From: Guptibacillus hwajinpoensis
GTDB taxonomy: Bacteria; Bacillota; Bacilli; Bacillales; Guptibacillaceae
NCBI RefSeq assembly: GCF_001039475.1
Contig: NZ_LELK01000004.1
Coordinates: 1,405,086 to 1,469,085 of the forward strand
DNA length: 64,000 bases
Reading direction: 5' to 3'
The notes beneath the pieces were generated by a model, which saw only the letters and a program-made list of their open reading frames with translations, did no database searches and had not been told where the DNA came from. Positions 1 to 64,000 of the stretch are shown one piece after another. Numbering within the stretch: position 1 is the first letter of the stretch; each line of letters starts with the position of its first letter. A program made the position numbers and the translations under genes.

Positions 1-1208
1 CCTGCGGTGGCGGGTTGTTCATGCTACTTGCCGGTATCACAACCACTGATTTAGCTTTTATGAAACATGTGGATTGGAATACCATTGCACTTCTTTTTTC
101 AATGATGATTCTCGTGTCCATCACAAGTCAGAATGGACTATTTGAATACATTGCAATTAAGCTTGCTCAGCAAGTGAAAGGCAAGCCATTACCTCTATTA
201 GCCGTGATTGGAACGCTTACGGCAGTTGGTTCAGCACTTCTCGACAATGTAACAACAGTCCTACTCCTAGTTCCAATTACGTTAACGCTTACCAGGATTT
301 TAAAAGTCACAAGTCTTCCTTTCCTTATCGTCGTGATTTTATCGTCTAATATTGGAGGCACTGCTACACTAATTGGTGATCCTCCAAATATCATGATTGG
401 TCAGGCTGTTGATCATCTTGATTTTAATGATTTTCTTTATAACCTTGCTCCCATCGTAGTTGTCATTTATGCCATCGTCATCCCGTTGCTATTGTTTTTC
501 TATCGAAAACGCCTTAAAGTAGACAATCAACACCGTGAGTCATTACTGAGGTTAAATGCAGAAGACTATTTGAAGAGAGGTCCACTATTATATAAATCAA
601 CTATAGTATTGTTGATGACGATATCGGGGTTTCTCCTCCATCCTATTCTTCATACAGATCTTACAAATATTGCGATGGCAGGTGCTGTCCTTCTATTGTT
701 GTTAACGCAGAAGGAACACAAAATTGAAGAAGTATTTGAATCAATCGAGTGGGTTACGTTGTTTTTCTTTATTGGTCTTTTCATCCTTATTGGTGGATTA
801 GAGGAAGTTGGGATTATTGACGAAATAGCAAGAGCTATTTTGCTTTATACCGATGGGGATATGCCTAAAACAGCGTTGGTCATTCTTTGGGGAGCTGGAA
901 TTCTTTCAGCCTTTCTTGATAATATTCCCTTTGTAGCTGCGATGATTCCTGTCATAACCGAATTCTCAGGATACGGAATGACAAATCTTGACCCGCTTTG
1001 GTGGTCACTAGCACTAGGATCTTGTCTAGGTGGAAATGGTACATTAATTGGTGCATCAGCGAACGTTGTCGTAGCAGGTCTTGCATTGAAGGAAAAGCAA
1101 GAAGTTCGCTTTATTGAATTTCTCAAGATCGGTCTTCCTGTTGTGTTCATCTCCTTGATAATTAGTACCATATATATTTATTTTCGTTATTTGCTTCCCT
1201 ATTACTAA
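1..1208 (+). CDS. ArsB/NhaD-family membrane permease, 5' end cut by window
   Basis: This is a polytopic membrane transporter of the ArsB/NhaD (ion transporter) superfamily, expected to move Na+/H+ or an oxyanion across the membrane. The frame is open from base 3, so the true start lies left of the window; the first in-window start-like codons (TTG 15, ATG 21) fall inside a hydrophobic stretch and are not the real start. About ten hydrophobic segments are visible. The two family half-motifs are present: LLDNVTT followed by GDPPNIMIG in the first half, and FLDNIPFVAA followed by GNGTLIGASANV in the second, the inverted-repeat architecture of this superfamily. The substrate cannot be told from sequence. 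A weak hairpin with a T-run follows the stop, and yrbG follows on the same strand. Confidence 0.85.
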   Translation, partial: CGGGLFMLLAGITTTDLAFMKHVDWNTIALLFSMMILVSITSQNGLFEYIAIKLAQQVKGKPLPLLAVIGTLTAVGSALLDNVTTVLLLVPITLTLTRILKVTSLPFLIVVILSSNIGGTATLIGDPPNIMIGQAVDHLDFNDFLYNLAPIVVVIYAIVIPLLLFFYRKRLKVDNQHRESLLRLNAEDYLKRGPLLYKSTIVLLMTISGFLLHPILHTDLTNIAMAGAVLLLLLTQKEHKIEEVFESIEWVTLFFFIGLFILIGGLEEVGIIDEIARAILLYTDGDMPKTALVILWGAGILSAFLDNIPFVAAMIPVITEFSGYGMTNLDPLWWSLALGSCLGGNGTLIGASANVVVAGLALKEKQEVRFIEFLKIGLPVVFISLIISTIYIYFRYLLPYY

Positions 1209-1225
1209 AGGGGGGCTTTTTTTAT
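1191..1225 (+). terminator. Possible terminator after permease
   Basis: GCTTCCC can pair with GGGGGGC through two G-U pairs, and a run of seven T follows. The stem overlaps the last codons of the permease. Confidence 0.45.
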
Positions 1226-1299
1226 TTCCATTACCTTCCTTTATGCTGAATCAATCACATGGTCACACTAAACAAAAGAAGATGAAAGGAGGGCTCGAA

Positions 1300-1965
1300 A
1301 TGGAGTATATGACGATAATTTTGAGGACGCTTGTTCTTTACTTCTTAATCATTGTTGTGTTTCGTATTATGGGAAAGCGAGAAATTGGTCAGCTTAGTAT
1401 TCTCGACTTTGTTGTTTCGATCATGATTGCGGAACTAGCGGTAACATCAATTGAAGACCCCGGCACACCGATGGTCCGGACAATCGTTCCAATGGGTATT
1501 CTTGTGATGATTCAAATCATAATGGCGTATATTTCTCTCAAAAGTGAGAAAGTGAGAGAAATTGTCGATGGCAAACCTACTGTATTAATTGATCGAGGTA
1601 AAATTGATGAGAATGCAATGAAGAAACAGCGCTATAACTTTGACGATCTTCTTATCCAACTGAGAGAGAACAATATTGCATCTGTCTCAGACGTTGAATT
1701 TGCCATTCTCGAGCCTTCTGGAAAGCTGTCTGTTATTAAAAAGGAAGATGATACGAAGCAGAAAGATGCTGGAACTTTATTACCGTTACCACTTATTCTT
1801 GATGGTAAAGTGCAAGAAGAACACCTCGAACGAATTGGTAAGACCTCTTTATGGCTTCGTCAGGAGTTAAGAAAAGTAGGCCAGAAGGATATTAAGCTTA
1901 TTTCATACTGCTCACTTCATAAGAATGGAAGTTTTTTTATCGATATCAAGAACGAGAAAAAGTAA
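1300..1965 (+). CDS. yrbG: YrbG-like DUF421 membrane protein
   Basis: Membrane protein of the DUF421 (YetF/YrbG) family, 221 aa, biochemical function unknown. ATG 1300 is chosen over the upstream frame start because AAAGGAGGG lies eight bases before it. The N-terminal third has three hydrophobic helices (about residues 4-22, 35-53 and 58-76) with the family signature RIMGKREIGQLS followed by DFVVSIMIAELA. The remainder is a soluble domain of mixed alpha/beta character containing the family stretch YNFDDLLIQLRENN. In B. subtilis yrbG is the neighbour of spoVB, as here, although the two genes converge in this window. Confidence 0.8.
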   Translation: MEYMTIILRTLVLYFLIIVVFRIMGKREIGQLSILDFVVSIMIAELAVTSIEDPGTPMVRTIVPMGILVMIQIIMAYISLKSEKVREIVDGKPTVLIDRGKIDENAMKKQRYNFDDLLIQLRENNIASVSDVEFAILEPSGKLSVIKKEDDTKQKDAGTLLPLPLILDGKVQEEHLERIGKTSLWLRQELRKVGQKDIKLISYCSLHKNGSFFIDIKNEKK

Positions 1966-1988
1966 CCGATAGTGGTTACTTTTTTTTA
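1961..1988 (+). terminator. Terminator after yrbG
   Basis: Seven-base perfect stem AGTAACC/GGTTACT (1961-1967 and 1974-1980) with a six-base loop, followed by seven T. The stem includes the stop codon. Confidence 0.75.
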
Positions 1989-2002
1989 GGTTCTTATGAA
2001 AA

Positions 2003-2183
2003 GGCTCTTTTCTTAGACATTGTTTCTATAAGAGTGGGTTCATTTCCGCTCCAGGATGCTCGCTTTCCGCGTGGCGGGCGGTGAGCCACTAGTCCCGCAG
2101 GAGTCGAACATCCTTCCGCTCCAATTAGCGAAGTGTGGTTTTTTTAATGTTTTTCAAAAGCAACAATCTTTTAGAAAGGAGCC
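2003..2183. repeat. Dispersed inverted-repeat-bounded element, copy R1
   Basis: Starts GGCTCTTTTCTTAGACATTGTT and ends with a near-complementary terminus ending GGAGCC. Between the ends lies a GC-rich core bounded by two TTCCGCTCC copies and containing GGATGCTCG on the left and the complementary-type AACATCC on the right. Compared with the copy at 62431 this one lacks about 40 bases of the central core. It lies between the convergent yrbG and spoVB genes. Confidence 0.75.
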
Positions 2184-2216
2184 CTAAAATGTGCACCAAT
2201 ACATCTCAAGTCATCC

Positions 2217-3770
2217 TTAGTGTACGAATTTCCCGATAAAGGGAAGCCTTCTTAAATCATTTCGGTTAACAAGACCAAGTAGTAGGAGGAGAACGGTATA
2301 AACGATTGAGGTAGCGCCAATGGCTATAACCGTTCCGATGATATCTGACGAAGATGTAGCTAGCATTTGATAGAAGAAATGCCCTGCGAATGCTGCAAGT
2401 ATAATTGATGCGACGCCTTTTAGTAAATCAGTTACAACGATCGAGAAACCAATCGCTTTGACTAAAGTTGCGAAATGAAGGAGTGTAACGAGCAATATAC
2501 CTATAACAATTGCTAGTGCCGCTCCCATAATCCCTAGTTCTGGCCTAGTAGCTAAGAAGAAGATAGCAGCAAGCTTAACAACAGCTCCAATGAAGCTGTT
2601 AATCATCGCTGCTTTTGCTAGGTCGAGTGCTTGAAGTGCTGCTCCAAGAGGCCCTTGGAAGTAAAAGAAGAAAAAGAATGGTGCCATTACCTGGACATAT
2701 ATCGCTACTTGAGGTGCATTGTACATAATATCCATCAATGGTACAGCAAATATATAGGTAACAACGACTGACAGCCCTCCTGCAACCATGGAAAGACGAA
2801 TAGCCTGACTTAAGCGGTGTTGAATTTGTTTATATTGTTTCTGGGCATGTGCTTCACTTATTGCCGGTACGAGTGAGACCTGTAACGAGTAAGTGATAAA
2901 AGTAGGTAGAAAGAGCAGTGGAATAGCAAGCCCTGATAAATGTCCATACTGTGTTGTAGCAAGACTTGTAGCTACTCCTGCAATTGCAAGACTATTTGCA
3001 ACCATGATCGGTTCAAAGAAGTAAGAGATGGAACCGATTAATTGACTTCCCGTTGTAGGGAGAGAAATGCTCATTAAATCATTAAATGTTTTTCTGCCGC
3101 CTTTTAAATAATTGAAAAAGCCTTTTCTAATTTTCACTCGCTTTTTCATTTTGAACATTGAGAACATAAATAGAAGAGAAGCAAGTTCACCTAGTACGAC
3201 GGAAACCATTGCGCCTGCAGCAGCATATTCAACACCGTAAGGAAGAAATGCACCTGTTAATAGTGCAACGAGACAAATTCGCACAATTTGTTCAATAACT
3301 TGAGAGTAAGCAGAAGGTCTCATATTCTGAAGACCTTGAAAATAGCCACGAAGAACAGATGAGAGAGCAACAATGGATACGACAGGAGCTATAGCAATAA
3401 GAGGATAGAAAGTGCGCTCGTCTGTGAAAACAGTTTTTGATAAAAGTGGGGCTGCTAGTACCATAATCGTCGTGAAAATAATACTGAGTACGGTTGTGAT
3501 GGAAAGTGAGACAATTAATATTCGTTTAATTTTCTGGCGATCACCTTCTGCATCAGCTTCAGCAACCATCTTTGAGATGGCAACAGGTAGTCCCATACGT
3601 GTGAGCGTAATGGTTAGAATTAAAGTCGGAACAGCCATCATATAGAGACCGACACCTTCTTCGCCCATAATTCGAACCATCACAATACGGTTAATAAATC
3701 CGAGCACCTTTGTGATCAGTCCAGCAAGAATTAGAAAAAGTGTCCCTCGTAAAAAGGTTTGCTTTGACAT
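2217..3770 (-). CDS. spoVB: Stage V sporulation protein B, lipid II flippase family
   Basis: Member of the MOP/MATE-like polysaccharide exporter superfamily, 517 aa with about 14 hydrophobic segments. SpoVB is needed for spore cortex synthesis in B. subtilis, where it is thought to flip lipid-linked peptidoglycan precursor in the mother cell. The N-terminus (MSKQTFLRGTL, then FINRIVMVRIMGEEGVGLYM) and the central VLRGYFQGLQNM and YFQGPLGAALQAL stretches match SpoVB rather than generic flippases. ATG 3770 gives the family N-terminus; an in-frame ATG at 3788 has a slightly better-spaced purine stretch and cannot be excluded. The neighbours yrbG, comN and secDF match the B. subtilis locus. Confidence 0.88.
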   Translation of the reverse strand: MSKQTFLRGTLFLILAGLITKVLGFINRIVMVRIMGEEGVGLYMMAVPTLILTITLTRMGLPVAISKMVAEADAEGDRQKIKRILIVSLSITTVLSIIFTTIMVLAAPLLSKTVFTDERTFYPLIAIAPVVSIVALSSVLRGYFQGLQNMRPSAYSQVIEQIVRICLVALLTGAFLPYGVEYAAAGAMVSVVLGELASLLFMFSMFKMKKRVKIRKGFFNYLKGGRKTFNDLMSISLPTTGSQLIGSISYFFEPIMVANSLAIAGVATSLATTQYGHLSGLAIPLLFLPTFITYSLQVSLVPAISEAHAQKQYKQIQHRLSQAIRLSMVAGGLSVVVTYIFAVPLMDIMYNAPQVAIYVQVMAPFFFFFYFQGPLGAALQALDLAKAAMINSFIGAVVKLAAIFFLATRPELGIMGAALAIVIGILLVTLLHFATLVKAIGFSIVVTDLLKGVASIILAAFAGHFFYQMLATSSSDIIGTVIAIGATSIVYTVLLLLLGLVNRNDLRRLPFIGKFVH

Positions 3771-3890
3771 ATTCACCCAACTTTCCATCCAGAATAGCCC
3801 TGAGAAATTGTAGAAAAGTCTAGATATTTTTTATCACTATGTATATGCTTATTAGGGGACAAAGCATGACAGGCATATAGGAGTGTTTTA

Positions 3891-4376
3891 ATGAAAGAAG
3901 CAATTAAACAATTCGTTGTAGAGAACTTAGGTTTTCTTCCACAGGAAGTGATTGTCGTGATCGTATCTGCACTTCCAATATTAGAATTACGAGGTGGATT
4001 GCCTCTGGCATATACCTTCGATTTTCCTTTTCTAAAAGCATTGTTTCTAAGTTTACTTGGAAACGCATTGCCGATTATTCCATTACTGCTATTATTTCAA
4101 CCACTTAGTAATTGGTTAATGAGATTTAATTGGTATAAGCGATTTTATGATTGGCTATATCACCGCACACTGAGCAAGAGTAAGAATGTCGAGAAATATG
4201 GAGCGATCGGACTCATTCTATTCACGGCTGTTCCTCTACCAACGACTGGAGCGTACAGCGCATGTGTAGCAGCAGCGCTCTTTGCCATTCGATTTAAGTA
4301 CGCATTCCTATCCATTCTTACAGGTGTTGTTATTGCAGGTTTAGGCGTAGGTATAGCGATGTACTCAATTTTCTAA
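3891..4376 (+). CDS. Small multidrug-export family membrane protein
   Basis: Integral membrane protein, 161 aa, of the Sm_multidrug_ex family (PF06695-like). The assignment rests on the N-terminal segment ALPILELRGGLPLAY and the later VPLPTTGAYSACVAA motif, which form the two halves of a re-entrant-loop architecture also seen in DedA-like proteins. Four to five hydrophobic helices are visible. The ATG at 3891 follows GGAGTG. It stops just before comN (17 bases). The multidrug name is inherited from the family; the substrate is not evident from the sequence. Confidence 0.75.
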   Translation: MKEAIKQFVVENLGFLPQEVIVVIVSALPILELRGGLPLAYTFDFPFLKALFLSLLGNALPIIPLLLLFQPLSNWLMRFNWYKRFYDWLYHRTLSKSKNVEKYGAIGLILFTAVPLPTTGAYSACVAAALFAIRFKYAFLSILTGVVIAGLGVGIAMYSIF

Positions 4377-4393
4377 GAATGAGAGGAGACATA

Positions 4394-4657
4394 ATGATGG
4401 AAGAGTGGAAGAAAGAAATATTTCCAGCACTAGAGAGTAAGTTGGATGAATTTCATTTATTAGGATACAAAGGGGCGACCACAGATGAAATCTGGGAATG
4501 TCTCCTTGCTCGTAAGAAGCGTAATAATGATTTAGAGGATATTCAAATGCATAGACTTGTTAACGAAATAATGCGCCTTTCTACAAACGAATACATGAAC
4601 TGGCTGACGATTCATGCTTATAAAGGAACAGATATGTTCAGTAAGGAAGAAGCTTAG
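4394..4657 (+). CDS. comN: ComN/YrzD post-transcriptional regulator family
   Basis: Small soluble protein, 87 aa, matching the ComN (YrzD) family, which in B. subtilis affects comE mRNA and late competence and interacts with DivIVA. Seen here: an all-helical fold with LLGYKGATTDEIWECLLARKK in the first half and a C-terminal MNWLTIHAY motif typical of the family. The start is placed at ATG 4394 because GAGAGGAG (4380-4387) gives normal spacing; the upstream ATG 4379 overlaps that site. Position between spoVB and secD agrees with B. subtilis yrzD. Confidence 0.78.
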   Translation: MMEEWKKEIFPALESKLDEFHLLGYKGATTDEIWECLLARKKRNNDLEDIQMHRLVNEIMRLSTNEYMNWLTIHAYKGTDMFSKEEA

Positions 4658-4668
4658 TTATAGTGAAA

Positions 4669-4698
4669 TTGACAGAAAAATTCATATATCTGTATAAT
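4669..4698 (+). promoter_or_regulatory. Sigma-A promoter for secD-secF
   Basis: Perfect -35 TTGACA (4669-4674) and perfect -10 TATAAT (4693-4698), 18-base spacer, about 70 bases before secD. Confidence 0.8.
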
Positions 4699-4767
4699 AA
4701 CTAGTATTGTGGCATTTTGACCTACATAAGAAATAATGCTGGGGGTTTAGAGAGGAGTTTTTGTTTC

Positions 4768-6072
4768 ATGGTAAAAAAAGGCCGGATCGTAGCGTTCTTT
4801 TTGATCGTCCTTCTGCTTGGTGGATTGATCGGAACAACGGTTATGGGTGTAACGAAAGAGATTAAGTTAGGCCTTGATTTGCAGGGTGGGTTTGAAGTTC
4901 TATACGAAGTAACGCCTGCTCAAGAAGATCAAGAACTTAGTCAAGACCTGTTAAATAGTACTGTAAGTGCTTTGTACAAGCGTATTAATGTTCTCGGGGT
5001 TTCAGAACCTCGTATCACGATAGAAGGCGAAGATCGTATTCGCGTTCAACTAGCTGGTGTTAAAGATCAGAACCAAGCTCGAGAGCTACTCTCCACCCAG
5101 GCGGAGCTGACGTTCCGTACAACTGACGATGAAGAGCAAATGAGCGGTGCTGATTTAAAGGAAGGCGCTGCGAAAGTAGTGTTTGATAACAATCAACCTG
5201 TTGTACAAGTTACGCTGAAAAACCCTGAAAAATTTGCTAATATTACGCGAGAGATCAGTCAATTACCACAACCGGATAATCGTCTTGTGATCTGGCTTGA
5301 CTACGAAGAGGGCGACTCGTATCAGGAAGAAGTAACGAAGCCTGCAGATGAACAGAAGTTCATTTCAGATCCTGCTGTTAGAACGGTTCTTTCACAAAAC
5401 ACAGTAGTAATCTCAGGACCTCCATTTCAGCTTGAAGAAGCGGAGAATCTGAAAGAGTTACTAAATGCAGGATCTCTTCCAGTTCAGCTTGAAGAAATTT
5501 ACTCCACCTCTGTTGGGGCTCAATTTGGAGAACAGTCGCTAAATAAGACGGTTCTCGCAGGCTTTATCGGTATAGGCTTGATTTTCTTATTCATGCTATT
5601 TTATTACCGTTTACCAGGAGCGATTGCTGTTATCACGTTGAGTGTGTATATCTATCTTATTCTGGTTGTATTTAATTGGATGAATGCTGTATTAACACTA
5701 CCTGGTATTGCAGCCCTTATTCTAGGGGTCGGGATGGCTGTTGATGCCAATATCATCACGTATGAAAGAATTAAAGAAGAGATTCGTTCAGGAAAGTCCA
5801 TCATGTCAGCTTTCAAAGCGGGTGGAAGACGCTCCTTTACTACGATCTTTGACGCAAATATTACAACGCTTATTGCCGCTGGTGTGCTATTTGCATATGG
5901 AACTAGTTCTGTTAAAGGATTCGCGGTAATGCTCATCACAAGTATCACTGTCAGCTTTTTAACGGCAGTTTGGGGTTCACGAATACTACTTGGCCTATGG
6001 GTTAAGAGCAGGGCACTAAGTAAGAAGCCTGGACTTTTTGGCGTGAAGGAGAGTGAAATCGATGAGCTCTAG
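4768..6072 (+). CDS. secD: Protein translocase subunit SecD
   Basis: Membrane component of the Sec translocon accessory complex SecDF, which uses proton motive force to help pull secreted proteins across the membrane. 434 aa: signal-like TM1 (about 8-28), the D1 motif LGLDLQGG soon after it, a large extracytoplasmic domain (about 35-265), then five clustered TM helices with the conserved ALILGVGMAVDANIITYERIKEE. Start ATG 4768 follows AGAGGAG. Many bacilli encode a single fused SecDF; here the gene stops and secF begins separately with an 11-base overlap and its own ribosome site. Confidence 0.95.
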   Translation: MVKKGRIVAFFLIVLLLGGLIGTTVMGVTKEIKLGLDLQGGFEVLYEVTPAQEDQELSQDLLNSTVSALYKRINVLGVSEPRITIEGEDRIRVQLAGVKDQNQARELLSTQAELTFRTTDDEEQMSGADLKEGAAKVVFDNNQPVVQVTLKNPEKFANITREISQLPQPDNRLVIWLDYEEGDSYQEEVTKPADEQKFISDPAVRTVLSQNTVVISGPPFQLEEAENLKELLNAGSLPVQLEEIYSTSVGAQFGEQSLNKTVLAGFIGIGLIFLFMLFYYRLPGAIAVITLSVYIYLILVVFNWMNAVLTLPGIAALILGVGMAVDANIITYERIKEEIRSGKSIMSAFKAGGRRSFTTIFDANITTLIAAGVLFAYGTSSVKGFAVMLITSITVSFLTAVWGSRILLGLWVKSRALSKKPGLFGVKESEIDEL

Positions 6073-6982
6073 GGTAAGAGATATTAAATTTGATTTTGTT
6101 AAACATCGAAATAAATTCTTTGCGATTTCACTAGCACTTATCGTTCTTGGTGGATTGGCGATTGCTATTTTCGGTCTTAATCTTGGAATTGACTTTTCAA
6201 GTGGTTCACGGGTTGATATACAATCCGATGAAACGTTAACGACTGAAGAAGTAAGTAAAGAATTTGAAGGATTAGGGCTTCAGCCTGAGTCTGTCACCCT
6301 TGCAGGGGGTGGAGAAATCGCGGTTGCCGCCTTTAAAAGTGAGTTAAATAAAGATGAAGTGGCTGAAATCAAAAACACATTTACGGATTTATATGAAATA
6401 GAGCCAAGTATAAGTACGGTATCTCCTGATGTAGCCGTTGACCTTGCGAAAAATGCATTTATCGCAGTCGCAATCGCATCAGTTGGAATTATTTTATACG
6501 TTGCTATTCGTTTTGAATGGCTACAGGGCTTTGCGGCTATTGTTGCGTTGTTTCATGATGCTTTCTTTATCATTGCAGTGTTCAGCATCTTGCAAATTGA
6601 AGTAAATATTACGTTTATCGCGGCTGTTTTGACGATCGTAGGTTACTCTATTAACGATACGATTGTAACCTTCGATCGAATTCGCGAGAACATGAAATTC
6701 GAGAAGAAAGTTAAAACGTTTGATGATGTTGCTCGTGTCGTTAACAAAAGCCTTGTTCAAACTTTGGCACGATCAATTAACACTGTTTTAACAGTTGTGT
6801 TTGCGGCGACTGCTTTAACCATCTTTGGTGGAGAAGCCATTCGACCGTTTGCTGTTGCTTTATTAATTGGTCTACTTGCAGGAACATACTCTTCAATCTT
6901 TATTGCGTCTCAATTATGGGCAGTATGGAAGGGTAAACAATTAAAGAAGAAGAAGTTTTCACCAGTGGAAAGCGAAGTATAG
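6062..6982 (+). CDS. secF: Protein translocase subunit SecF
   Basis: Partner of SecD in the Sec accessory complex, 306 aa. TM1 is near residue 20, followed by LGIDFSSGSRVDI, a shorter periplasmic-type domain, then five TM helices carrying the SecF signature VGYSINDTIVTFDRIREN. ATG 6062 is chosen because AAGGAG (6046-6051) lies ten bases before it; the in-frame GTG at 6053 touches that site. The first four codons overlap the end of secD, implying translational coupling. SecD plus SecF lengths (434 + 306) approximate one fused SecDF. Confidence 0.95.
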   Translation: MSSRVRDIKFDFVKHRNKFFAISLALIVLGGLAIAIFGLNLGIDFSSGSRVDIQSDETLTTEEVSKEFEGLGLQPESVTLAGGGEIAVAAFKSELNKDEVAEIKNTFTDLYEIEPSISTVSPDVAVDLAKNAFIAVAIASVGIILYVAIRFEWLQGFAAIVALFHDAFFIIAVFSILQIEVNITFIAAVLTIVGYSINDTIVTFDRIRENMKFEKKVKTFDDVARVVNKSLVQTLARSINTVLTVVFAATALTIFGGEAIRPFAVALLIGLLAGTYSSIFIASQLWAVWKGKQLKKKKFSPVESEV

Positions 6983-6990
6983 AATGAAGT

Positions 6991-7015
6991 AGAGCCATGG
7001 CTTAGCCATGGCTCT
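6991..7015 (+). other. Strong hairpin after secF, possible terminator
   Basis: AGAGCCATGGC/GCCATGGCTCT is a perfect 11-base stem with a three-base loop, but only two T follow, so termination is uncertain; it could instead protect the mRNA 3' end. Confidence 0.5.
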
Positions 7016-7081
7016 TCCATGTCGCTAGGAAAAGTCAAGGTTTAGAATGAAAGGCTATAAGGAATTATTAGAGGTGAGAAA

Positions 7082-7981
7082 ATGAACAAAGAAGAACGTT
7101 TTCGAAAAGCAGAAGTTGCAGCTATTGTAGGGATTCTAGGGAATATTGTCCTTGCTGTATTAAAAGGTGTCATTGGTTATAGTGCTAATAGTCGGGCTCT
7201 TATTGCTGATGCGGCCCATTCTGCTTCAGACGTTGCCGGTTCGTTTGCCGTTTTTGTTGGTTTGCGTGCTGCAAAACTACCTCCTGATAAGGATCACCCA
7301 TACGGTCACGGGAAAGCTGAGTCAATAGCTGCAATTATTGTTGCCGTATTGCTTCTTCTCGTTGGTGTTGAAATTGGAATCAGTTCAGGTAGGGCTATCT
7401 TTCAGCCAATTGAAGCACCTGGCACGATTGCTTTATATGCTGCGCTTGTTTCCATTATTGTTAAAGAAGCGATGTTTCGATATAAGTATCGGTTGGGAAC
7501 AAAGATCAAAAGTGATGCCTTAATCGTCAATGCATATGAGCATCGTTCTGATGTGTATTCTTCAATTGCTGTTCTAATCGGAATTGCGGGTGCCATTTTA
7601 GGAAGTCGATTCGATTTAGCGTGGCTTATCTATGCAGACCCTATAGCGGGAATTTTTGTTTCTCTTCTCATTGGTAAGATGGCAATTAAGCTTGGTTTTG
7701 AATCCATTCATAATACGCTAGATCATGTGTTACATGAAGAAGATACGATTAAATATAAACAAGTTATCAAAGCGATGGATGGCGTCGTTAATCTGGACGA
7801 ATTTTATGCTAGAGAGCACGGGCACTATGTTATTATTGATATTAAGCTCGGTGTCGATCCTAACATTTCAGTGAAGGAAGGACACGATATCGGGAAAGCT
7901 GTGAAGGAACGTTTACTTGAAGATGATGAAGTAAATGATGTGCTTGTCCACATTAATCCTTATGAACCAAAGGAAAAATAG
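7082..7981 (+). CDS. Cation diffusion facilitator (CDF) metal efflux transporter
   Basis: Divalent metal/proton antiporter of the CDF family, 299 aa, with six TM helices in the first 210 residues and a cytoplasmic metal-sensing domain afterwards (EHGHYVIIDIKLGVDP...VHINPYEP). TM2 carries ALIADAAHSASD and TM5 carries AYEHRSDVYSS, the two places where CDF proteins bind metal. In TM5 the residue four before the Asp is Glu rather than the more usual His, so Zn versus Mn/Fe/Co cannot be assigned by motif. The loop DKDHPYGHGKAE is typical. ATG 7082 follows GAGGTGAG. It sits between secF and lapA and probably has its own promoter. Confidence 0.88.
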   Translation: MNKEERFRKAEVAAIVGILGNIVLAVLKGVIGYSANSRALIADAAHSASDVAGSFAVFVGLRAAKLPPDKDHPYGHGKAESIAAIIVAVLLLLVGVEIGISSGRAIFQPIEAPGTIALYAALVSIIVKEAMFRYKYRLGTKIKSDALIVNAYEHRSDVYSSIAVLIGIAGAILGSRFDLAWLIYADPIAGIFVSLLIGKMAIKLGFESIHNTLDHVLHEEDTIKYKQVIKAMDGVVNLDEFYAREHGHYVIIDIKLGVDPNISVKEGHDIGKAVKERLLEDDEVNDVLVHINPYEPKEK

Positions 7982-8028
7982 ATCTAGTATTGGAATAGGT
8001 ATAGAAGTAGAAGGGGAGGTAGATGTGG

Positions 8029-8352
8029 ATGAAAGGACAATGGGGATTGGTTGTTGCCCTTGTTTTTGCTCTAATAATTGCACTATTTTCAGTTGTAAAC
8101 GTTGATCCGGTTCAAGTGAATTATGTATTTGGTACGTCAGATTGGCCACTTGTGCTTGTTATTTTAGGGTCAGTATTAATGGGAGCCATTCTTGTTTTAG
8201 GTTTTGGGATGGTAAAGTATTATAAGCTTAAGAAAGAACTTAAGAAGCTGCAAAAGGAAAACGCGCAACTTCGAACGGATGCTGAACTAAAACCAGAGGT
8301 TCCTTTAGATGGTCCAACCGAAGAGGAAGGAATGGACTCTGACGGAGAATAA
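8029..8352 (+). CDS. yrvD: LapA-domain membrane protein (YrvD)
   Basis: Small membrane protein, 107 aa, of the LapA/DUF1049 family. Two TM hairpin helices (about residues 4-24 and 42-65) flank FSVVNVDPVQVNYVFG, the LapA core. They are followed by a basic coiled-coil stretch (YYKLKKELKKLQKENAQL) and an acidic tail. In B. subtilis yrvD precedes recJ as here; its role in Gram-positives is not established. Start ATG 8029 is preferred to ATG 8023 because GGGGAGGT ends at 8020. Confidence 0.8.
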   Translation: MKGQWGLVVALVFALIIALFSVVNVDPVQVNYVFGTSDWPLVLVILGSVLMGAILVLGFGMVKYYKLKKELKKLQKENAQLRTDAELKPEVPLDGPTEEEGMDSDGE

Positions 8353-8357
8353 AGGTT

Positions 8358-8387
8358 GCCCCGATTCTAATCGGGGCTTATTTTTTT
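8358..8387 (+). terminator. Terminator after yrvD
   Basis: Perfect eight-base stem GCCCCGAT/ATCGGGGC with loop TCTA, followed by TTATTTTTTT. Confidence 0.85.
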
Positions 8388-8491
8388 ATCTAAATATTGG
8401 TTTGAAACTAGATGATAATAAGTTTCCTCCTCTCAACCTATGGTCAAACATGTCCAAACTATATATAATGAATTGGTTAAGAGGTGATTCG

Positions 8492-10846
8492 ATGTTAAGA
8501 TCTAAAACACGCTGGAAACTGGCTGAATCAGATGAAACAAACATTGATCGGCTCCAGAGTGAACTTGGTATCTCTCGACTAGCTACCTCATTACTTGTGA
8601 ACAGAGGTATTGAGAGAGAAGAAGAAGCAAGAAGGTTTTTATATAAAGAAAATTTATCCTATCATGATCCTTTTTTGATGGATGGTATGAAAGAATCTGT
8701 TGATCGTATTCAACATGCTATAGCAGAGAATGAGAAAATCCTAATTTTCGGAGATTACGATGCTGATGGCGTAAGTAGTACAACTGTTCTCATCTTTACA
8801 CTGCGTGAGCTTGGCGCTACTTTTGACTATTACATTCCAAATCGTTTTACAGAAGGTTATGGTCCAAATGAAGCAGCTTTTCGCCAGGCTAAAGAAGACG
8901 GTTATGACTTAATTGTGACGGTGGATACTGGAATTTCAGGAGTTCATGAAGCGGAAGTGGCAAAGGAAATAGGTATAGATCTAATTATTACAGATCACCA
9001 TGAGCCACCTCCTGTATTGCCAAATTCCTATGCAACAATTAATCCTAAGAAACCAGGCTGTGGATATCCTTTTAAAGGACTAGCAGGAGTTGGGGTTGCG
9101 TTTAAGCTATCTCAGGCTCTACTAGGACGAATACCTGGTCATCTACTAGAAATTGCAGCTATGGGTACAATTGCTGACCTTGTTCCATTACAAGATGAGA
9201 ATCGGTTAATTGCAAGCGAGGGTATACGGGCACTACAAAACTCAAGCAAACCAGGCATTAAAGCTTTACTTGATGTATGTGGGTTAAAAGGGCAGGAATT
9301 GAACGAGGAGCATCTTGGATTTGGAATAGGCCCTCGCCTGAACGCTGTAGGACGACTCGAAAGTGCAGATCCTGCTGTTGAGCTTTTGACAACGGATGAT
9401 TCCGAGCTTGCTGAACAGCTTGCTAGCGAAATTGATGCATTAAATAAAACACGTCAAGAACTTGTGAATACAATGACTCAAGAAGCAATAGAAGATGTAG
9501 AATCGAACGACCTGTTAAATGAAAACAATCGCGTTCTTATTATTGCAAGAGAAGGATGGAACGCAGGTGTCATTGGAATCGTTGCTTCTAGACTGGTCGA
9601 AAAATATTACCGACCAACCATTGTTATGAGTATTGATCGTGATAAAGGCGTTGCGAAAGGATCTGCACGAAGCATTGAAGCCTTTGATATGTTTGCTAAC
9701 CTTTCTGAATGCAGAGATATTCTTCCTCATTTCGGCGGACACCCTATGGCAGCCGGAATGACGATTGACCTAACGTATCTTGAAAGTCTACGTAAGAGGT
9801 TGAATGAACAGGCATTAGAGAAGTTAACTGAGAAGGATTTAATGCCACTTACGAAGGTTGATTTGCACTGTAGAGTGGAAGACATTACGCTTGAAACGAT
9901 TGAAGAGATGAATTTACTAGCTCCTTTTGGAGTGAGTAATCCAAAACCCGTGGTGATGTTGAAGGATGTCAATCTATCACAAATTAGAAGGATCGGTAGC
10001 AAGAATAATCATTTGAAAGTAGCTCTTGAAGAAAACGGTGCGACTCTCGATGGTGTCGGCTTTAACTTTGGGTATGTTTTTGAAGAAATTACTTCTAGAG
10101 CTGCAGTTAGTGTTATTGGTCAGCTATCCGTTAATGAATGGAATGGATTAAGAAAGCCACAAATCTTTGTTAAAGATATGGCAGTGAACGAGTGGCAATT
10201 ATTCGATTACAGAGGTATTCGAGATCTTAAGAAGCGTCTTGAGTCCATGCCACTCGATAAGTTAATCATGATTTCGTTTCAGGAAAGCACTGTTAATAAG
10301 CTTGGCATTCAGCAATGGAAGGAATTTGTCAAAACATCTCCACTAGAAGAAAACCTTAAGTTTGAGAACAAGTATGTTATGCTTCTTGATCTACCAGACT
10401 TAGAAGAAGATCTAGTTGAATTGTTCAAGAAGGGTGGCTTACCTGAGCGAACCTATACTGTTTTTGAGCATGAAGAAGATCATTTCTTTTCCACCCTGCC
10501 TTCTCGTGAAGATTTTAAATGGTACTATGCATTCTTAATGAAAAAGGGAAGCTTTCACTTAAGAGATGCAGAAAAGCTTGCTAAACATAAAGGCTGGTCA
10601 AAAGAAACGGTTCACTTCATGTCACAGGTGTTTTTTGAGTTAGATTTTGTTACAATGGATGATGGACTGATTTCTCTAAATCCACAATCTGTTAAAAGTG
10701 AATTAACTTCTTCCAAAACGTATAGGAGTAAGCTTGAGAAGGCAAAACTTGAAAATGACTTTTGCTATTCCTCCTATCATGCTTTGAAAAGTTGGTTCGA
10801 TCAATCAGTTAATTGTTTCAATAGCACTGAGGAGGCCATAAAGTAA
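8492..10846 (+). CDS. recJ: Single-stranded-DNA-specific exonuclease RecJ
   Basis: 5'-3' ssDNA exonuclease of the DHH/DHHA1 superfamily acting in recombination and base-excision or mismatch repair. 784 aa, close to the B. subtilis length. DHH motifs seen in order: FGDYDADGVSS (motif I), TVDTGIS, ITDHHEPPPVLP (DHH itself), then DHHA1-type GWNAGVIGIVASRL and the glycine-rich HFGGHPMAAGMT. A C-terminal extension of about 230 residues is the Firmicute RecJ tail. ATG 8492 follows AAGAGGTGA; the frame extends upstream through the preceding terminator and is not coding there. The stop directly abuts apt, so recJ-apt are cotranscribed. Confidence 0.95.
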   Translation: MLRSKTRWKLAESDETNIDRLQSELGISRLATSLLVNRGIEREEEARRFLYKENLSYHDPFLMDGMKESVDRIQHAIAENEKILIFGDYDADGVSSTTVLIFTLRELGATFDYYIPNRFTEGYGPNEAAFRQAKEDGYDLIVTVDTGISGVHEAEVAKEIGIDLIITDHHEPPPVLPNSYATINPKKPGCGYPFKGLAGVGVAFKLSQALLGRIPGHLLEIAAMGTIADLVPLQDENRLIASEGIRALQNSSKPGIKALLDVCGLKGQELNEEHLGFGIGPRLNAVGRLESADPAVELLTTDDSELAEQLASEIDALNKTRQELVNTMTQEAIEDVESNDLLNENNRVLIIAREGWNAGVIGIVASRLVEKYYRPTIVMSIDRDKGVAKGSARSIEAFDMFANLSECRDILPHFGGHPMAAGMTIDLTYLESLRKRLNEQALEKLTEKDLMPLTKVDLHCRVEDITLETIEEMNLLAPFGVSNPKPVVMLKDVNLSQIRRIGSKNNHLKVALEENGATLDGVGFNFGYVFEEITSRAAVSVIGQLSVNEWNGLRKPQIFVKDMAVNEWQLFDYRGIRDLKKRLESMPLDKLIMISFQESTVNKLGIQQWKEFVKTSPLEENLKFENKYVMLLDLPDLEEDLVELFKKGGLPERTYTVFEHEEDHFFSTLPSREDFKWYYAFLMKKGSFHLRDAEKLAKHKGWSKETVHFMSQVFFELDFVTMDDGLISLNPQSVKSELTSSKTYRSKLEKAKLENDFCYSSYHALKSWFDQSVNCFNSTEEAIK

Positions 10847-11359
10847 ATGAATTATAAAGATTATATTGCAGTTGTTGAAGACTATCCAAAAGAGGGTATT
10901 CGTTTTAAGGACATTACCCCACTTATGCAAAATGGAGAAGCTTACAGCGCTGTTGTGAATGACATTGCAGACTTTGCAAAAGATAAAGATATCGATGTAA
11001 TTGTTGGACCAGAAGCAAGAGGGTTTATTGTAGGTTGCCCCGTTGCTTATATTCTAGGTATTGGTTTTGTACCTGTACGTAAAGAAGGCAAACTTCCTCG
11101 CGAAGTAGCAAAAGTAGATTACGGTCTTGAATATGGTAAAGACGTACTTACAATTCATAAGGACGCTATTAAGCCAGGACAAAGAGTTTTAATTACTGAC
11201 GATTTGCTTGCAACAGGTGGAACGATCAATGCAACGATTGAATTGGTAGAACAGCTTGGTGGAGTAGTTGTTGGCCTAGCGTTTATGATTGAACTTTCTT
11301 ACCTAGAAGGACGTAAAAACCTTGACCGACATGATATATTTACGTTGATGACATACTAA
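10847..11359 (+). CDS. apt: Adenine phosphoribosyltransferase
   Basis: Purine-salvage enzyme converting adenine plus PRPP to AMP; 170 aa. The PRPP-binding motif is [14 protein letters not shown] near residues 121-134. The other Apt signatures are [14 protein letters not shown] at the N-terminus and [10 protein letters not shown] in the middle. The start codon follows the recJ stop with no gap, and its ribosome site (GAGGAGG) lies inside recJ. In B. subtilis the order recJ-apt-relA is the same, coupling salvage to (p)ppGpp metabolism. Confidence 0.95.
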
Positions 11360-11363
11360 AGTG

Positions 11364-11400
11364 TGGAGTGTCCGAATTGCCGGACGCTCTTTCTCTTTAT
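11364..11400 (+). terminator. Terminator or attenuator between apt and relA
   Basis: GAGTGTCCG and CCGGACGCTC form an imperfect stem with a short AATTG-type loop, followed by a T-rich TTTCTCTTT tract. Confidence 0.6.
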
Positions 11401-11528
11401 GATGTATTGTTAAGGCTATCCAGTGCTTACCAGTTAGGAAAAACGACATTTTTCTCATATTCTCTTTACATGGTGACTTTTTTTAACGATAATAGAAGCA
11501 ATATACCAACAGTAATCAAGGTGATTTG

Positions 11529-13712
11529 ATGACGATAGAAGAAGTAATGGAAAGAGCGGAGCAGTATCTGTCTGAAGACGATCTCTCCTATCTTAATAGA
11601 GCTTATGAATACGCGCGCAATGCACATGAAGGCCAGTACCGCAAATCGGGTGAACCATATATTATTCATCCTATTGAGGTTGCTGGCATTCTTGTTAATC
11701 TTGAAGTGGACCCTGTCACAGTTGCTGGGGGCTTTCTTCATGATGTCGTCGAAGACACCGACGTGACGCTTGAACAAATTTCTGATGAATTCAGTCCCGA
11801 GCTTGCCATGCTAGTTGATGGCGTAACGAAACTGAAGAAAATCAAATACAAGTCCAAGCGTGAACAGCAGGCTGAGAATCACCGTAAGATGATGATTGCC
11901 ATGGCGCAGGATATCAGGTGTATTCTTATTAAATTAGCCGACCGCCTTCATAACATGCGTACCCTTAAACATATGCCTAAAGAAAAGCAGATGCAGAAGG
12001 CGAATGAAACGCTTGAAATATTCGCCCCCCTTGCCCATCGTCTCGGTATTTCGACGATTAAATGGGAACTTGAGGACACAGCACTTCGTTATTTAAATCC
12101 GCAGCAATATTATCGGATTGTAAATTTGATGCAAAAGAAACGAGCAGAACGTGAAGGGTTCGTCCATGAAGTAGTAGACGAGATCCAAGAGCGCGTAAAG
12201 GATGTTTCGATTGACGCCGAGATATCTGGTCGTCCTAAACACATCTACAGCATTTACCGAAAGATGGCTAAACAGCATAAGCAATTTAACGAGATCTATG
12301 ACTTGTTAGCTGTTCGTATTGTCGTAAACAGTATCAAGGATTGCTATGCCGTTCTTGGAATTATTCATACGTGTTGGAAGCCTATGCCTGGTCGTTTTAA
12401 AGATTACATTGCTATGCCTAAAGCGAATATGTACCAGTCCCTTCATACGACGGTTATCGGTCCTAAGGGTGATCCACTCGAGGTTCAAATTAGAACGTCT
12501 GATATGCACAAAGTAGCTGAGTACGGTATCGCAGCTCACTGGGCTTACAAAGAAGGCGACGAGAATCAAGTGAATACCTCTTTTGAGAAAAAGCTATCTT
12601 GGTTTAGACAAATTCTTGAATGGCAAAATGACGTTTCCAATGCTGAAGAGTTTATGGAGTCACTTAAGATTGACTTGTTCAGTGATATGGTATTTGTTTT
12701 CACACCTAAAGGCGACGTGTTTGAACTTCCGACAGGTTCTGTACCGCTTGATTTCGCGTATCGTATTCATACCGAAATTGGCAACCACTGTATTGGTGCA
12801 AAAGTGAATGGCAAAATGGTACCTCTTGATCATCGGTTGAAAACAGGAGATATCGTTGAAGTTCTAACATCAAAGCATTCTTATGGACCGAGTAAAGACT
12901 GGTTGAAAATCAGTCAAAGTTCTCATGCTAAGAACAAGATCAAGCAATGGTTTAAGAAAGAAAAGCGAGAAGAGAATGTTGAAAAAGGCAGAGAACTCGT
13001 CGAAAAAGAAATCAAAAACCATGGGTTTGAACTAAAAGCAGTTCTGACTGCAGATAACATTGCAAATGTATCGAAAAAGTTTAACTTCACAAGTGAAGAA
13101 GATATGTATGCAGCTGTTGGTTACGGTGGGATTACTGCAGCTCAAATTGCAACAAGGTTAACGGATAAAGCTCGTAAAGAGAGAACGAAAGAACAAGAAG
13201 AAGAGCTTGCAAAATCGATTATTGAGGGTAAAACCACACATACTCCTTCACGTCCGCCAAGAAGAGCGGAATCTGGTGTTCGAGTAAAAGGCATTGATAA
13301 TCTCTTAATACGTCTTTCGCGATGTTGTAACCCGGTACCTGGTGATGATATCGTTGGATACATTACAAAGGGGAGAGGTGTCTCCATTCACAGAAAGGAT
13401 TGCCCGAATGTGAATGAAGACAATGCTCAGGAGCGACTTCTGGAAGTTGAGTGGGAAAGTGACTCTCCTAAAAATTACAATGTTGATATCGAGATCAGTG
13501 GTTTTGATCGTAGAGGATTGTTGAATGAAGTCCTCCAGGCCGTTGCAGAAACCAAAACAGATATGACGTCGGTTTCTGGCCGCTCTGATAATAACAAAAT
13601 GGCGACCATAAGTATGACGGTGTCGATTCGCAATACGGCTCACCTCCAAAAAGTGGTCGAGCGCGTTAAACGAATTCCAGACATCTATGCTGTTCGCAGA
13701 ATTATGCAGTAG
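11529..13712 (+). CDS. relA: Bifunctional (p)ppGpp synthetase/hydrolase
   Basis: Long RSH protein (727 aa) that makes and degrades (p)ppGpp, the stringent-response alarmone. Domains in order: HD hydrolase with FLHDVVEDTD (about 70-80) and KLADRLHNMRTL; synthetase with GRFKDYIAMPKANMYQSLHT (about 285-305) and the EVQIRT strand; TGS domain starting DMVFVFTPKGDVF (about 391); a zinc-finger-like region with RCCNPVPGDDIVG; and a C-terminal ACT domain (YNVDIEISGFDRRGLLNE). Both catalytic halves look intact. ATG 11529 is preferred to TTG 11526 because AAGGTGA ends at 11524. Confidence 0.95.
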   Translation: MTIEEVMERAEQYLSEDDLSYLNRAYEYARNAHEGQYRKSGEPYIIHPIEVAGILVNLEVDPVTVAGGFLHDVVEDTDVTLEQISDEFSPELAMLVDGVTKLKKIKYKSKREQQAENHRKMMIAMAQDIRCILIKLADRLHNMRTLKHMPKEKQMQKANETLEIFAPLAHRLGISTIKWELEDTALRYLNPQQYYRIVNLMQKKRAEREGFVHEVVDEIQERVKDVSIDAEISGRPKHIYSIYRKMAKQHKQFNEIYDLLAVRIVVNSIKDCYAVLGIIHTCWKPMPGRFKDYIAMPKANMYQSLHTTVIGPKGDPLEVQIRTSDMHKVAEYGIAAHWAYKEGDENQVNTSFEKKLSWFRQILEWQNDVSNAEEFMESLKIDLFSDMVFVFTPKGDVFELPTGSVPLDFAYRIHTEIGNHCIGAKVNGKMVPLDHRLKTGDIVEVLTSKHSYGPSKDWLKISQSSHAKNKIKQWFKKEKREENVEKGRELVEKEIKNHGFELKAVLTADNIANVSKKFNFTSEEDMYAAVGYGGITAAQIATRLTDKARKERTKEQEEELAKSIIEGKTTHTPSRPPRRAESGVRVKGIDNLLIRLSRCCNPVPGDDIVGYITKGRGVSIHRKDCPNVNEDNAQERLLEVEWESDSPKNYNVDIEISGFDRRGLLNEVLQAVAETKTDMTSVSGRSDNNKMATISMTVSIRNTAHLQKVVERVKRIPDIYAVRRIMQ

Positions 13713-13730
13713 TTTAGAAAGGAAGTCTTT

Positions 13731-14174
13731 ATGAAAGCCGTTGTGCAGCGTTCAAAACAGGCGTCAGTTACTGTTGGTGGAAATGTGACTGGTAGTATTG
13801 ATTCTGGTCTTGTCGTACTTCTAGGAGTGACACACGACGATACAGAAACCGATGCCGCTTACCTTGCAGGTAAAATTGCTAATTTGCGTATTTTTGAGGA
13901 TGAGAATGATAAAATGAACCTTTCCGTAAAAGATGCAAACGGGTCTATCCTATCCATTTCACAGTTCACGCTTTATGGTGATTGCCGAAAAGGCAGGCGT
14001 CCTAACTTTATGAAAGCAGCAAAGCCTGATGAAGCAAACGTATTGTATGAAAAGTTTAATGCTTTTTTACAAGATGAGGATCTTAATGTACAAACAGGCG
14101 TTTTTGGGGCTATGATGGATGTCCAGCTAACTAATGATGGACCTGTTACCCTAATTATTGATAGCAAAGAATAG
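13731..14174 (+). CDS. dtd: D-aminoacyl-tRNA deacylase
   Basis: Homodimeric editing enzyme that hydrolyses D-aminoacyl-tRNAs (D-Tyr and others); 147 aa, full length. Family signatures: [15 protein letters not shown] at the N-terminus, the catalytic [17 protein letters not shown] segment (about 80-96) and the C-terminal [11 protein letters not shown], which carries the Gly-cis-Pro motif. It follows relA by 18 bases, with AAAGGAAG as ribosome site, and ends at a bidirectional terminator before the convergent amidase gene. Confidence 0.95.
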
Positions 14175-14179
14175 AAAAA

Positions 14180-14212
14180 GCCGCGGAGCAGTTTATGCTT
14201 CGCGGCCTTTTG
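14180..14212. terminator. Bidirectional terminator between dtd and amidase
   Basis: GCCGCGGAGCA pairs with TGCTTCGCGGC (one G-U pair) with A-rich sequence on the left and T-rich on the right, between convergent genes. Confidence 0.8.
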
Positions 14213-14214
14213 CG

Positions 14215-15642
14215 TTATTGCAAAAAGGAAAGAATACCGTTTGCAACTTCACTTGTGATTTCTGCCTGGTAGTCTAGTCTATTTACGAGCTGTTCTTCCC
14301 AAGGATTTGATAAGAAGCCAAGCTCTAGAAGAACGGAAGGCTGTTTATTGTTACGAAGCACATAGTAATTTCCAAACCGGACTCCACGATCTCTGAGAGA
14401 CGTATCATCACCGATTTTATTATGAATAGCTGATGCCAAAGACATGTCGCTTTGATCATAATAATAAGTTGTTGTTCCATTCGCTGTAGGATCGACTGTG
14501 CTGTCAAAGTGAATACTAACAAACGCATCTGCATTATTTCGCTCTGAGATAGTGGTTCTTTCATCAAGGGCAATGTAGGTGTCCGTGTCTCTCGTAAGTA
14601 TTACTCTTACACCAGCGCTTTTTAGCTTTTCAGCTATTGTCGAAGTTGTTCTTAGAGTAAGGATCTTCTCAAGAGTTGTAATTCCTTGAGCGCCACTGTC
14701 ATTTCCACCATGACCTGCATCAAGAACAACTGTTTTCCTAGCGTGTAGATTTTGTTTGGTAGAAAGTGATGCGGCTGTCGAAACGACCCATTCGGCCACA
14801 TAAGCAGAAGAACCATCAGTTAGGGCAACTTCATACCACTGACCTTCTTTTGATAGAATCTGATATTTTTCATGAAGGCGTGCTTGTGTAATCACCTTAT
14901 TTCCTAATCCAGGTCCATCTCTTAAATTCGTTGCTTGGTATAGAATAGTTGCATAGCGAGAACCGGCGCTTTTCGTTGTTTCTTTTAAGAAAGAGCTGTC
15001 TACCCAACCTGTTTGTCCATTATCATAACGGATGAAACTCCAGTCATTTTCTTTCTTTACTTCTTCTACTACAGATCCTGAAGGTAGTTGATGAATAATG
15101 CGGCTTCCAAGTCCTTGCGATTCGCGTACATTCAAAATGTTAGCCTGAACTTCTTTAATTGAAGATACAGCTTGATCAGATTCGGTTGTTGAATTGACTA
15201 ACCAGGATGCAACCCAGCCTTCTTGCCCCTTGTAGTCAATTGCAATCCAGTCCTTCTCTGTTTTGATAACGTCCCATTTAGTATTTACTTCAATGCTACC
15301 CAATACCGGAAATTCTTTCCCTGGACCTGCGCGAACTTGAAGGTCTGAAACTGTTGATTCAATCGTTTTGGAGGAATTATTTTCTGACGTGATTGTGACA
15401 AGTCTACTAGCAACCCATCCGACTTTTTCCGCATCTAATTGAATCTGTATCCACTCTCCATCCTCTTCCATAATGGGGTGCGACTCGTTCTGATGAACTT
15501 GAGTGATAACGGAAGAAGAAAGGTTCGGTGCAGATCGAACATTAACGGTTTCATTAAAATTTGCCATTTTTTGAGCGGAGGCTCCTGAAGGCATTGTGAA
15601 TAGAATAGTAAATAGCAAGATAAGTACAGAATAATTTTTCAA
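14215..15642 (-). CDS. yrvJ: Secreted N-acetylmuramoyl-L-alanine amidase with four SH3 domains (YrvJ-like)
   Basis: Cell-wall hydrolase, 475 aa. It has a signal peptide (about 1-23, ending SGASA), four bacterial SH3 repeats (about 26-82, 92-150, 160-218, 228-287) each ending in a GWV-type turn, and an Amidase_3 catalytic domain (about 300-475). Zinc and catalytic residues are visible: VVLDAGHGG, the TLEK glutamate, VSIHFDS and LLELGFLSN. The enzyme cleaves the MurNAc-L-Ala amide bond. B. subtilis yrvJ occupies the same place between dtd and hisS. It faces dtd and is monocistronic, with GGAGC before the ATG. Confidence 0.9.
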   Translation of the reverse strand: MKNYSVLILLFTILFTMPSGASAQKMANFNETVNVRSAPNLSSSVITQVHQNESHPIMEEDGEWIQIQLDAEKVGWVASRLVTITSENNSSKTIESTVSDLQVRAGPGKEFPVLGSIEVNTKWDVIKTEKDWIAIDYKGQEGWVASWLVNSTTESDQAVSSIKEVQANILNVRESQGLGSRIIHQLPSGSVVEEVKKENDWSFIRYDNGQTGWVDSSFLKETTKSAGSRYATILYQATNLRDGPGLGNKVITQARLHEKYQILSKEGQWYEVALTDGSSAYVAEWVVSTAASLSTKQNLHARKTVVLDAGHGGNDSGAQGITTLEKILTLRTTSTIAEKLKSAGVRVILTRDTDTYIALDERTTISERNNADAFVSIHFDSTVDPTANGTTTYYYDQSDMSLASAIHNKIGDDTSLRDRGVRFGNYYVLRNNKQPSVLLELGFLSNPWEEQLVNRLDYQAEITSEVANGILSFLQ

Positions 15643-15787
15643 GAAACGGCTCCTTTCAGTTTGTCTTGTTGTTTTTACATAAGCATAATTTCTTTATCGG
15701 ATAAAAAGATTCCTTCGTTTAGTTGTAAAACGTCTTCTTTTTGGTGAGACTAGTAGAACAATTCACTAAAAAAAAGGATGAGATCTG

Positions 15788-15961
15788 TTGAGATCAACAA
15801 ATAAAGAAATGATGAATTATAATGTATCACAGCCAGAGTTTGGTGTGGACTATCATGATTTTATTCAAAAAGAACAATGCTTATCAAATATGGAACTTGC
15901 TGAAGAGTTTGGCCTATCGTTAAAAAGTATAAAAATAATGAAGCAAAAAATGAAGCGTTAA
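15788..15961 (+). CDS. Small HTH-like protein, YrzK-like
   Basis: A 57-residue frame starting at TTG 15788, preceded by AAGGATG at seven-base spacing. It reads PEFGVDYHDFIQKEQCLSN and then MELAEEFGLSLKSIKIMKQ, a probable helix-turn-helix segment with a basic C-terminus. B. subtilis has a similar-sized gene (yrzK) between yrvJ and hisS; that is a position-based link. An alternative ATG lies at 15809. It is likely a DNA- or RNA-binding peptide of unknown role, and the hisS promoter begins 26 bases after its stop. Confidence 0.6.
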   Translation: MRSTNKEMMNYNVSQPEFGVDYHDFIQKEQCLSNMELAEEFGLSLKSIKIMKQKMKR

Positions 15962-15986
15962 TGTTAATAAACGAAGTGAAATAGAC

Positions 15987-16015
15987 TTGACAAAAAAAAC
16001 GCTGACTCGTATGAT
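15987..16015 (+). promoter_or_regulatory. Sigma-A promoter for hisS-aspS
   Basis: TTGACA (15987-15992), 17-base spacer, TATGAT (16010-16015), immediately before the T-box leader. Confidence 0.85.
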
Positions 16016-16021
16016 AGAAAA

Positions 16022-16290
16022 CAATTCAGTAAATCGATACGAAGCTCCGATGAGGAAGAAAAGTAAAAAAAATCCGGGTTGATCAGAGAGGAAATGCCTT
16101 GGCTGCGAGCATTTCTCAATTCCGTTTTTTCGAAAGACACTTCCAAGGATCGTCTCCGAACAGGTAGCTCAGTAGGGGATGACGTAAACAGGCGTTAACT
16201 GTTTAAGCGGAAGGACTCGTCCTTCCATTAGGGTGGCACCGCGGGTAACTCTCGTCCCTGAATTTCGATTCAGGGATGGGAGTTTTTTTG
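16022..16290 (+). promoter_or_regulatory. T-box riboswitch leader of hisS-aspS
   Basis: tRNA-sensing leader. Seen: Stem I with GGAAG/CTTCC base pairing, an AGTA motif on the 5' side of the specifier loop, the distal AGAGAGG...TTGGCTG elements, and GAAAGACAC on the 3' side. The T-box proper, AGGGTGGCACCGCGG, is at 16230-16244. A terminator with stem TCCCTGAAT/ATTCAGGGA and a T-run (about 16250-16289) ends the leader. Uncharged tRNA pairs with the T-box UGG and favours antitermination. The specifier region reads GAC at 16136-16138 and, overlapping, CAC at 16138-16140; these are Asp and His codons, fitting the two downstream synthetases. Confidence 0.92.
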
Positions 16291-16368
16291 TATTCAAAAA
16301 AATTTATCTTTATAAGTGCCTGAACGCAACTGTTGGCTTTTCGATCGTGAATAAAGGAGGACAAAGAC

Positions 16369-17655
16369 ATGAGTTTTCAAATCCCTAGAGGTACTCAGGA
16401 TATTGTTCCTGGTACGTCTGAGTTATGGCAATACATTGAAAGTAAGGCAAGAGATATTTGTCGTCGATATAATTATCACGAGTTACGCACCCCGATTTTT
16501 GAACACACGGAACTATTCCAACGTGGTGTAGGGGATACAACGGATATCGTTCAAAAAGAAATGTATACATTTCAAGATCGAGGCGATAGAAGTCTCACCC
16601 TTCGTCCTGAAGGTACGGCGTCAGCGGTTCGTGCGTATGTGAACAACAAAATGTACGGTCTACCTGAGCAGCCAGTCAAGCTCTATTACATTGGTCCGAT
16701 GTTCCGGTATGAACGTCCTCAATCAGGTAGAATGAGACAGTTTGTGCAATTTGGAATTGAAGCCCTTGGAAGCAACGATCCTTCAATCGATGCTGAAGTT
16801 ATTGCGCTTGCGATGGGATTATATCAAGAACTAGGACTTAATAAACTTAAACTATATTTAAACAGTCTTGGTGATAAAGAAAGTCGTGAAGCACACCGCA
16901 AAGCACTTGTTCAACACTTTGAGCCACGCATTGGGGAATTCTGTAGCGATTGTCAAAATCGATTAGAGAAAAACCCTCTTCGCATTCTTGATTGTAAAAA
17001 AGACAGAGATCATGAATTAATGGGTACAGCACCTTCCATTGTTGATTATTTAAACGAGGGGTCAGCGCACTATTTCAGTAAAGTGAAAGAAGCATTAGAT
17101 CATATGGATATTGAGTATGTTCTCGACGATCGTCTTGTACGTGGGCTAGATTATTACAACCATACTGCATTTGAAATCATGAGTGATGCTGAAGGATTTG
17201 GCGCTATTACGACGCTTAGCGGGGGCGGACGCTACAATGGACTTGTTGAAGAAATGGGTGGTCCGTCAACACCAGGTATCGGTTTTGCGATGAGCATTGA
17301 ACGATTGTTAATGGCGCTAGAAGCAGAAGGCATTGAATTGCCAGTAGAGAAATCCATTGATTGCTATGTCGTTACAATGGGTGATGAAGCACAAGCTGCT
17401 TCAAATGGCCTTGTTCAAAAGCTTAGAAGAGCAGGTATCTCTACAGAGAGAGACTACCTAGATAAGAAAATGAAAGGCCAGTTCAAAGCAGCTAATCGTC
17501 TTCAATCAAAGTACGTGGCGATTCTCGGAGATGAAGAAATTGAACGCAACGAAATTAACGTAAAAAATATGATCACTGGTGAACAAGAAGCTGTGAGTCT
17601 TGCAGAAGTATCATCGTATCTCATAGATAAATTAAAGGAGGAAGATGGAGAATGA
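16369..17655 (+). CDS. hisS: Histidyl-tRNA synthetase
   Basis: Class II aminoacyl-tRNA synthetase charging tRNA-His; 428 aa. It starts with the family hallmark [10 protein letters not shown]. Motif 2 is visible as [24 protein letters not shown], the histidine-binding motifs as [13 protein letters not shown] and [12 protein letters not shown], and motif 3 as [11 protein letters not shown]. The C-terminal anticodon-binding domain starts near residue 330. AAAGGAGGA precedes the ATG. It overlaps aspS by four bases (ATGA), so the two are translationally coupled under the T-box. Confidence 0.96.
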
Positions 17656-19439
17656 TCGGAAGAAGCCATTCATGTGGGAAGATTCGTGAAAACGAAATTG
17701 GAGAAACAGTAGAATTAAAAGGATGGGTGCAGAAACGACGCGATCTTGGTGGACTAATCTTCATTGATTTTAGAGACCGTTCTGGTATTGTTCAGGTTGT
17801 TTTTAACCCTGATGTATCGAAAGAAGCGCTCGAACTTGCTGAAAAAGTAAGAAGTGAATATGTTTTAGGTATTAAAGGGAAGGTAGTGCAACGTGGGGAA
17901 GGTACGGTTAATCCAAATCTTCCTACTGGTTCTATCGAAGTACATGCTGAATCACTTGAAATACTCAATGCTGCAAAGAACCCGCCGATTAGTATTTCAA
18001 ATGATGTAGAAGTTGGGGAAGATATTCGTTTGAAGTATCGTTACCTTGATCTTAGACGTCCTGTTATGCAGGATACGTTTAAGCTTCGTCATCGTACTAC
18101 AAAGGTAATCCGTGATTTCTTTGATCACAATGAATTTCTAGAAATCGAAACACCAATGCTAACAAAGAGCACGCCAGAAGGAGCGCGTGATTATCTTGTG
18201 CCAAGTCGAGTGCATGATGGCGAGTTTTACGCTCTTCCACAGTCTCCACAATTGTTTAAACAGCTATTGATGGCATCAGGTTTCGAACGATATTACCAGA
18301 TCGTACGTTGTTTCCGAGATGAAGACCTTCGGGCAGATCGCCAACCTGAATTTACGCAGGTGGACATCGAGACATCATTCCTTCCAAAAGAAGATCTCAT
18401 TTCCATGATGGAAGAAATGATGACAGCTGTTCTAAGAGAAACGAAGGGAATAGAAATCGAGAAGCCTTTCCAACGTATGTCTCATGCTGAAGCTATGAAC
18501 CGCTATGGTTCTGATAAGCCAGACACTCGTTTTGAAATGGAATTCGTTGATGTATCTGAACTTGTTAAGGACTCTGATTTCAAAGTATTCTCTGGAGCAG
18601 TTTCTTCTGGAGGAGCGGTGAAGGGGATTAACGCAAAAGGTGCAGCAAGTAACTATTCACGTAAAGATATTGATGCACTTACGGAGTATGTTAAGACGTA
18701 TAAGGCTAAAGGTCTTGCATGGCTGAAAGTAGAAGAAGATGGTTTGAAAGGACCAATCTCTAAATTCTTTGATGAAACCCTAGCTGCTCAGTTAAAGGAA
18801 GCATTCAATGCAGAAGCGGGAGACCTTCTTCTCTTTGTAGCTGACAGTAAATCTGTTGTAGCTGATAGTCTTGGTTCTCTTCGTTCAAAACTAGGGAAAG
18901 ACCTTGATTTGATTGACTACTCCAAGTTTAACTTCCTATGGGTAATGGACTTCCCACTTATGAGTTATGATGAAGAAGCGGACCGTTACTTTGCAGAGCA
19001 CCATCCGTTTACGATGCCACTTCAGGAAGATCTTCACCTTCTTGAAGAAGCACCAGGTCAAGTTCGTGCGGATGCTTATGACCTTGTTCTTAATGGATAT
19101 GAGCTTGGTGGGGGCTCTCAACGTATCTTCCAGCGCGATATTCAGGAAAAAATGTTTAAAGCGCTAGGATTTACGAAAGAAGCAGCTGAAGAAGAATTTG
19201 GTTTCCTACTTGATGCATTTGAATATGGTACTCCACCACACGGAGGAATTGCGTTTGGTCTTGACCGTCTAGTGATGCTTCTTGCTGGAAGATCGAACTT
19301 ACGTGATACAATTGCATTCCCGAAAACAGCTAGTGCAAGCTGTTTGTTAACAGAGGCGCCTTCTCCAGTTAGTGAGGAGCAGTTGAAGGAACTGAATCTT
19401 CAATTGGCTAAAAAGCCCGTCACTGCTGAAAAAGAATAG
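17652..19439 (+). CDS. aspS: Aspartyl-tRNA synthetase
   Basis: Class IIb synthetase charging tRNA-Asp, 595 aa. An N-terminal OB-fold anticodon-binding domain (about 1-105, with [20 protein letters not shown]) is followed by the catalytic core with motif 2 [22 protein letters not shown] (about 217-238), a bacterial GAD insertion (about 290-420), and motif 3 [15 protein letters not shown] (about 533-547). Its start overlaps the hisS stop. Its end is close to the promoter of 6S RNA, as in B. subtilis. Confidence 0.96.
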
Positions 19440-19488
19440 AGTAAAAAAGGAAAAAGAAAAATAATAAAAAGGACCTAAAACGTGAGCG

Positions 19489-19517
19489 TTGAAATCATTT
19501 TGAAGGTCTGCTATAAT
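19489..19517 (+). promoter_or_regulatory. Sigma-A promoter of 6S RNA
   Basis: TTGAAA (19489-19494), 17-base spacer, TATAAT (19512-19517). Confidence 0.75.
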
Positions 19518-19523
19518 TCAATT

Positions 19524-19727
19524 ACAAGTTAACGAAGAGTCCTGAAGTGTACGTTTACTTCCATAATAATTTGAGCCAACACTTTTACAACGGGAGCTTG
19601 ATTCTTTCCATCCAGAGTACATGCCTCGGTAGCTGAGGACGTACGAAGGACGGAATAGGGCACCCACCTGCCAATGCAGGTTCAACAATTATGGAAAGGA
19701 CGGCACAGTTGGGGCTCTTCTTTTTTT
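19524..19727 (+). ncRNA. bsrB: 6S RNA (BsrB/SsrS type)
   Basis: Non-coding RNA of about 200 nt that mimics an open promoter and binds sigma-A RNA polymerase. Evidence: a good promoter directly upstream, no reading frame, and closing-stem halves GAAGAGTCC (about 19534) and GGGGCTCTTC (19711-19720) followed by a T-run. Long arms and a large central bulge region lie between. The position between aspS and rarA is that of bsrB in B. subtilis. The exact 5' end is inferred from the promoter. Confidence 0.85.
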
Positions 19728-19737
19728 ATGACAATTA

Positions 19738-19772
19738 AAAAAGCATCAGTTCATTGAACTGATGCTTTTTTT
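19738..19772. terminator. Bidirectional terminator after 6S RNA
   Basis: AAAAAAGCATCAGTTCA and its complement with a three-base TTG loop, then a run of T. Confidence 0.8.
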
Positions 19773-19795
19773 GTATGGGTATTTGTTTTGATGCG

Positions 19796-19975
19796 GTGAA
19801 AAGACGACTGTAGCTTTAGTGCTTTTCGAGGCTAACGGGCGCCTTCCGCTTTTCGTGATCCAGCTGCAGCCTCCAGACTCTCGGTCACTTCACCTTTTAA
19901 CTCGAACACAAAGACCGTGTTTGAAAGGCTCCAGTGCCTGTCGAGTCTAAACGGAGGCTTCCGCTTTTCGTTATC
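19796..19975. repeat. Second GC-rich repeat type, two related half units
   Basis: Two similar segments lie about 120 bases apart. One reads AGTGCTTTTCGAGGCTAACG then GGCGCCTTCCGCTTTTCG (about 19821-19857). The other reads AGTGCCTGTCGAGTCTAAACG then GAGGCTTCCGCTTTTCG (about 19932-19969). Between them lie GGTGAA/TTCACC inverted ends and CCAGCTGCAGCCTCCAGACT. The second segment ends against the stop codon of the RsfA-like gene. It is unrelated in sequence to the R1-R5 repeats. Confidence 0.6.
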
Positions 19976-20639
19976 TCGCAAGCTTTTCTAGATTCCCGTT
20001 CTTATCCATTTTAAAGGCTGGTACGTTGTGTTCTTCGTTGTCGTTTAGGACTACCATTCTTCTTGCTCGGTCCATGATTTGGATGAGAGATTGATAATCC
20101 TCTTTCATGACTTGTTGTTCGTTTTCTAGTGTTTTGATTCGTTGGTGGAGTAGTGTGTTTTGTTCTGTTAGGTGTTCATTCTCCAATTCTAGTTTCTCTA
20201 GATTTGTTCTCAGTCTGCTTGTTCCGGATGCGGATTGTTCGAGATTTGATAAGTATGAAATGACATCTCTCATTGTCATCTGCTTCTGGGTTGTAACTTG
20301 CTGTGTTTCTTTAACTTCTTCATTCATTGTCTGAGAGAGTTGCTCTCTTTTCATAATAGGCGGACGTTTTTCACTTTCTGTATATGTTGGTTGTCTAAGT
20401 TCTGCACGTTTCATTTCTTTTCTTTGTTTCTTAGCTAACTTCAAAGCTTGTTCGTAGCGTTCACGTACAATCGCATTCCAGCGAAATCCTACTGCTGCTG
20501 AGGTACGGCTTAGTCGATCACCAACTTCATCAAAAGCCTTTAATTGTGTACTACCTTCTCTAACATGCCGCAGCACTGTTTCGGCAAGCATTAAATCATC
20601 TTCATGTGACCACGCATCTTGTCTAACTTTCATTTTCAT
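19971..20639 (-). CDS. RsfA-family Myb/SANT-like transcriptional regulator
   Basis: Predicted DNA-binding protein, 222 aa, of the RsfA family (prespore-specific regulators in B. subtilis). An N-terminal SANT/Myb-like domain (about 7-65) reads DAWSHEDDLMLAETVLRHV and later RLSRTSAAVGFRWNAIVRERY, the family signature. A Gln/Lys/Glu-rich linker follows, then a long coiled coil (about 150-205, NLEKLELENEHLTEQNTLL). AAGGAG precedes the first ATG. It occupies the place where B. subtilis has yrvM/tcdA, so it is not syntenic. Which RsfA paralogue it is cannot be said. Confidence 0.75.
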   Translation of the reverse strand: MKMKVRQDAWSHEDDLMLAETVLRHVREGSTQLKAFDEVGDRLSRTSAAVGFRWNAIVRERYEQALKLAKKQRKEMKRAELRQPTYTESEKRPPIMKREQLSQTMNEEVKETQQVTTQKQMTMRDVISYLSNLEQSASGTSRLRTNLEKLELENEHLTEQNTLLHQRIKTLENEQQVMKEDYQSLIQIMDRARRMVVLNDNEEHNVPAFKMDKNGNLEKLAR

Positions 20640-20751
20640 TCAGCTCCTTTATCTTGTTCACTTCATATCGTTTTGAAAGTAATCATAGCTTTGCCAGTAT
20701 GAAAGAATTTATACAGAAGTCTTGTGAAAATGAGATAGATTGTAAGAATAC

Positions 20752-20786
20752 GAAGAAAAACAGCAGTGCTGATGCACTGCTGTTAA
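20752..20786 (-). terminator. Terminator of rarA
   Basis: AACAGCAGTG/CACTGCTGTT stem with a CATCAG loop and TTTTTCTT on the minus-strand 3' side; the stem touches the rarA stop. Confidence 0.75.
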
Positions 20787-22126
20787 CCTTTCTTATTATC
20801 TGATTTAATCCGCTCTGCGAAGTAATCAAGGCGTTTTTGTACAGTTCGTTCATGCCCGCGGTCAGTAGGTTTATAGAACGTTTTACGAGTCATGTGGTCA
20901 GGAAGATATTGTTGTGGTACATAACCTCCAGGGAAACTATGAGGATATTTGTAGTCTATTCCGTGACCAAGTTCTGATGCACCTTTGTAGTGAGAATCTC
21001 TTAAATGAGCTGGAACTGTGCCACTTTTCTCTTTCTTAACGGCTTCAAGAGCTGAGTCAATTCCTTTAATTACAGCATCACTTTTTGGAGCAGTGGCTAG
21101 ATAGAGTGCTGCTTCTGCAAGTGGAATTCTAGCTTCCGGCATTCCAATGAACTCAACTGCGTAGCTAGCTGCATGTGCAACGAGCAGCGCATTTGGATCA
21201 GCTAGCCCAATATCTTCAGCGGCATGAACGTATAGTCTTCTAGCGATAAATCGCGGATCTTCACCAGCATAAATCATTTTAGCTAGCCAGTATAATGTGG
21301 CGTCTGGATCAGATCCTCGTATACTTTTAATAAAAGCCGATACCGTATCATAGTGATTATCACTATCTTTGTCATATTGTAATATCCGCTGTTGAATTGA
21401 TTCTTCTGCAATACTAAGCGTGATCACGAGCTTTCCGTTTTCATCTGGTGTCGTCGTTAATACGGCCAGTTCAAGCGCGTTTAGAGCGGTTCTAGCATCT
21501 CCATTGGAAACATCAATGAGATGTTCAATCGCAGAATCTAGGATTTCTACATTATATCTACCAAATCCACGGTCTTGATCATGAATGGCTTGATTCAAAA
21601 TATCTTTTATCGTTGATTCGTTAAGATGTTCAAATCGAAATAATCTTGAGCGAGATAGAAGAGCGGGATTGATTTCGAACATCGGACTCTCTGTCGTGGC
21701 GCCGATTAAAACAATCGTTCCGTCTTCAACAAATGGCAGGAGAGCGTCCTGTTGTGATTTATTAAAACGGTGAATTTCATCAATGAAAAGCACTGTTTTT
21801 CGTTCATCCATTTTCAATCTATCTTTTGCTTCTGATGTTAGTCTTCTAATATCAGCTACACCTGAGGTGACAGCATTTAATTGCTCAAAAAGAGCAGATG
21901 TTGTATTAGCGATGATGCGAGCGAGTGTTGTTTTGCCTGTCCCGGGAGGACCGAAAAAAATCATCGGTGTTAATTGATCTGCTTGAATCGCTCTTCGTAA
22001 TAACTTTCCGTCACCGATTATATGATCTTGCCCGATAAATTCTTCTATGGACCTGGGTCGCATTCTGCTTGCAAGTGGTCCAGAAGAAGTGTTGTTTTTC
22101 TCAGGAGAATAATCAAATAGATCCAT
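20783..22126 (-). CDS. rarA: Replication-associated recombination protein RarA (MgsA, YrvN)
   Basis: AAA+ ATPase related to clamp-loader subunits, 447 aa, acting at stalled replication forks. Visible motifs: [20 protein letters not shown] at the N-terminus, Walker [14 protein letters not shown] (about residue 60), Walker [13 protein letters not shown] (about 112), sensor I ATTESP, and a C-terminal MgsA tetramerisation domain with [20 protein letters not shown] 22126 is used; an in-frame TTG just upstream (22129) is also possible. It is transcribed divergently from the YczE-like gene, near aspS and cymR as in B. subtilis. Confidence 0.93.
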
Positions 22127-22271
22127 CAAACACCCGTCCTTTCATAGATAGTTGAAACATACTATACGTCTTTTGGAAATGCAAGAAAAAGCGGTTCATG
22201 CTATAATAGCGAAGGTTTACTAACAGAATCAATGGCGAAAATTGAGTTAAGATGAAGTAAAGAGGGATAAA

Positions 22272-22979
22272 ATGAAACCAGGTAACAAAGATGCGTCGTG
22301 GTTCTGGATGAGTTGGGTTGTTTTTACACTTGGTCTTCTTGTGATGGCTTTTGGAATAGCCCTTATGATTCGTGCAGAAGTTGGAAGTGCACCTTGGGAT
22401 GTTTTTCACATCGGTCTTTACCAACAGTTTGGTTTAACGATTGGGACATGGTCGATTATCATTGGTTTAGTCATCATTGGATCGACTTCTCTACTAGAGC
22501 GATCGTGGCCTAAACCCGGTGCTTTTCTTAATATGCTGCTGGTTGGTTTATTCATTGATTTATATCTATGGCTTCCAATTCTTAAAACACCAGATCAATT
22601 AATTGGAAAACTGATCATGCTGATCAGTGGTATTCTCATTATGGGGTATGGAATTGGATTGTATATAGCAGCTGATAGAGGAGCTGGTCCACGAGATAGC
22701 CTTATGCTTGTTTTAACTGAGCGTATTGGTTGGAAGGTACAGCATATTAGGCTTTCGATGGAAATGGTTGTGCTTACTCTTGGCTGGCTTTTGAAAGGAC
22801 CTGTAAATATTGGGACACTCTTATTTTGTGTGACGATTGGACCAATTGTGGGCTATTCATTGCCACAGTGCAAGAAGATTGTGGCTCGATTGATAGAAAG
22901 AGGTGGAAGAAATGAAGATATCAACAAAAGGAAGATACGGATTAACCATTATGATGGAGTTAGCAAAAAAGCACGGTGA
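22272..22979 (+). CDS. YczE/YyaS/YitT-family membrane protein
   Basis: Integral membrane protein of 235 aa with five hydrophobic segments. The family features GIALMIRAEVGSAPWDVFHIG (about 26-46) and IGLYIAADRGAGPRDSLML (about 126-144) form a repeated GxGPxD-type motif. The molecular function is unknown. Its 3' end runs 68 bases into cymR in another frame, and the last 20 or so residues are basic and unlike the rest, so the overlap is real unless a frameshift exists. It probably shares a transcript with cymR. Confidence 0.75.
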   Translation: MKPGNKDASWFWMSWVVFTLGLLVMAFGIALMIRAEVGSAPWDVFHIGLYQQFGLTIGTWSIIIGLVIIGSTSLLERSWPKPGAFLNMLLVGLFIDLYLWLPILKTPDQLIGKLIMLISGILIMGYGIGLYIAADRGAGPRDSLMLVLTERIGWKVQHIRLSMEMVVLTLGWLLKGPVNIGTLLFCVTIGPIVGYSLPQCKKIVARLIERGGRNEDINKRKIRINHYDGVSKKAR

Positions 22980-23331
22980 AGGTCCTATTTCGCTTAAATC
23001 CATCGCAAGAAGCAAAGACTTATCTGAGCATTATCTTGAGCAGCTTGTAGCACCACTTCGAAATGCAGGTCTTGTAAAGAGCGTGCGTGGTGCTTATGGT
23101 GGCTATATTCTTGCACAGGAAGCGAGCACTATTACAGCTGGAGATATTATACGAGTTCTTGAAGGTCCAATCAGTCCAGTTGAAATAATGGATGATGAAG
23201 AACCTGCAAAGCGTGATCTTTGGTTGAAAATTAGAGATGCAGTTAAAGATGTCCTTGATTCGACTACCCTCGAAGACCTTGCAACGTATGAAGGTGAAGG
23301 GGAGCAAGACAGCTATATGTTCTATATTTAA
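22912..23331 (+). CDS. cymR: CymR, Rrf2-type master repressor of cysteine metabolism
   Basis: Winged-helix repressor, 139 aa. In B. subtilis CymR acts with CysK to repress cysteine and methionine acquisition genes, including the yrrT-mccB operon found later in this window. Seen: MKISTKGRYGLTIMMELA, the HTH stretch ISLKSIARSKDLSEHYLEQL, and wing VKSVRGAYGGYILA. It lacks the three-cysteine Fe-S motif of NsrR/IscR, as expected for CymR. ATG 22912 follows AGAGGTGGA inside the preceding gene. yrvO follows after 35 bases. Confidence 0.9.
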   Translation: MKISTKGRYGLTIMMELAKKHGEGPISLKSIARSKDLSEHYLEQLVAPLRNAGLVKSVRGAYGGYILAQEASTITAGDIIRVLEGPISPVEIMDDEEPAKRDLWLKIRDAVKDVLDSTTLEDLATYEGEGEQDSYMFYI

Positions 23332-23366
23332 ACCGGCTGGTTGCTGGTATTAAGAGGTGAAAAGTA

Positions 23367-25668
<2,302 letters not shown>

Positions 25669-25673
25669 CATGA

Positions 25674-25708
25674 AGCCTCATTTCAACTAGAAATGAGGCT
25701 GTTTTTTG
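25674..25708 (+). terminator. Terminator after mnmA
   Basis: AGCCTCATTTC/GAAATGAGGCT, 11-base perfect stem with loop AACTA, followed by GTTTTTT. Confidence 0.9.
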
Positions 25709-25776
25709 AGGTGGGGAAACTGTCGCCAAGTTATGCTAAACTAGAGGTTAAGTTAAAGATGTAAGGAGTTTTTATA

Positions 25777-26445
25777 ATGAGTAATAAAAATGAACAAGCG
25801 ATAGCAGCGATGAATAATGGAGAGCTTGAAAAAGCGGTAACGCTTCTATATGAAGCTGTGGAGGAGAATCCAAAAGATCCAATCGCTTATACAAATATTG
25901 GGAACTTACTCGCCCAGGCGGGTGAAGTTAAACAGGCTGTTGCCTATTTCGAGAAAGCGATTGATCTTGATGAAACCCAAGGTACGGCATATTATGGTGC
26001 AGGAAATGCTTTCTTTGAACTCGAACAATACAAAGATGCTGCGGATATGTACCAGAATGCTATTCAACAGGGGCTTGATCAAAGTGATGTTCACTTTATG
26101 ATTGGACAGTGCTTTGTTATGCAGGATGCGTTGCGTCTAGCCCTTCCGTTTTTCCAACGTGCAGTTGAACTAAATGAAGGTGATACCGAAGCAAGATTTC
26201 AATATGCACTTTGCCTTGCCCAAGAAGGGGCAGTCGAAGAAGCATTGCCACAATTTGAGAGGGTAGTTGAGGAAGACCCAGAGCATGCAGATGCATGGTT
26301 TAATCTTGGTGTGAGCTATGCTTATCAAGAAGATATAACAAAAGCAATGAACTGCTTTGACAAAGCACTTGCTATTCAACCAGATCACCTCCTAGCAGGT
26401 AACGGCAAGAAGCAAATGGAACAAGCGATGAACAATAACAATTAA
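25777..26445 (+). CDS. yrrB: Tetratricopeptide repeat protein (YrrB-like)
   Basis: Soluble protein, 222 aa, made almost entirely of about six TPR units (each about 34 residues), with recurring patterns such as AYTNIGNLLAQAGEVKQAV and AWFNLGVSYAYQEDITKAM. TPR proteins are scaffolds; no enzyme domain is present. It precedes recD2 by 27 bases, as yrrB precedes yrrC in B. subtilis. AAGGAG is the ribosome site. Confidence 0.85.
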   Translation: MSNKNEQAIAAMNNGELEKAVTLLYEAVEENPKDPIAYTNIGNLLAQAGEVKQAVAYFEKAIDLDETQGTAYYGAGNAFFELEQYKDAADMYQNAIQQGLDQSDVHFMIGQCFVMQDALRLALPFFQRAVELNEGDTEARFQYALCLAQEGAVEEALPQFERVVEEDPEHADAWFNLGVSYAYQEDITKAMNCFDKALAIQPDHLLAGNGKKQMEQAMNNNN

Positions 26446-26472
26446 ATTCTAAGTTATTGGGGAGAAGATCTT

Positions 26473-28743
26473 ATGGTTGAGCCGCAAAAAGGATACATCA
26501 AAGGAAGACCCATTCAAATGATCTTTTTTAATGAGGATAGTTTGTATGGGGTGGCAAGACTTCGTATTGCCGAAACAAATGAGGCTTATGATGAGCGTGA
26601 AGTAGTTGTCAATGGGATGATTCCAAGATTACTTGAGGATGAAACGTATATATTCTATGGTCGATTCACGGATCACCCCCGCTTTGGAAAGCAATATTCT
26701 GTTGAGTCGTTTGAAAGGCAGCTTCCTGAATCTAAGCCGGGTCTCGTTCAATATTTATCGAGTGATCTATTTCATGGTATCGGTGAGAAGACAGCTGAAG
26801 CGATTGTTGATACGTTAGGTGAACGCGCAATTGCCAAAATCATGAGGGAACCTTCCATTTTAAGCAAAGTACCAAAGTTGACAGAAGAAAAGGCTAAGAA
26901 TCTCTATGATTCTCTTATGGAGCATCAGGGACTTGATCAGATTATGATACGTTTGACAGAGCTTGGATTTGGACCAAAGCTATCGATGAAAATCTTTAAA
27001 GCATATAAACAAGAAACGCTGGAAGTAGTAGAATCAAATCCGTATCAACTGATTCAAGATGTCGAAGGGATTGGTTTCAGACGTGCGGATGAACTAGGCA
27101 GAGCAATTGGTATTGAAGGGAAGCACCCTGACAGAATAAGAGCTGCTTGTCTTCATACCTTGAATGAACAGACCCTACAAGAAGGCCATGTGTATCTTGA
27201 GTACGATGAGCTTTTGGAATCAGTTGATGAATTGCTAGGGGACAAGATTGATGAAGCGGATATTTCAAAAGAACTTATTTCACTTTATGAATCTGATAAG
27301 CTGATTCTTGATCGAGAGAGAATCTACTTACATTCTCTTTATTATGCTGAAAAAGGGCTTGTAACTGGCTTAAATAAAGTGATGTCACAAACAGAATATG
27401 CAGATTCTTTTCCTGAGTCAGAATTTTATCGAGCGCTCGGGGAACTTGAAGAGCGGTTAGGTATACAATATGCTCCATCGCAGCGGGATGCTGTGCAAAA
27501 AGCGATTGCTTCACCGTTCATGATCCTTACTGGAGGACCAGGTACTGGTAAAACGACGGTAATTAAAGGAATTGTTGAACTTTATGCTGAGTTGAATGGA
27601 CTTTCACTTGAGCCGAAAGACTATTCGAAAGATAATCCATTTCCAGTGCTTCTTGTAGCACCTACTGGAAGAGCGGCTAAGCGTATGAGTGAAGCGACAG
27701 GCCTTCCCGCTTTTACAATACATAGATTGCTTGGTTGGAAAGGCGAAGCTGGATTTGAGCACGATGAGAATAACCCAATTGAAGGTAGATTGCTCATTGT
27801 AGATGAAGTTTCGATGGTGGATGTATGGTTAGCGAACCAGCTGTTTAAGTCTCTCCCCCCTCAAATCCAAGTAATTGTTGTTGGTGATGAAGATCAGCTT
27901 CCTTCCGTTGGTCCAGGACAGGTGCTGAAGGATATGATTGATTCGAAAGCTGTTCCTGTAAGCAAGTTAACGGATATTTATCGTCAGGCGGAAGGTTCTT
28001 CAATTATTGACCTTGCTCATTCAATAAAAGAAGGAGAATTGCCGAGGGAATTTCATAAGCCTACGCCAGACAGAAGGTTTTTCCCTTGTTCTCAAACGCA
28101 AATCATTGAAGTTGTGTCTCAAGTTTGCGGAAATGCTTTGAAAAAGGGGTATTCACCAAAAGATATTCAGGTACTTGCACCAATGTACAGAGGATCAGCA
28201 GGAGTTGATCGCTTAAATCAGGAGCTTCAAAAGCTTTTCAATCCTCCGTCAGATCAGCGAAGAGAGCTTCCTCATGGTGATCTCATTTATCGAGTAGGTG
28301 ATAAAGTACTTCAACTCGTTAATAATCCTGAAGATCACGTTTATAACGGAGATATGGGAGAGATTGTATCTCTATTCTTTGCTAAAGAAAATGTAGAAAA
28401 GCAGGATCAACTGGTCGTGTCCTTTGATGGTCAGGAAGTTGTTTATGATCGTCCAGATTTCAATCATTTAACGCACGCATACTGCTGTTCAATTCATAAG
28501 TCACAGGGGAGTGAATTCCCGATCGTAGTTCTTCCGATAGTCAGAGGGTATTACCGCATGCTTCGCAAAAATCTTCTTTATACTGCTGTTACAAGAAGTA
28601 AAGATTATTTGATTCTTTGTGGTGAGGAAGATGCTCTTAAGCTTGCTATCCAAACAGAAGATGATCAGGATCGAAATACGAGACTCACTGAGAAGTTACA
28701 AGAAATAATTGGTGAACAAACAACAATTGAAGAATCAACCTAG
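26473..28743 (+). CDS. recD2: RecD2-type ATP-dependent DNA helicase (YrrC)
   Basis: SF1B 5'-3' helicase that is not part of RecBCD; in B. subtilis it works in replication-fork progression and repair. 756 aa. The N-terminal extension has an OB-like domain and helix-hairpin-helix stretches (DLFHGIGEKTAEAIVDTLG, VEGIGFRRADELG). The motor has Walker A GGPGTGKTT at about residue 352, Walker B LLIVDEVSMVD, motif III VGDEDQLPSVGPG, and C-terminal motifs HAYCCSIHKSQGSEFP and LLYTAVTRSKD. It ends at a terminator. Confidence 0.93.
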   Translation: MVEPQKGYIKGRPIQMIFFNEDSLYGVARLRIAETNEAYDEREVVVNGMIPRLLEDETYIFYGRFTDHPRFGKQYSVESFERQLPESKPGLVQYLSSDLFHGIGEKTAEAIVDTLGERAIAKIMREPSILSKVPKLTEEKAKNLYDSLMEHQGLDQIMIRLTELGFGPKLSMKIFKAYKQETLEVVESNPYQLIQDVEGIGFRRADELGRAIGIEGKHPDRIRAACLHTLNEQTLQEGHVYLEYDELLESVDELLGDKIDEADISKELISLYESDKLILDRERIYLHSLYYAEKGLVTGLNKVMSQTEYADSFPESEFYRALGELEERLGIQYAPSQRDAVQKAIASPFMILTGGPGTGKTTVIKGIVELYAELNGLSLEPKDYSKDNPFPVLLVAPTGRAAKRMSEATGLPAFTIHRLLGWKGEAGFEHDENNPIEGRLLIVDEVSMVDVWLANQLFKSLPPQIQVIVVGDEDQLPSVGPGQVLKDMIDSKAVPVSKLTDIYRQAEGSSIIDLAHSIKEGELPREFHKPTPDRRFFPCSQTQIIEVVSQVCGNALKKGYSPKDIQVLAPMYRGSAGVDRLNQELQKLFNPPSDQRRELPHGDLIYRVGDKVLQLVNNPEDHVYNGDMGEIVSLFFAKENVEKQDQLVVSFDGQEVVYDRPDFNHLTHAYCCSIHKSQGSEFPIVVLPIVRGYYRMLRKNLLYTAVTRSKDYLILCGEEDALKLAIQTEDDQDRNTRLTEKLQEIIGEQTTIEEST

Positions 28744-28747
28744 AAGT

Positions 28748-28772
28748 CAGAGGTACAACCTCTGGCTTTTTT
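28748..28772 (+). terminator. Terminator after recD2
   Basis: CAGAGGT/ACCTCTG stem with ACA loop, followed by GCTTTTTT. Confidence 0.75.
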
Positions 28773-28789
28773 ATTGGTTGTTTTCCAAA

Positions 28790-29020
28790 AACTCTTTTCT
28801 AAAAGATTGTTGCTTTTGAAACATTTATTGAAAAAAAACAAACTTAGGATTGGAGCGGAAGATGCTCGACTCCTGTGGGATTAGCGAGACAGGTGAGACC
28901 GCGCAGACGCGCTTAAGCGCGCCGAGGATCGCCGCCTGCCCCCGCCGAAAGCAAGCATGCTGGAGCGGAAAACAACAACTACTCTTATAGCAAAAGCAAC
29001 AGTGTTTAAGAAACAGTCTT
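28790..29020. repeat. Dispersed inverted-repeat-bounded element, copy R2 (reverse orientation)
   Basis: The left end CTCTTTTCTAAAAGATTGTT and the right end, complementary to the family left end, place this copy in opposite orientation to R1 and R4. The core contains GGAGCGGAAGATGCTCGAC and GAGACAGGTGAGACC. The central hairpin reads GCGCGCTTAAGCGCGC, different in bases from the other copies but able to form the same kind of stem. No gene lies in 28773-29129. Confidence 0.7.
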
Positions 29021-29129
29021 TTTTATTAGAGGGAAGAGGCATTTGAATCAGCTATCAGTATAGAATCACCTTCAATTGGGCAAGCTTTTGTATATCTTTT
29101 TAAAATGCTGGATTAGGAGGCATATAGAA

Positions 29130-29318
29130 ATGGTATGTCCAAATTGTAAAAGTAAAAATATCGGGAAGATTGGCGCCAATCAATTTTATTGTTGGAGCTG
29201 TTTTGTTGAAATGTCGATTGTAAAAGGTGTTCTTTCACTTCATCAAGTAGAAGAAGATGGTTCTCTTACATCACTTGATGATCTGTTTGAAGACTATGAC
29301 ATGCGTATTGAATTGTAG
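29130..29318 (+). CDS. Small zinc-ribbon protein
   Basis: Peptide of 62 aa with two CxxC pairs, MVCPNCKSKNIG and FYCWSCFVEMSI, forming a zinc ribbon in the first 30 residues, followed by an acidic tail (LDDLFEDYDMRIEL). The start is ATG 29130 because TAGGAGG precedes it; the frame reaches further up without support. It lies 25 bases before yrrI and is likely cotranscribed. Function unknown. Confidence 0.7.
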   Translation: MVCPNCKSKNIGKIGANQFYCWSCFVEMSIVKGVLSLHQVEEDGSLTSLDDLFEDYDMRIEL

Positions 29319-29343
29319 AATATCATTACGGGAGGAATAGTCA

Positions 29344-30408
29344 TTGAAACGAGAATGGAACCTTAATTGGCTCATTTATTTAACAACCCTTCTGCTCGTT
29401 TTTTTATGTGTCTATTTGCTCCTTAAGCTTTCTCCAATCTGGGAGCCTGTTATACAAGTGTTAACAGTTCTACTGGTTCCTTTTCTCATCGCTTCACTCA
29501 TCACGTATTTACTTCACCCCATTGTTGAGAAAATTCATAAAGAAGGACTTCCGAGAGGCATTGCTGTTCTCTTAATCTATGTTCTCTTTTTTGGAGGCAC
29601 AGGTTATGCAATCTTTAAAGGAGTGCCTCATATGGTAAAGCAGTCTCAAGAGTTAATGGAGAATGTCCCAATGTTTATGGATACGTATCGTGATACAGTC
29701 CATCAAATGTATGATTACACGTCTCATTTACCACCAGTTCTTCAAGGTAAAATAGATCAGGCATTTCAAGATGTCGAGAATACAGTGAATCGTACCCTTA
29801 CACTTGCGATAGAGTTTGCTAAGAAGTTGTTAAGTTCATTTTTTGTAATTATGATCATACCGTTTATCGTTTTCTATTTGTTGAAAGATTTTGAAGCGCT
29901 AAAGAAAACGGCGTGGCGAATAACTCCTCCAAAGTGGAGAGAGCCAGGGAAAGAGTTGCTGAATCGAATTGATGAGTCACTAGGAAATTACATTCGCGGT
30001 CAGTTTTTTGTTATTTCAGTGCTAGGTATTCTAGCTGCGCTAGGCTTCTGGCTAATTAAATTACCTTATGCCATTCTTCTTGGTGTGATCGTAGGTGTAA
30101 CAGATATCATTCCATACTTCGGACCTTTCCTTGGTGCTGCTCCTGCTCTCTTGATTGCGACGACCGTTTCGATGAAGATGGTCATAATAACAATCGTTGT
30201 TATTATTGTCTTACAGTTTATTGAGAGCAACATTCTTTCTCCATATATTGTAGGGAAAAGTCTTCATATCCACCCTGTTATAATAATATTTGGACTTCTT
30301 GCAGGCGGCGAAATAGCTGGTGTCGTAGGGCTTATTCTTGCAGTACCAGTACTTGCTGTATTAAAAGCGCTCATACTTTACCGGAATGAGCGTGACGCAA
30401 GCGATTGA
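29344..30408 (+). CDS. yrrI: AI-2E family membrane transporter (YrrI)
   Basis: Polytopic membrane protein, 354 aa, of the PerM/AI-2E permease family (now known to include Na+/H+-type antiporters). TTG 29344 is taken as start, with GGGAGG at eight-base spacing. Seven or eight hydrophobic segments are present; the diagnostic C-terminal half has YIRGQFFVISVLGILAALG, GVIVGVTDIIPYFGPFLGA and HPVIIIFGLLAGGEIAG. The substrate is not known. The same gene sits before alaS in B. subtilis. The alaS promoter begins within its final codons. Confidence 0.85.
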   Translation: MKREWNLNWLIYLTTLLLVFLCVYLLLKLSPIWEPVIQVLTVLLVPFLIASLITYLLHPIVEKIHKEGLPRGIAVLLIYVLFFGGTGYAIFKGVPHMVKQSQELMENVPMFMDTYRDTVHQMYDYTSHLPPVLQGKIDQAFQDVENTVNRTLTLAIEFAKKLLSSFFVIMIIPFIVFYLLKDFEALKKTAWRITPPKWREPGKELLNRIDESLGNYIRGQFFVISVLGILAALGFWLIKLPYAILLGVIVGVTDIIPYFGPFLGAAPALLIATTVSMKMVIITIVVIIVLQFIESNILSPYIVGKSLHIHPVIIIFGLLAGGEIAGVVGLILAVPVLAVLKALILYRNERDASD

Positions 30409-30434
30409 CAAACGATTGCTGCTCTGACTATAAT
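30405..30434 (+). promoter_or_regulatory. Sigma-A promoter for alaS
   Basis: TTGACA (30405-30410), 18-base spacer, TATAAT (30429-30434). Confidence 0.85.
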
Positions 30435-30440
30435 AATCGC

Positions 30441-30713
30441 AGAGATTAAGAAAAGAACACATTGACGGATCGAGTATGCTGAATACTATTCTTGAATACG
30501 AACGTATTCACTAGAGAGAAGCTCCCTGGCTGGAAGAGCTTTAGGAATCAGATCAGCAGAACGCTAATCCTGAGTGCGGACTAATCCCCGCCGTCTCGAC
30601 CTCGTTACGGTCGCTTGAGGTGATAAGTGCAAGTTTGCTTATAACCAGGGTGGTACCGCGTGAGCTTATTAAAACTCTCGTCCCTGAATTATTCAGGGGT
30701 GGGAGTTTTTTTG
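30441..30713 (+). promoter_or_regulatory. T-box riboswitch leader of alaS
   Basis: tRNA-Ala-responsive leader. Specifier region GAACGCTA gives GCT (Ala) at 30563-30565 followed by the conserved purine. The T-box AGGGTGGTACCGCG starts at 30647. The terminator (about 30674-30713) uses TCCCTGAAT/ATTCAGGGG and a T-run. The terminator stem closely resembles that of the hisS leader. Confidence 0.93.
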
Positions 30714-30777
30714 TATGCAAAAAAGGTCACACCCCTCGGATGAATTTTCGTTAAAACCAATTTAAGGAGGATGTTTT

Positions 30778-33411
30778 ATGAAAGAGCTAACTTCAGCTGA
30801 TGTAAGACAAATGTTTCTTGATTTCTTTAAAGAAAAAAGCCATTCGGTTGAGCCAAGTGCTTCACTTGTTCCACACGAAGATCCGACGCTTCTTTGGATT
30901 AATAGTGGTGTAGCTACGCTTAAAAAGTATTTCGATGGACGTGTAACGCCGGATAATCCGAGGATTGTGAACGCACAGAAATCAATTCGTACAAATGATA
31001 TTGAGAATGTTGGAAAGACGGCAAGGCACCATACATTCTTCGAAATGCTAGGAAACTTTTCAATTGGTGATTACTTTAAAGAGGAAGCGATTGATTGGGG
31101 ATGGGAGTTCCTCACTAGCAAGGACTGGATCGGGTTTGATGCTGACAAATTATCCGTGACGATTCACCCTGAGGATGAGGAAGCTTATACAATTTGGAGT
31201 GAGAAAATCGGTCTGCCTGAAGAAAGAATTATTCGCCTTGAAGGGAACTTCTGGGATATTGGTGAAGGTCCAAGTGGTCCGAATACGGAAATATTCTATG
31301 ATAGAGGCGAAGAATACGGAGCAGAAGATCCAGAAGAAGAGCTTTACCCTGGGGGAGAGAACGAACGTTATTTAGAGATTTGGAATCTTGTGTTCTCCCA
31401 ATTCAATCATAACCCTGATGGAACGTATACTCCGCTTCCAAAGAAAAATATTGATACCGGCATGGGACTAGAGCGAATGGTTTCTGTTATCCAGGATGCA
31501 AAGACAAACTACGATACAGATCTTTTCTTGCCAACGATTCGTGAAACAGAACGAATGGCTGATGTGAAATACGGTGATTCTAGAGAAGGAGATACTGCAT
31601 TCAAAGTAGTGGCGGATCATATTCGTACTGTAACTTTCGCTATTGGTGATGGTGCTCTTCCATCAAATGAAGGTAGAGGTTATGTCTTACGAAGACTTCT
31701 CCGTCGAGCTGTTCGATTCGCGAAGCAGATTGGAATAAATCGTCCTTTCATGTATGAGCTTGTACCTGTAGTTGGGGACATCATGAAAGAATTCTATCCA
31801 GAAGTGAACGAAAAGAAAGAATTCATTCAGAAAGTAATTAAGAATGAAGAAGATCGTTTCTATGAGACACTCAATGAAGGTCTTGCGATTCTTTCTGACA
31901 TTATCAAGAAAGAGAAAGAAGCTGGAAACACAATGATTTCTGGTAGTGATGTATTCCGTCTTTACGATACGTATGGTTTCCCAGTTGAATTAACTGAAGA
32001 GTATGCAGAAGAAGAAGGTTTGGAAATCGACCGTACTGGTTTTGAAGAAGAAATGGGTATGCAGCGAAAGCGTGCGCGAGATGCACGTCAGGACACAGGC
32101 TCTATGCAAGTTCAGGGTGGTGCACTAGGCGACATTTCAGTTGCAAGTGATTTTGTTGGATATGAAGAGCGTTCGATTCATACAGAAGTTGTTGCTATAG
32201 TGAAGAACAAAGACCTTACTGAAGAAGCAACCGAAGGTGATGAAGTTCAAGTCATTTTACAGCAAACACCTTTCTACGCAGAAAGCGGTGGACAGGTTGC
32301 AGATCCTGGTGTCATTCGTGGTGAAGATGTACAGCTTCGTGTCACGGATGTACAGAAAGCACCAAATGGTCAGCATGTGCATACAGCAGTTGTTGAATCA
32401 GGATCCATTCAAACAGGTGCAAAAGTTATTGCAGAAATTAATCGAACAAATCGTTCGGCAATTGTTAAGAATCATACCGCAACTCACCTACTGCATCAGG
32501 CATTAAAGGATGTTCTTGGAGACCATGTTAACCAAGCTGGTTCACTAGTTGGCTCAGAACGTTTGCGCTTTGATTTCTCTCACTTTGGTCAGATTTCATC
32601 TAGTGAACTTGAAGAGATTGAAAAACGCGTAAATGATCAGATTTGGGCTAATATCTCAGTGAATACAATGGTTAAACCAATCGAAGAAGCAAAAGCAATG
32701 GGTGCAATGGCTTTATTTGGTGAGAAATATGGAGATACTGTAAGAGTTGTTAGTGTTGGGGACTATAGCCTTGAATTGTGTGGCGGAACTCACGTACAAA
32801 ATACTGCTGAAATTGGTCTCTTTAAGGTTCTTTCTGAGTCAGGAATTGGAGCAGGTACGCGAAGAATTGAAGCTGTAACAAGTGAGGGAGCATACGAGGT
32901 GCTAAATCAGCAAGTGTCGATTTTGAAAAACACCGCTGACTTGTTAAAATCAAATGTGAAGGACGTTCCATCTCGTACAGAAGCACTACTAGGTCAAATT
33001 CGAGATCTACAACGACAAAATGATTCACTAACATCGAAGCTAGCGAATGTAGAAGCAAAACAAATGGCAAGCGATGTGCAAGAAATCGATGGCGTTAAGG
33101 TTGTAGCGAAACGAATTGATACAGACATGAACAATTTACGTAGTATTGTTGATGATTTGAAATCTCAACTAGGAAGCGTCATAGTCGTATTAGGTAGTGG
33201 TGTAGACGGAAAAGTTCAGCTTGCTGCAGGAATCACAGACGATCTAATTAAAGAAGGTTATCATGCAGGGAAACTTATCAAGGAACTTGCTACTCGCTGT
33301 GGTGGCGGAGGTGGAGGACGCCCCGACATGGCACAAGCTGGTGGTAAAAATCCTGAAAAGTTGGATGAGGCACTCGCATACACAGCAGATTGGGTCAAAT
33401 CCATTTCCTAA
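30778..33411 (+). CDS. alaS: Alanyl-tRNA synthetase
   Basis: Class II synthetase, 877 aa, charging and editing tRNA-Ala. Catalytic domain 1-450 begins [18 protein letters not shown] and contains [20 protein letters not shown]. The editing domain has the HxxxH-type [12 protein letters not shown] near residue 565 and CGGTHV near 665. The C-Ala domain ends with [23 protein letters not shown] precedes the ATG, and the T-box leader precedes that. Confidence 0.97.
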
Positions 33412-33489
33412 TTTGGTTTCATTAGTGTACAATAAGGTTAGTTGACTAGTTACGATTCTAGATGGGGATCGGAGAAAGAGGTGTAAGGA

Positions 33490-33753
33490 ATGAGTTCGAT
33501 GGACAAAACAATGAAGTTTAATTTTCCAGACGACGCATACAATCACGATGTCCAGGAAGTGTTGCTCACCGTCTATAGCGCTCTTCAAGAAAAGGGCTAC
33601 AATCCGATTAACCAGATTGTGGGTTATCTCCTTTCTGGCGATCCGGCTTACATTCCGAGACACAATGATGCGAGAAGTTTAATTCGTAAGCTTGAACGCG
33701 ACGAATTGATTGAAGAGCTGGTTAAATCGTATCTGACTCATCATCAAGGATAA
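33490..33753 (+). CDS. yrzL: IreB-family regulatory protein (YrzL, UPF0297)
   Basis: Small protein, 87 aa, of the IreB family; in enterococci IreB is a substrate of the Ser/Thr kinase IreK. The near-invariant core [20 protein letters not shown] and [18 protein letters not shown] identifies it. ATG 33490 gives the usual N-terminus ([10 protein letters not shown]). It heads the conserved trio yrzL-ruvX-yrzB following alaS, with nine bases to ruvX. Confidence 0.9.
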
Positions 33754-33762
33754 GGAGACAGC

Positions 33763-34182
33763 ATGAAAACACTTGGTTTGGATGTTGGCACGAAAACAAT
33801 TGGCGTTGCGCTTAGCGATGCAATGGGGTGGACCGCTCAAGGATTAGAAACGGTGAAACGTGATCCTGAAGCACAAGATGTTATTCCTGATCGTTTAATG
33901 GAAATCATTAAAGGGAATGATGTCAGCAAGATTGTTGTTGGACTCCCGAAGAATATGAATGGTTCAATCGGTCCAAGTGGAGAGGCGTGTATGGCATTCG
34001 CTGATTTGATTGGAGAACATACTGATTTACCTATTCAAATGTGGGATGAACGTCTAACGACCGTCGCTGCTGAGCGAATGTTAATTAGTGCCGATGTAAG
34101 CCGCAAAAAGCGCAAAAAAGTAATCGACAAAATGGCTGCTGTTATGATTCTGCAAGGATACTTAGACAGCAAGCAAAATTAA
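33763..34182 (+). CDS. ruvX: Putative Holliday junction resolvase / pre-16S rRNA nuclease RuvX (YqgF family)
   Basis: RNase H-fold nuclease, 139 aa. Key residues: the first Asp in [16 protein letters not shown], Glu in [16 protein letters not shown], and the C-terminal acidic residue in [14 protein letters not shown]. Family members process 16S rRNA 5' ends or resolve junctions; which applies here is not seen in sequence. Middle gene of the yrzL-ruvX-yrzB cluster. Confidence 0.92.
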
Positions 34183-34195
34183 TGAGGTGAAAAAC

Positions 34196-34486
34196 ATGGA
34201 GGAAAAAGAACGCATTATCATTCCAGACGAAAACGGTGATGAGCATCTATTTGAAGTTCTCTTTACTTTCGATGTAGAAGAGAATGGACATTCTTATATG
34301 ACAGTCGTCCCTGCTGACCAAGCGGATAGTGAAGACGAAGTAGAAGTCTACGCTTTTCGTTACGAAGAAGAAGACAATGAAGAACGTGACTACAAATTAT
34401 TCCCTATCGAGTCAGATAAGGAATGGGAAATCGTTGAAGAAATGCTTAACACTTTCTCTGAAGAGGAAGAAGAAGGCGACGAATAA
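34196..34486 (+). CDS. yrzB: DUF1292 acidic protein (YrzB)
   Basis: Small, strongly acidic protein of 96 aa, DUF1292 family. Pattern IIIPDENGDEHLFEVLFTF then YAFRYEEEDNEERDYKLFPI, with a Glu-rich tail. ATG 34196 is used because GAGGTG at 34184 would overlap the earlier GTG. No known activity. Conserved third gene after alaS. Confidence 0.85.
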   Translation: MEEKERIIIPDENGDEHLFEVLFTFDVEENGHSYMTVVPADQADSEDEVEVYAFRYEEEDNEERDYKLFPIESDKEWEIVEEMLNTFSEEEEEGDE

Positions 34487-34496
34487 TAGCATTAAG

Positions 34497-34530
34497 AAGC
34501 TACCGGTGAGAGCATCGGTAGCTTTTTTCT
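34497..34530 (+). terminator. Terminator after yrzB
   Basis: AAGCTACCG pairs with CGGTAGCTT, followed by six T. Confidence 0.85.
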
Positions 34531-34609
34531 TTTGTGAAAAAGTTACCGATTTTTAGGAAATGACTACAAAGCTTCAAGGGGAACTTGTATAATACATAAT
34601 GGAGAAAAA

Positions 34610-34639
34610 TTGACGAAGGTTGGCATTACTGCTGATAAT
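34610..34639 (+). promoter_or_regulatory. Candidate promoter of mltG
   Basis: TTGACG (34610-34615), 18-base spacer, GATAAT (34634-34639). Two further TATAAT sequences (34588 and about 34653) nearby lack a good -35. Confidence 0.5.
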
Positions 34640-34686
34640 ATGTCGACTTATAGTATAATAGGAAAGAGTGAAAGGGGGCCACGGCG

Positions 34687-35841
34687 TTGTCTGATTTTAA
34701 AGACTTATATAATGAGAAGCTATTGAAGCGCCAGAATGAGAATCAAACTGTACGAAAAATCGTATTTATTATTTTATTGCTTTTGACCATAACGGTGGCT
34801 GCCGTTATTACAGGTGGTTATTTCTACATGAAAAATATTCTTGAGCCTGTTAAACCTGATAGCAATGAGAGTATGACTGTTACAATTCCGATCGGCTCAT
34901 CAACTTCCTCAATCGGTAATACGCTTGAAGAAGAGGGAATAATCAAGGACGGTACCGCGTTTCGCTATTACGTTAAATACAAAAACGAGAGCGGTTTTCA
35001 AGCTGGTGACTATGAGCTTTCCCCTTCGATGACAATGGATGAAATTATCTCAATCATGAAAAGCGGGAAAGTAATGAAAGACGCAGTGGCAAAAATATCT
35101 GTTCCTGAAGGAATCTGGCTTGAAGACATCGCTGCTCGAATTGCAAAGGAATTAGATTTAGAGCAAGAAGATGTCATGAATCAACTAGATGATGAAGAGT
35201 ATGTACAGGCATTAATCAATGAATACTGGTTCTTAACTGACGATGTACTTCAAGATGATATACGTCATCCACTAGAAGGTTATCTTTTCCCAGCAACATA
35301 TGATTTTGTAGAAGAGCCTTCAGTCGAGAAAGTAGTAAAGGAAATGTTAGACAAAACTGATCGAGTTCTGGGAGCTTATCGATCTGAAATAGAAGATCGT
35401 GATTACTCTATTCATGAGATGATGACGCTAGCTTCAATTATTGAAGAAGAGGCATCTGCTGAGGCAGATCGCACGAAGATTTCAAAAGTATTTTACAATA
35501 GACTAGAAGAAGACATGATTTTACAGACTGACCCTACCGTAGTTTACGCTAGAGGTAAGCAATCAGGTGAAATTACTCAAAAAGACCTTGACCGAGAGTC
35601 ACCTTATAATACGTATACGGTAAAAGGTCTTCCTGTTGGCCCGATTGCAAATCCTGGTGAATCTTCTATTGTATCTGCTATTGAGCCTGCTGATACAGAT
35701 GCACTTTATTTCTATGCTCGTCCGAGCGGTGAGACTCTCTTCTCAAAAACAAATGCCGAGCACAATAAAAAAGTGGCTAAATATAAGAATGAGTGGGAAG
35801 AGTATTATAAGAAGAAAGAAGAAGAGCAAAAAGAAGAATGA
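34687..35841 (+). CDS. mltG: Endolytic murein transglycosylase MltG (YceG-like)
   Basis: Membrane-anchored lytic transglycosylase that cuts nascent glycan strands; 384 aa. One TM helix (about 25-50) follows a short cytoplasmic N-terminus; a LysM-like region (VTIPIGSSTSSIGNTLEEEG) and the YceG catalytic domain follow. The catalytic Glu lies in LASIIEEEASAEADR (about residue 252-258), and the end has the family YNTYTVKGLPVGPIANPG. The start is TTG 34687, with AAAGGGGG at eight bases. The C-terminus is Lys/Glu rich. Confidence 0.92.
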   Translation: MSDFKDLYNEKLLKRQNENQTVRKIVFIILLLLTITVAAVITGGYFYMKNILEPVKPDSNESMTVTIPIGSSTSSIGNTLEEEGIIKDGTAFRYYVKYKNESGFQAGDYELSPSMTMDEIISIMKSGKVMKDAVAKISVPEGIWLEDIAARIAKELDLEQEDVMNQLDDEEYVQALINEYWFLTDDVLQDDIRHPLEGYLFPATYDFVEEPSVEKVVKEMLDKTDRVLGAYRSEIEDRDYSIHEMMTLASIIEEEASAEADRTKISKVFYNRLEEDMILQTDPTVVYARGKQSGEITQKDLDRESPYNTYTVKGLPVGPIANPGESSIVSAIEPADTDALYFYARPSGETLFSKTNAEHNKKVAKYKNEWEEYYKKKEEEQKEE

Positions 35842-35849
35842 AAATTTAT

Positions 35850-35883
35850 GGGGAATGGAGAGATAGGCTACCATTCCCCTTTC
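35850..35883 (+). terminator. Probable terminator after mltG
   Basis: GGGGAATGG/CCATTCCCC stem with a 12-base loop and a short T-run. Confidence 0.6.
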
Positions 35884-35926
35884 AATTATGATAAAATTAT
35901 TCGGGTTACATGAAGGAGGACCAATC

Positions 35927-36571
35927 ATGATATCCGATCATGTTGAACAATATCTGGAATCTTTGCGACCAAAACGAGAAGGATTAGTAAAAGAGATGGA
36001 AGTGTATGCTATAGAGAATAATGTTCCCATTATGGAGCAGACAAGTCTTGCAGTGATGCTACAGCTTTTGTCTTTTAAAAAGCCTGACCTCATTTTGGAA
36101 ATTGGAGCAGCGATCGGCTACTCAGCGATAAGGATGGCTGATTTACTGCCTGATACGACTATTATTACCGTAGAACGTGATGAAACGCGTTATAGAGAAG
36201 CGGTAGCAAATATTGAAAAAGCAGGATACTCAGAACGCATTACAATTTTATATGGAGATGCATTTGAGCTCGCCGATGAGCTTAAGCGTTTTGGACCGTA
36301 TCAAGCGTTATTTATTGACGCAGCTAAAGGGCAGTACAAGCGGTTCTTTGATGAATTTTTTGACGTTGTAGAAGAACAAGGGATTGTCCTTTCTGATAAT
36401 ATTTTGTTTCGAGGTATGGTAGCTGAAGAAGAGATACAAGAGAAACGCTTCAGATCTATGGTTAAGAAGCTTCGTCATTATAATGAATTTTTAATGTCTC
36501 ATCCTGATTTGGACACAACGATCTATCCTGTTGGAGATGGACTTGCTGTCAGTCAGCGATTAAACTCATGA
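35927..36571 (+). CDS. trmR: tRNA 5-hydroxyuridine methyltransferase TrmR (YrrM)
   Basis: SAM-dependent O-methyltransferase of the COMT-like class, 214 aa. SAM site LILEIGAAIGYSAIRMA (about 58-74), acidic TVERDETRY, and metal/substrate residues in ALFIDAAKGQYKRFF and VLSDNILFRGMV. B. subtilis TrmR methylates ho5U34 in tRNA to mo5U. GAAGGAGGA sets the start at ATG 35927. In B. subtilis the next two genes are the peptidase-U32-type hydroxylation genes yrrN-yrrO; here a terminator and udk follow directly. Confidence 0.85.
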   Translation: MISDHVEQYLESLRPKREGLVKEMEVYAIENNVPIMEQTSLAVMLQLLSFKKPDLILEIGAAIGYSAIRMADLLPDTTIITVERDETRYREAVANIEKAGYSERITILYGDAFELADELKRFGPYQALFIDAAKGQYKRFFDEFFDVVEEQGIVLSDNILFRGMVAEEEIQEKRFRSMVKKLRHYNEFLMSHPDLDTTIYPVGDGLAVSQRLNS

Positions 36572-36575
36572 TGAA

Positions 36576-36609
36576 GGAAAACCGACGTGCGATCGTACGA
36601 GCGGTTTTT
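36576..36609 (+). terminator. Terminator after trmR
   Basis: AAAACCG/CGGTTTT outer stem with an internal partly self-complementary CGTGCGATCGTACG, then TTTTTC. Confidence 0.7.
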
Positions 36610-36631
36610 CTATAATAGAAGGGGAAGGATT

Positions 36632-37267
36632 ATGGTTAATAGACCTGTTGTAATTGGAGTTGCCGGAGGTTCTGGTTCCGGAAAAACCACCGTAACGAGA
36701 GAGATATTTAAACAATTTGCTGATCAATCAGTTCTTGTCATTGAACAAGACTCTTATTATAAAGATCAAAGTGAGAAATCAATGCCAGAGCGATTAGGAA
36801 CGAATTACGATCACCCACTCGCTTTTGACAATGACCTACTAATTGAACATGTTAAAGAGTTGATGTTATACAACTCGATTCAAAAACCTGTCTATGACTA
36901 TACAGTTCACACAAGATCTGATAAAATTATCCCTGTCGAACCAAAAGATGTCATTATTTTGGAAGGTATCCTTATTCTTGAAGATGAACGTCTTCGCGAT
37001 TTGATGGATATTAAGTTATTCGTGGATACTGATTCAGATCTAAGAATATTAAGAAGAATGGTACGGGACATACGAGACAGAGGAAGAACACTTGATTCTG
37101 TTGTAGAACAGTATACATCAGTAGTCCGACCAATGCACCTACAGTTTATTGAACCGACTAAGCGTTATGCTGATATTATTGTTCCAGAGGGTGGCCAGAA
37201 CAGAGTCGCAATTGATCTGATGGTTACAAAGATTCATACAATACTTGAAGAAAAAGCAATGCTATAA
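36632..37267 (+). CDS. udk: Uridine kinase
   Basis: Pyrimidine salvage kinase phosphorylating uridine and cytidine; 211 aa. P-loop [12 protein letters not shown] (about 9-20), [20 protein letters not shown] and the lid [11 protein letters not shown] are the family signatures. ATG 36632 has AAGGGGAAGG upstream. Short distance to greA, with a terminator between. Confidence 0.95.
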
Positions 37268-37276
37268 GGATAAAAC

Positions 37277-37299
37277 GAGGTATAATTACCTCTTTTTTT
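37277..37299 (+). terminator. Terminator after udk
   Basis: GAGGTA-TAAT-TACCTC hairpin followed by seven T. Confidence 0.75.
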
Positions 37300-37349
37300 C
37301 ATACAGTTTATTACGATAAATGCCCCTAATTGATGAAGGAGTGAAAGAA

Positions 37350-37826
37350 ATGGCAGAGGATAAAAAATATTATATGACCCAGGATGGGAAAGAGAAACTT
37401 GAGAAGGAGCTTGACCTTCTTAAAACAGAAAAAAGAAAAGAAGTTGTTGAGCGTATTAAAATAGCTCGAAGCTTTGGAGATCTTTCTGAGAACTCTGAAT
37501 ATGACGCTGCAAAAGATGAACAGGCGTTTGTTGAAGCGCGCATCACAACTGTTGAAAATATGATTCGTAACGCAGAAATAATTGAAGAAGATAACAGTGC
37601 TTCTAGTGTTGTTTCAATCGGGAAACGTGTTAAATTCGTTGAAATTCCTGATGGTGATGAAGAAGAATATATTATCGTAGGTAGTGCTGAGGCGGATCCA
37701 TTTGAAGGCAAGATTTCAAACGATTCTCCAATGGCAAGAAGCCTACTAGGTCGTCAAATTGGAGAGAAAGTTAATGTTCAAACTCCAGGTGGCGAGATTC
37801 GAGTAGAAATTCTAGAAGTTAAGTAA
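37350..37826 (+). CDS. greA: Transcription elongation factor GreA
   Basis: Cleavage factor for backtracked RNA polymerase, 158 aa. The N-terminal coiled coil (about 1-75) has [18 protein letters not shown] and the tip [19 protein letters not shown]; the C-terminal FKBP-like domain ends [18 protein letters not shown]...[11 protein letters not shown] 37350 is preferred over 37320 for its GGAGTG and for length. Confidence 0.95.
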
Positions 37827-37843
37827 ATAGTAGTCAGATGAAG

Positions 37844-37871
37844 AGACAGCCATATTGGCTGTCTTTTTTTG
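37844..37871 (+). terminator. Terminator after greA
   Basis: AGACAGCC/GGCTGTCT stem, loop ATATT, seven T. Confidence 0.85.
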
Positions 37872-37924
37872 TTGTGAGTTTGAAAAGTGGGACATCGGTC
37901 GAAACTCATATAGAGGTGAAACAT

Positions 37925-39652
37925 ATGAGAAGGAAAAGGATGAAGGGAATTGGAATATTGTTTTTATGTGGATTCCTAATTCTGATCGGTCGTCTTGTCC
38001 AACTTCAAATAATTGAAACAGAATCCTATTCCAAACAAAATATAAACCTTATTGAGGCGAGCATCAATCAGCGTACACAATCATATGTGCTTGATGATGG
38101 TAGAGGAACATTGCTTGATAAAAATGGTACACCATTGAGTGACACCACCCCATCTCTTGTTCTTTTTCCTTTTCTAAAGGATAGAGAGTGGCCGATTGAA
38201 GTAGTCGCATCAATTGTTAATGAATCTCCTAATAAACTGGAGAAAGCTTTTGAAGGTAAAAAACAGCCTTTCATCTATAAGACAGGTCTATCCGTACAAG
38301 AGATGGAGAAAATCAATCAATTAAGTACACCTGGCGTTTACGCCGTATTTAAACCGGGTGTGGAAGGACAGTTAGCAGGTCACGTTATTGGTAGTGTGAG
38401 ACCGAACCCTGAACTTGTTAAATCAAAGTATCCAGACAAATGGGATGAAGGATTGATTGATGAAAATACAAAAATAGGCATTTCTGGTCTGCAATTAGCG
38501 TTTGATCCATTTCTACTATCTGAAGGAGATACAACTCTTCTTTATCATGCTGATCGACAAGGAAATCCTTTACTAGGACTTGATGTGAAAATGTTCTCTA
38601 CATCAGATTCATTCTACCCACTTCAAATTAAGACAACACTTGATTTAGACATTCAAAATGCTTTAGAACGAGCAGTTGATGAGTCAGGTATTACAAATGG
38701 TGGAGCTGTATTAATCGATATTGAAACAAACAATCTTTCTGGAATGGTTAGCCGACCCCTATTCAATACAGAAGATCCACTGGGGGCTGGTGCAGTAAAT
38801 CAGATGTTAAAAGGTTATTTTCCGGGTTCTGTTTTCAAAACCGTTGTTTTAGCTGCTGCATATGAACAAGGAGTTTCTACAAGTCGAACATTTGATTGTG
38901 ATAGGAATTTATACCGAGATGGACCAGGAAATCGAGAACTAGGCACGTTAAATCTGAAAAACAGTTTTGCGGTAAGTTGTAATGCAGCCTTTACAGAGCT
39001 TGCCGAAGAATTAATCAAAAAGGACCCTAACTTTATGGAGAAGACAGCAGAGAAACTTGGTATTGGTTCGACCGTTGGATGGGAAGATCTGCTTTATCAT
39101 TATGAAGATTTTAAACAATTTCCTGACGAATCGAATCCTGTTTTCTTTAAGAGTGAGAAAGATAAATCAGTGAAGAAAGCGATCGATCAAACGGCGATCG
39201 GTCAGTTAAATGTGAAGCTGAGTCCGCTAGCCATCGCAAATATGATGTCTACAATTGCTAGAGGAGGAGAGCCGAAACAAGTAAGAGTGGTAAGTGACAT
39301 TCTGTATAGAAATCACTCAACATTTTTAAGTTTTAATGAAAAAAGTGCTGGTAAAGATCAATTATCTAACAAAGTAGTAAAATCTCTTCAACAATCACTA
39401 CGAGAAGTAGTCGTAAGTGGAACAGGCCGCTCTTATTTGAGTGATTTGCCTTTTGATGTTGCTGGGAAATCTGGAACTGCAGAGCTTGGTGAGAACGTTC
39501 CATATGATCATCAGTGGTTTGCAGGATATTTTCCATACGATTCGCCTCGTTATGCGCTTGTAGTGGTAGACTTTGAACGAAAAGAAAAGCAATATCGAGT
39601 ATATGAGGCTTTTTCAAAGATTGTTACGCAGCTATATAAAAATGAGAGATAA
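37925..39652 (+). CDS. pbpI: Class B penicillin-binding protein (PbpI/YrrR-like)
   Basis: Membrane-anchored DD-transpeptidase, 575 aa. A TM anchor (about 9-28), a PBP dimerisation domain (about 50-210) and a transpeptidase domain follow. Catalytic motifs are seen in order: SxxK in FPGSVFKTV (about residue 302), SxN in FAVSCNAAF (about 349) and KSGT in VAGKSGTAELG (about 514). GAGGTGAAA precedes ATG 37925. In B. subtilis pbpI (yrrR) is likewise adjacent to greA and yrrS. Its individual role in peptidoglycan synthesis is not evident here. Confidence 0.88.
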   Translation: MRRKRMKGIGILFLCGFLILIGRLVQLQIIETESYSKQNINLIEASINQRTQSYVLDDGRGTLLDKNGTPLSDTTPSLVLFPFLKDREWPIEVVASIVNESPNKLEKAFEGKKQPFIYKTGLSVQEMEKINQLSTPGVYAVFKPGVEGQLAGHVIGSVRPNPELVKSKYPDKWDEGLIDENTKIGISGLQLAFDPFLLSEGDTTLLYHADRQGNPLLGLDVKMFSTSDSFYPLQIKTTLDLDIQNALERAVDESGITNGGAVLIDIETNNLSGMVSRPLFNTEDPLGAGAVNQMLKGYFPGSVFKTVVLAAAYEQGVSTSRTFDCDRNLYRDGPGNRELGTLNLKNSFAVSCNAAFTELAEELIKKDPNFMEKTAEKLGIGSTVGWEDLLYHYEDFKQFPDESNPVFFKSEKDKSVKKAIDQTAIGQLNVKLSPLAIANMMSTIARGGEPKQVRVVSDILYRNHSTFLSFNEKSAGKDQLSNKVVKSLQQSLREVVVSGTGRSYLSDLPFDVAGKSGTAELGENVPYDHQWFAGYFPYDSPRYALVVVDFERKEKQYRVYEAFSKIVTQLYKNER

Positions 39653-39729
39653 TTACGAAATAAAAGTCAAGCCTTCTACGAATCCTTTAGAGATGATAGA
39701 ATAAGAACAACAGTTAAATAGAGGAGTGG

Positions 39730-40404
39730 ATGGGCGTGAGATCGCGATATGGTGACCGTCATTCAAAGAGAAAACAAAATATAGTATTAAACAGTTTAAT
39801 TGGAATTGTGCTTGCGGTAATTCTAGTACTCGTTGCAAACATCTTCTTTTTTGGAGATAGTCCAGAGCAAACGGTAAGTCAAGATCAGCAAACAGCTCAA
39901 TCTGATACAAACGAAGAATCGAATAGTAGTGAAGATGCCGTTACTTCTGATGAAGCGGACTCAGAAGATTCAGAGTCGAATAACTCAAAATCAGCTGATC
40001 AAGATAGTACGGACGAAGAAAGTGCTGAAGAAGATAAGACTAAGGAAGAAAATAAAGACAAAGAAAAAGAAGACAAAGAAGATGAACAAGCTGAACAAAA
40101 GCCAGGCGAACCGAACCTTGAGGGTCCATGGGAACCTGTAGGTACTTCGCAGTCTAAAAGTGAAAACCATGCATCAAGTTACGATAAAGGTAGTGTAGAT
40201 TGGAATGAAAAGCTACGAGCAGTGGAGTCTGTAACTGGATTTCCTCCTGAAGATATGGTCGTTCATTGGTTAGGTGGAAATGGTGGTCCCCAAAAATCAA
40301 AAGCAACAGTAAGTCAAAAAGGGGTTAATGACACAAAATATTACGTAGAGCTTGAATGGGTAGACGAAAAGGGTTGGAAAGCAGTAAGTGCTACCAAGAA
40401 ATAA
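39730..40404 (+). CDS. yrrS: YrrS family protein (DUF1510), membrane anchored
   Basis: 224 aa protein with one N-terminal TM helix (about 19-42), a very acidic Ser/Glu/Asp/Lys-rich linker (about 50-135) and a compact C-terminal DUF1510 domain (YDKGSVDWNEKLRAVESVTG ... VHWLGGNGGPQKSKATV). It is probably extracytoplasmic. An in-frame GTG at 39736 has better spacing from GAGGAG and may be the true start. Partner gene of pbpI in bacilli. Confidence 0.8.
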   Translation: MGVRSRYGDRHSKRKQNIVLNSLIGIVLAVILVLVANIFFFGDSPEQTVSQDQQTAQSDTNEESNSSEDAVTSDEADSEDSESNNSKSADQDSTDEESAEEDKTKEENKDKEKEDKEDEQAEQKPGEPNLEGPWEPVGTSQSKSENHASSYDKGSVDWNEKLRAVESVTGFPPEDMVVHWLGGNGGPQKSKATVSQKGVNDTKYYVELEWVDEKGWKAVSATKK

Positions 40405-40411
40405 TAATAAA

Positions 40412-40452
40412 GAAGGCAAAATCCAGATATCTGGATTTTGCCTTCTTTTTTT
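40412..40452. terminator. Bidirectional terminator between yrrS and yrzA
   Basis: GAAGGCAAAATCCAG and its exact complement around a central ATAT, followed by seven T. Confidence 0.9.
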
Positions 40453-40657
40453 ACTTTGCCTTAAAATGAACAACTGCTGAATAGTAAGGGTGACCTGTTT
40501 TCTCGTGTGTAACAGAATGATGCTGAACATTGTGCACTTGAAGAAGTAAAGCACGATTGTTATCAATCTGTATTTGAATTTTCTTCTCAATTTCTTCAAG
40601 AGAAAAGCCTTCAAAAAATTCTACTTTATCATCGATACGTTCGAGTGAAAAACTCAT
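40451..40657 (-). CDS. yrzA: YrzA-like small protein (DUF2536)
   Basis: 68-residue protein, MSFSLERIDDKVEFFEGFSL then EEIEKKIQIQIDNNRALLLQ, ending in HPYYSAVVHFKAK. It matches the DUF2536 family, which lies in this position in B. subtilis. No known function. The start is ATG at 40657 with AGGAGG upstream; the upstream frame start is ignored. Confidence 0.75.
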   Translation of the reverse strand: MSFSLERIDDKVEFFEGFSLEEIEKKIQIQIDNNRALLLQVHNVQHHSVTHEKTGHPYYSAVVHFKAK

Positions 40658-40753
40658 TTTGTTGCCTCCTTCTAATCTATCCACGTAACAGTTTACACAT
40701 ATTTGTTAAAACAGACAAATTGATAATCGAAAAAGAATGTGATAAGTTAGAAC

Positions 40754-40789
40754 TATAATGCATATTATTCATACCTTAATAGTATGAAT
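40754..40789 (+). promoter_or_regulatory. -10 element and palindromic operator before yrrT
   Basis: TATAAT at 40754-40759, with no clear -35, is followed by the inverted repeat ATTCATAC-7-GTATGAAT (40767-40789), placed where a repressor would block the start. CymR controls the equivalent B. subtilis operon, so this is a candidate CymR site; the match to its consensus was not verified. Confidence 0.5.
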
Positions 40790-40816
40790 TAAAACAAAGA
40801 AAGCGATGTGAAAGTA

Positions 40817-41455
40817 ATGGGAAGAGAGTTTATTGATTTGTTTGAGCGCTGGGCTGATTCATACGATACGACAGTTTCAGGTCAGGATGAAGAATACCGA
40901 GATGTTTTTAAAGGGTATGATGGTATTCTGTCTGCAGTTGCTCAAACTTCCTCAGGTCATGTTCTTGAATTTGGAGTTGGAACTGGAAACTTAACTTCAT
41001 TATTACTTAAAAATGGGCTGACCGTAACAGGTGTGGAACCATCGAAAGCAATGAGGGAAAAAGCCAGTGAACGTTTACCATCATTAACAATTTACGATGG
41101 TGATTTTATGAACTTTCCAAAACTTTCTTCACCTGTTCAAACGATCGTGAGTACGTATGCATTTCATCACCTAACAGATGAAGAGAAAGATAAGGGCATT
41201 CACAAATATAGCCAACTGCTGGCTCAAAATGATAAAATTGTATTTGCGGACACAGTATTCCAAGATGAGAATGCTAAATTACAAATGCAACAACATGTGA
41301 AGGCAAAAGGTTATTTGAATTTACTTCAAGATCTACAAACTGAGTACTACACAACGATTCCAGTGCTAGAGGAATTGTTTCAAAAGCACGGGTTTCAAGT
41401 AACCTTCACTCAACTAAATGATTTTGTTTGGTTGATGGAGGCAGTCAAAATTTGA
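40817..41455 (+). CDS. yrrT: SAM-dependent methyltransferase YrrT
   Basis: Class I methyltransferase, 212 aa, first gene of the SAH-to-cysteine operon. SAM motif VLEFGVGTGNLTSLLL (about 50-65), VEPSKAMREKA, and post-I STYAFHHLTDEEK are visible; the N-terminus MGREFIDLFERWADSYD is YrrT-like. Substrate unknown. ATG 40817 is used to match that N-terminus; GTG 40808 is in frame. Next gene after 19 bases. Confidence 0.85.
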   Translation: MGREFIDLFERWADSYDTTVSGQDEEYRDVFKGYDGILSAVAQTSSGHVLEFGVGTGNLTSLLLKNGLTVTGVEPSKAMREKASERLPSLTIYDGDFMNFPKLSSPVQTIVSTYAFHHLTDEEKDKGIHKYSQLLAQNDKIVFADTVFQDENAKLQMQQHVKAKGYLNLLQDLQTEYYTTIPVLEELFQKHGFQVTFTQLNDFVWLMEAVKI

Positions 41456-41474
41456 ACAGGTAAAGGAGTACATT

Positions 41475-42179
41475 ATGAAGATCGGTATTATTGGAGCTAT
41501 GGAGGAAGAAGTTAGAATTTTGCGGGATCGCCTAGATGACCGCGAGGAACAAATTATCGCAGGATCAGAATTCACTACAGGTCGTATTGATGGGCAGGAT
41601 ATTGTTCTCCTTAAATCAGGGATTGGTAAAGTGAACGCTGCCATCGGAACAACACTCATGAATCAACTATTTAAACCAGATTATATTCTAAACACAGGAT
41701 CTGCAGGTGGATTTAATCCAAATCTTAAAGTAGGCGATATCGTCATTTCTAGTGAGGTTCGTTACCACGATGTAGATGCGACTATATTTGGTTACGAATA
41801 CGGCCAGGTTCCACAAATGCCGGCTCTTTACGAACCGGACACAATGCTTGTTGAAGCTGCTGAAAGAAGTGCAGAGAAAGTAACAGAGCATCAAGTGATT
41901 AAAGGGATGATCGCGACTGGCGATTCATTCATGAATGACGCAGATCGAGTAGATTATGTTAGGTCAAAACTTACGAATCTTGATGCTGCTGAAATGGAAG
42001 CTGGGGCTATTGCTCAGGTTTGCTATCAATTCGGCACTCCTTTTGTAATAATACGCTCTTTATCTGACATAGCTGGTAAGGAATCTAACATCTCATTTGA
42101 AGAGTTTCTAGACACAGCTTCCATTAATTCAGCAAATCTTATCTTAAATCTAGTGGAGGAGTTGAGAAAGAATGGCTAA
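41475..42179 (+). CDS. mtnN: 5'-methylthioadenosine/S-adenosylhomocysteine nucleosidase
   Basis: Hydrolyses MTA and SAH (SAH to adenine plus S-ribosylhomocysteine). 234 aa. Family signatures: [40 protein letters not shown] and the substrate loop ATGDSFMND with [15 protein letters not shown]; the catalytic Asp is in [10 protein letters not shown]. It feeds LuxS directly; the genes overlap by eight bases. Confidence 0.95.
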
Positions 42180-42639
42180 AAAAATGAACGTAGAAAGTTT
42201 TAATCTAGATCACACAAAAGTTGCTGCCCCTTATGTACGTCTTGTAGGTGTTACAAAAGGTCCTAATGGTGATGAAATTTATAAGTATGATATTCGCTTT
42301 AAACAACCAAACAAAGCACATATGGAAATGGCCGGACTCCACTCCATTGAACATCTAATGGCAGAGAACATTCGTAATCATATGGAAAACGTAGTGGATA
42401 TTGGTCCTATGGGTTGTCAGACTGGTTTCTACTTAGCCGTATTAAATCATTCTAACTACGATGAAATTCTAGAAGTACTAGAGAAAACGCTTCAAGACGT
42501 TCTTAACGCAGATGAAGTCCCTGCATGCAACGAAGTACAGTGCGGATGGGCTGCAAATCATAGTTTAGAAGGAGCAAAAGAAATTGCAGACGAGATGCTC
42601 TCATATCGTGATGAATGGCATATCGTCTTCGCTGAATAG
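42172..42639 (+). CDS. luxS: S-ribosylhomocysteine lyase LuxS
   Basis: Metalloenzyme splitting S-ribosylhomocysteine into homocysteine and DPD, the AI-2 precursor. 155 aa. Metal ligands are seen as H57 and H61 in [11 protein letters not shown] and C124 in [10 protein letters not shown]; the catalytic Cys is in MGCQTGF (C82). In B. subtilis luxS lies elsewhere; here it is inside the operon between mtnN and mccA, adding the missing homocysteine-forming step. Confidence 0.96.
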
Positions 42640-42653
42640 GAAGGTCATACTCA

Positions 42654-43577
42654 ATGGAAATCTATAATAATGTGCACGAGCTCGTCGGCCGTACTCCGGT
42701 AATCGAGCTCCATCATTTTGATTTACCTGAGGGGGTTCGGCTATTCGCGAAGCTTGAGTTCTATAACCCGGGAGGTAGTATTAAAGACCGCTTAGGTCAA
42801 GAATTACTGCAGGATGCGATTGATTGTAATCGAATAGCACCGGGTGGAACATTCATTGAACCAACTGCAGGAAATACTGGTATCGGCTTAGCCCTCGCGG
42901 CAGTAAATCGAGGGTACAAAGTGATGTTCGTCGTTCCTGAGAAGTTCAGTATGGAGAAACAGGATTTAATGAGAGCCCTAGGTGCACAAATTGTTAATAC
43001 GCCTACTGAACTTGGAATGAAAGGTGCAATTGCGAAGGCTAAAGAGCTTCATCATGGTCTGCCAAATTCCTACATGCCACAGCAATTTGGTAATCCTGCA
43101 AATCCTCTTACCTATTACAAAACACTTGGTCCAGAGCTTTTCAATCAATTGGACGGTGAATTAAATGTTTTCGTAGCTGGTGCAGGGACAGGTGGCACTT
43201 TCATGGGGACTGCGCGGTATTTGAAAGAACAAAATGAGGATATCCGGACTGTTATTGTTGAACCTGAAGGATCCATCCTTAACGGGGGAGAATCTTGTCC
43301 ACACAAAACAGAAGGGATTGGGATGGAATTTCTACCTGACTACATGGATGATGCTTATTTTGATGGAATTCATACAGTAACAGATGAGGTGGCTTTTAGA
43401 AGGGTAAAGGAACTTGCTGAGAAGGAAGGACTTCTAGTGGGAAGCTCTTCAGGTGCGGCACTTGAAGCTGCACTAATTGAAGCGAGGCAAGCCAAACCTG
43501 GCACAAATATAGCAACCATATTTCCAGATAGTAGTGAAAGATACTTAAGTAAGAAGATTTATCAGGGAGGCATTTAA
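42654..43577 (+). CDS. mccA: O-acetylserine-dependent cystathionine beta-synthase MccA (YrhA)
   Basis: PLP fold-type II enzyme, 307 aa, which in B. subtilis joins homocysteine and O-acetylserine to cystathionine. PLP lysine in NPGGSIKDRLG (about 39-49), phosphate loop AGAGTGGTFMG, substrate loop EPTAGNTGIGLA. Distinguished from CysK by context with mccB and by the MEKQDLMRALGAQIV region. AGGAAGG precedes the ATG. Confidence 0.88.
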   Translation: MEIYNNVHELVGRTPVIELHHFDLPEGVRLFAKLEFYNPGGSIKDRLGQELLQDAIDCNRIAPGGTFIEPTAGNTGIGLALAAVNRGYKVMFVVPEKFSMEKQDLMRALGAQIVNTPTELGMKGAIAKAKELHHGLPNSYMPQQFGNPANPLTYYKTLGPELFNQLDGELNVFVAGAGTGGTFMGTARYLKEQNEDIRTVIVEPEGSILNGGESCPHKTEGIGMEFLPDYMDDAYFDGIHTVTDEVAFRRVKELAEKEGLLVGSSSGAALEAALIEARQAKPGTNIATIFPDSSERYLSKKIYQGGI

Positions 43578-43580
43578 GCA

Positions 43581-44714
43581 ATGAAGCCAAAGACAAAGCT
43601 AATTCACGGAGGTATTACCGGAGACCCACATACAGGCGCGGTATCGGTTCCTATTTACCAAGTTAGCACATATAAACAAGAAGCTGTTGGGAAGTTCAAC
43701 GGTTATGAGTATTCACGTACTGGTAATCCGACACGAAATGCACTTGAGGAGCTAATTAAGGACCTTGAGAATGGTGTTGCAGGCTTTGCGTTTGGTTCAG
43801 GCATGGCCGCTATCTCTTCAGTTATGATGCTATTTAAATCAGGCGATCATGTAGTTATGACTGATGATGTATATGGTGGAACATATCGTGTTATGACGAA
43901 GGTGTTAAATCGTCTTGGGATTGAATCGACATTTGTAGACACAACAGATCTTAATGTTGTAAAAGAAGCGATTCAAGAAAATACAAAAGCTATCTATGTT
44001 GAAACACCAACGAATCCTTTGCTGAAAGTAACCGATATTCAAGCGATTTCTAACCTTGCTAAAGAGAACAATCTCTTATCGATCGTTGATAATACATTTA
44101 ACACACCATATTGGCAAAACCCGATCGATCATGGCGCTGACATTGTACTTCATTCAGCGACCAAATATCTAGGTGGGCATAGTGATGTAGTTGCTGGTCT
44201 TGTTGTCGTCAATTCAAAAGAGCTTGCAGAAGAAGTTCATTTTGTGCAAAACTCTGCTGGCGCGATTCTAGGGCCACAAGACTCATGGTTACTCATTCGA
44301 GGTTTGAAAACGCTTGGTGTCCGTATGGAAGAGCATGAGAAGAACACTGCAAAAATCGTGAAGTTCTTAAGTACTCATCCAGCTGTAGAAAAAATTTATT
44401 ATCCTGGTTTAAGTACTCATCCAGGTAATGATATTTCGGTGAATCAGTCTAGAGGCTTTGGTGGTATGGTATCATTCGATATCGGCAGTGCTGAAAAAGC
44501 AGATGACCTGTTAAGCAAAGTGAAGTATTTCACTCTTGCTGAAAGCTTAGGCGCGGTTGAAAGCTTGATTTCAGTACCAGCAAGAATGACTCACGCTTCT
44601 ATTCCAAAGGATCGCCGAGAGGAGCTTGGTATTACAGAAGGGCTCGTTCGTATTTCTGTAGGACTTGAAGATGCAGATGATCTTATTGAGGATTTATCAA
44701 AAGCTTTAGGATAG
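43581..44714 (+). CDS. mccB: Cystathionine gamma-lyase / homocysteine gamma-lyase MccB (YrhB)
   Basis: Cys/Met metabolism PLP enzyme, 377 aa, releasing cysteine from cystathionine. PLP lysine in VLHSATKYLGGHSDV (about residue 196), active site YEYSRTGNPTRNALE near 45 and the C-terminal ESLGAVESLISVPARMTHAS. It starts four bases after mccA. The reading ends at 44714, immediately before repeat R3. Confidence 0.92.
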   Translation: MKPKTKLIHGGITGDPHTGAVSVPIYQVSTYKQEAVGKFNGYEYSRTGNPTRNALEELIKDLENGVAGFAFGSGMAAISSVMMLFKSGDHVVMTDDVYGGTYRVMTKVLNRLGIESTFVDTTDLNVVKEAIQENTKAIYVETPTNPLLKVTDIQAISNLAKENNLLSIVDNTFNTPYWQNPIDHGADIVLHSATKYLGGHSDVVAGLVVVNSKELAEEVHFVQNSAGAILGPQDSWLLIRGLKTLGVRMEEHEKNTAKIVKFLSTHPAVEKIYYPGLSTHPGNDISVNQSRGFGGMVSFDIGSAEKADDLLSKVKYFTLAESLGAVESLISVPARMTHASIPKDRREELGITEGLVRISVGLEDADDLIEDLSKALG

Positions 44715-44718
44715 TAGA

Positions 44719-44881
44719 TAGCGGGGCGGAACGCTTGAGCCTCCTCGTCGCTAACGCTTCTGTGGGGTCTCACCGGTCCCGCTAGTCCCGCAGGAGTCGA
44801 GCATCCTTCCGCTCCAATTAGATAAGTGTGGTTTTTTACTCAATAATTATTTCAAAGCACACAATCTATTAGAAAAGAGCC
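44719..44881. repeat. Dispersed element, copy R3, left end missing
   Basis: Contains the right part of the GC-rich core (GAGCCTCCTCGTCGCTAACG, then CTCACCGGTCCCGCTAGTCC), CGAGCATCCTTCCGCTCC and the right terminus ending AGAAAAGAGCC. The left terminus and first GGATGCTCG are absent. Inserted just after mccB. Confidence 0.7.
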
Positions 44882-44981
44882 TTTATCAAAAACATAGGCG
44901 TGTCCATCAACTGGTAAGAGTTACATCTCTCCATGCATCCTTTCATATGATAGAATAAGAGGTAGGAGAGGTGAGCGCGTT

Positions 44982-45215
44982 ATGAAGCAACTTCATGAAA
45001 AAATGACAGATTATAAACGTTTCGCGTTTGTTTTGCTTAGTTTAAGTGTTTTCTTATACATTGGGTCTTTTCTTCCAGTTGAAGGGAAGTCAGACGGTGG
45101 AACGCTCATTTTGACTGGTGGAGGCTTTCTTCTAGTAGGTATTGCACTATTTTTCTATTCACGTGCAATAGCCATTCAGAGAAAATTAAATGAACATGAA
45201 GATATAAGTAAATAA
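44982..45215 (+). CDS. yrhC: YrhC-like small membrane protein
   Basis: 77-residue protein with two TM helices (about 13-31 and 40-63) separated by VEGKSDGGTL, and a short charged C-terminus. YrhC follows mccB in B. subtilis and is of unknown function. Here R3 separates it from mccB. AGGAGAGGTGAG lies before the ATG. Confidence 0.7.
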   Translation: MKQLHEKMTDYKRFAFVLLSLSVFLYIGSFLPVEGKSDGGTLILTGGGFLLVGIALFFYSRAIAIQRKLNEHEDISK

Positions 45216-45225
45216 GTTAGTTATA

Positions 45226-45255
45226 AAGAGCCACTTCCATTAGGAAGTGGCTCTT
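45226..45255. terminator. Terminator between yrhC and motor genes
   Basis: AAGAGCCACTTCC/GGAAGTGGCTCTT 13-base stem with a short loop, between convergent genes; the T-run is short. Confidence 0.7.
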
Positions 45256-45288
45256 ATTGTATGGTAATCATGAGATAAGTGTATGTGT

Positions 45289-45978
45289 TTAATACGTCAT
45301 GATTTCTTTTAGACGTCCTTGCCACTTTTCATCGTCGAGAATAATTTGAAAAGAGATGCGTCGATTTTTCTTATAAGCTTCATTTGTATTTTCAGCAATA
45401 ACAGGCTTATATTCAGAATAACCTGTTGCGGCGAGGTACTTTGCATAATCAGGTGTTGAAAGTCGCGGATTTGCTTTCATTAATTCTTTTACAACCGCAA
45501 CGGAACGGTCCGCTGAAAGTGTCCAATTATCATAAGGGACTTTATCTGTATGACCTTCAATTAGAATGATATATAGATATTGGCTAATGTCTTTTTCATC
45601 TATTAAATTGGCAAATACATCTGCTAAGTCGTTAAGTACTTTTTTGCCTTCTGGACTAATTTCAGCACTACCAGTATCGAATAAAATATCTCCCTCAACA
45701 GATATCGTATTATTGGGACCACGAACAACTTGATCTTTCCCTACATTTTCCTCAAGCTGGTTTTCTATTAAATCACTAATATGTTTTTTAACATCCGCGA
45801 CTTTTGCGAGTTCTTGCTTCATTACCGTTTGATCATAAGCGTCATAAATCATCTGAACAAAAGCAATGATGGCAATGAAAAGCATAACAAGAACGATCAT
45901 TGCCATCATATCAGCGAAACTTGGCCAATAATGCTCTTCATCACTTTGTATCTGAAATCTTCTCTTTCTATTCTTCAT
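45289..45978 (-). CDS. MotB/ZorB-like OmpA-domain stator protein
   Basis: 229 aa membrane protein. One N-terminal TM helix (about 21-45), preceded by charged residues, carries PSFADMMAMIVLV with an Asp at residue 23, the position of the proton-carrying Asp in MotB/ZorB-type stators. The C-terminal OmpA peptidoglycan-binding domain has ILFDTGSAEISPEGKKVL, EGHTDKVPYDNWTLSADRS (about 141-160) and NRRISFQI. It overlaps its upstream partner by four bases. It is not a flagellar MotB by context: no motility genes are nearby. Similarity to ZorB of Zorya defence systems is by architecture, and no effector gene accompanies it. Confidence 0.75.
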   Translation of the reverse strand: MKNRKRRFQIQSDEEHYWPSFADMMAMIVLVMLFIAIIAFVQMIYDAYDQTVMKQELAKVADVKKHISDLIENQLEENVGKDQVVRGPNNTISVEGDILFDTGSAEISPEGKKVLNDLADVFANLIDEKDISQYLYIILIEGHTDKVPYDNWTLSADRSVAVVKELMKANPRLSTPDYAKYLAATGYSEYKPVIAENTNEAYKKNRRISFQIILDDEKWQGRLKEIMTY

Positions 45979-47504
45979 CGGTTATCACTGATTATTCGAG
46001 ATGGCATAGGCTGAGTTGGTGATTGTCTTCTTACTTGTTCCTCATACAGCCGAAGTTGAAGCTGATAGGATTCAGAGAGTTGATGTTGAATATCTTTTAG
46101 TTCGCGAGCAAGGCCCTGATACAGGGAGTCTAGACTGTTCGATAGCGACCTCATCTCGTGCTGAAGAGGCTGATCACGTTCCATTTTATGAATAATAGGT
46201 TCAAGAGCTTCACGTTTGATCTTATCAAGCGATGTATACCATGCTTTCTCTAGTTGGGAAACGGACTCTGCAAAATCCTGCGACGCTCTTCCATATTGAT
46301 TCTGTTTATCTTGATAACGATAATACCATTCATCCTGCATTTGGTGAACGCGACGTTCAAGTTCTTCTTGTGAACCCTGATACCGCTGCATTTGTTCATC
46401 AAGTCCTCTTAAATAATTCTGACCTGTTTCCTCCGCCTTTTTCTGCGTTTCTTTTATTAGCTGATCAGAACGTTGCACAAGCTGTTCGAACTTGCGTTGT
46501 CCAGTCTCATGATGCCTTGATAGCGCTTGAAGCTGATTCTCTAGCGTTTTCAGTTTGTTTCCTAGCTCAAGAATACCATTAGTAGCTTTTTCTTGTACGC
46601 CGTCTAATTGGGTAAAAGATTCTTGAAGCTTGATACTAAAAGTTTCGAGTGTAGAAGTGCTATTCGAAAATTGTTCTGTATAGGTTCGTTGAGAAGTTAA
46701 AATCGCTTGAACTTCCTTCATAGCTTGATCCAACCCAGAAGTGAAGTGAACCATACTAGAGGAGAAATCACCAAGTGTTTCTTGAAAACTATCTTGAATT
46801 CGCCCTGCTAAACGGTCTAAGATACGCTCCATTTCGTCATGAGGCTTTTCTTGAGATAGACTTGCATTCAGGTTGTGATCAAGAAGAGATTCACAGTCTG
46901 ATATAATTTTTTCTAAATAATAAGCAGTTGTTCGCCCTCCAGTTAAGACACCATTCTGGATCAGTGTTAGAAAGAGTGCATTCCCAATTCCTGCGATACT
47001 TGTAATGAACGCTACACTCATTCCTTGAAACGGACTAGAGATAGCTTCTATCACAGAAGCGAGGTTCAAATTCGCATCATCAGGTCTTTGGGACAAAAAC
47101 ATGAGCGTCTCTTGCATAGAGGAAATCGCCATCGTTAACCCAATGAACGTACCAAGTATTCCGATAATGATGGAGGTAGGTGGAAGTTGTTGCATAAATC
47201 TCATGACACCACCAGCTGGTACACGAACAAAGCCAAAGAGTGGAACGGATTCTTTGAAGAAATGTTTTTCAATAAGTGCCTGCGTGTTTACTTGAGAAAC
47301 GCCAGCAAGGTGATAAGTTTTGTATTCTTTCATGACATTCTGAATCCAAGGAGCAGTATAAGAATTTGATTCACTTTGTTGTTCGGCATTTTCAATATCT
47401 CTTAGCCATTGTTTCATTTGCAAGCTAATCTGAATGGTAGCTGTAACACCCAAAATAGCAAGAAAACCAATGATAAAAAGCACGATTGTCGTAACATTGA
47501 GCAT
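45975..47504 (-). CDS. MotA/TolQ/ExbB-type channel with long coiled-coil tail (ZorA-like)
   Basis: 509 aa membrane protein. TM1 (about 5-27), TM2 (about 108-128, PPTSIIIGILGTFIGLTMA) and TM3 (about 161-184, GMSVAFITSIAGIGNALFL) form a MotA/ExbB-like core with the typical G-TFIGL and proximal-to-TM3 S-PFQGM pattern. Residues about 210-495 are predicted coiled coil, rich in Gln/Glu, forming a long cytoplasmic tail as in ZorA. GGAGGTGAG precedes the ATG at 47504. It is transcribed away from the small-ORF array. Function unknown; likely an ion-driven motor with the next gene. Confidence 0.75.
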   Translation of the reverse strand: MLNVTTIVLFIIGFLAILGVTATIQISLQMKQWLRDIENAEQQSESNSYTAPWIQNVMKEYKTYHLAGVSQVNTQALIEKHFFKESVPLFGFVRVPAGGVMRFMQQLPPTSIIIGILGTFIGLTMAISSMQETLMFLSQRPDDANLNLASVIEAISSPFQGMSVAFITSIAGIGNALFLTLIQNGVLTGGRTTAYYLEKIISDCESLLDHNLNASLSQEKPHDEMERILDRLAGRIQDSFQETLGDFSSSMVHFTSGLDQAMKEVQAILTSQRTYTEQFSNSTSTLETFSIKLQESFTQLDGVQEKATNGILELGNKLKTLENQLQALSRHHETGQRKFEQLVQRSDQLIKETQKKAEETGQNYLRGLDEQMQRYQGSQEELERRVHQMQDEWYYRYQDKQNQYGRASQDFAESVSQLEKAWYTSLDKIKREALEPIIHKMERDQPLQHEMRSLSNSLDSLYQGLARELKDIQHQLSESYQLQLRLYEEQVRRQSPTQPMPSRIISDNR

Positions 47505-47650
47505 GTTCTCACCTCCGCTTTGTATATATGTATGTCCTACATGACAGAACTTTCTTCCTTTCTTGTGAAGTGCTGATAGAAGGTGAGGGTGTAAATAATT
47601 GTCGAAAAAGATAGTATTAATAAAATATTTGATTAATTTAGTAAAAAAGG

Positions 47651-47679
47651 TTTACAAAGGAAATGGAGATGGATATACT
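47651..47679 (+). promoter_or_regulatory. Promoter of the small-ORF array
   Basis: TTTACA (47651-47656), 17-base spacer, TATACT (47674-47679), about 40 bases before the first small gene. Confidence 0.65.
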
Positions 47680-47708
47680 TACCTATGAAAACAATATGAA
47701 AAAAGGAG

Positions 47709-47782
47709 GTCGAACAGAATGGTGAACATTTCAATGGATTTAACTACTGTTGCTACAACTAAATATGTCTACTCTGTTCGAC
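47709..47782 (+). promoter_or_regulatory. Long-range hairpin enclosing the first small ORF's start
   Basis: GTCGAACAGA (47709-47718) is the exact reverse complement of TCTGTTCGAC (47773-47782). The 5' arm sits between the ribosome site AGGAGG and the ATG at 47719, so pairing would hide the start site. Confidence 0.55.
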
Positions 47783-47796
47783 TCGGTCCTCTATAA
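47719..47796 (+). CDS. 25-residue leader-like peptide
   Basis: ATG 47719 follows AAAAGGAGG. It reads MVNISMDLTTVATTKYVYSV and five further residues. Its stop lies in the loop of a small hairpin (CCTCT-ATA-AGAGG at 47788-47800) that is followed by a T-run. It could be a regulatory leader peptide; expression is not proven. Confidence 0.5.
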   Translation: MVNISMDLTTVATTKYVYSVRLGPL

Positions 47797-47813
47797 GAGG
47801 GTATCCTTTTTTA
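47788..47813 (+). terminator. Small hairpin with T-run, possible attenuator
   Basis: CCTCT/AGAGG hairpin followed by GTATCCTTTTTT, overlapping the end of the 25-residue ORF. Confidence 0.5.
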
Positions 47814-47828
47814 CTAACGGATTGAAAA

Positions 47829-47897
47829 GCCGCAGGTCGACGCCTGCGGTATTTCTATGCTTTTTTTGCCGCAGGAACATGTCCTGTGGCTTTTTGT
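47829..47897 (+). terminator. Two hairpins in tandem within the small-ORF leader
   Basis: CCGCAGG/CCTGCGG hairpin, then GCCGCAGGA/TCCTGTGGC hairpin followed by TTTTTG; the 5' sequences GCCGCAGG are repeated, so alternative pairings are possible. Confidence 0.6.
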
Positions 47898-47923
47898 ATC
47901 CAAATTTTGAGAGGAGGAAAAGA

Positions 47924-47983
47924 AATGAGCATTGGAAAAACAAGTGTTGGAAAGCAATATCAGAGGAGAAAATGGGTCCCCTG
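47924..47983 (+). CDS. 19-residue basic peptide
   Basis: ATG 47924 with GAGAGGAGG upstream. The 19-residue product, MSIGKTSVGKQYQRRKWVP, is strongly basic. Second of six short frames in a row, each with its own strong ribosome site. Confidence 0.45.
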
Positions 47984-48013
47984 AAATAATAGAAAAGAAG
48001 GGAGGTCGTTAAC

Positions 48014-48160
48014 ATGCTACCATTCCATTTACTGATCATAACAAGAGTGAAGAGCGTCTTCAGAAGAAGCTTATCTTCAGAACTGCATCAGCACTCAATT
48101 CATAATCGTTTGGCTGAAGATGAAAGCAAACGATACCGTGCTTCGATGTGGCTATCCTAA
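48014..48160 (+). CDS. YrzI-like tandem small protein, copy 1
   Basis: 48 residues, ATG 48014 with GGGAGG upstream. N-terminus MLPFHLLIITRVKSVFRRSL: a short hydrophobic start then basic residues, the pattern shared with the next members of this array and with the Bacillus YrzI tandem small-protein family. Confidence 0.6.
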   Translation: MLPFHLLIITRVKSVFRRSLSSELHQHSIHNRLAEDESKRYRASMWLS

Positions 48161-48185
48161 TTTAAACTAAAAAGGAGAAATGATC

Positions 48186-48332
48186 ATGTTAACGATAAAC
48201 TTAATATTTGTAACGATTGGCATCCGTGTTCACGAGAGAACAATGAGAGAAGAAAAGCATTATGTACGAGTGAAGGGGCAAATGGAACGCAAAACAGAGC
48301 GAATCACCGAAAATCAGCCCTGGTTATTCTAA
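48186..48332 (+). CDS. YrzI-like tandem small protein, copy 2
   Basis: 48 residues, ATG 48186 after AAAAAGGAG. N-terminus MLTINLIFVTIGIRVHERTM, then a highly charged segment ending QPWLF. Similar in size and pattern to copies 1 and 3. Confidence 0.6.
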   Translation: MLTINLIFVTIGIRVHERTMREEKHYVRVKGQMERKTERITENQPWLF

Positions 48333-48359
48333 AATTATAAATTAGAAAGGAAGATGAAA

Positions 48360-48422
48360 ATGAAAGCACCGAATCAATTAGCGATACAAGAATGGATGAC
48401 CGTAGAGAAAGGGTTGACCTGA
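48360..48422 (+). CDS. 20-residue peptide with Glu-Lys-Gly motif
   Basis: ATG 48360 after AGAAAGGAAG. It reads MKAPNQLAIQEWMTVEKGLT. Adjacent Glu and Lys codons (GAG AAA, 48405-48410) occur late in the frame. Located between YrzI-like copies 2 and 3. Confidence 0.5.
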   Translation: MKAPNQLAIQEWMTVEKGLT

Positions 48423-48452
48423 AAGGAATTAACAAGAAAGGAGTGGAGTGGA

Positions 48453-48596
48453 GTGACTTTAAATCTATTGTTTGCTACAATCACAGTCTCAATTAAGCGT
48501 AGTCGGAAATCGCTTGATCAGGAGTTAGACGTTGTTCGAAAAAAAGGCTTGATTGAATCAAACCAATATAAACAAAGTTTCTATATCCATCATTAA
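48453..48596 (+). CDS. yrzI: YrzI-like tandem small protein, copy 3 (closest to YrzI)
   Basis: 47 residues, GTG 48453 with AAAGGAGTGG upstream. N-terminus MTLNLLFATITVSIKRSRKS closely resembles Bacillus YrzI. In B. subtilis yrzI follows yrhC, as it does here apart from the inserted motor pair. Function unknown. Confidence 0.65.
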   Translation: MTLNLLFATITVSIKRSRKSLDQELDVVRKKGLIESNQYKQSFYIHH

Positions 48597-48603
48597 TCCG
48601 ATA

Positions 48604-48626
48604 AGACAGGGTTCTCCCTGTCTTTC
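48604..48626 (+). terminator. Terminator of the small-ORF array
   Basis: GACAGGG/CCCTGTC hairpin with TTCT loop, followed by TTTCT. Confidence 0.75.
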
Positions 48627-48739
48627 TACATAATCGTTAGATGCGCCAACCTGTTTTTTGAAATGAGTGAATGGGTATTGATAAGTAGAGCAGAATGTAT
48701 AAAAATAAGAAGTGCGTTAGAGAAAAGGAGTGACTAGAA

Positions 48740-49561
48740 ATGAGAGAAATACAAAAAGAAATTGTACAAGAGCTTGGTGTAAAACCTTCAATTGATGTGA
48801 AAGAAGAGGTTGATAAGAGGATTGATTTTCTAAAAGCTTATCTCAAAAAAAGTGGAACAACTGGGTTTGTTCTCGGGATTTCTGGGGGACAGGATTCTTC
48901 TCTCTCTGGTCGATTAGCACAGCTTGCTGTTGAGCAACTTCGTGAAGAAGGAACGGAAGCCTCGTTTATTGCAGTACGACTTCCTTACGGAGAACAAAAA
49001 GATGAAGACGATGCACAGGCAGCGTTAAAGTTTATTAAACCAGATCAAACGGTTACGATTAATATTAAACCAGCTGTAGATGCTTCGGTATCTACCTATT
49101 TAGAAGCAACAGGAAATGAACTTACTGACTTTACGAAAGGTAACAACAAAGCTAGAGAGCGTATGGTCGCACAATACAACATTGCAGGCGATGAAAAGAA
49201 GCTTGTCATAGGAACGGATCATGCAGCAGAAGCTGTAACGGGATTCTATACGAAGCATGGAGATGGAGCTTGCGATATTACACCTTTATTTGGACTAAAT
49301 AAACGGCAGGGTAGAGCCATTCTTGAACATTTTGGCATGCCTGAGCATCTAGTTGATAAGGTGCCTACCGCAGACCTCGAAGATGATCATCCTGCTCTTC
49401 CAGACGAAGAAGCGCTTGGAGTAAGCTATGATCAAATAGACGATTACCTTGAAGGAAGAGAAGTCGATGAGAAAGCTGCAAGGACAATTGAAGGCCACTT
49501 TGTGAAAACAAGGCATAAGCGTAATATGGCTGCTACCATTTTTGATAACTGGTGGAAATAA
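48740..49561 (+). CDS. nadE: NH3-dependent NAD+ synthetase
   Basis: Final enzyme of NAD biosynthesis, amidating deamido-NAD with ammonia; 273 aa. No glutaminase domain is present. P-loop [16 protein letters not shown] (about 46-61), [21 protein letters not shown] (about 155-176), [10 protein letters not shown] and the C-terminal [27 protein letters not shown] precedes the ATG. Ends at a terminator. Confidence 0.96.
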
Positions 49562-49568
49562 GGATGAT

Positions 49569-49597
49569 AAGAGACCTGAATAAGGTCTCTTCTTTTT
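49569..49597 (+). terminator. Terminator after nadE
   Basis: AAGAGACCT/AGGTCTCTT stem, then CTTTTT. Confidence 0.8.
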
Positions 49598-49654
49598 GAA
49601 TATAACTAGTTGTAGAGTTTCGCTATTTTAACGGCAATGAAGGGGAAATCGAAT

Positions 49655-50095
49655 GTGAAAAAGAAAGAACATCACTTTCAACAAATCATTCGTAAATTAC
49701 AAGAAGTTTCGGGATTAGATGTGGACATTTTAGTAGAAGATCATTTTCCTGGAAGGCGTATGATTGGAGGAAAGTATTCGTTAGAAACGAATAGGGTTAC
49801 AATTTATCTTGAGGAAATAAGAAAACAGTGCTTTCGTCTTTTCGGATCTGAAGAGAAATTGATGGATTACTTTGCGGTTATTCTTGCACACGAACTTGGT
49901 CACGCAGCCGATCAGAGTTTGCTTGAGTTATCAATGGTACGAGCAGGTAAGATGGAGAAGCAAAAGAGAAATCAACTTTCCATTAAAATTGAAGAGAACG
50001 CATGGATGTATGCGAAAAAGCTTGTTCCTGATCTCCAACCTATCCTAACCGTTGTGATGGAGCAATCGTTAGCTATATATAAAATAGAGGAATAA
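49655..50095 (+). CDS. Mini zinc metallopeptidase-like protein (HELGH), ImmA/IrrE-like layout
   Basis: 146 aa, unrecognised protein with a zinc-peptidase motif: VILAHELGHAAD (H79, E80, H83) and, about 30 residues later, KIEENAWMYAKKL, which has the spacing and ExxA-type composition of the third glutamate ligand in ImmA/IrrE-type gluzincins. No signal peptide or TM helix, so cytoplasmic. GTG 49655 is chosen over ATG 49637 because AAGGGGA sits at 49639-49645. No adjacent XRE regulator or phage gene. Substrate unknown. Confidence 0.65.
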   Translation: MKKKEHHFQQIIRKLQEVSGLDVDILVEDHFPGRRMIGGKYSLETNRVTIYLEEIRKQCFRLFGSEEKLMDYFAVILAHELGHAADQSLLELSMVRAGKMEKQKRNQLSIKIEENAWMYAKKLVPDLQPILTVVMEQSLAIYKIEE

Positions 50096-50195
50096 AATAA
50101 AAAGAATTTTCAAACAATGTATACAAAATTTGATTACCTTGTTAAGATAAATAAAAATCTGATTCACAGCCATTCTATGTAAAGGTGTGAATGTA

Positions 50196-50642
50196 ATGAA
50201 GGTAATCAAAACGTATTACCCGAAAGTAAAGGCAATCGAACTGTTCATGTCTATCGTGTATGGTATTGTTGTTTGCTTTGGCACCCTATTACTATGGTTT
50301 AAAGGTGATTTAACAATTGAACGATGGCAAACCTTCATGCTGATTGGGCTCATTTATGTTTCGTATTGTGCGTTATTAAGCTTTTGTATTAGAACTCAGC
50401 GAATTGAGCTGACAGAGTATGGGATTGAACATAGGTTATTGGGGTTAAGTCGGAGAAGCGTGGCTTTCACCTCTGTGAAGACTGTGAATTTCGGAAAAGT
50501 AAACGGATCACCTGTTGTAGCAATCGAAAATAACTATAACCATAAATCAATTTTCGTACCGTATATACCTTTTGAGCAAGACTGGGATGAAATTAGTACT
50601 TATATTAAGGAGCGAAATGGAAAAGTTATTATTAGCATGTAA
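50196..50642 (+). CDS. Membrane protein with PH-like C-terminal domain
   Basis: 148 aa, unrecognised. Two TM helices (about 16-36 and 47-68), then a beta-rich domain of about 75 residues (RIELTEYGIEHRLLGLSRRS ... FGKVNGSPVVAIENNYNHK) resembling bacterial PH-like domains. ATG 50196 has AAAGGTG at eight-base spacing. Function unknown. Confidence 0.6.
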   Translation: MKVIKTYYPKVKAIELFMSIVYGIVVCFGTLLLWFKGDLTIERWQTFMLIGLIYVSYCALLSFCIRTQRIELTEYGIEHRLLGLSRRSVAFTSVKTVNFGKVNGSPVVAIENNYNHKSIFVPYIPFEQDWDEISTYIKERNGKVIISM

Positions 50643-50643
50643 A

Positions 50644-50671
50644 GAAGCGCCAATTAGGCGCTTCTTTTTTT
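50644..50671. terminator. Terminator between PH-like gene and hmp
   Basis: GAAGCGCC/GGCGCTTC stem, AATTA loop, seven T, between convergent genes. Confidence 0.85.
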
Positions 50672-50694
50672 AATTGATAAGTAGGTTTACCTTA

Positions 50695-51909
50695 TTATTC
50701 CATTGACTGTTGAAGTGCTACCGCTGGACCAAAGAATTCATAGTGCATCTGATTTTCTTCAACACCAAGTTTGATTAATGCTTCCTTCACTGCTTTCATA
50801 AATTGGAGCGGCCCACAGAAATAGTAGTGTGTATTTGGCTCTAGTGACAGGGTCTCACTCAGCCACTCGCGATCAACAAATCCCTCTTTGTGAAAAATTC
50901 GATTGTTGTGATCTTCCTGCGTAGGAGATTCGTAACACACAAAATATTCGAGAGAAGGGTGATTGAGGCTCGACACTTCCTCTTGAAACGCATGGACACT
51001 TCCATTTAGTGATGCATGAATAAAGGTTGTTTTTCTATCTTGTAGGACACTACTTTTCAGCATGCTGAGCATTGGTGTAATTCCAACACCTCCGCTCAAT
51101 AATACGATAGGGGTAGACTCGTCTTCCAAATAGAAATCCCCAGCAGGTGCTGTAATGCTTAATGTATCACCTATGTTTACATGGTCATGTAAGTAATTAG
51201 AAACAATTCCGTCTGGTTTAGAAGGGTTCTTCTCCTTTTTAACAGAGATTCGATAGTAAGATTTATCAGGCGCGTCAGAGAGGCTGTACTGACGAATATG
51301 TGTAAATTCATCATCAGGAATTTCAAGCTTTACACTAATGTATTGCCCAGATTTGAATGAAGCGATAGGCTTACCATCAACAGGTTTTAAATAAAACGAG
51401 GTGATAACTTCACTTTCCTGTTCTTTACGATCAACAACAAAGTTGCGTTCCTCATCCCACCCTCCAGGCTGTTTAGCAGCTTCTTCATACATCTCATTTT
51501 CAACTTCAATAAACACGTTCGCAATGACTCCATATGCCTCTTCCCAAGCTTGCAAGATTTCATCTGTAGCATCATCTTTAAGCACGTCTTTAATGGCTTT
51601 TAAGAGGTACTCACCAACAATAGGATAATGTTCTGGTTTAACACCAAGACTTCGGTGTTTATGAGCTACTTGTTTAACGACTGGCAGGATTGCTTCTAAT
51701 TGATCAATGTGTTTAGCTGCGGCATAAACTGCGTTAGCAAGTGCTTCTTGCTGCCTTCCTTGTTTTTGATTCGCATGATTGAAGATATTTAGTAGTGCAG
51801 GATGGTTCTTAAAGAGCATGTTATAAAAGCGTTTTGTAATTTCAGTACCGTGAACTTCTAGAACAGGGACAGTGGACTTAATCGTTGTGATGGTATTGGT
51901 TGATAACAT
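50695..51909 (-). CDS. hmp: Flavohaemoprotein, nitric oxide dioxygenase
   Basis: NO-detoxifying enzyme converting NO plus O2 to nitrate; 404 aa. N-terminal globin domain (about 1-138, with the haem-ligand region KQVAHKHRSLGVKPEHY), FAD-binding domain (about 150-255, with RQYSLSDAP) and NAD-binding domain (LLSGGVGITPMLSML, then YYFCGPLQFMKAV). ATG 51909 with GGAGG upstream. Divergent from nsrR; two NsrR-type operators lie between them. Confidence 0.96.
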   Translation of the reverse strand: MLSTNTITTIKSTVPVLEVHGTEITKRFYNMLFKNHPALLNIFNHANQKQGRQQEALANAVYAAAKHIDQLEAILPVVKQVAHKHRSLGVKPEHYPIVGEYLLKAIKDVLKDDATDEILQAWEEAYGVIANVFIEVENEMYEEAAKQPGGWDEERNFVVDRKEQESEVITSFYLKPVDGKPIASFKSGQYISVKLEIPDDEFTHIRQYSLSDAPDKSYYRISVKKEKNPSKPDGIVSNYLHDHVNIGDTLSITAPAGDFYLEDESTPIVLLSGGVGITPMLSMLKSSVLQDRKTTFIHASLNGSVHAFQEEVSSLNHPSLEYFVCYESPTQEDHNNRIFHKEGFVDREWLSETLSLEPNTHYYFCGPLQFMKAVKEALIKLGVEENQMHYEFFGPAVALQQSME

Positions 51910-51930
51910 GAAAATAACCTCCATTAAAAT

Positions 51931-51953
51931 AAGATGTATTTATAATATATCTT
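51931..51953. promoter_or_regulatory. NsrR operator 1
   Basis: 23-base near-palindrome, AAGATGTATTT on the left and AATATATCTT on the right, matching the known NsrR consensus with AAGATG/CATCTT ends. It lies 22 bases upstream of the hmp start, over its promoter. Confidence 0.8.
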
Positions 51954-51977
51954 TATGATATCGGCTGTTAGGTTTAT

Positions 51978-52000
51978 AAGCAATATATAAAATACATCTT
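51978..52000. promoter_or_regulatory. NsrR operator 2
   Basis: Right half AAATACATCTT is exact; the left half AAGCAATATAT is degenerate. Spacing from operator 1 is 47 bases start to start. Confidence 0.6.
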
Positions 52001-52104
52001 TAACGAAATGGTCACAACTAAACGAAAGCAAGAGAAAAGCCATGGATTAGGAGATGTGATAAAATAGGCCTATGAACATTGGAGTGAAATGAGGCTGAAT
52101 CATT

Positions 52105-52548
52105 ATGCGTTTAACAAATTATACAGACTATTCCCTAAGAATGCTGATTTATCTAGGAAGTATGAAGAATGGTAAGTTAGCCAGTATACAAGAAATCGCA
52201 AATGCTTATCAAATATCTAAAAATCATCTAATGAAAGTAGCACATGAGCTTGGGAAAAAGGGCTATATAGAAACAATTCGAGGTAGGAATGGTGGTTTGC
52301 GACTTGCACACCTACCTGAGGAAATCAATATTGGAGAAGTTGTAAGAAGCACAGAAGAAGATTTTAATTTAGTTGAGTGTTTTGATAAGGAGAACAATAC
52401 ATGTGTGATAAGTCCTGCATGTCGCTTGAAACATGTCCTTCATAACGCTTTATCAGCTTATTTTGAAGTACTAGATGGCTATCAACTTTCTGACTTGATT
52501 GTAAATGATACGACGCTAATGAAGTTGCTCACTACAAACAGAGAGTAG
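52105..52548 (+). CDS. nsrR: NsrR, nitric-oxide-sensing Rrf2 repressor
   Basis: Fe-S transcriptional repressor, 147 aa, inactivated by NO. The N-terminal winged helix reads MRLTNYTDYSLRMLIYLG and HTH IQEIANAYQISKNHLMKV. The three cluster cysteines are C92, C100 and C106 (ECFDKENNTC and SPACRLK). Beside hmp and its two operators, this is a self-contained NO response. Confidence 0.93.
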   Translation: MRLTNYTDYSLRMLIYLGSMKNGKLASIQEIANAYQISKNHLMKVAHELGKKGYIETIRGRNGGLRLAHLPEEINIGEVVRSTEEDFNLVECFDKENNTCVISPACRLKHVLHNALSAYFEVLDGYQLSDLIVNDTTLMKLLTTNRE

Positions 52549-52596
52549 CAATAATATCCTAGATGAATACACTGCCATTAGAGGAGTGTGGCAGGT

Positions 52597-52752
52597 ATGG
52601 AATGGTTTGAACTAATCGGTCTTGGTGGAATAATTACGACTTTTGCGATTATCCGATTAAAATATGGCCGTAATTCTGCTCATCATCGCTATTTAAGAGA
52701 AGAAGTTATGCTGGAGAAGTGGTCGAGAGAAAAGAAAATAAATCGTGAGTAA
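52597..52752 (+). CDS. 51-residue small membrane protein
   Basis: Starts ATG 52597. N-terminal TM (MEWFELIGLGGIITTFAII), then a charged tail ending KINRE. TAGAGGAGTG lies before it at somewhat long spacing. Unrecognised; placed between nsrR and sigK. Confidence 0.5.
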   Translation: MEWFELIGLGGIITTFAIIRLKYGRNSAHHRYLREEVMLEKWSREKKINRE

Positions 52753-52835
52753 TATCCTAGACGCAACGGGCTATCCGGAGCGTTTTTTCTTTTTTGGAAT
52801 GGGAATTAATCGGGACAGACACAACCGAGTAGGTC

Positions 52836-52843
52836 CATACATA
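52836..52843 (+). promoter_or_regulatory. Candidate sporulation -10 for sigK
   Basis: CATACATA at 52836-52843 resembles the -10 of sigma-E-dependent promoters, 43 bases before the sigK start. No convincing -35 was found. Confidence 0.35.
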
Positions 52844-52885
52844 AACTTAAATTAAAGTAACAGCCCATAATTGGGAGGTGAGTAT

Positions 52886-53599
52886 GTGTCGTTACTGGCA
52901 GCGCTTGCTTACGTGTGTAAGGAAGTTCTTTTCTTTGTCTCTTTTGTTAAGAACAATGCTTTTCCTCAGCCTCTTTCAAGAAAAGATGAACGAAAGTATT
53001 TAGAATTGATGGCAGAAGGAGATGAAGATGCAAGAAATCGCCTCATCGAACATAATCTAAGGCTAGTTGCTCACATCGTGAAAAAGTTTGAGAATACTGG
53101 AGAAGACCCAGAAGATTTAATCTCAATAGGTACAATCGGGCTGATTAAAGCAATAGAGAGCTATTCAACAGACAAAGGTACAAAGTTAGCAACCTATGCA
53201 GCTAGGTGTATTGAGAATGAAATTTTGATGCATTTACGCGCTCTTAAGAAAACGAAAAAAGATGTTTCTTTACATGATCCGATCGGTCAGGACAAAGAAG
53301 GAAATGAAATCTCTCTCATTGATGTTCTTAAGGCTGAAACAGAAGACATTGTAGAACTTATCCAACTTAACATGGAAAAGAAAAAAATCTATGAGTATAT
53401 TCATATCCTTGATGACAGAGAGAAGGAAGTTATTGTTGGACGCTTTGGATTGACTCTTGAAAAAGAACTCACTCAACGTGAAATAGCCAGGCAACTTGGG
53501 ATTTCAAGAAGCTATGTGTCCCGAATAGAAAAGCGTGCTTTGATGAAACTTTTCCATGAATTCTATCGCAATCGTAAAGAAAAAGAGAGTGGTTCATAA
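52886..53599 (+). CDS. sigK: Sporulation sigma factor K precursor
   Basis: Late mother-cell RNA polymerase sigma factor, 237 aa, made as an inactive precursor. The first 20 or so residues ([20 protein letters not shown]) are the hydrophobic pro-region removed by SpoIVFB. Region 2 ([20 protein letters not shown]...[15 protein letters not shown]) and region 4 ([38 protein letters not shown]) are intact. GTG 52886 follows GGGAGGTG. The frame is continuous, with no skin-type element. Confidence 0.95.
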
Positions 53600-53621
53600 C
53601 CCTGCTTAGCAGGGTTTTTTT
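53599..53621 (+). terminator. Terminator after sigK
   Basis: ACCCTGC/GCAGGGT stem, very short loop, then T-run. Confidence 0.75.
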
Positions 53622-53724
53622 GCATTTTAATCAAAACCCAAGAGGACATAGTTAGAATTAGTGGTAAGGAACGTTTGTTCGTCATATAATAAGAACAAAT
53701 GATCGTATAGAGGAGAGAACAATT

Positions 53725-53955
53725 ATGCAAAGCATGATGCGGAAAGCACTACTTGAGCAGGAGCCAGTTGAAATCATTTATTTATCAAAAGACAATGTAA
53801 CAACTCAACGATTGGTGACATTGCATAGTATGAATGAGCATGAAGCAACAGGCTATTGTCATCTGAGGAGGTGCGTGAGGACGTTTAAACTTGAGCGTGT
53901 CCTTTCCGCTTATCCTTATCAATTTAGGACAAAAAAGAAACAATTATATGTGTAA
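53725..53955 (+). CDS. Stand-alone WYL-like domain protein
   Basis: 76 residues: VEIIYLSKDNVTTQRLVTLH, then GYCHLRRCVRTFKLERVLSA, the WYL-domain strand pattern with the basic residues used for ligand binding. No HTH is attached, unlike classic WYL regulators. GAGGAGAG precedes the ATG. Function unknown. Confidence 0.65.
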   Translation: MQSMMRKALLEQEPVEIIYLSKDNVTTQRLVTLHSMNEHEATGYCHLRRCVRTFKLERVLSAYPYQFRTKKKQLYV

Positions 53956-53971
53956 TATATTCGAGTACAAT

Positions 53972-54005
53972 AAATAGCTATGAAGGTCTCCCTTCATAGC
54001 TATTT
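53972..54005. terminator. Terminator between WYL and SGNH genes
   Basis: AAATAGCTATGAAGG and its complement with a TCTC loop; A- and T-rich flanks on both sides. Confidence 0.8.
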
Positions 54006-54087
54006 ATAAGGTGGTCATTATTAATTTAACACAAAAAAGCGAAAAAGCAATAAAGTCATAAAGATAAATCGTTTACTTAGAGTGTTA

Positions 54088-54834
54088 TTACGATTCATCT
54101 TTGTCATTTGTATTATAAGTGGATAGGATTTTACGGGTCCACACTTTATAACCTTCTCCATTTAGGTGAAGACCATCGAAAGTATAGTTTTTGTTCAGTT
54201 GGCCAAATTCCACTAAGTCATTGTAGATATCTATATACTGGTAATTATAGAGGGAAGAGAGTGCTTCAAGGCGCTCATTCAGTTCTTTAATGACAGGATT
54301 CTTTAGTCGGTGCCCAGTTAATGCTGTGTTCACAGGAAAAACGCTCTGAACATATACTTCTGTGTTTGGTGAATTAGTCTTAAGAGTATCAAGAATTTGC
54401 TTGTAATTAGTCTCAATTTTATTTATTGATTGGCCTGCGATCATATCGTTTATTCCAATTAATAGATACACGCGATCTGGTTTTGCTTTAATAACTTCAT
54501 CCAGGCGATTCAATACTCCTGTCGTCGTATCTCCAGCAATTCCTCGATTCAATACTCTAAAATCGCTTAGTGCTTCACCCCACTCATAATAATCTGTAAG
54601 GCTATCACCAAGAAAAATCGTTTCGCTGTCTTGGTGAGTATAAGAGTCGTAAATACTCTTTTTGGTTTGATAATACTTCGTATAATAAGTAATGTTTTTC
54701 TTCTTGGATTCTGAATCATTCTCTGGCATCTCATTTGCATTGGTTCTTAGAAATTCGGTTTGGTTCTCTGCCAATGCAAGTAAGATTGCAAGTGAACTAA
54801 CCATCAGAACGAGAATCCACATTCTTCTTTTCAA
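54088..54834 (-). CDS. Membrane-anchored SGNH/GDSL hydrolase
   Basis: Secreted or anchored esterase, 248 aa. N-terminal TM/signal (about 4-24), then an SGNH fold: block I FLGDSLTDYY (catalytic Ser), block II NRGIAGDTT, block III LIGINDM and block V FDGLHLNGEGY (Asp and His). Probably removes acyl groups from a carbohydrate or lipid; substrate unknown. The start is TTG 54834, with AGGAG at nine-base spacing; GTG 54843 overlaps it. Confidence 0.82.
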   Translation of the reverse strand: MKRRMWILVLMVSSLAILLALAENQTEFLRTNANEMPENDSESKKKNITYYTKYYQTKKSIYDSYTHQDSETIFLGDSLTDYYEWGEALSDFRVLNRGIAGDTTTGVLNRLDEVIKAKPDRVYLLIGINDMIAGQSINKIETNYKQILDTLKTNSPNTEVYVQSVFPVNTALTGHRLKNPVIKELNERLEALSSLYNYQYIDIYNDLVEFGQLNKNYTFDGLHLNGEGYKVWTRKILSTYNTNDKDES

Positions 54835-54928
54835 AACAATCACACTCCTATAGATTACGATAGGTATTATACCCTATCTTCACTTCAGTGAAAGGTAAAA
54901 GTGTAATTATACTCGAAAAATGAGTAAA

Positions 54929-54957
54929 AAAACCCCCTAATTTAAGAAAATTAGAGA
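54929..54957 (-). terminator. Terminator of yfkAB
   Basis: On the minus strand CTAATTT/AAATTAG hairpin, GGGGG, then seven T. Confidence 0.6.
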
Positions 54958-56072
54958 GAAAGTTTCGTATTTTGTTCTAGAAAATCAATATCTTGATAGT
55001 AAGCATCTTTAACGAGAAGGTTTGGACCAAGACACTTGACTGCCGGGCAATGGCAGCTAATACTTTTAGCGACTTTACTAGTGATCCACTTTGAATAAGC
55101 ATCATTTAGACTCGTATCTTTAATGTTTCCTAGTGGTGGTGTGTCACCGAAATCCGTCACAATGATATCCCCATCAAAAATATTCATATTTAAGCGAGAT
55201 CGACCATCGGGATCATTTCGCACAGTGACATTTTTTTCGTTGTATAATCGTTCAAGTAGTTTCAAATCTTCTGAATTTGAACTACAAGGATAGAAGGGTA
55301 GTGTGCCAAATAAGAGCCAAACATTTGGATCACGATGATCCAAAAGACGGTGAATACCTTCACGCATTTCTTCTAGTGATGCAATATCTAAATCTGATGC
55401 GAAGTCAGAAGGGTACATCGGATGGACTTCATGTCGTTGACAGCCCATATCTGCAATTTGGCGATGGATATTCTCTATATTTGGAAGCGTTCTTCTGTTA
55501 ATCATCGTTTCTGCAGAAACGATCACTCCCTGTGAAGTTAAATTCTGTGCATTTTCGACCATGCGATGGAAATAGGCTTCCCGTTGTTCGATTGATGGTT
55601 TTCGATCCATTACAGCAAATCCGATATCTGTGAAGTCTTCAATGCTTCCATAATTATGAGAGATGTGTAATACATCAAGATAAGGCAATATGTGATCATA
55701 TCGCTTCCGATCAAGCGTTAGATTCGAATTAATTTGTGTTCGTGCGCCCCTTTCATGAGCGTATTTCAGAAGTGGTACTACGTATTGCTTTACCGATTTC
55801 ATTGAAAGCATCGGTTCACCGCCTGTAATACTCAATGCACGTAGTTGTTTAACCTCATCAAGTCTACTTGTTAGTAGCTCAATAGGAAGTGGATCTGGGT
55901 CCTTTGATTGAAGGGTGTATCCAACTGCACAATGTTCGCATCTCATATTGCATAACGTTGTGGTGGTAAGTTCTATATTGGAAAGGACCATATTCCCATG
56001 TTCTTCAACATCCATATAAGCTTCCCACGGGTCATAAGTGGGAGTAATTGTCTTCATAGATTTTTCTATCAT
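54951..56072 (-). CDS. yfkAB: Radical SAM/CxCxxxxC protein YfkAB
   Basis: Radical SAM enzyme, 373 aa. The 4Fe-4S cluster motif CNMRCEHC is C41, C45 and C48, followed by SITGGEP. A second cysteine motif, SCHCPAVKC near residue 340, is the CxCxxxxC signature of YfkAB proteins. Other conserved parts are QINSNLTLD and YPSDFASD. Reaction unknown. AAAGGGG precedes the ATG. The gene stands alone between the SGNH hydrolase and the YjcZ-like gene. Confidence 0.88.
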   Translation of the reverse strand: MIEKSMKTITPTYDPWEAYMDVEEHGNMVLSNIELTTTTLCNMRCEHCAVGYTLQSKDPDPLPIELLTSRLDEVKQLRALSITGGEPMLSMKSVKQYVVPLLKYAHERGARTQINSNLTLDRKRYDHILPYLDVLHISHNYGSIEDFTDIGFAVMDRKPSIEQREAYFHRMVENAQNLTSQGVIVSAETMINRRTLPNIENIHRQIADMGCQRHEVHPMYPSDFASDLDIASLEEMREGIHRLLDHRDPNVWLLFGTLPFYPCSSNSEDLKLLERLYNEKNVTVRNDPDGRSRLNMNIFDGDIIVTDFGDTPPLGNIKDTSLNDAYSKWITSKVAKSISCHCPAVKCLGPNLLVKDAYYQDIDFLEQNTKLSL

Positions 56073-56259
56073 AAAATCGACCCCTTTATGTAATTAACAA
56101 GACGTTAAGTCTTATCCAATTGTAGAACATCTCTAAGAGGTTGAACAGTCAATACGTTGAATTTAGAAAACTCCGCAAATCCCCATACATAACTGTCCAT
56201 CCTATCATAGACTATACTATCTACCAGAAGGATGTCTGCAGGAGAGAAGGAGGGGGAAT

Positions 56260-56436
56260 ATGAAAGGCTATGGCTACGGTTATCCAGGTTGTGGTTATCC
56301 CTATCCGCCATACCCATATCCATATCCAGGCTATGGTGCCGGTTATTTTGCTTTAATCGTTGTCCTACTTGTTTTATTGCTCGTGATAGGCGGAGGATAC
56401 TATTATTATACAAATTTTTACGGGAATATCAGATAA
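56260..56436 (+). CDS. Tyr/Pro/Gly-rich YjcZ-like small membrane protein
   Basis: 58 residues, ATG 56260 after AAGGAGGGGG. The N-terminus is a tandem YP/GY repeat (MKGYGYGYPGCGYPYPPYPY...), followed by AGYFALIVVLLVLLLVIGGG, the hydrophobic core seen in YjcZ-type sporulation proteins. One TM helix (about 28-46). The Tyr/Pro repeat suggests a coat- or surface-associated role, not proven. Confidence 0.65.
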   Translation: MKGYGYGYPGCGYPYPPYPYPYPGYGAGYFALIVVLLVLLLVIGGGYYYYTNFYGNIR

Positions 56437-56520
56437 TAATTGTAGAAAATAATGTTGCAATGGATGGGACTTGAAATTGGTGAACTGTTTCATGAGTCAC
56501 TTAACTCATTCCCTATAGAA

Positions 56521-56563
56521 AAAAGCAAGCACGATAGGGTTATCCCTTCGTGCTTGCTTTGTT
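56521..56563. terminator. Bidirectional terminator overlapping mrpG 3' end
   Basis: AAGCAAGCACGATAGGG/CCCTTCGTGCTTGCTT, a 17-base stem with one G-U pair. It lies between convergent genes and extends into the last codons of mrpG. Confidence 0.8.
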
Positions 56564-56893
56564 ATGTTCCTTTTTTTCAAGATCATCTCTCGTTGTCTTT
56601 TCCCATAGAGGAACACCCTTCTGATAAGCAGCCCTTGAAATCATGTGTCCAGAAACCGGTGCAGTCATCAGAATAAAGATGATACCAAGAATCAGTTTTC
56701 CACTCACCATTTGTTGTTCGAAAATGAAGTAAAGAAAAGCTGCAATTAAAATTCCAGCAACTCCTAATGTTGCACTTTTTGAAGCAGCATGAAGCCGAGT
56801 ATAAACATCAGGCAGGCGAAAGATACCTAGTGCTCCCGAGAAAAGAAAAAATGTTCCGATAAGCAGTATGATGCTAATCACGACTTCTTTCAA
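56540..56893 (-). CDS. mrpG: Mrp antiporter subunit MrpG
   Basis: Small subunit of the Mrp Na+(Li+)/H+ antiporter complex, 117 aa, three TM helices. Family signature IFRLPDVYTRLHAASKSATLG (about 30-50). Start TTG 56893 is used because it yields the normal N-terminus MKEVVISIILL and overlaps the end of mrpF; the frame start further upstream lies inside mrpF. Last gene of the operon. Confidence 0.9.
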   Translation of the reverse strand: MKEVVISIILLIGTFFLFSGALGIFRLPDVYTRLHAASKSATLGVAGILIAAFLYFIFEQQMVSGKLILGIIFILMTAPVSGHMISRAAYQKGVPLWEKTTRDDLEKKEHNKASTKG

Positions 56894-57164
56894 TGATAAC
56901 ACCCTTTTCCAAGAATTTTGCAATAGCGACTGTTCCAATGAAAGCAAGAATACCAATCAAGAGAATAATGTCGTTAAAATATTGTGTTTCTAACTTTATT
57001 GCTAGAATACCTGCTATTGCCATCAGGTTAATACCGATTGTGTCAAGTGCCACGGCGCGATCAGGATTAGACGGTCCTTTAATTGCGCGGTAGAGAAGAA
57101 ATAGAGTAGAGATGGCGATGACGACAATACAAATGGTCGAAACAGTTGATAAGAGTGTAGTCAT
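56874..57164 (-). CDS. mrpF: Mrp antiporter subunit MrpF
   Basis: Subunit F, 96 aa, three TM helices. Family stretch YRAIKGPSNPDRAVALDTIGIN (about 25-46), similar to proteins once linked to bile-salt efflux. Start ATG 57164 overlaps the mrpE stop (ATGA). All subunits are needed in the studied bacilli. Confidence 0.93.
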   Translation of the reverse strand: MTTLLSTVSTICIVVIAISTLFLLYRAIKGPSNPDRAVALDTIGINLMAIAGILAIKLETQYFNDIILLIGILAFIGTVAIAKFLEKGVIIERSRD

Positions 57165-57637
57165 CTAGTCACCTCCATAATAGCCTTTTCAAATGTACCT
57201 TTGATTTCCTTAATGACTTCGTCAGCGTCTGGTGCATCCATCGCATGAATGTATATATGCATATTATCTGGTGCGACAGAAACGCTTAGTGTTCCAGGAG
57301 TTAAAGTAATTAAATTTGCCAACATAGTGATTTCCCAATTTGTACGAACCTCAATAGGTACAGCTATAATTCCTGGTTGCATATTGAGTTTTGGAGAATA
57401 GACAAGCTTAACAACCTGCACATTCGCCATAATCAGTTCTTTGATAAACAAAAACAATAATTTACAAATGGACCAGATACGATAGAAGTAAAATCGATCT
57501 GGAATAAATCGCTCCATCAATAGGAGCAATCCTATCCCGAATAAGTAACCGACAAAGAATGTACTAAAAGAGTAACTTTCAAAAAGAAACATCCAGAGCA
57601 CGGCAATAATTAGATTAATAATAATTTGAATAGGCAT
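57161..57637 (-). CDS. mrpE: Mrp antiporter subunit MrpE
   Basis: Subunit E, 158 aa, two or three TM helices near the N-terminus. Signature: SFSTFFVGYLFGIG, then ANLITLTPGTLSV, then HAMDAPDADEVIKEIKG. Lies five bases after mrpD. MrpE is related to MnhE and assists complex assembly and activity. Confidence 0.93.
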   Translation of the reverse strand: MPIQIIINLIIAVLWMFLFESYSFSTFFVGYLFGIGLLLLMERFIPDRFYFYRIWSICKLLFLFIKELIMANVQVVKLVYSPKLNMQPGIIAVPIEVRTNWEITMLANLITLTPGTLSVSVAPDNMHIYIHAMDAPDADEVIKEIKGTFEKAIMEVTR

Positions 57638-57642
57638 GCCAT

Positions 57643-59124
57643 CTACTCCTTCATTACGGAATCAATATAATTTGCTGGGTCAATCATTTGATCAGCTATC
57701 ATCTGCACAGTTGGGTAAATAAATTCAGCACCTAAGCCAAGCGTTATTGTAAACAAAAGAAGAAACGCAGCAGGAACAATTTTTCCTTTTGTAGGGTTAA
57801 CTTCCGGTACTTTATCTTGCTTAGATTCTCCCCAAAAACCGTTAATAAAGATTCGTATAATAGATAAAAGAATCAAAAGACTTGTAAGTAGTCCAATGAT
57901 AGCAAGGACATAATGCCCTTCTTCAAATGCCCCACGAAGAATTAGAAGCTTCCCTACAAAGCCACTGAATGGCGGAAGTCCAGCCAAGGCAAGAGCTGCG
58001 ATGAAAAATAGCCAGCCGAGCAGTGGTTGATTCTTAATTATCCCGCCCATTTTTCTCAGATCAGATGTACCAGCATAGGCTACCATTGCCCCCACCAAGA
58101 AGAACAGAGCTGCTTTGATGATCATGTCATGAAGCAAGTAATAAACTGTTCCCGCTAGTGCAGTTGTTGAAAAGATGCCAATTCCAAGCATCATATAACC
58201 TACTGCAGGAATGATGTTGTACGCAATAATAAGTTGTACATTATTCGTAGAAAGAGCTCCAATCACACCAAATACCAGGGTTAAACCTGCCAATATGAGT
58301 AGAATTTGGTGAGTGACTGTGAGGTTGTAAACAAAAATTAATGTGAATACCCTTAATATTGAATATACCCCGACTTTCGTAAGTAATGCTCCGAATAATG
58401 CTGAAATCACAGTAGGAGGAACAGTATATGATTTCGGTAGCCAGAAATAGAGTGGAAAGAGAGCTCCTTTTGTAGCAAATACAATTAACAAAAGGATAGC
58501 AATGGTTGTTAAAATACCATCCTGCTCTATTTCACCTACTCGCTCTGCTAGCTGCGCCATGTTAACAGTGCCTACTACTGCATAAAGAAATGACACTGTT
58601 GTAACGAAAAGAATAGATGAAAATAAGTTAATGATAATGTATTTAAAGGACTCCCTGAATTGCTCTTTCGTCCCTCCCAGTACGATCAAACCATAAGATG
58701 CGATCAATAGTACTTCGAAGAATACAAATAGGTTAAAGAGATCTCCAGTTAAGAAAGCTCCACTTACGCCTGCAATAAGAAGCTGAAAGAGAGGATAGAA
58801 GTAGTATCGCTCTCTTTGTTCATCTAGTGAGTTAAATGCATAAAAAGCACAAGCAACAGCTACAAGGTTAGCTGTTACAACAAGAACAATTGCAAGCGGA
58901 TCAGCGACAAGGACGATACCGTAAGGAACTACCCAATCTCCTGCTTTTAGAACAATTGTGCCATTTTGTAGTACGTTATATGCGATCAACGAGACTACAA
59001 CAAGATTAATGATGACCATAATGCGAGTAATCATTCTTACAAGTGGCAATCGTTTATTAAGAAAGACTAGGATGATCCCCGTTAGAAGCGGTAATAGTAT
59101 TGGCATTATAGCTAAGTTACTCAT
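57643..59124 (-). CDS. mrpD: Mrp antiporter subunit MrpD
   Basis: Proton-channel-like subunit homologous to NuoM/NuoN of complex I, 493 aa, about 14 TM helices. The ion-path region has [17 protein letters not shown], and the later [15 protein letters not shown] and [12 protein letters not shown] contain the conserved TM glutamate and lysine regions. Overlaps mrpC by eight bases. Confidence 0.94.
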
Positions 59125-59455
59125 TGTCGTTTCCCCTCAACTTCTCCATATTATCGGTCCCGTTTGTCTGGTATGCCCGATACGCTAACACAAGAAGAAA
59201 TGAAGTCACACCGAAGCTAATGACGATGGAAGTCAGAATAAGTGCCTGTGGAAGCGGATCAACATAATTTGTTACGTCTTCTGAGAGAATTGGAGGTTTT
59301 CCTCGATTCAGTTTCCCCATCGTAATAATGAAAAGGTGGGCTCCATGAGACAGAAGTGCTGTACCGATTACAATCTTAAGAATTTGTTTTTGTAGCATCA
59401 TATAAACTCCTGCAGTGAATAACATTCCTGCAAGCACTGACATAACGATTTCCAT
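59117..59455 (-). CDS. mrpC: Mrp antiporter subunit MrpC
   Basis: Subunit C, NuoK-like, 112 aa, three TM helices ([20 protein letters not shown], then [18 protein letters not shown]). Its ATG overlaps the mrpA stop by one base (TAATG), and its ribosome site AAGGAGGGG lies within mrpA. Nothing lies between mrpA and mrpC, so the usual mrpB is missing here. Confidence 0.94.
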
Positions 59456-61797
59456 TAATCATTCCCCTCCTTCTTGCCAGGACGTAGTTTAATCATGGTG
59501 AAGATCCCAAGTGCAGCAAGGCCAAGTACAACAATTTCAAGCATTGTATCAAGACCACGGAAGTCTACGAGAATGACGTTAACTACGTTGTCTCCACCAC
59601 CCAATTTGTAGGAATTTTTGATGAAGTAATCTGAAATTGGATCAAAGAACTTTGTGCTGTGTGATGCAATACCTATCATCGTAACAAGAATTCCAACTGA
59701 AATGGAGATAACCCAATTCACCGCATTAGTTCGTTTTGATTCTTTTTCTTTTCCAAAATTAGGGAGATGGTAGAAACAAAGTAGAAATAGCGCAACTGTT
59801 ACAGTCTCAACAATAAGCTGAGTTAGCGCAAGGTCAGGTGCACGGAAGAATACAAACAGAAGAGATAATCCGTATCCGACAATACCAAGCACAAGAATTG
59901 CAGCAATCCTGTTATTCATAAAGATGGTACCGAATGCTGCAATTGCCATTGCAATGGCGATGAGTATTTCTGGCGCAGCAATAGGCGCTAGATCATCAAA
60001 TGCAATTCGAAAACCACCCGTAATGCTCATCGTAAATCCTACAAGTCCAACAAAGAATACAAGAATATAGATCATGTAATGTCTAAGTGAACCAGTCATG
60101 TAGGCATTTGTCAGCTTTCTCGAACCATTCAATATCCCATTAATGAGACCGTCGTATGCTTTAGCTGCCGATAGCTTACCAGGAAAGACGCTGTATATTC
60201 GTTCCCATTTTGTACGAGTTAAATATAAGACGGTACCGAGCACAAGAACGGCGAGACTCATATAGAGTGGCGCGCCAAAGCCATGCCAGAATTTAATATG
60301 CGTTTCACCGACGTTACCAGTAATTGAATCAACCATAGGTGAAAGGAGCGCATGACCAAAAACATCTGGAACAAGTGCAATAATAATAACGAGCAGTACG
60401 AGTACAATTGGTGATAATAACATTCCAATTGGAGCTTCGTGTGGCTTTTGAGGCAATTCATCTCTTTGTTTACCCGTAAACGTTCGGAAAAATAGCATGA
60501 CAGAATAAACAAATGTGAAAATACTCCCCCCGACTGCCAAATAAGGAAAGAATGGTGATACAGCTTCTACAATCGTTGAAGCTTCTTCAAAATGAAGAGA
60601 CGATTCAAAAAACATTTCTTTACTAAGGAACCCATTTAAGAATGGAAGCGGAAACCCTGCCATCGAAAATGTTCCTAATAAGGCTAATGTAGCTGTGATT
60701 GGCATGAATGTAAACAAACCACCAAGACGTCTGATATCACGCGTTCCTGTTTCATGGTCAATGATACCTGCAACCATAAACAGACTTCCTTTAAATGTTG
60801 CATGGTTTAAAATATGGAAAACTGCTGCAAGCACAGCAAGTTCGGTTCCAAAACCGAGCATAGCCATAATCATACCAAGCTGACTAATTGTGGAGTAGGC
60901 AAGAATTGCTTTAAGATCTGTTTGCCTAACTGCCATATAAGATCCCCAACAAAGAGTTAACAACCCGAACCCGCTTACGATCAAGAAGAAAAGATCTGTA
61001 CCTGCAAAGATAAGGCTCAGTCTTGCAACTAAATAGATTCCAGCTTTCACCATTGTTGCTGAATGTAGAAATGCACTAACTGGTGTTGGTGCTTCCATTG
61101 CATCAGGTAACCAGGTATGGAATGGGAATTGAGCTGATTTCGTAAACGCTCCGAGAAGAATCATAATTAATATGAATGGAAAGAGGGAAGACTGAACAAC
61201 CATCTCTGCATTCTCGATAATCCCCCTGATGCTAGTCGTTCCAGTAATGTCTGCCATCATCAAAAATCCACCAAGCATGGCAAGACCACCAAAAACAGTT
61301 ATCATCATTGATTTAAGAGCACCAGAAGTAGATTTCTCCCTTTGATACCAATACCCAATTAGAAGAAACGACGAAATACTCGTGAGCTCCCAAAATGTAT
61401 AAAGGACAAAAAGATTATCTGATAAAACAACTCCGAGCATTGCGCCCATAAATAACAGAAGATAAACATAAAAATGGCCAAGTTTCTCGGCTTTACTTAA
61501 GTAATAGATGGAATAAAGAACAACAAGTGATCCAATTCCTGTAATCAAAAGCGCGAAAAACAGACCAAGACCATCAATGAAAAATGAAACGTTAACGCCG
61601 AGAGATGGAATCCACTCAAACGTTTTAAGTGTATGTACACCGTGTAAGACATCTTCTATAAACGAAAGAAAATACCCAAATAAAACAATCGGAACTAATA
61701 GAACAAACCAGCCTAAATGGACCTGTTTGACGCCCCGATAAATAAACGGGATGAAAAACGCTGCCAGAAAAGGTAGCAAGACAGCTGCATGAAGCAT
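59455..61797 (-). CDS. mrpA: Mrp antiporter subunit MrpA
   Basis: Largest subunit, NuoL-like, 780 aa. The proton channel domain (about 90-400) contains FWELTSISSFLLIGYW, GAFTKSAQFPFHTWLPDAMEAPTPVSAFLHS and HILNHATFKGSLFM. The C-terminal MbhD/MbhE-type extension ends RAPDLALTQLIVETVTV...VNVILVDFRGLDTMLEI. No MrpB-like domain follows. ATG 61797 is used (GGGGAGGG upstream) because the longer frame adds a polar, unsupported 15 residues. First gene of the operon. Confidence 0.94.
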   Translation of the reverse strand: MLHAAVLLPFLAAFFIPFIYRGVKQVHLGWFVLLVPIVLFGYFLSFIEDVLHGVHTLKTFEWIPSLGVNVSFFIDGLGLFFALLITGIGSLVVLYSIYYLSKAEKLGHFYVYLLLFMGAMLGVVLSDNLFVLYTFWELTSISSFLLIGYWYQREKSTSGALKSMMITVFGGLAMLGGFLMMADITGTTSIRGIIENAEMVVQSSLFPFILIMILLGAFTKSAQFPFHTWLPDAMEAPTPVSAFLHSATMVKAGIYLVARLSLIFAGTDLFFLIVSGFGLLTLCWGSYMAVRQTDLKAILAYSTISQLGMIMAMLGFGTELAVLAAVFHILNHATFKGSLFMVAGIIDHETGTRDIRRLGGLFTFMPITATLALLGTFSMAGFPLPFLNGFLSKEMFFESSLHFEEASTIVEAVSPFFPYLAVGGSIFTFVYSVMLFFRTFTGKQRDELPQKPHEAPIGMLLSPIVLVLLVIIIALVPDVFGHALLSPMVDSITGNVGETHIKFWHGFGAPLYMSLAVLVLGTVLYLTRTKWERIYSVFPGKLSAAKAYDGLINGILNGSRKLTNAYMTGSLRHYMIYILVFFVGLVGFTMSITGGFRIAFDDLAPIAAPEILIAIAMAIAAFGTIFMNNRIAAILVLGIVGYGLSLLFVFFRAPDLALTQLIVETVTVALFLLCFYHLPNFGKEKESKRTNAVNWVISISVGILVTMIGIASHSTKFFDPISDYFIKNSYKLGGGDNVVNVILVDFRGLDTMLEIVVLGLAALGIFTMIKLRPGKKEGND

Positions 61798-61866
61798 TCT
61801 ACAAAACCCTCCCCAATAATCCTCAATATGATAAAAGTTCAAATGAACTCATATTGCAATAACTCA

Positions 61867-61896
61867 ATTGTAATCAAAACTAGACTAATTTATCAA
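61867..61896 (-). promoter_or_regulatory. Promoter of the mrp operon
   Basis: On the minus strand TTGATA (61896-61891), 18-base spacer, TACAAT (61872-61867), about 70 bases before mrpA. Confidence 0.65.
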
Positions 61897-61975
61897 CTTT
61901 TCATGTCTGTAAAAGTAACTTACCCGTATAAGTTTACCAATCAACGCCGATTCTATTTGCGAAAGGAGTATGCAC

Positions 61976-62428
61976 ATGATAAAATCCATTTCTATACTTT
62001 TTACAGTTCTAGTTCTTCTTACTGCCTGCCAATCGATTTATAAAAGTGATGATAATTCGCCATATGCTCCAAGAGAATATTTCAGAGCAATTGATGTTGA
62101 ACCTATTGGCACGGCCCTTTTGAAAGAAGACAATACCATTTCTACACTTAACGCTATTAAAAATAAAATGCAAGATGAAGGTGCAATAAAGGATGTTATT
62201 GTCTTGACACACAAAAACCAGGCAGTTGTCGTGTTAAAACCTTTTGCATATGAAAGAAGAAATGTGGATGAGATACTATCCGAGTATCGTAAAAGATTAG
62301 ATGAAGAAAAAATAGCGGCTGTATTGTTAACAGAGCCTGTTGATTATCGTAAAGCGAAGAGAATGAAGAATATGGAAGAAATAACTGGTGAAGAGTGGGA
62401 ACTTCATTGGGGAAGTTATTTTAATTAA
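61976..62428 (+). CDS. YhcN/YlaJ-like lipoprotein, probable
   Basis: Predicted lipoprotein, 150 aa: signal peptide with lipobox VLLTAC (Cys about 18), then an alpha/beta domain with KDVIVLTHKNQAVVVLKPFA that resembles the YhcN/YlaJ sporulation lipoprotein fold. That family assignment is tentative. ATG 61976 is chosen over 61970 because of the spacing from AAAGGAG. It ends at TAA 62426-62428, right where repeat R4 begins. Confidence 0.65.
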   Translation: MIKSISILFTVLVLLTACQSIYKSDDNSPYAPREYFRAIDVEPIGTALLKEDNTISTLNAIKNKMQDEGAIKDVIVLTHKNQAVVVLKPFAYERRNVDEILSEYRKRLDEEKIAAVLLTEPVDYRKAKRMKNMEEITGEEWELHWGSYFN

Positions 62429-62430
62429 TT

Positions 62431-62650
62431 GGCTCTTTTCGTAGACATTGTTGCTATATGAGTGGGTGAATTTCCGCTCCAGGATGCTCGCTTTCCGCGG
62501 GGCGGGCGGTGAGCCTCCTCGTCGCTAACGCTCCTGCGGTGTCTCACCTGTCCCGCTAATCCCGCAGGAGTCGAGCATCCTTCCGCTCCAATAAGAAGTG
62601 CGGTTATTTCAATAATTATTTCAAAAGCAACAATCTTTTAGAAAAGAGCC
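62431..62650. repeat. Dispersed element, copy R4, full length
   Basis: 220 bases: GGCTCTTTTCGTAGACATTG...and ...CAATCTTTTAGAAAAGAGCC, an imperfect inverted repeat of about 25 bases at the ends. The GC-rich core is bounded by TTCCGCTCC direct repeats and contains GGATGCTCG/CGAGCATCC inverted. It is flanked on both sides by AATTAATT (62423-62430 and 62651-62658), a candidate target-site duplication. Confidence 0.8.
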
Positions 62651-62659
62651 AATTAATTT

Positions 62660-62771
62660 GACCCTTTTCGTAGAGATTGTTGCTATAGAGTGGGTTAATT
62701 TCCGCTCCAATCACTAAGTGTGGTTTTTTTAAATATTTGTTTCAAAAGCAACAATCTTTTAGAAGAGAGCT
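62660..62771. repeat. Dispersed element, copy R5, core-deleted
   Basis: About 112 bases with the same left half (CCCTTTTCGTAGAGATTGTTG), a single TTCCGCTCC and the right half (CAACAATCTTTTAGAAGAGAG). The core between the two TTCCGCTCC copies is absent, as expected from recombination between those direct repeats. Confidence 0.75.
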
Positions 62772-62781
62772 AAAAAGAAAC

Positions 62782-62812
62782 AAAAAACCAACCCTACGAA
62801 GATCAAGGTTGG
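62782..62812 (-). terminator. Terminator of sda
   Basis: On the minus strand CCAACC/GGTTGG stem with a 13-base loop and six T. Confidence 0.7.
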
Positions 62813-62817
62813 CAAAG

Positions 62818-62961
62818 TTAAATTCCGATGAGATGAACTTGTTTATCGAGGCTTCGTCTTTCAATTTCTCTTTGGATCAATCCAATGAAGTCATTGCTTA
62901 ACTTAAGTTCCTTTGCTTTATAAAAGGATTCAATCAATAAGTCATCAGATAACTTTTCCAT
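62818..62961 (-). CDS. sda: Sporulation checkpoint protein Sda
   Basis: 47-residue helical-hairpin protein that inhibits the histidine kinase KinA, holding back sporulation when DNA replication is stressed. [20 protein letters not shown] is followed by [18 protein letters not shown], the Sda pattern. AGGAGGTG precedes the ATG. DnaA boxes lie upstream and yqeG beyond, as in B. subtilis. Confidence 0.9.
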
Positions 62962-63075
62962 GATTAAGCACCTCCTAAATAAGGTTCTAGTTTCCGTCTA
63001 TTCCGCATATTGTGTATGTGGATCTTTTATTTGCAGTTAGCGTACCACGGATGTACTGCAAGAACAACCGTTCCG

Positions 63076-63175
63076 TTATCCACAGTTAAAGGTGGATAAT
63101 TTGTGGGTAAAGTGTTTATATCTAAGTTATTAGTAATGAATGTAATGTCCGCAAATGTGCATAATGTTATCCACA
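63076..63175. promoter_or_regulatory. DnaA-box cluster upstream of sda
   Basis: Five 9-base matches to TTWTNCACA: TTATCCACA at 63076-63084 and 63167-63175 (both perfect), TGTGCATAA at 63156-63164 (perfect, reverse), GGTGGATAA at 63091-63099 and TGTGGGTAA at 63102-63110 (each one mismatch). DnaA is known to control sda in B. subtilis. No origin-like AT-rich unwinding element or replication gene is adjacent. Confidence 0.85.
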
Positions 63176-63256
63176 ATTTGAGGGAACATCGGAATTTGTC
63201 GAAAAATTTTGATATCGTTTATCTTTTTTCTTTATAAATCGTACTGAAGTTAATTG

Positions 63257-63284
63257 TTGTACGAGTGAAAAATATTGATACAAT
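63257..63284 (+). promoter_or_regulatory. Candidate promoter for yqeG
   Basis: TTGTAC (63257-63262), 16-base spacer, TACAAT (63279-63284), 32 bases before yqeG. Confidence 0.5.
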
Positions 63285-63316
63285 AGGTATGTCACAAATA
63301 GTAGGAGTGTTGATCG

Positions 63317-63832
63317 TTGTTAAATACTTTTTTACCTAATGAACACGTACAAGACATTTTTCAAATCAGTCCTAAATTGCTCAAAGATCGTGGAGTGAAA
63401 GGGATTATAACTGATCTTGACAATACGCTTGTAGAGTGGGATAGAGCTGATGCAACGCCAGAATTAACGAAATGGTTCAAGCAAATGCGTGATGAGGGCA
63501 TTCTTGTTACAATTGTTTCGAATAATAATAGGACAAGAGTTGAGAAGTTTGCTTCTCCTGTAGAAGTGCCATATATATATGAGGCTCGAAAGCCAATGAC
63601 CAAAGCTTTCCGAAAAGCATTAAAAGATATGAAGTTAGAAGCTAATGACGCTGTTGTCATTGGGGACCAAATCTTTACAGATGTTGTTGGGGGAAATCGT
63701 ATGGGACTTCATACAATTCTTGTTGTACCTGTCGCAAGTACAGATGGATTCTTTACGAGGTTCAATCGCAGAATGGAAAGTGTTTTCTTAGCATGGATGA
63801 AACGTAAAGGGAAGATAAATTGGGAGGAATAA
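63317..63832 (+). CDS. yqeG: HAD-IIIA phosphatase YqeG
   Basis: 171 aa haloacid dehalogenase-type phosphatase. Motif I IITDLDNTLVEWD (about 31-43), motif II TIVSNNNRTR, and motif IV VVIGDQIFTDVVGGNRMG are visible. The start is TTG 63317, with TAGGAGTG at seven bases. Natural substrate unknown. It heads the yqeG-yqeH operon. Confidence 0.9.
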   Translation: MLNTFLPNEHVQDIFQISPKLLKDRGVKGIITDLDNTLVEWDRADATPELTKWFKQMRDEGILVTIVSNNNRTRVEKFASPVEVPYIYEARKPMTKAFRKALKDMKLEANDAVVIGDQIFTDVVGGNRMGLHTILVVPVASTDGFFTRFNRRMESVFLAWMKRKGKINWEE

Positions 63833-63834
63833 GT

Positions 63835-64000
63835 TTGGACAACGAACAAATTATTTGCGCCGGATGTGGCGTGCATATTCAAACAGAAGACAAAAATGCA
63901 CTTGGCTATGCCCCGCCTTCTGCTCTGAAAAGAGATGTGATTATTTGTCAGCGCTGTTTTCGTCTAAAGCATTATAATGAAATTCAAGACGTAGCACTAA
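63835..64000 (+). CDS. yqeH: Ribosome-assembly GTPase YqeH, 3' end beyond window
   Basis: First 55 codons only, TTG 63835 with GGGAGGAAT upstream. Two CxxC pairs (ICAGCGVHIQ and ICQRCFRLKHYN) form the N-terminal zinc finger typical of YqeH, a circularly permuted GTPase needed for 30S assembly. The GTPase domain lies outside the window. Confidence 0.88.
   Translation, partial: MDNEQIICAGCGVHIQTEDKNALGYAPPSALKRDVIICQRCFRLKHYNEIQDVAL

Follow-up and report, generated by a model that had tools for sequence, protein, structure and literature searches.

A six-frame array in Guptibacillus hwajinpoensis as a probable yrzI (spyTA)-type operon with a leader RNA and an S1025-like short frame

An array of six short frames (ORF1 to ORF6; 25, 19, 48, 48, 20 and 47 aa) occupied positions 47719-48596 on the forward strand of the window, the 64,000-nucleotide stretch of the Guptibacillus hwajinpoensis genome that was analysed. 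As originally predicted, all six frames were present at these lengths, each with a purine-rich ribosome site. ORF1 (47719-47796; MVNISMDLTTVATTKYVYSVRLGPL) is a putative leader frame of 25 aa, and ORF2 (47925-47984; 19 aa) ends in KWVP followed by a TGA stop. ORF3 (48014-48160; 48 aa) encodes a conserved peptide whose likeness to YrzI is confined to its start, while ORF4 (48186-48332; 48 aa) and ORF6 (48453-48596; 47 aa, with a GTG start) encode peptides that are YrzI-type by profile comparison. Between them lies ORF5 (48360-48422; 20 aa; MKAPNQLAIQEWMTVEKGLT), a short frame resembling S1025 of Bacillus subtilis. Instead of the six equal genes of the original prediction, the array thus comprised a leader (ORF1), what is likely a truncated short frame (ORF2), three longer peptides (ORF3, ORF4 and ORF6) and an S1025-like frame (ORF5), all on the forward strand.

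A promoter-like site (TTTACA-17-TATACT, 47651-47679, forward strand) preceded the array with 10/12 matches, in a scan that overall did not exceed chance (6 promoter-like sites compared to 8.1 expected in shuffles). It was kept as TTTAC(A/T)-17-TATACT in the 14 genomes of the genus, in agreement with the promoter predicted before the array. The single terminator predicted along with it did not hold, as the interval from the end of ORF1 to ORF2 holds three more terminator-like hairpins on that strand. These are a small hairpin spanning the ORF1 stop (47786-47802; scan and folding), which several genomes of the genus carry in a partly disrupted form, and two hairpins returned by the terminator scan, H1 (47829-47850; GCCGCAGG..CCTGCGGT) and H2 (47868-47890; GCCGCAGG..CCTGTGGC). 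Over both strands, the terminator scan gave 6 terminator-like sites, compared to 2.0 in shuffles. The final hairpin of the operon (AAGACAGGG..CCCTGTCTT; 48603-48624, forward strand) is terminator-like by folding (z -3.9) and was absent from the output of the terminator scan; at its position in the genus alignment, a hairpin with changed bases was seen by eye.

In the window, the array sits between yrhC (upstream) and sigK (downstream), together with a MotA/OmpA-like gene pair, nadE and other genes. Three other genomes of the genus, those compared for gene order, share the arrangement yrhC, MotA/OmpA pair, array, nadE and sigK. The pair adjoining the array (45289-47504, reverse strand) consists of a MotA/ZorA-like and a MotB/OmpA/ZorB-like gene, which scored under the NCBIfam cut-offs for ZorA and ZorB. 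Among 14 distant loci searched with the window proteins as queries (L065-L078), YrzI lay between yrhC and sigK in four (L067, L070, L074 and L078) and no more than 6 kb from yrhC in three more (L065, L066 and L073), with sigK located between yrhC and YrzI in L066; in the other 7 of the 14, neither yrhC nor sigK was near YrzI. The motif TGTCGAA (47600-47606, forward strand; read in the sequence), which we take to be Spo0A-box-like, precedes the -35 site by about 45 bases. TGTCG-N-AA was invariant at this aligned position throughout the genus (14/14), and the exact TGTCGAA occurred there in 11 of the 14 genomes and in 13 of 14 anywhere in the aligned upstream stretch. As a general feature of such loci the box was discarded, since a search of the 260 bases preceding the leader frames of 20 other loci did not find it.

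The array stretch had a match in every one of the 14 genomes of the genus; identity to the 13 besides its own was 67-90%, and in G012 and G001 the match spanned only part of the query. In the oriented alignment, a counterpart of each of the six frames was open in all 14 genomes, with ribosome sites; the starts used in the genus include TTG or GTG, and the ORF5 start assigned by the script in G003 was an ATT with in-frame ATG codons just upstream. dN/dS was calculated from Nei-Gojobori counts for 7 selected pairs and for the full set of 91, the two values being given in that order. The ratios were low for ORF3 (0.27 and 0.21), ORF4 (0.24 and 0.27), ORF5 (0.20 and 0.28) and ORF6 (0.18 and 0.21), intermediate for ORF2 (0.56 and 0.70) and close to one for ORF1 (1.00 and 0.92). 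By these counts, ORF3 to ORF6 are under purifying selection as peptides (0.18-0.28), which argues for a real coding array beyond chance. The purifying selection proposed as a check on all the frames was therefore found for these four and not for ORF1 (about 1) or ORF2 (0.56-0.70). In ORF2 the constraint is on its end, KWVP and the TGA stop being present in 14/14 genomes. ORF1, judged by the same ratios, is not selected as a peptide, and the possibility that every frame is an ordinary small protein was ruled out for it by its dN/dS of about 1 together with the frame changes of its 3' arm described below. This would explain why two of the six frames resemble poor genes: what is conserved appears to be the RNA in ORF1 and the end in ORF2.

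Membership of the YrzI family, predicted for all three longer frames, was borne out for two of them. Against a profile of 17 YrzI proteins, ORF6 matched at 97.5% over 42 columns and ORF4 at 96.8% over 33 columns, whereas ORF3 reached only 13%, so that it was not shown to be YrzI; ORF3 resembled ORF4 weakly (52%). The profile alignments, from which near-duplicates were dropped, retained 11 (A5), 10 (A6) and 9 (A7) of the 14 genomes, and the YrzI profile (A8) held its 17 proteins from 30 loci. With the Pfam model Bac_small_YrzI (PF09501; TIGR02413), all nine ORF6 members scanned gave matches at E up to 1 (best 5.8e-5), which confirms the prediction that the last frame is the nearest to YrzI. Six of ten ORF4 members did so too, as against none of eleven ORF3 members. 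The window proteins themselves fell below the curated cut-offs or were unmatched: ORF6 scored 17.2 bits for PF09501, below the Pfam gathering cut-off of 23, ORF4 was not among the matches listed and ORF3 had no match. ORF4 and ORF6 are therefore called YrzI-type on the basis of profile comparison, the window copies being under the Pfam cut-off. PF09501 was found in 39 of 299 genomes of the class, and the genome of the window is not one of them, which indicates that Pfam alone misses such arrays. An AlphaFold2 model of ORF4 (a single helix; pLDDT 68, pTM 0.31) was too weak for use.

ORF5 ends in VEKGLT in all 14 genomes of the genus. The ribosome-associated nuclease Rae1 cleaves ahead of Lys codons; its substrate S1025, the antidote of spyTA, is 17 codons long, with the cut falling between Glu13 and Lys14. 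The GAG-AAA (Glu-Lys) codon pair of ORF5 (48405-48410, forward strand), lying within GTAGAGAAAGG in 14/14 genomes, is the predicted point of Rae1 cleavage, and a Rae1 gene (PF05991) is present in the genome of the window. Short frames ending in EK(D/G) plus 1-4 residues represented 11 of 38 short frames near YrzI, from five genera, compared to 0 of 75 at other places in these loci. Such frames, which lie beside YrzI in many genera, resemble S1025, the short frame of the yrzI (spyTA) operon in B. subtilis that Rae1 uses as a substrate. When new and named loci were included, the Glu codon of EK(D/G) frames was GAG in 26 of 27, a set in which some members are close relatives and one genome is represented by two loci (L059 and L101). 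This count was drawn from 30 rows, three of which were set aside, all with GAA: two on the strand opposite to the array (L046, which reads EKE, and L052) and a 9-codon frame reading EKE (L117). As GAG accounts for a share of only 0.29 of the Glu codons in the long frames of the window and 0.20-0.44 in 17 other loci, its use in 26 of 27 despite GAA being the commoner codon points to a constraint on the RNA.

The EK motif is nevertheless common rather than universal among the short frames surveyed, as those of a number of arrays lack it (GDST, DDT, ERDTD and others). ORF2 is likely an S1025-type short frame after loss of its EK site, a reading that comes from one genome, that of the sister genus (G014), in which the counterpart of ORF2 reads MIQCKKKKWITKEKGLT and ends in KEKGLT. 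The same counterpart makes it less likely that ORF2 is a stalling peptide with a Pro-stop end (KWVP-TGA, 14/14). The array of this sister genus (L113, about 1748-2684) contains three short EK frames, one ORF3-like frame and three further long frames, with a long frame after each short one.

The start, ribosome site and stop of ORF1 were present in 14/14 genomes. Its ribosome site is able to pair with the frame's own 3' codons, forming a predicted leader stem with a 5' arm (GGTCGAACAGA; 47708-47718, forward strand) that overlaps the ribosome site and a 3' arm (TCTGTTCGACT; 47773-47783, forward strand) within the end of ORF1. In other genera, the first frame upstream of YrzI was built alike, the ribosome site AGGAGGTCGAA pairing with TTCGACC in the 3' part of the frame. 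The stem was significant against dinucleotide shuffles (p < 0.05) in 24 of 30 leaders, the other six failing the test, compared to 5 of 168 control gene starts. Compensated pairs were observed between loci (GGTCATC/GATGACC and GGCTGAA/TTCAGCC), in a comparison for which the 3' arm had been picked for its pairing, and within the genus the predicted pairs varied little (double changes in 3 of 53). The 3' arm falls in different reading frames in different loci and genera, which suggests that the RNA rather than the peptide is kept and would account for the dN/dS of about 1 in ORF1. Arrest of ribosomes at the RPAP of ORF1 was dropped as a candidate, since the same bases are read in another frame in other genera. 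The stem is also consistent with ordinary autoregulation of the small frame.

Each of the hairpins H1 and H2 can pair with itself or with the other. The swapped pairing was scored on 22 loci (30 were examined, of which 26 had two hairpins) and reached 784.4 within loci compared to a mean of 653.7 between loci, a value attained by none of 2000 shuffles; shared ancestry of H1 and H2 could also give such an excess. The 3' arm of the leader stem can in turn pair with GGTCGA in H1 of the window, and this pairing was weakly above the between-locus shuffles, 19 of 1000 of which reached it (24 loci). Judging from these predicted pairings, H1 and H2 are likely to act as a switch.

A covariance model built from 25 leaders returned 26 matches in 25 of the 299 genomes of the class, 19 of which came from leaders used in building the model. 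Twenty-three matches, including that of the window, lay beside YrzI, one was in a YrzI-like array (L103) and two were attributed to chance; the seven matches from outside model building comprised four beside YrzI, L103 and the two chance matches. The latter, judged by eye, fell on the start of a topoisomerase-like gene (L105) and on the start of a secreted-protein gene (L106). In L103 (G122, a genome with no PF09501 match), the leader is followed by an array whose short frames end in VMTDT and VVIDP. Just 21 of the 39 PF09501-bearing genomes in the class sample had a leader match.

In a held-out search of 40 genomes drawn from the order and family, each from a different genus and absent from model building (40 of the 45 genomes G014-G058, leaving out G026, G028, G042, G054 and G056, whose YrzI loci had already been obtained), the leader was found in 14. 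Thirteen of the 14 held-out leaders precede YrzI-type genes, and the proteins of these, when tested, were above the Pfam cut-off in 11 of 13 cases and below it in two. The remaining leader (L121 in G041; about 1501-1585) is followed by two hairpins and an ABC-transporter ATPase gene at about 1727, whose best NCBIfam match is drrA-like and below its cut-off. At least two terminator-like hairpins followed each of the 14 held-out leaders; this count had no shuffle control. Of seven genomes in the family to which G041 belongs, two had a leader match, G041 and its congener G350, and in G350 the leader precedes two YrzI-type genes, the first scoring 47.8 bits. The placement of the leader before an ABC-transporter gene in the one and before two YrzI-type genes in the other suggests that it is portable. 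Searches against Rfam at gathering scores gave no match over the array and, in 20 related loci, no family match besides four tRNAs in L059; the lone sub-threshold match at E up to 1 reached 24.7 bits compared to 67.

The type of operon is already known. The yrzI operon of B. subtilis is described as encoding several peptides of unknown function and as being induced together with bmrCD upon depletion of the tRNA maturase (PMC10100781). S1026 is placed upstream of yrzI (PMC3498285), a yrzI-luciferase fusion is tabulated as a reporter of protein synthesis inhibition (PMC7604286), and yrzI and bmrBCD are both upregulated in a whiA mutant (PMC10714963). The seven Rae1 candidates reported include S1024, S1025, S1026 and yrzI (PMC10632193), S1025 being the first characterised Rae1 substrate (PMC11780869), and Rae1 is described as acting in the ribosomal A site (PMC6613710; PMC12320835). 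The name spyTA appears in the title of Gilet 2025. The statement in the original prediction that the function of such arrays is not known was accordingly overtaken in part, as the B. subtilis yrzI operon is a documented candidate Rae1 target and a 2025 title gives it the name spyTA; the remainder of the statement stood.

Like the window array, the B. subtilis operon (S1026, yrzI, S1025 and S1024; spyTA) encodes several peptides, including yrzI and the short S1025; the window array differs in its three longer and two short frames, in an ORF2 lacking the EK end and in an ORF5 ending in EKGLT rather than EKDQV. Two loci taken as Bacillus in the strict sense (L035 and L036) showed a leader, YrzI and a short frame reading MFRIELL(N/I)HYTMEKDQV. 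The genomes scanned under their names were those of two Metabacillus species, one Peribacillus and Bacillus sp. PAMC26568. The bmrB-bmrCD operon of B. subtilis has a leader frame and alternative stem-loops upstream of the controlled genes, a layout like that predicted for the array; bmrCD is under ribosome-mediated attenuation (PMC4191407), and both it and the yrzI operon include Rae1 candidates. The bmrB terminator lies inside the leader frame, whereas in the array the main hairpins come after the frame, and the leader has its own ribosome site in a predicted pairing. Within g44, the putative Bacillus genus, three genomes had one leader match each, at yrzI, and a fourth had none; with matches at yrzI only, the model found no bmr leader. 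No description of the leader RNA was found in the searched literature.

Taken together, the array is probably a yrzI/spyTA operon subject both to ribosome-mediated attenuation and to translation-dependent decay by Rae1, a proposal built on comparison of sequences as regards the frames, the selection on ORF3 to ORF6, the leader stem, the tandem hairpins, the EK frames and the Rae1 gene. It would represent the genus version of the operon, expanded so as to include three longer peptides and two short frames, and would read the state of the ribosome twice. ORF1 would serve as a leader frame whose ribosome site is shut by its own 3' end, and its translation would decide whether the hairpins terminate transcription or the polymerase proceeds; presumably, read-through would be most likely when ribosomes are slowed or stalled. 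During normal translation of ORF5, Rae1, if it cleaves in this genus as in B. subtilis, would enter the A site and cut before Lys at GAG|AAA, so that the message would be destroyed. Poor translation would thus open the attenuator and spare the mRNA, giving a burst of YrzI-type peptides, while normal translation would keep them low. By analogy with the published name spyTA, the products may act as a growth-limiting peptide and a small antidote.

A plain tandem array of sporulation YrzI peptides, controlled by Spo0A and later sigma factors, with the short frames as remnants or spacers and the hairpins as ordinary pauses, would suit the Pfam label of the YrzI family (probable sporulation protein), the TGTCG-N-AA box kept upstream in the genus, the proximity of sigK to the array here and to YrzI in 5 of the 14 distant loci, and the several YrzI copies in a row in some arrays (L046). 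Such an array appears unlikely, however, given that purifying selection on ORF5 is about as strong as on the longer frames, that the leader RNA precedes YrzI in many genera whereas a TGTCGAA-type box was not found in 20 other loci, and that the B. subtilis operon responds to translation defects. The short EK peptide might alternatively be an antidote that binds a YrzI-type peptide, its EK(D/G) end being a protein-binding motif and cutting by Rae1 incidental. We regard this as possible but doubtful: the name spyTA, as it stands in the 2025 title, the adjacency of short and long frames in many arrays, the three short frames of the sister genus with a long frame after each and an additional long frame, and the dN/dS of 0.20-0.28 in ORF5 all speak for a functional peptide partner, yet neither the near-exclusive use of GAG (26 of 27, with GAA the commoner codon) nor the retention of an ORF2 lacking EK would be expected from it.

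The leader stem might also merely limit translation of ORF1, with the hairpins forming a fixed partial terminator and no switch. The covariation, which favours the stem over the alternative pairings, agrees with this simpler arrangement, but it seems unlikely in view of the at least two hairpins after the leader in 14/14 held-out loci, the greater sharing of hairpin stems within a locus than between loci, the like layout preceding an ABC-transporter gene in one genome, and the joint upregulation of yrzI and the leader-attenuated bmrBCD in the whiA mutant.

Under the attenuated and Rae1-cleaved operon that we prefer, a wider proposal can be put forward tentatively, at slightly less than even confidence. 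The leader RNA, widespread in the order of the window and also occurring in other orders of the class, would be an undescribed and portable element linking the speed of ribosomes to arrays of both short and long peptide frames; each short frame would have, or would once have had, a Rae1 cut site, and the mRNA would be placed under both attenuation and ribosome-dependent self-destruction. The question touched is why cells keep a message that is destroyed by translating it, the yrzI operon holding the first characterised Rae1 substrate, and the many loci now available, with their defined leader RNA and candidate cut-site codons, make this question testable by mutation in a laboratory Bacillus. 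Elsewhere in the window, a T-box leader (16041-16262) and a 6S RNA (19536-19719) were observed.
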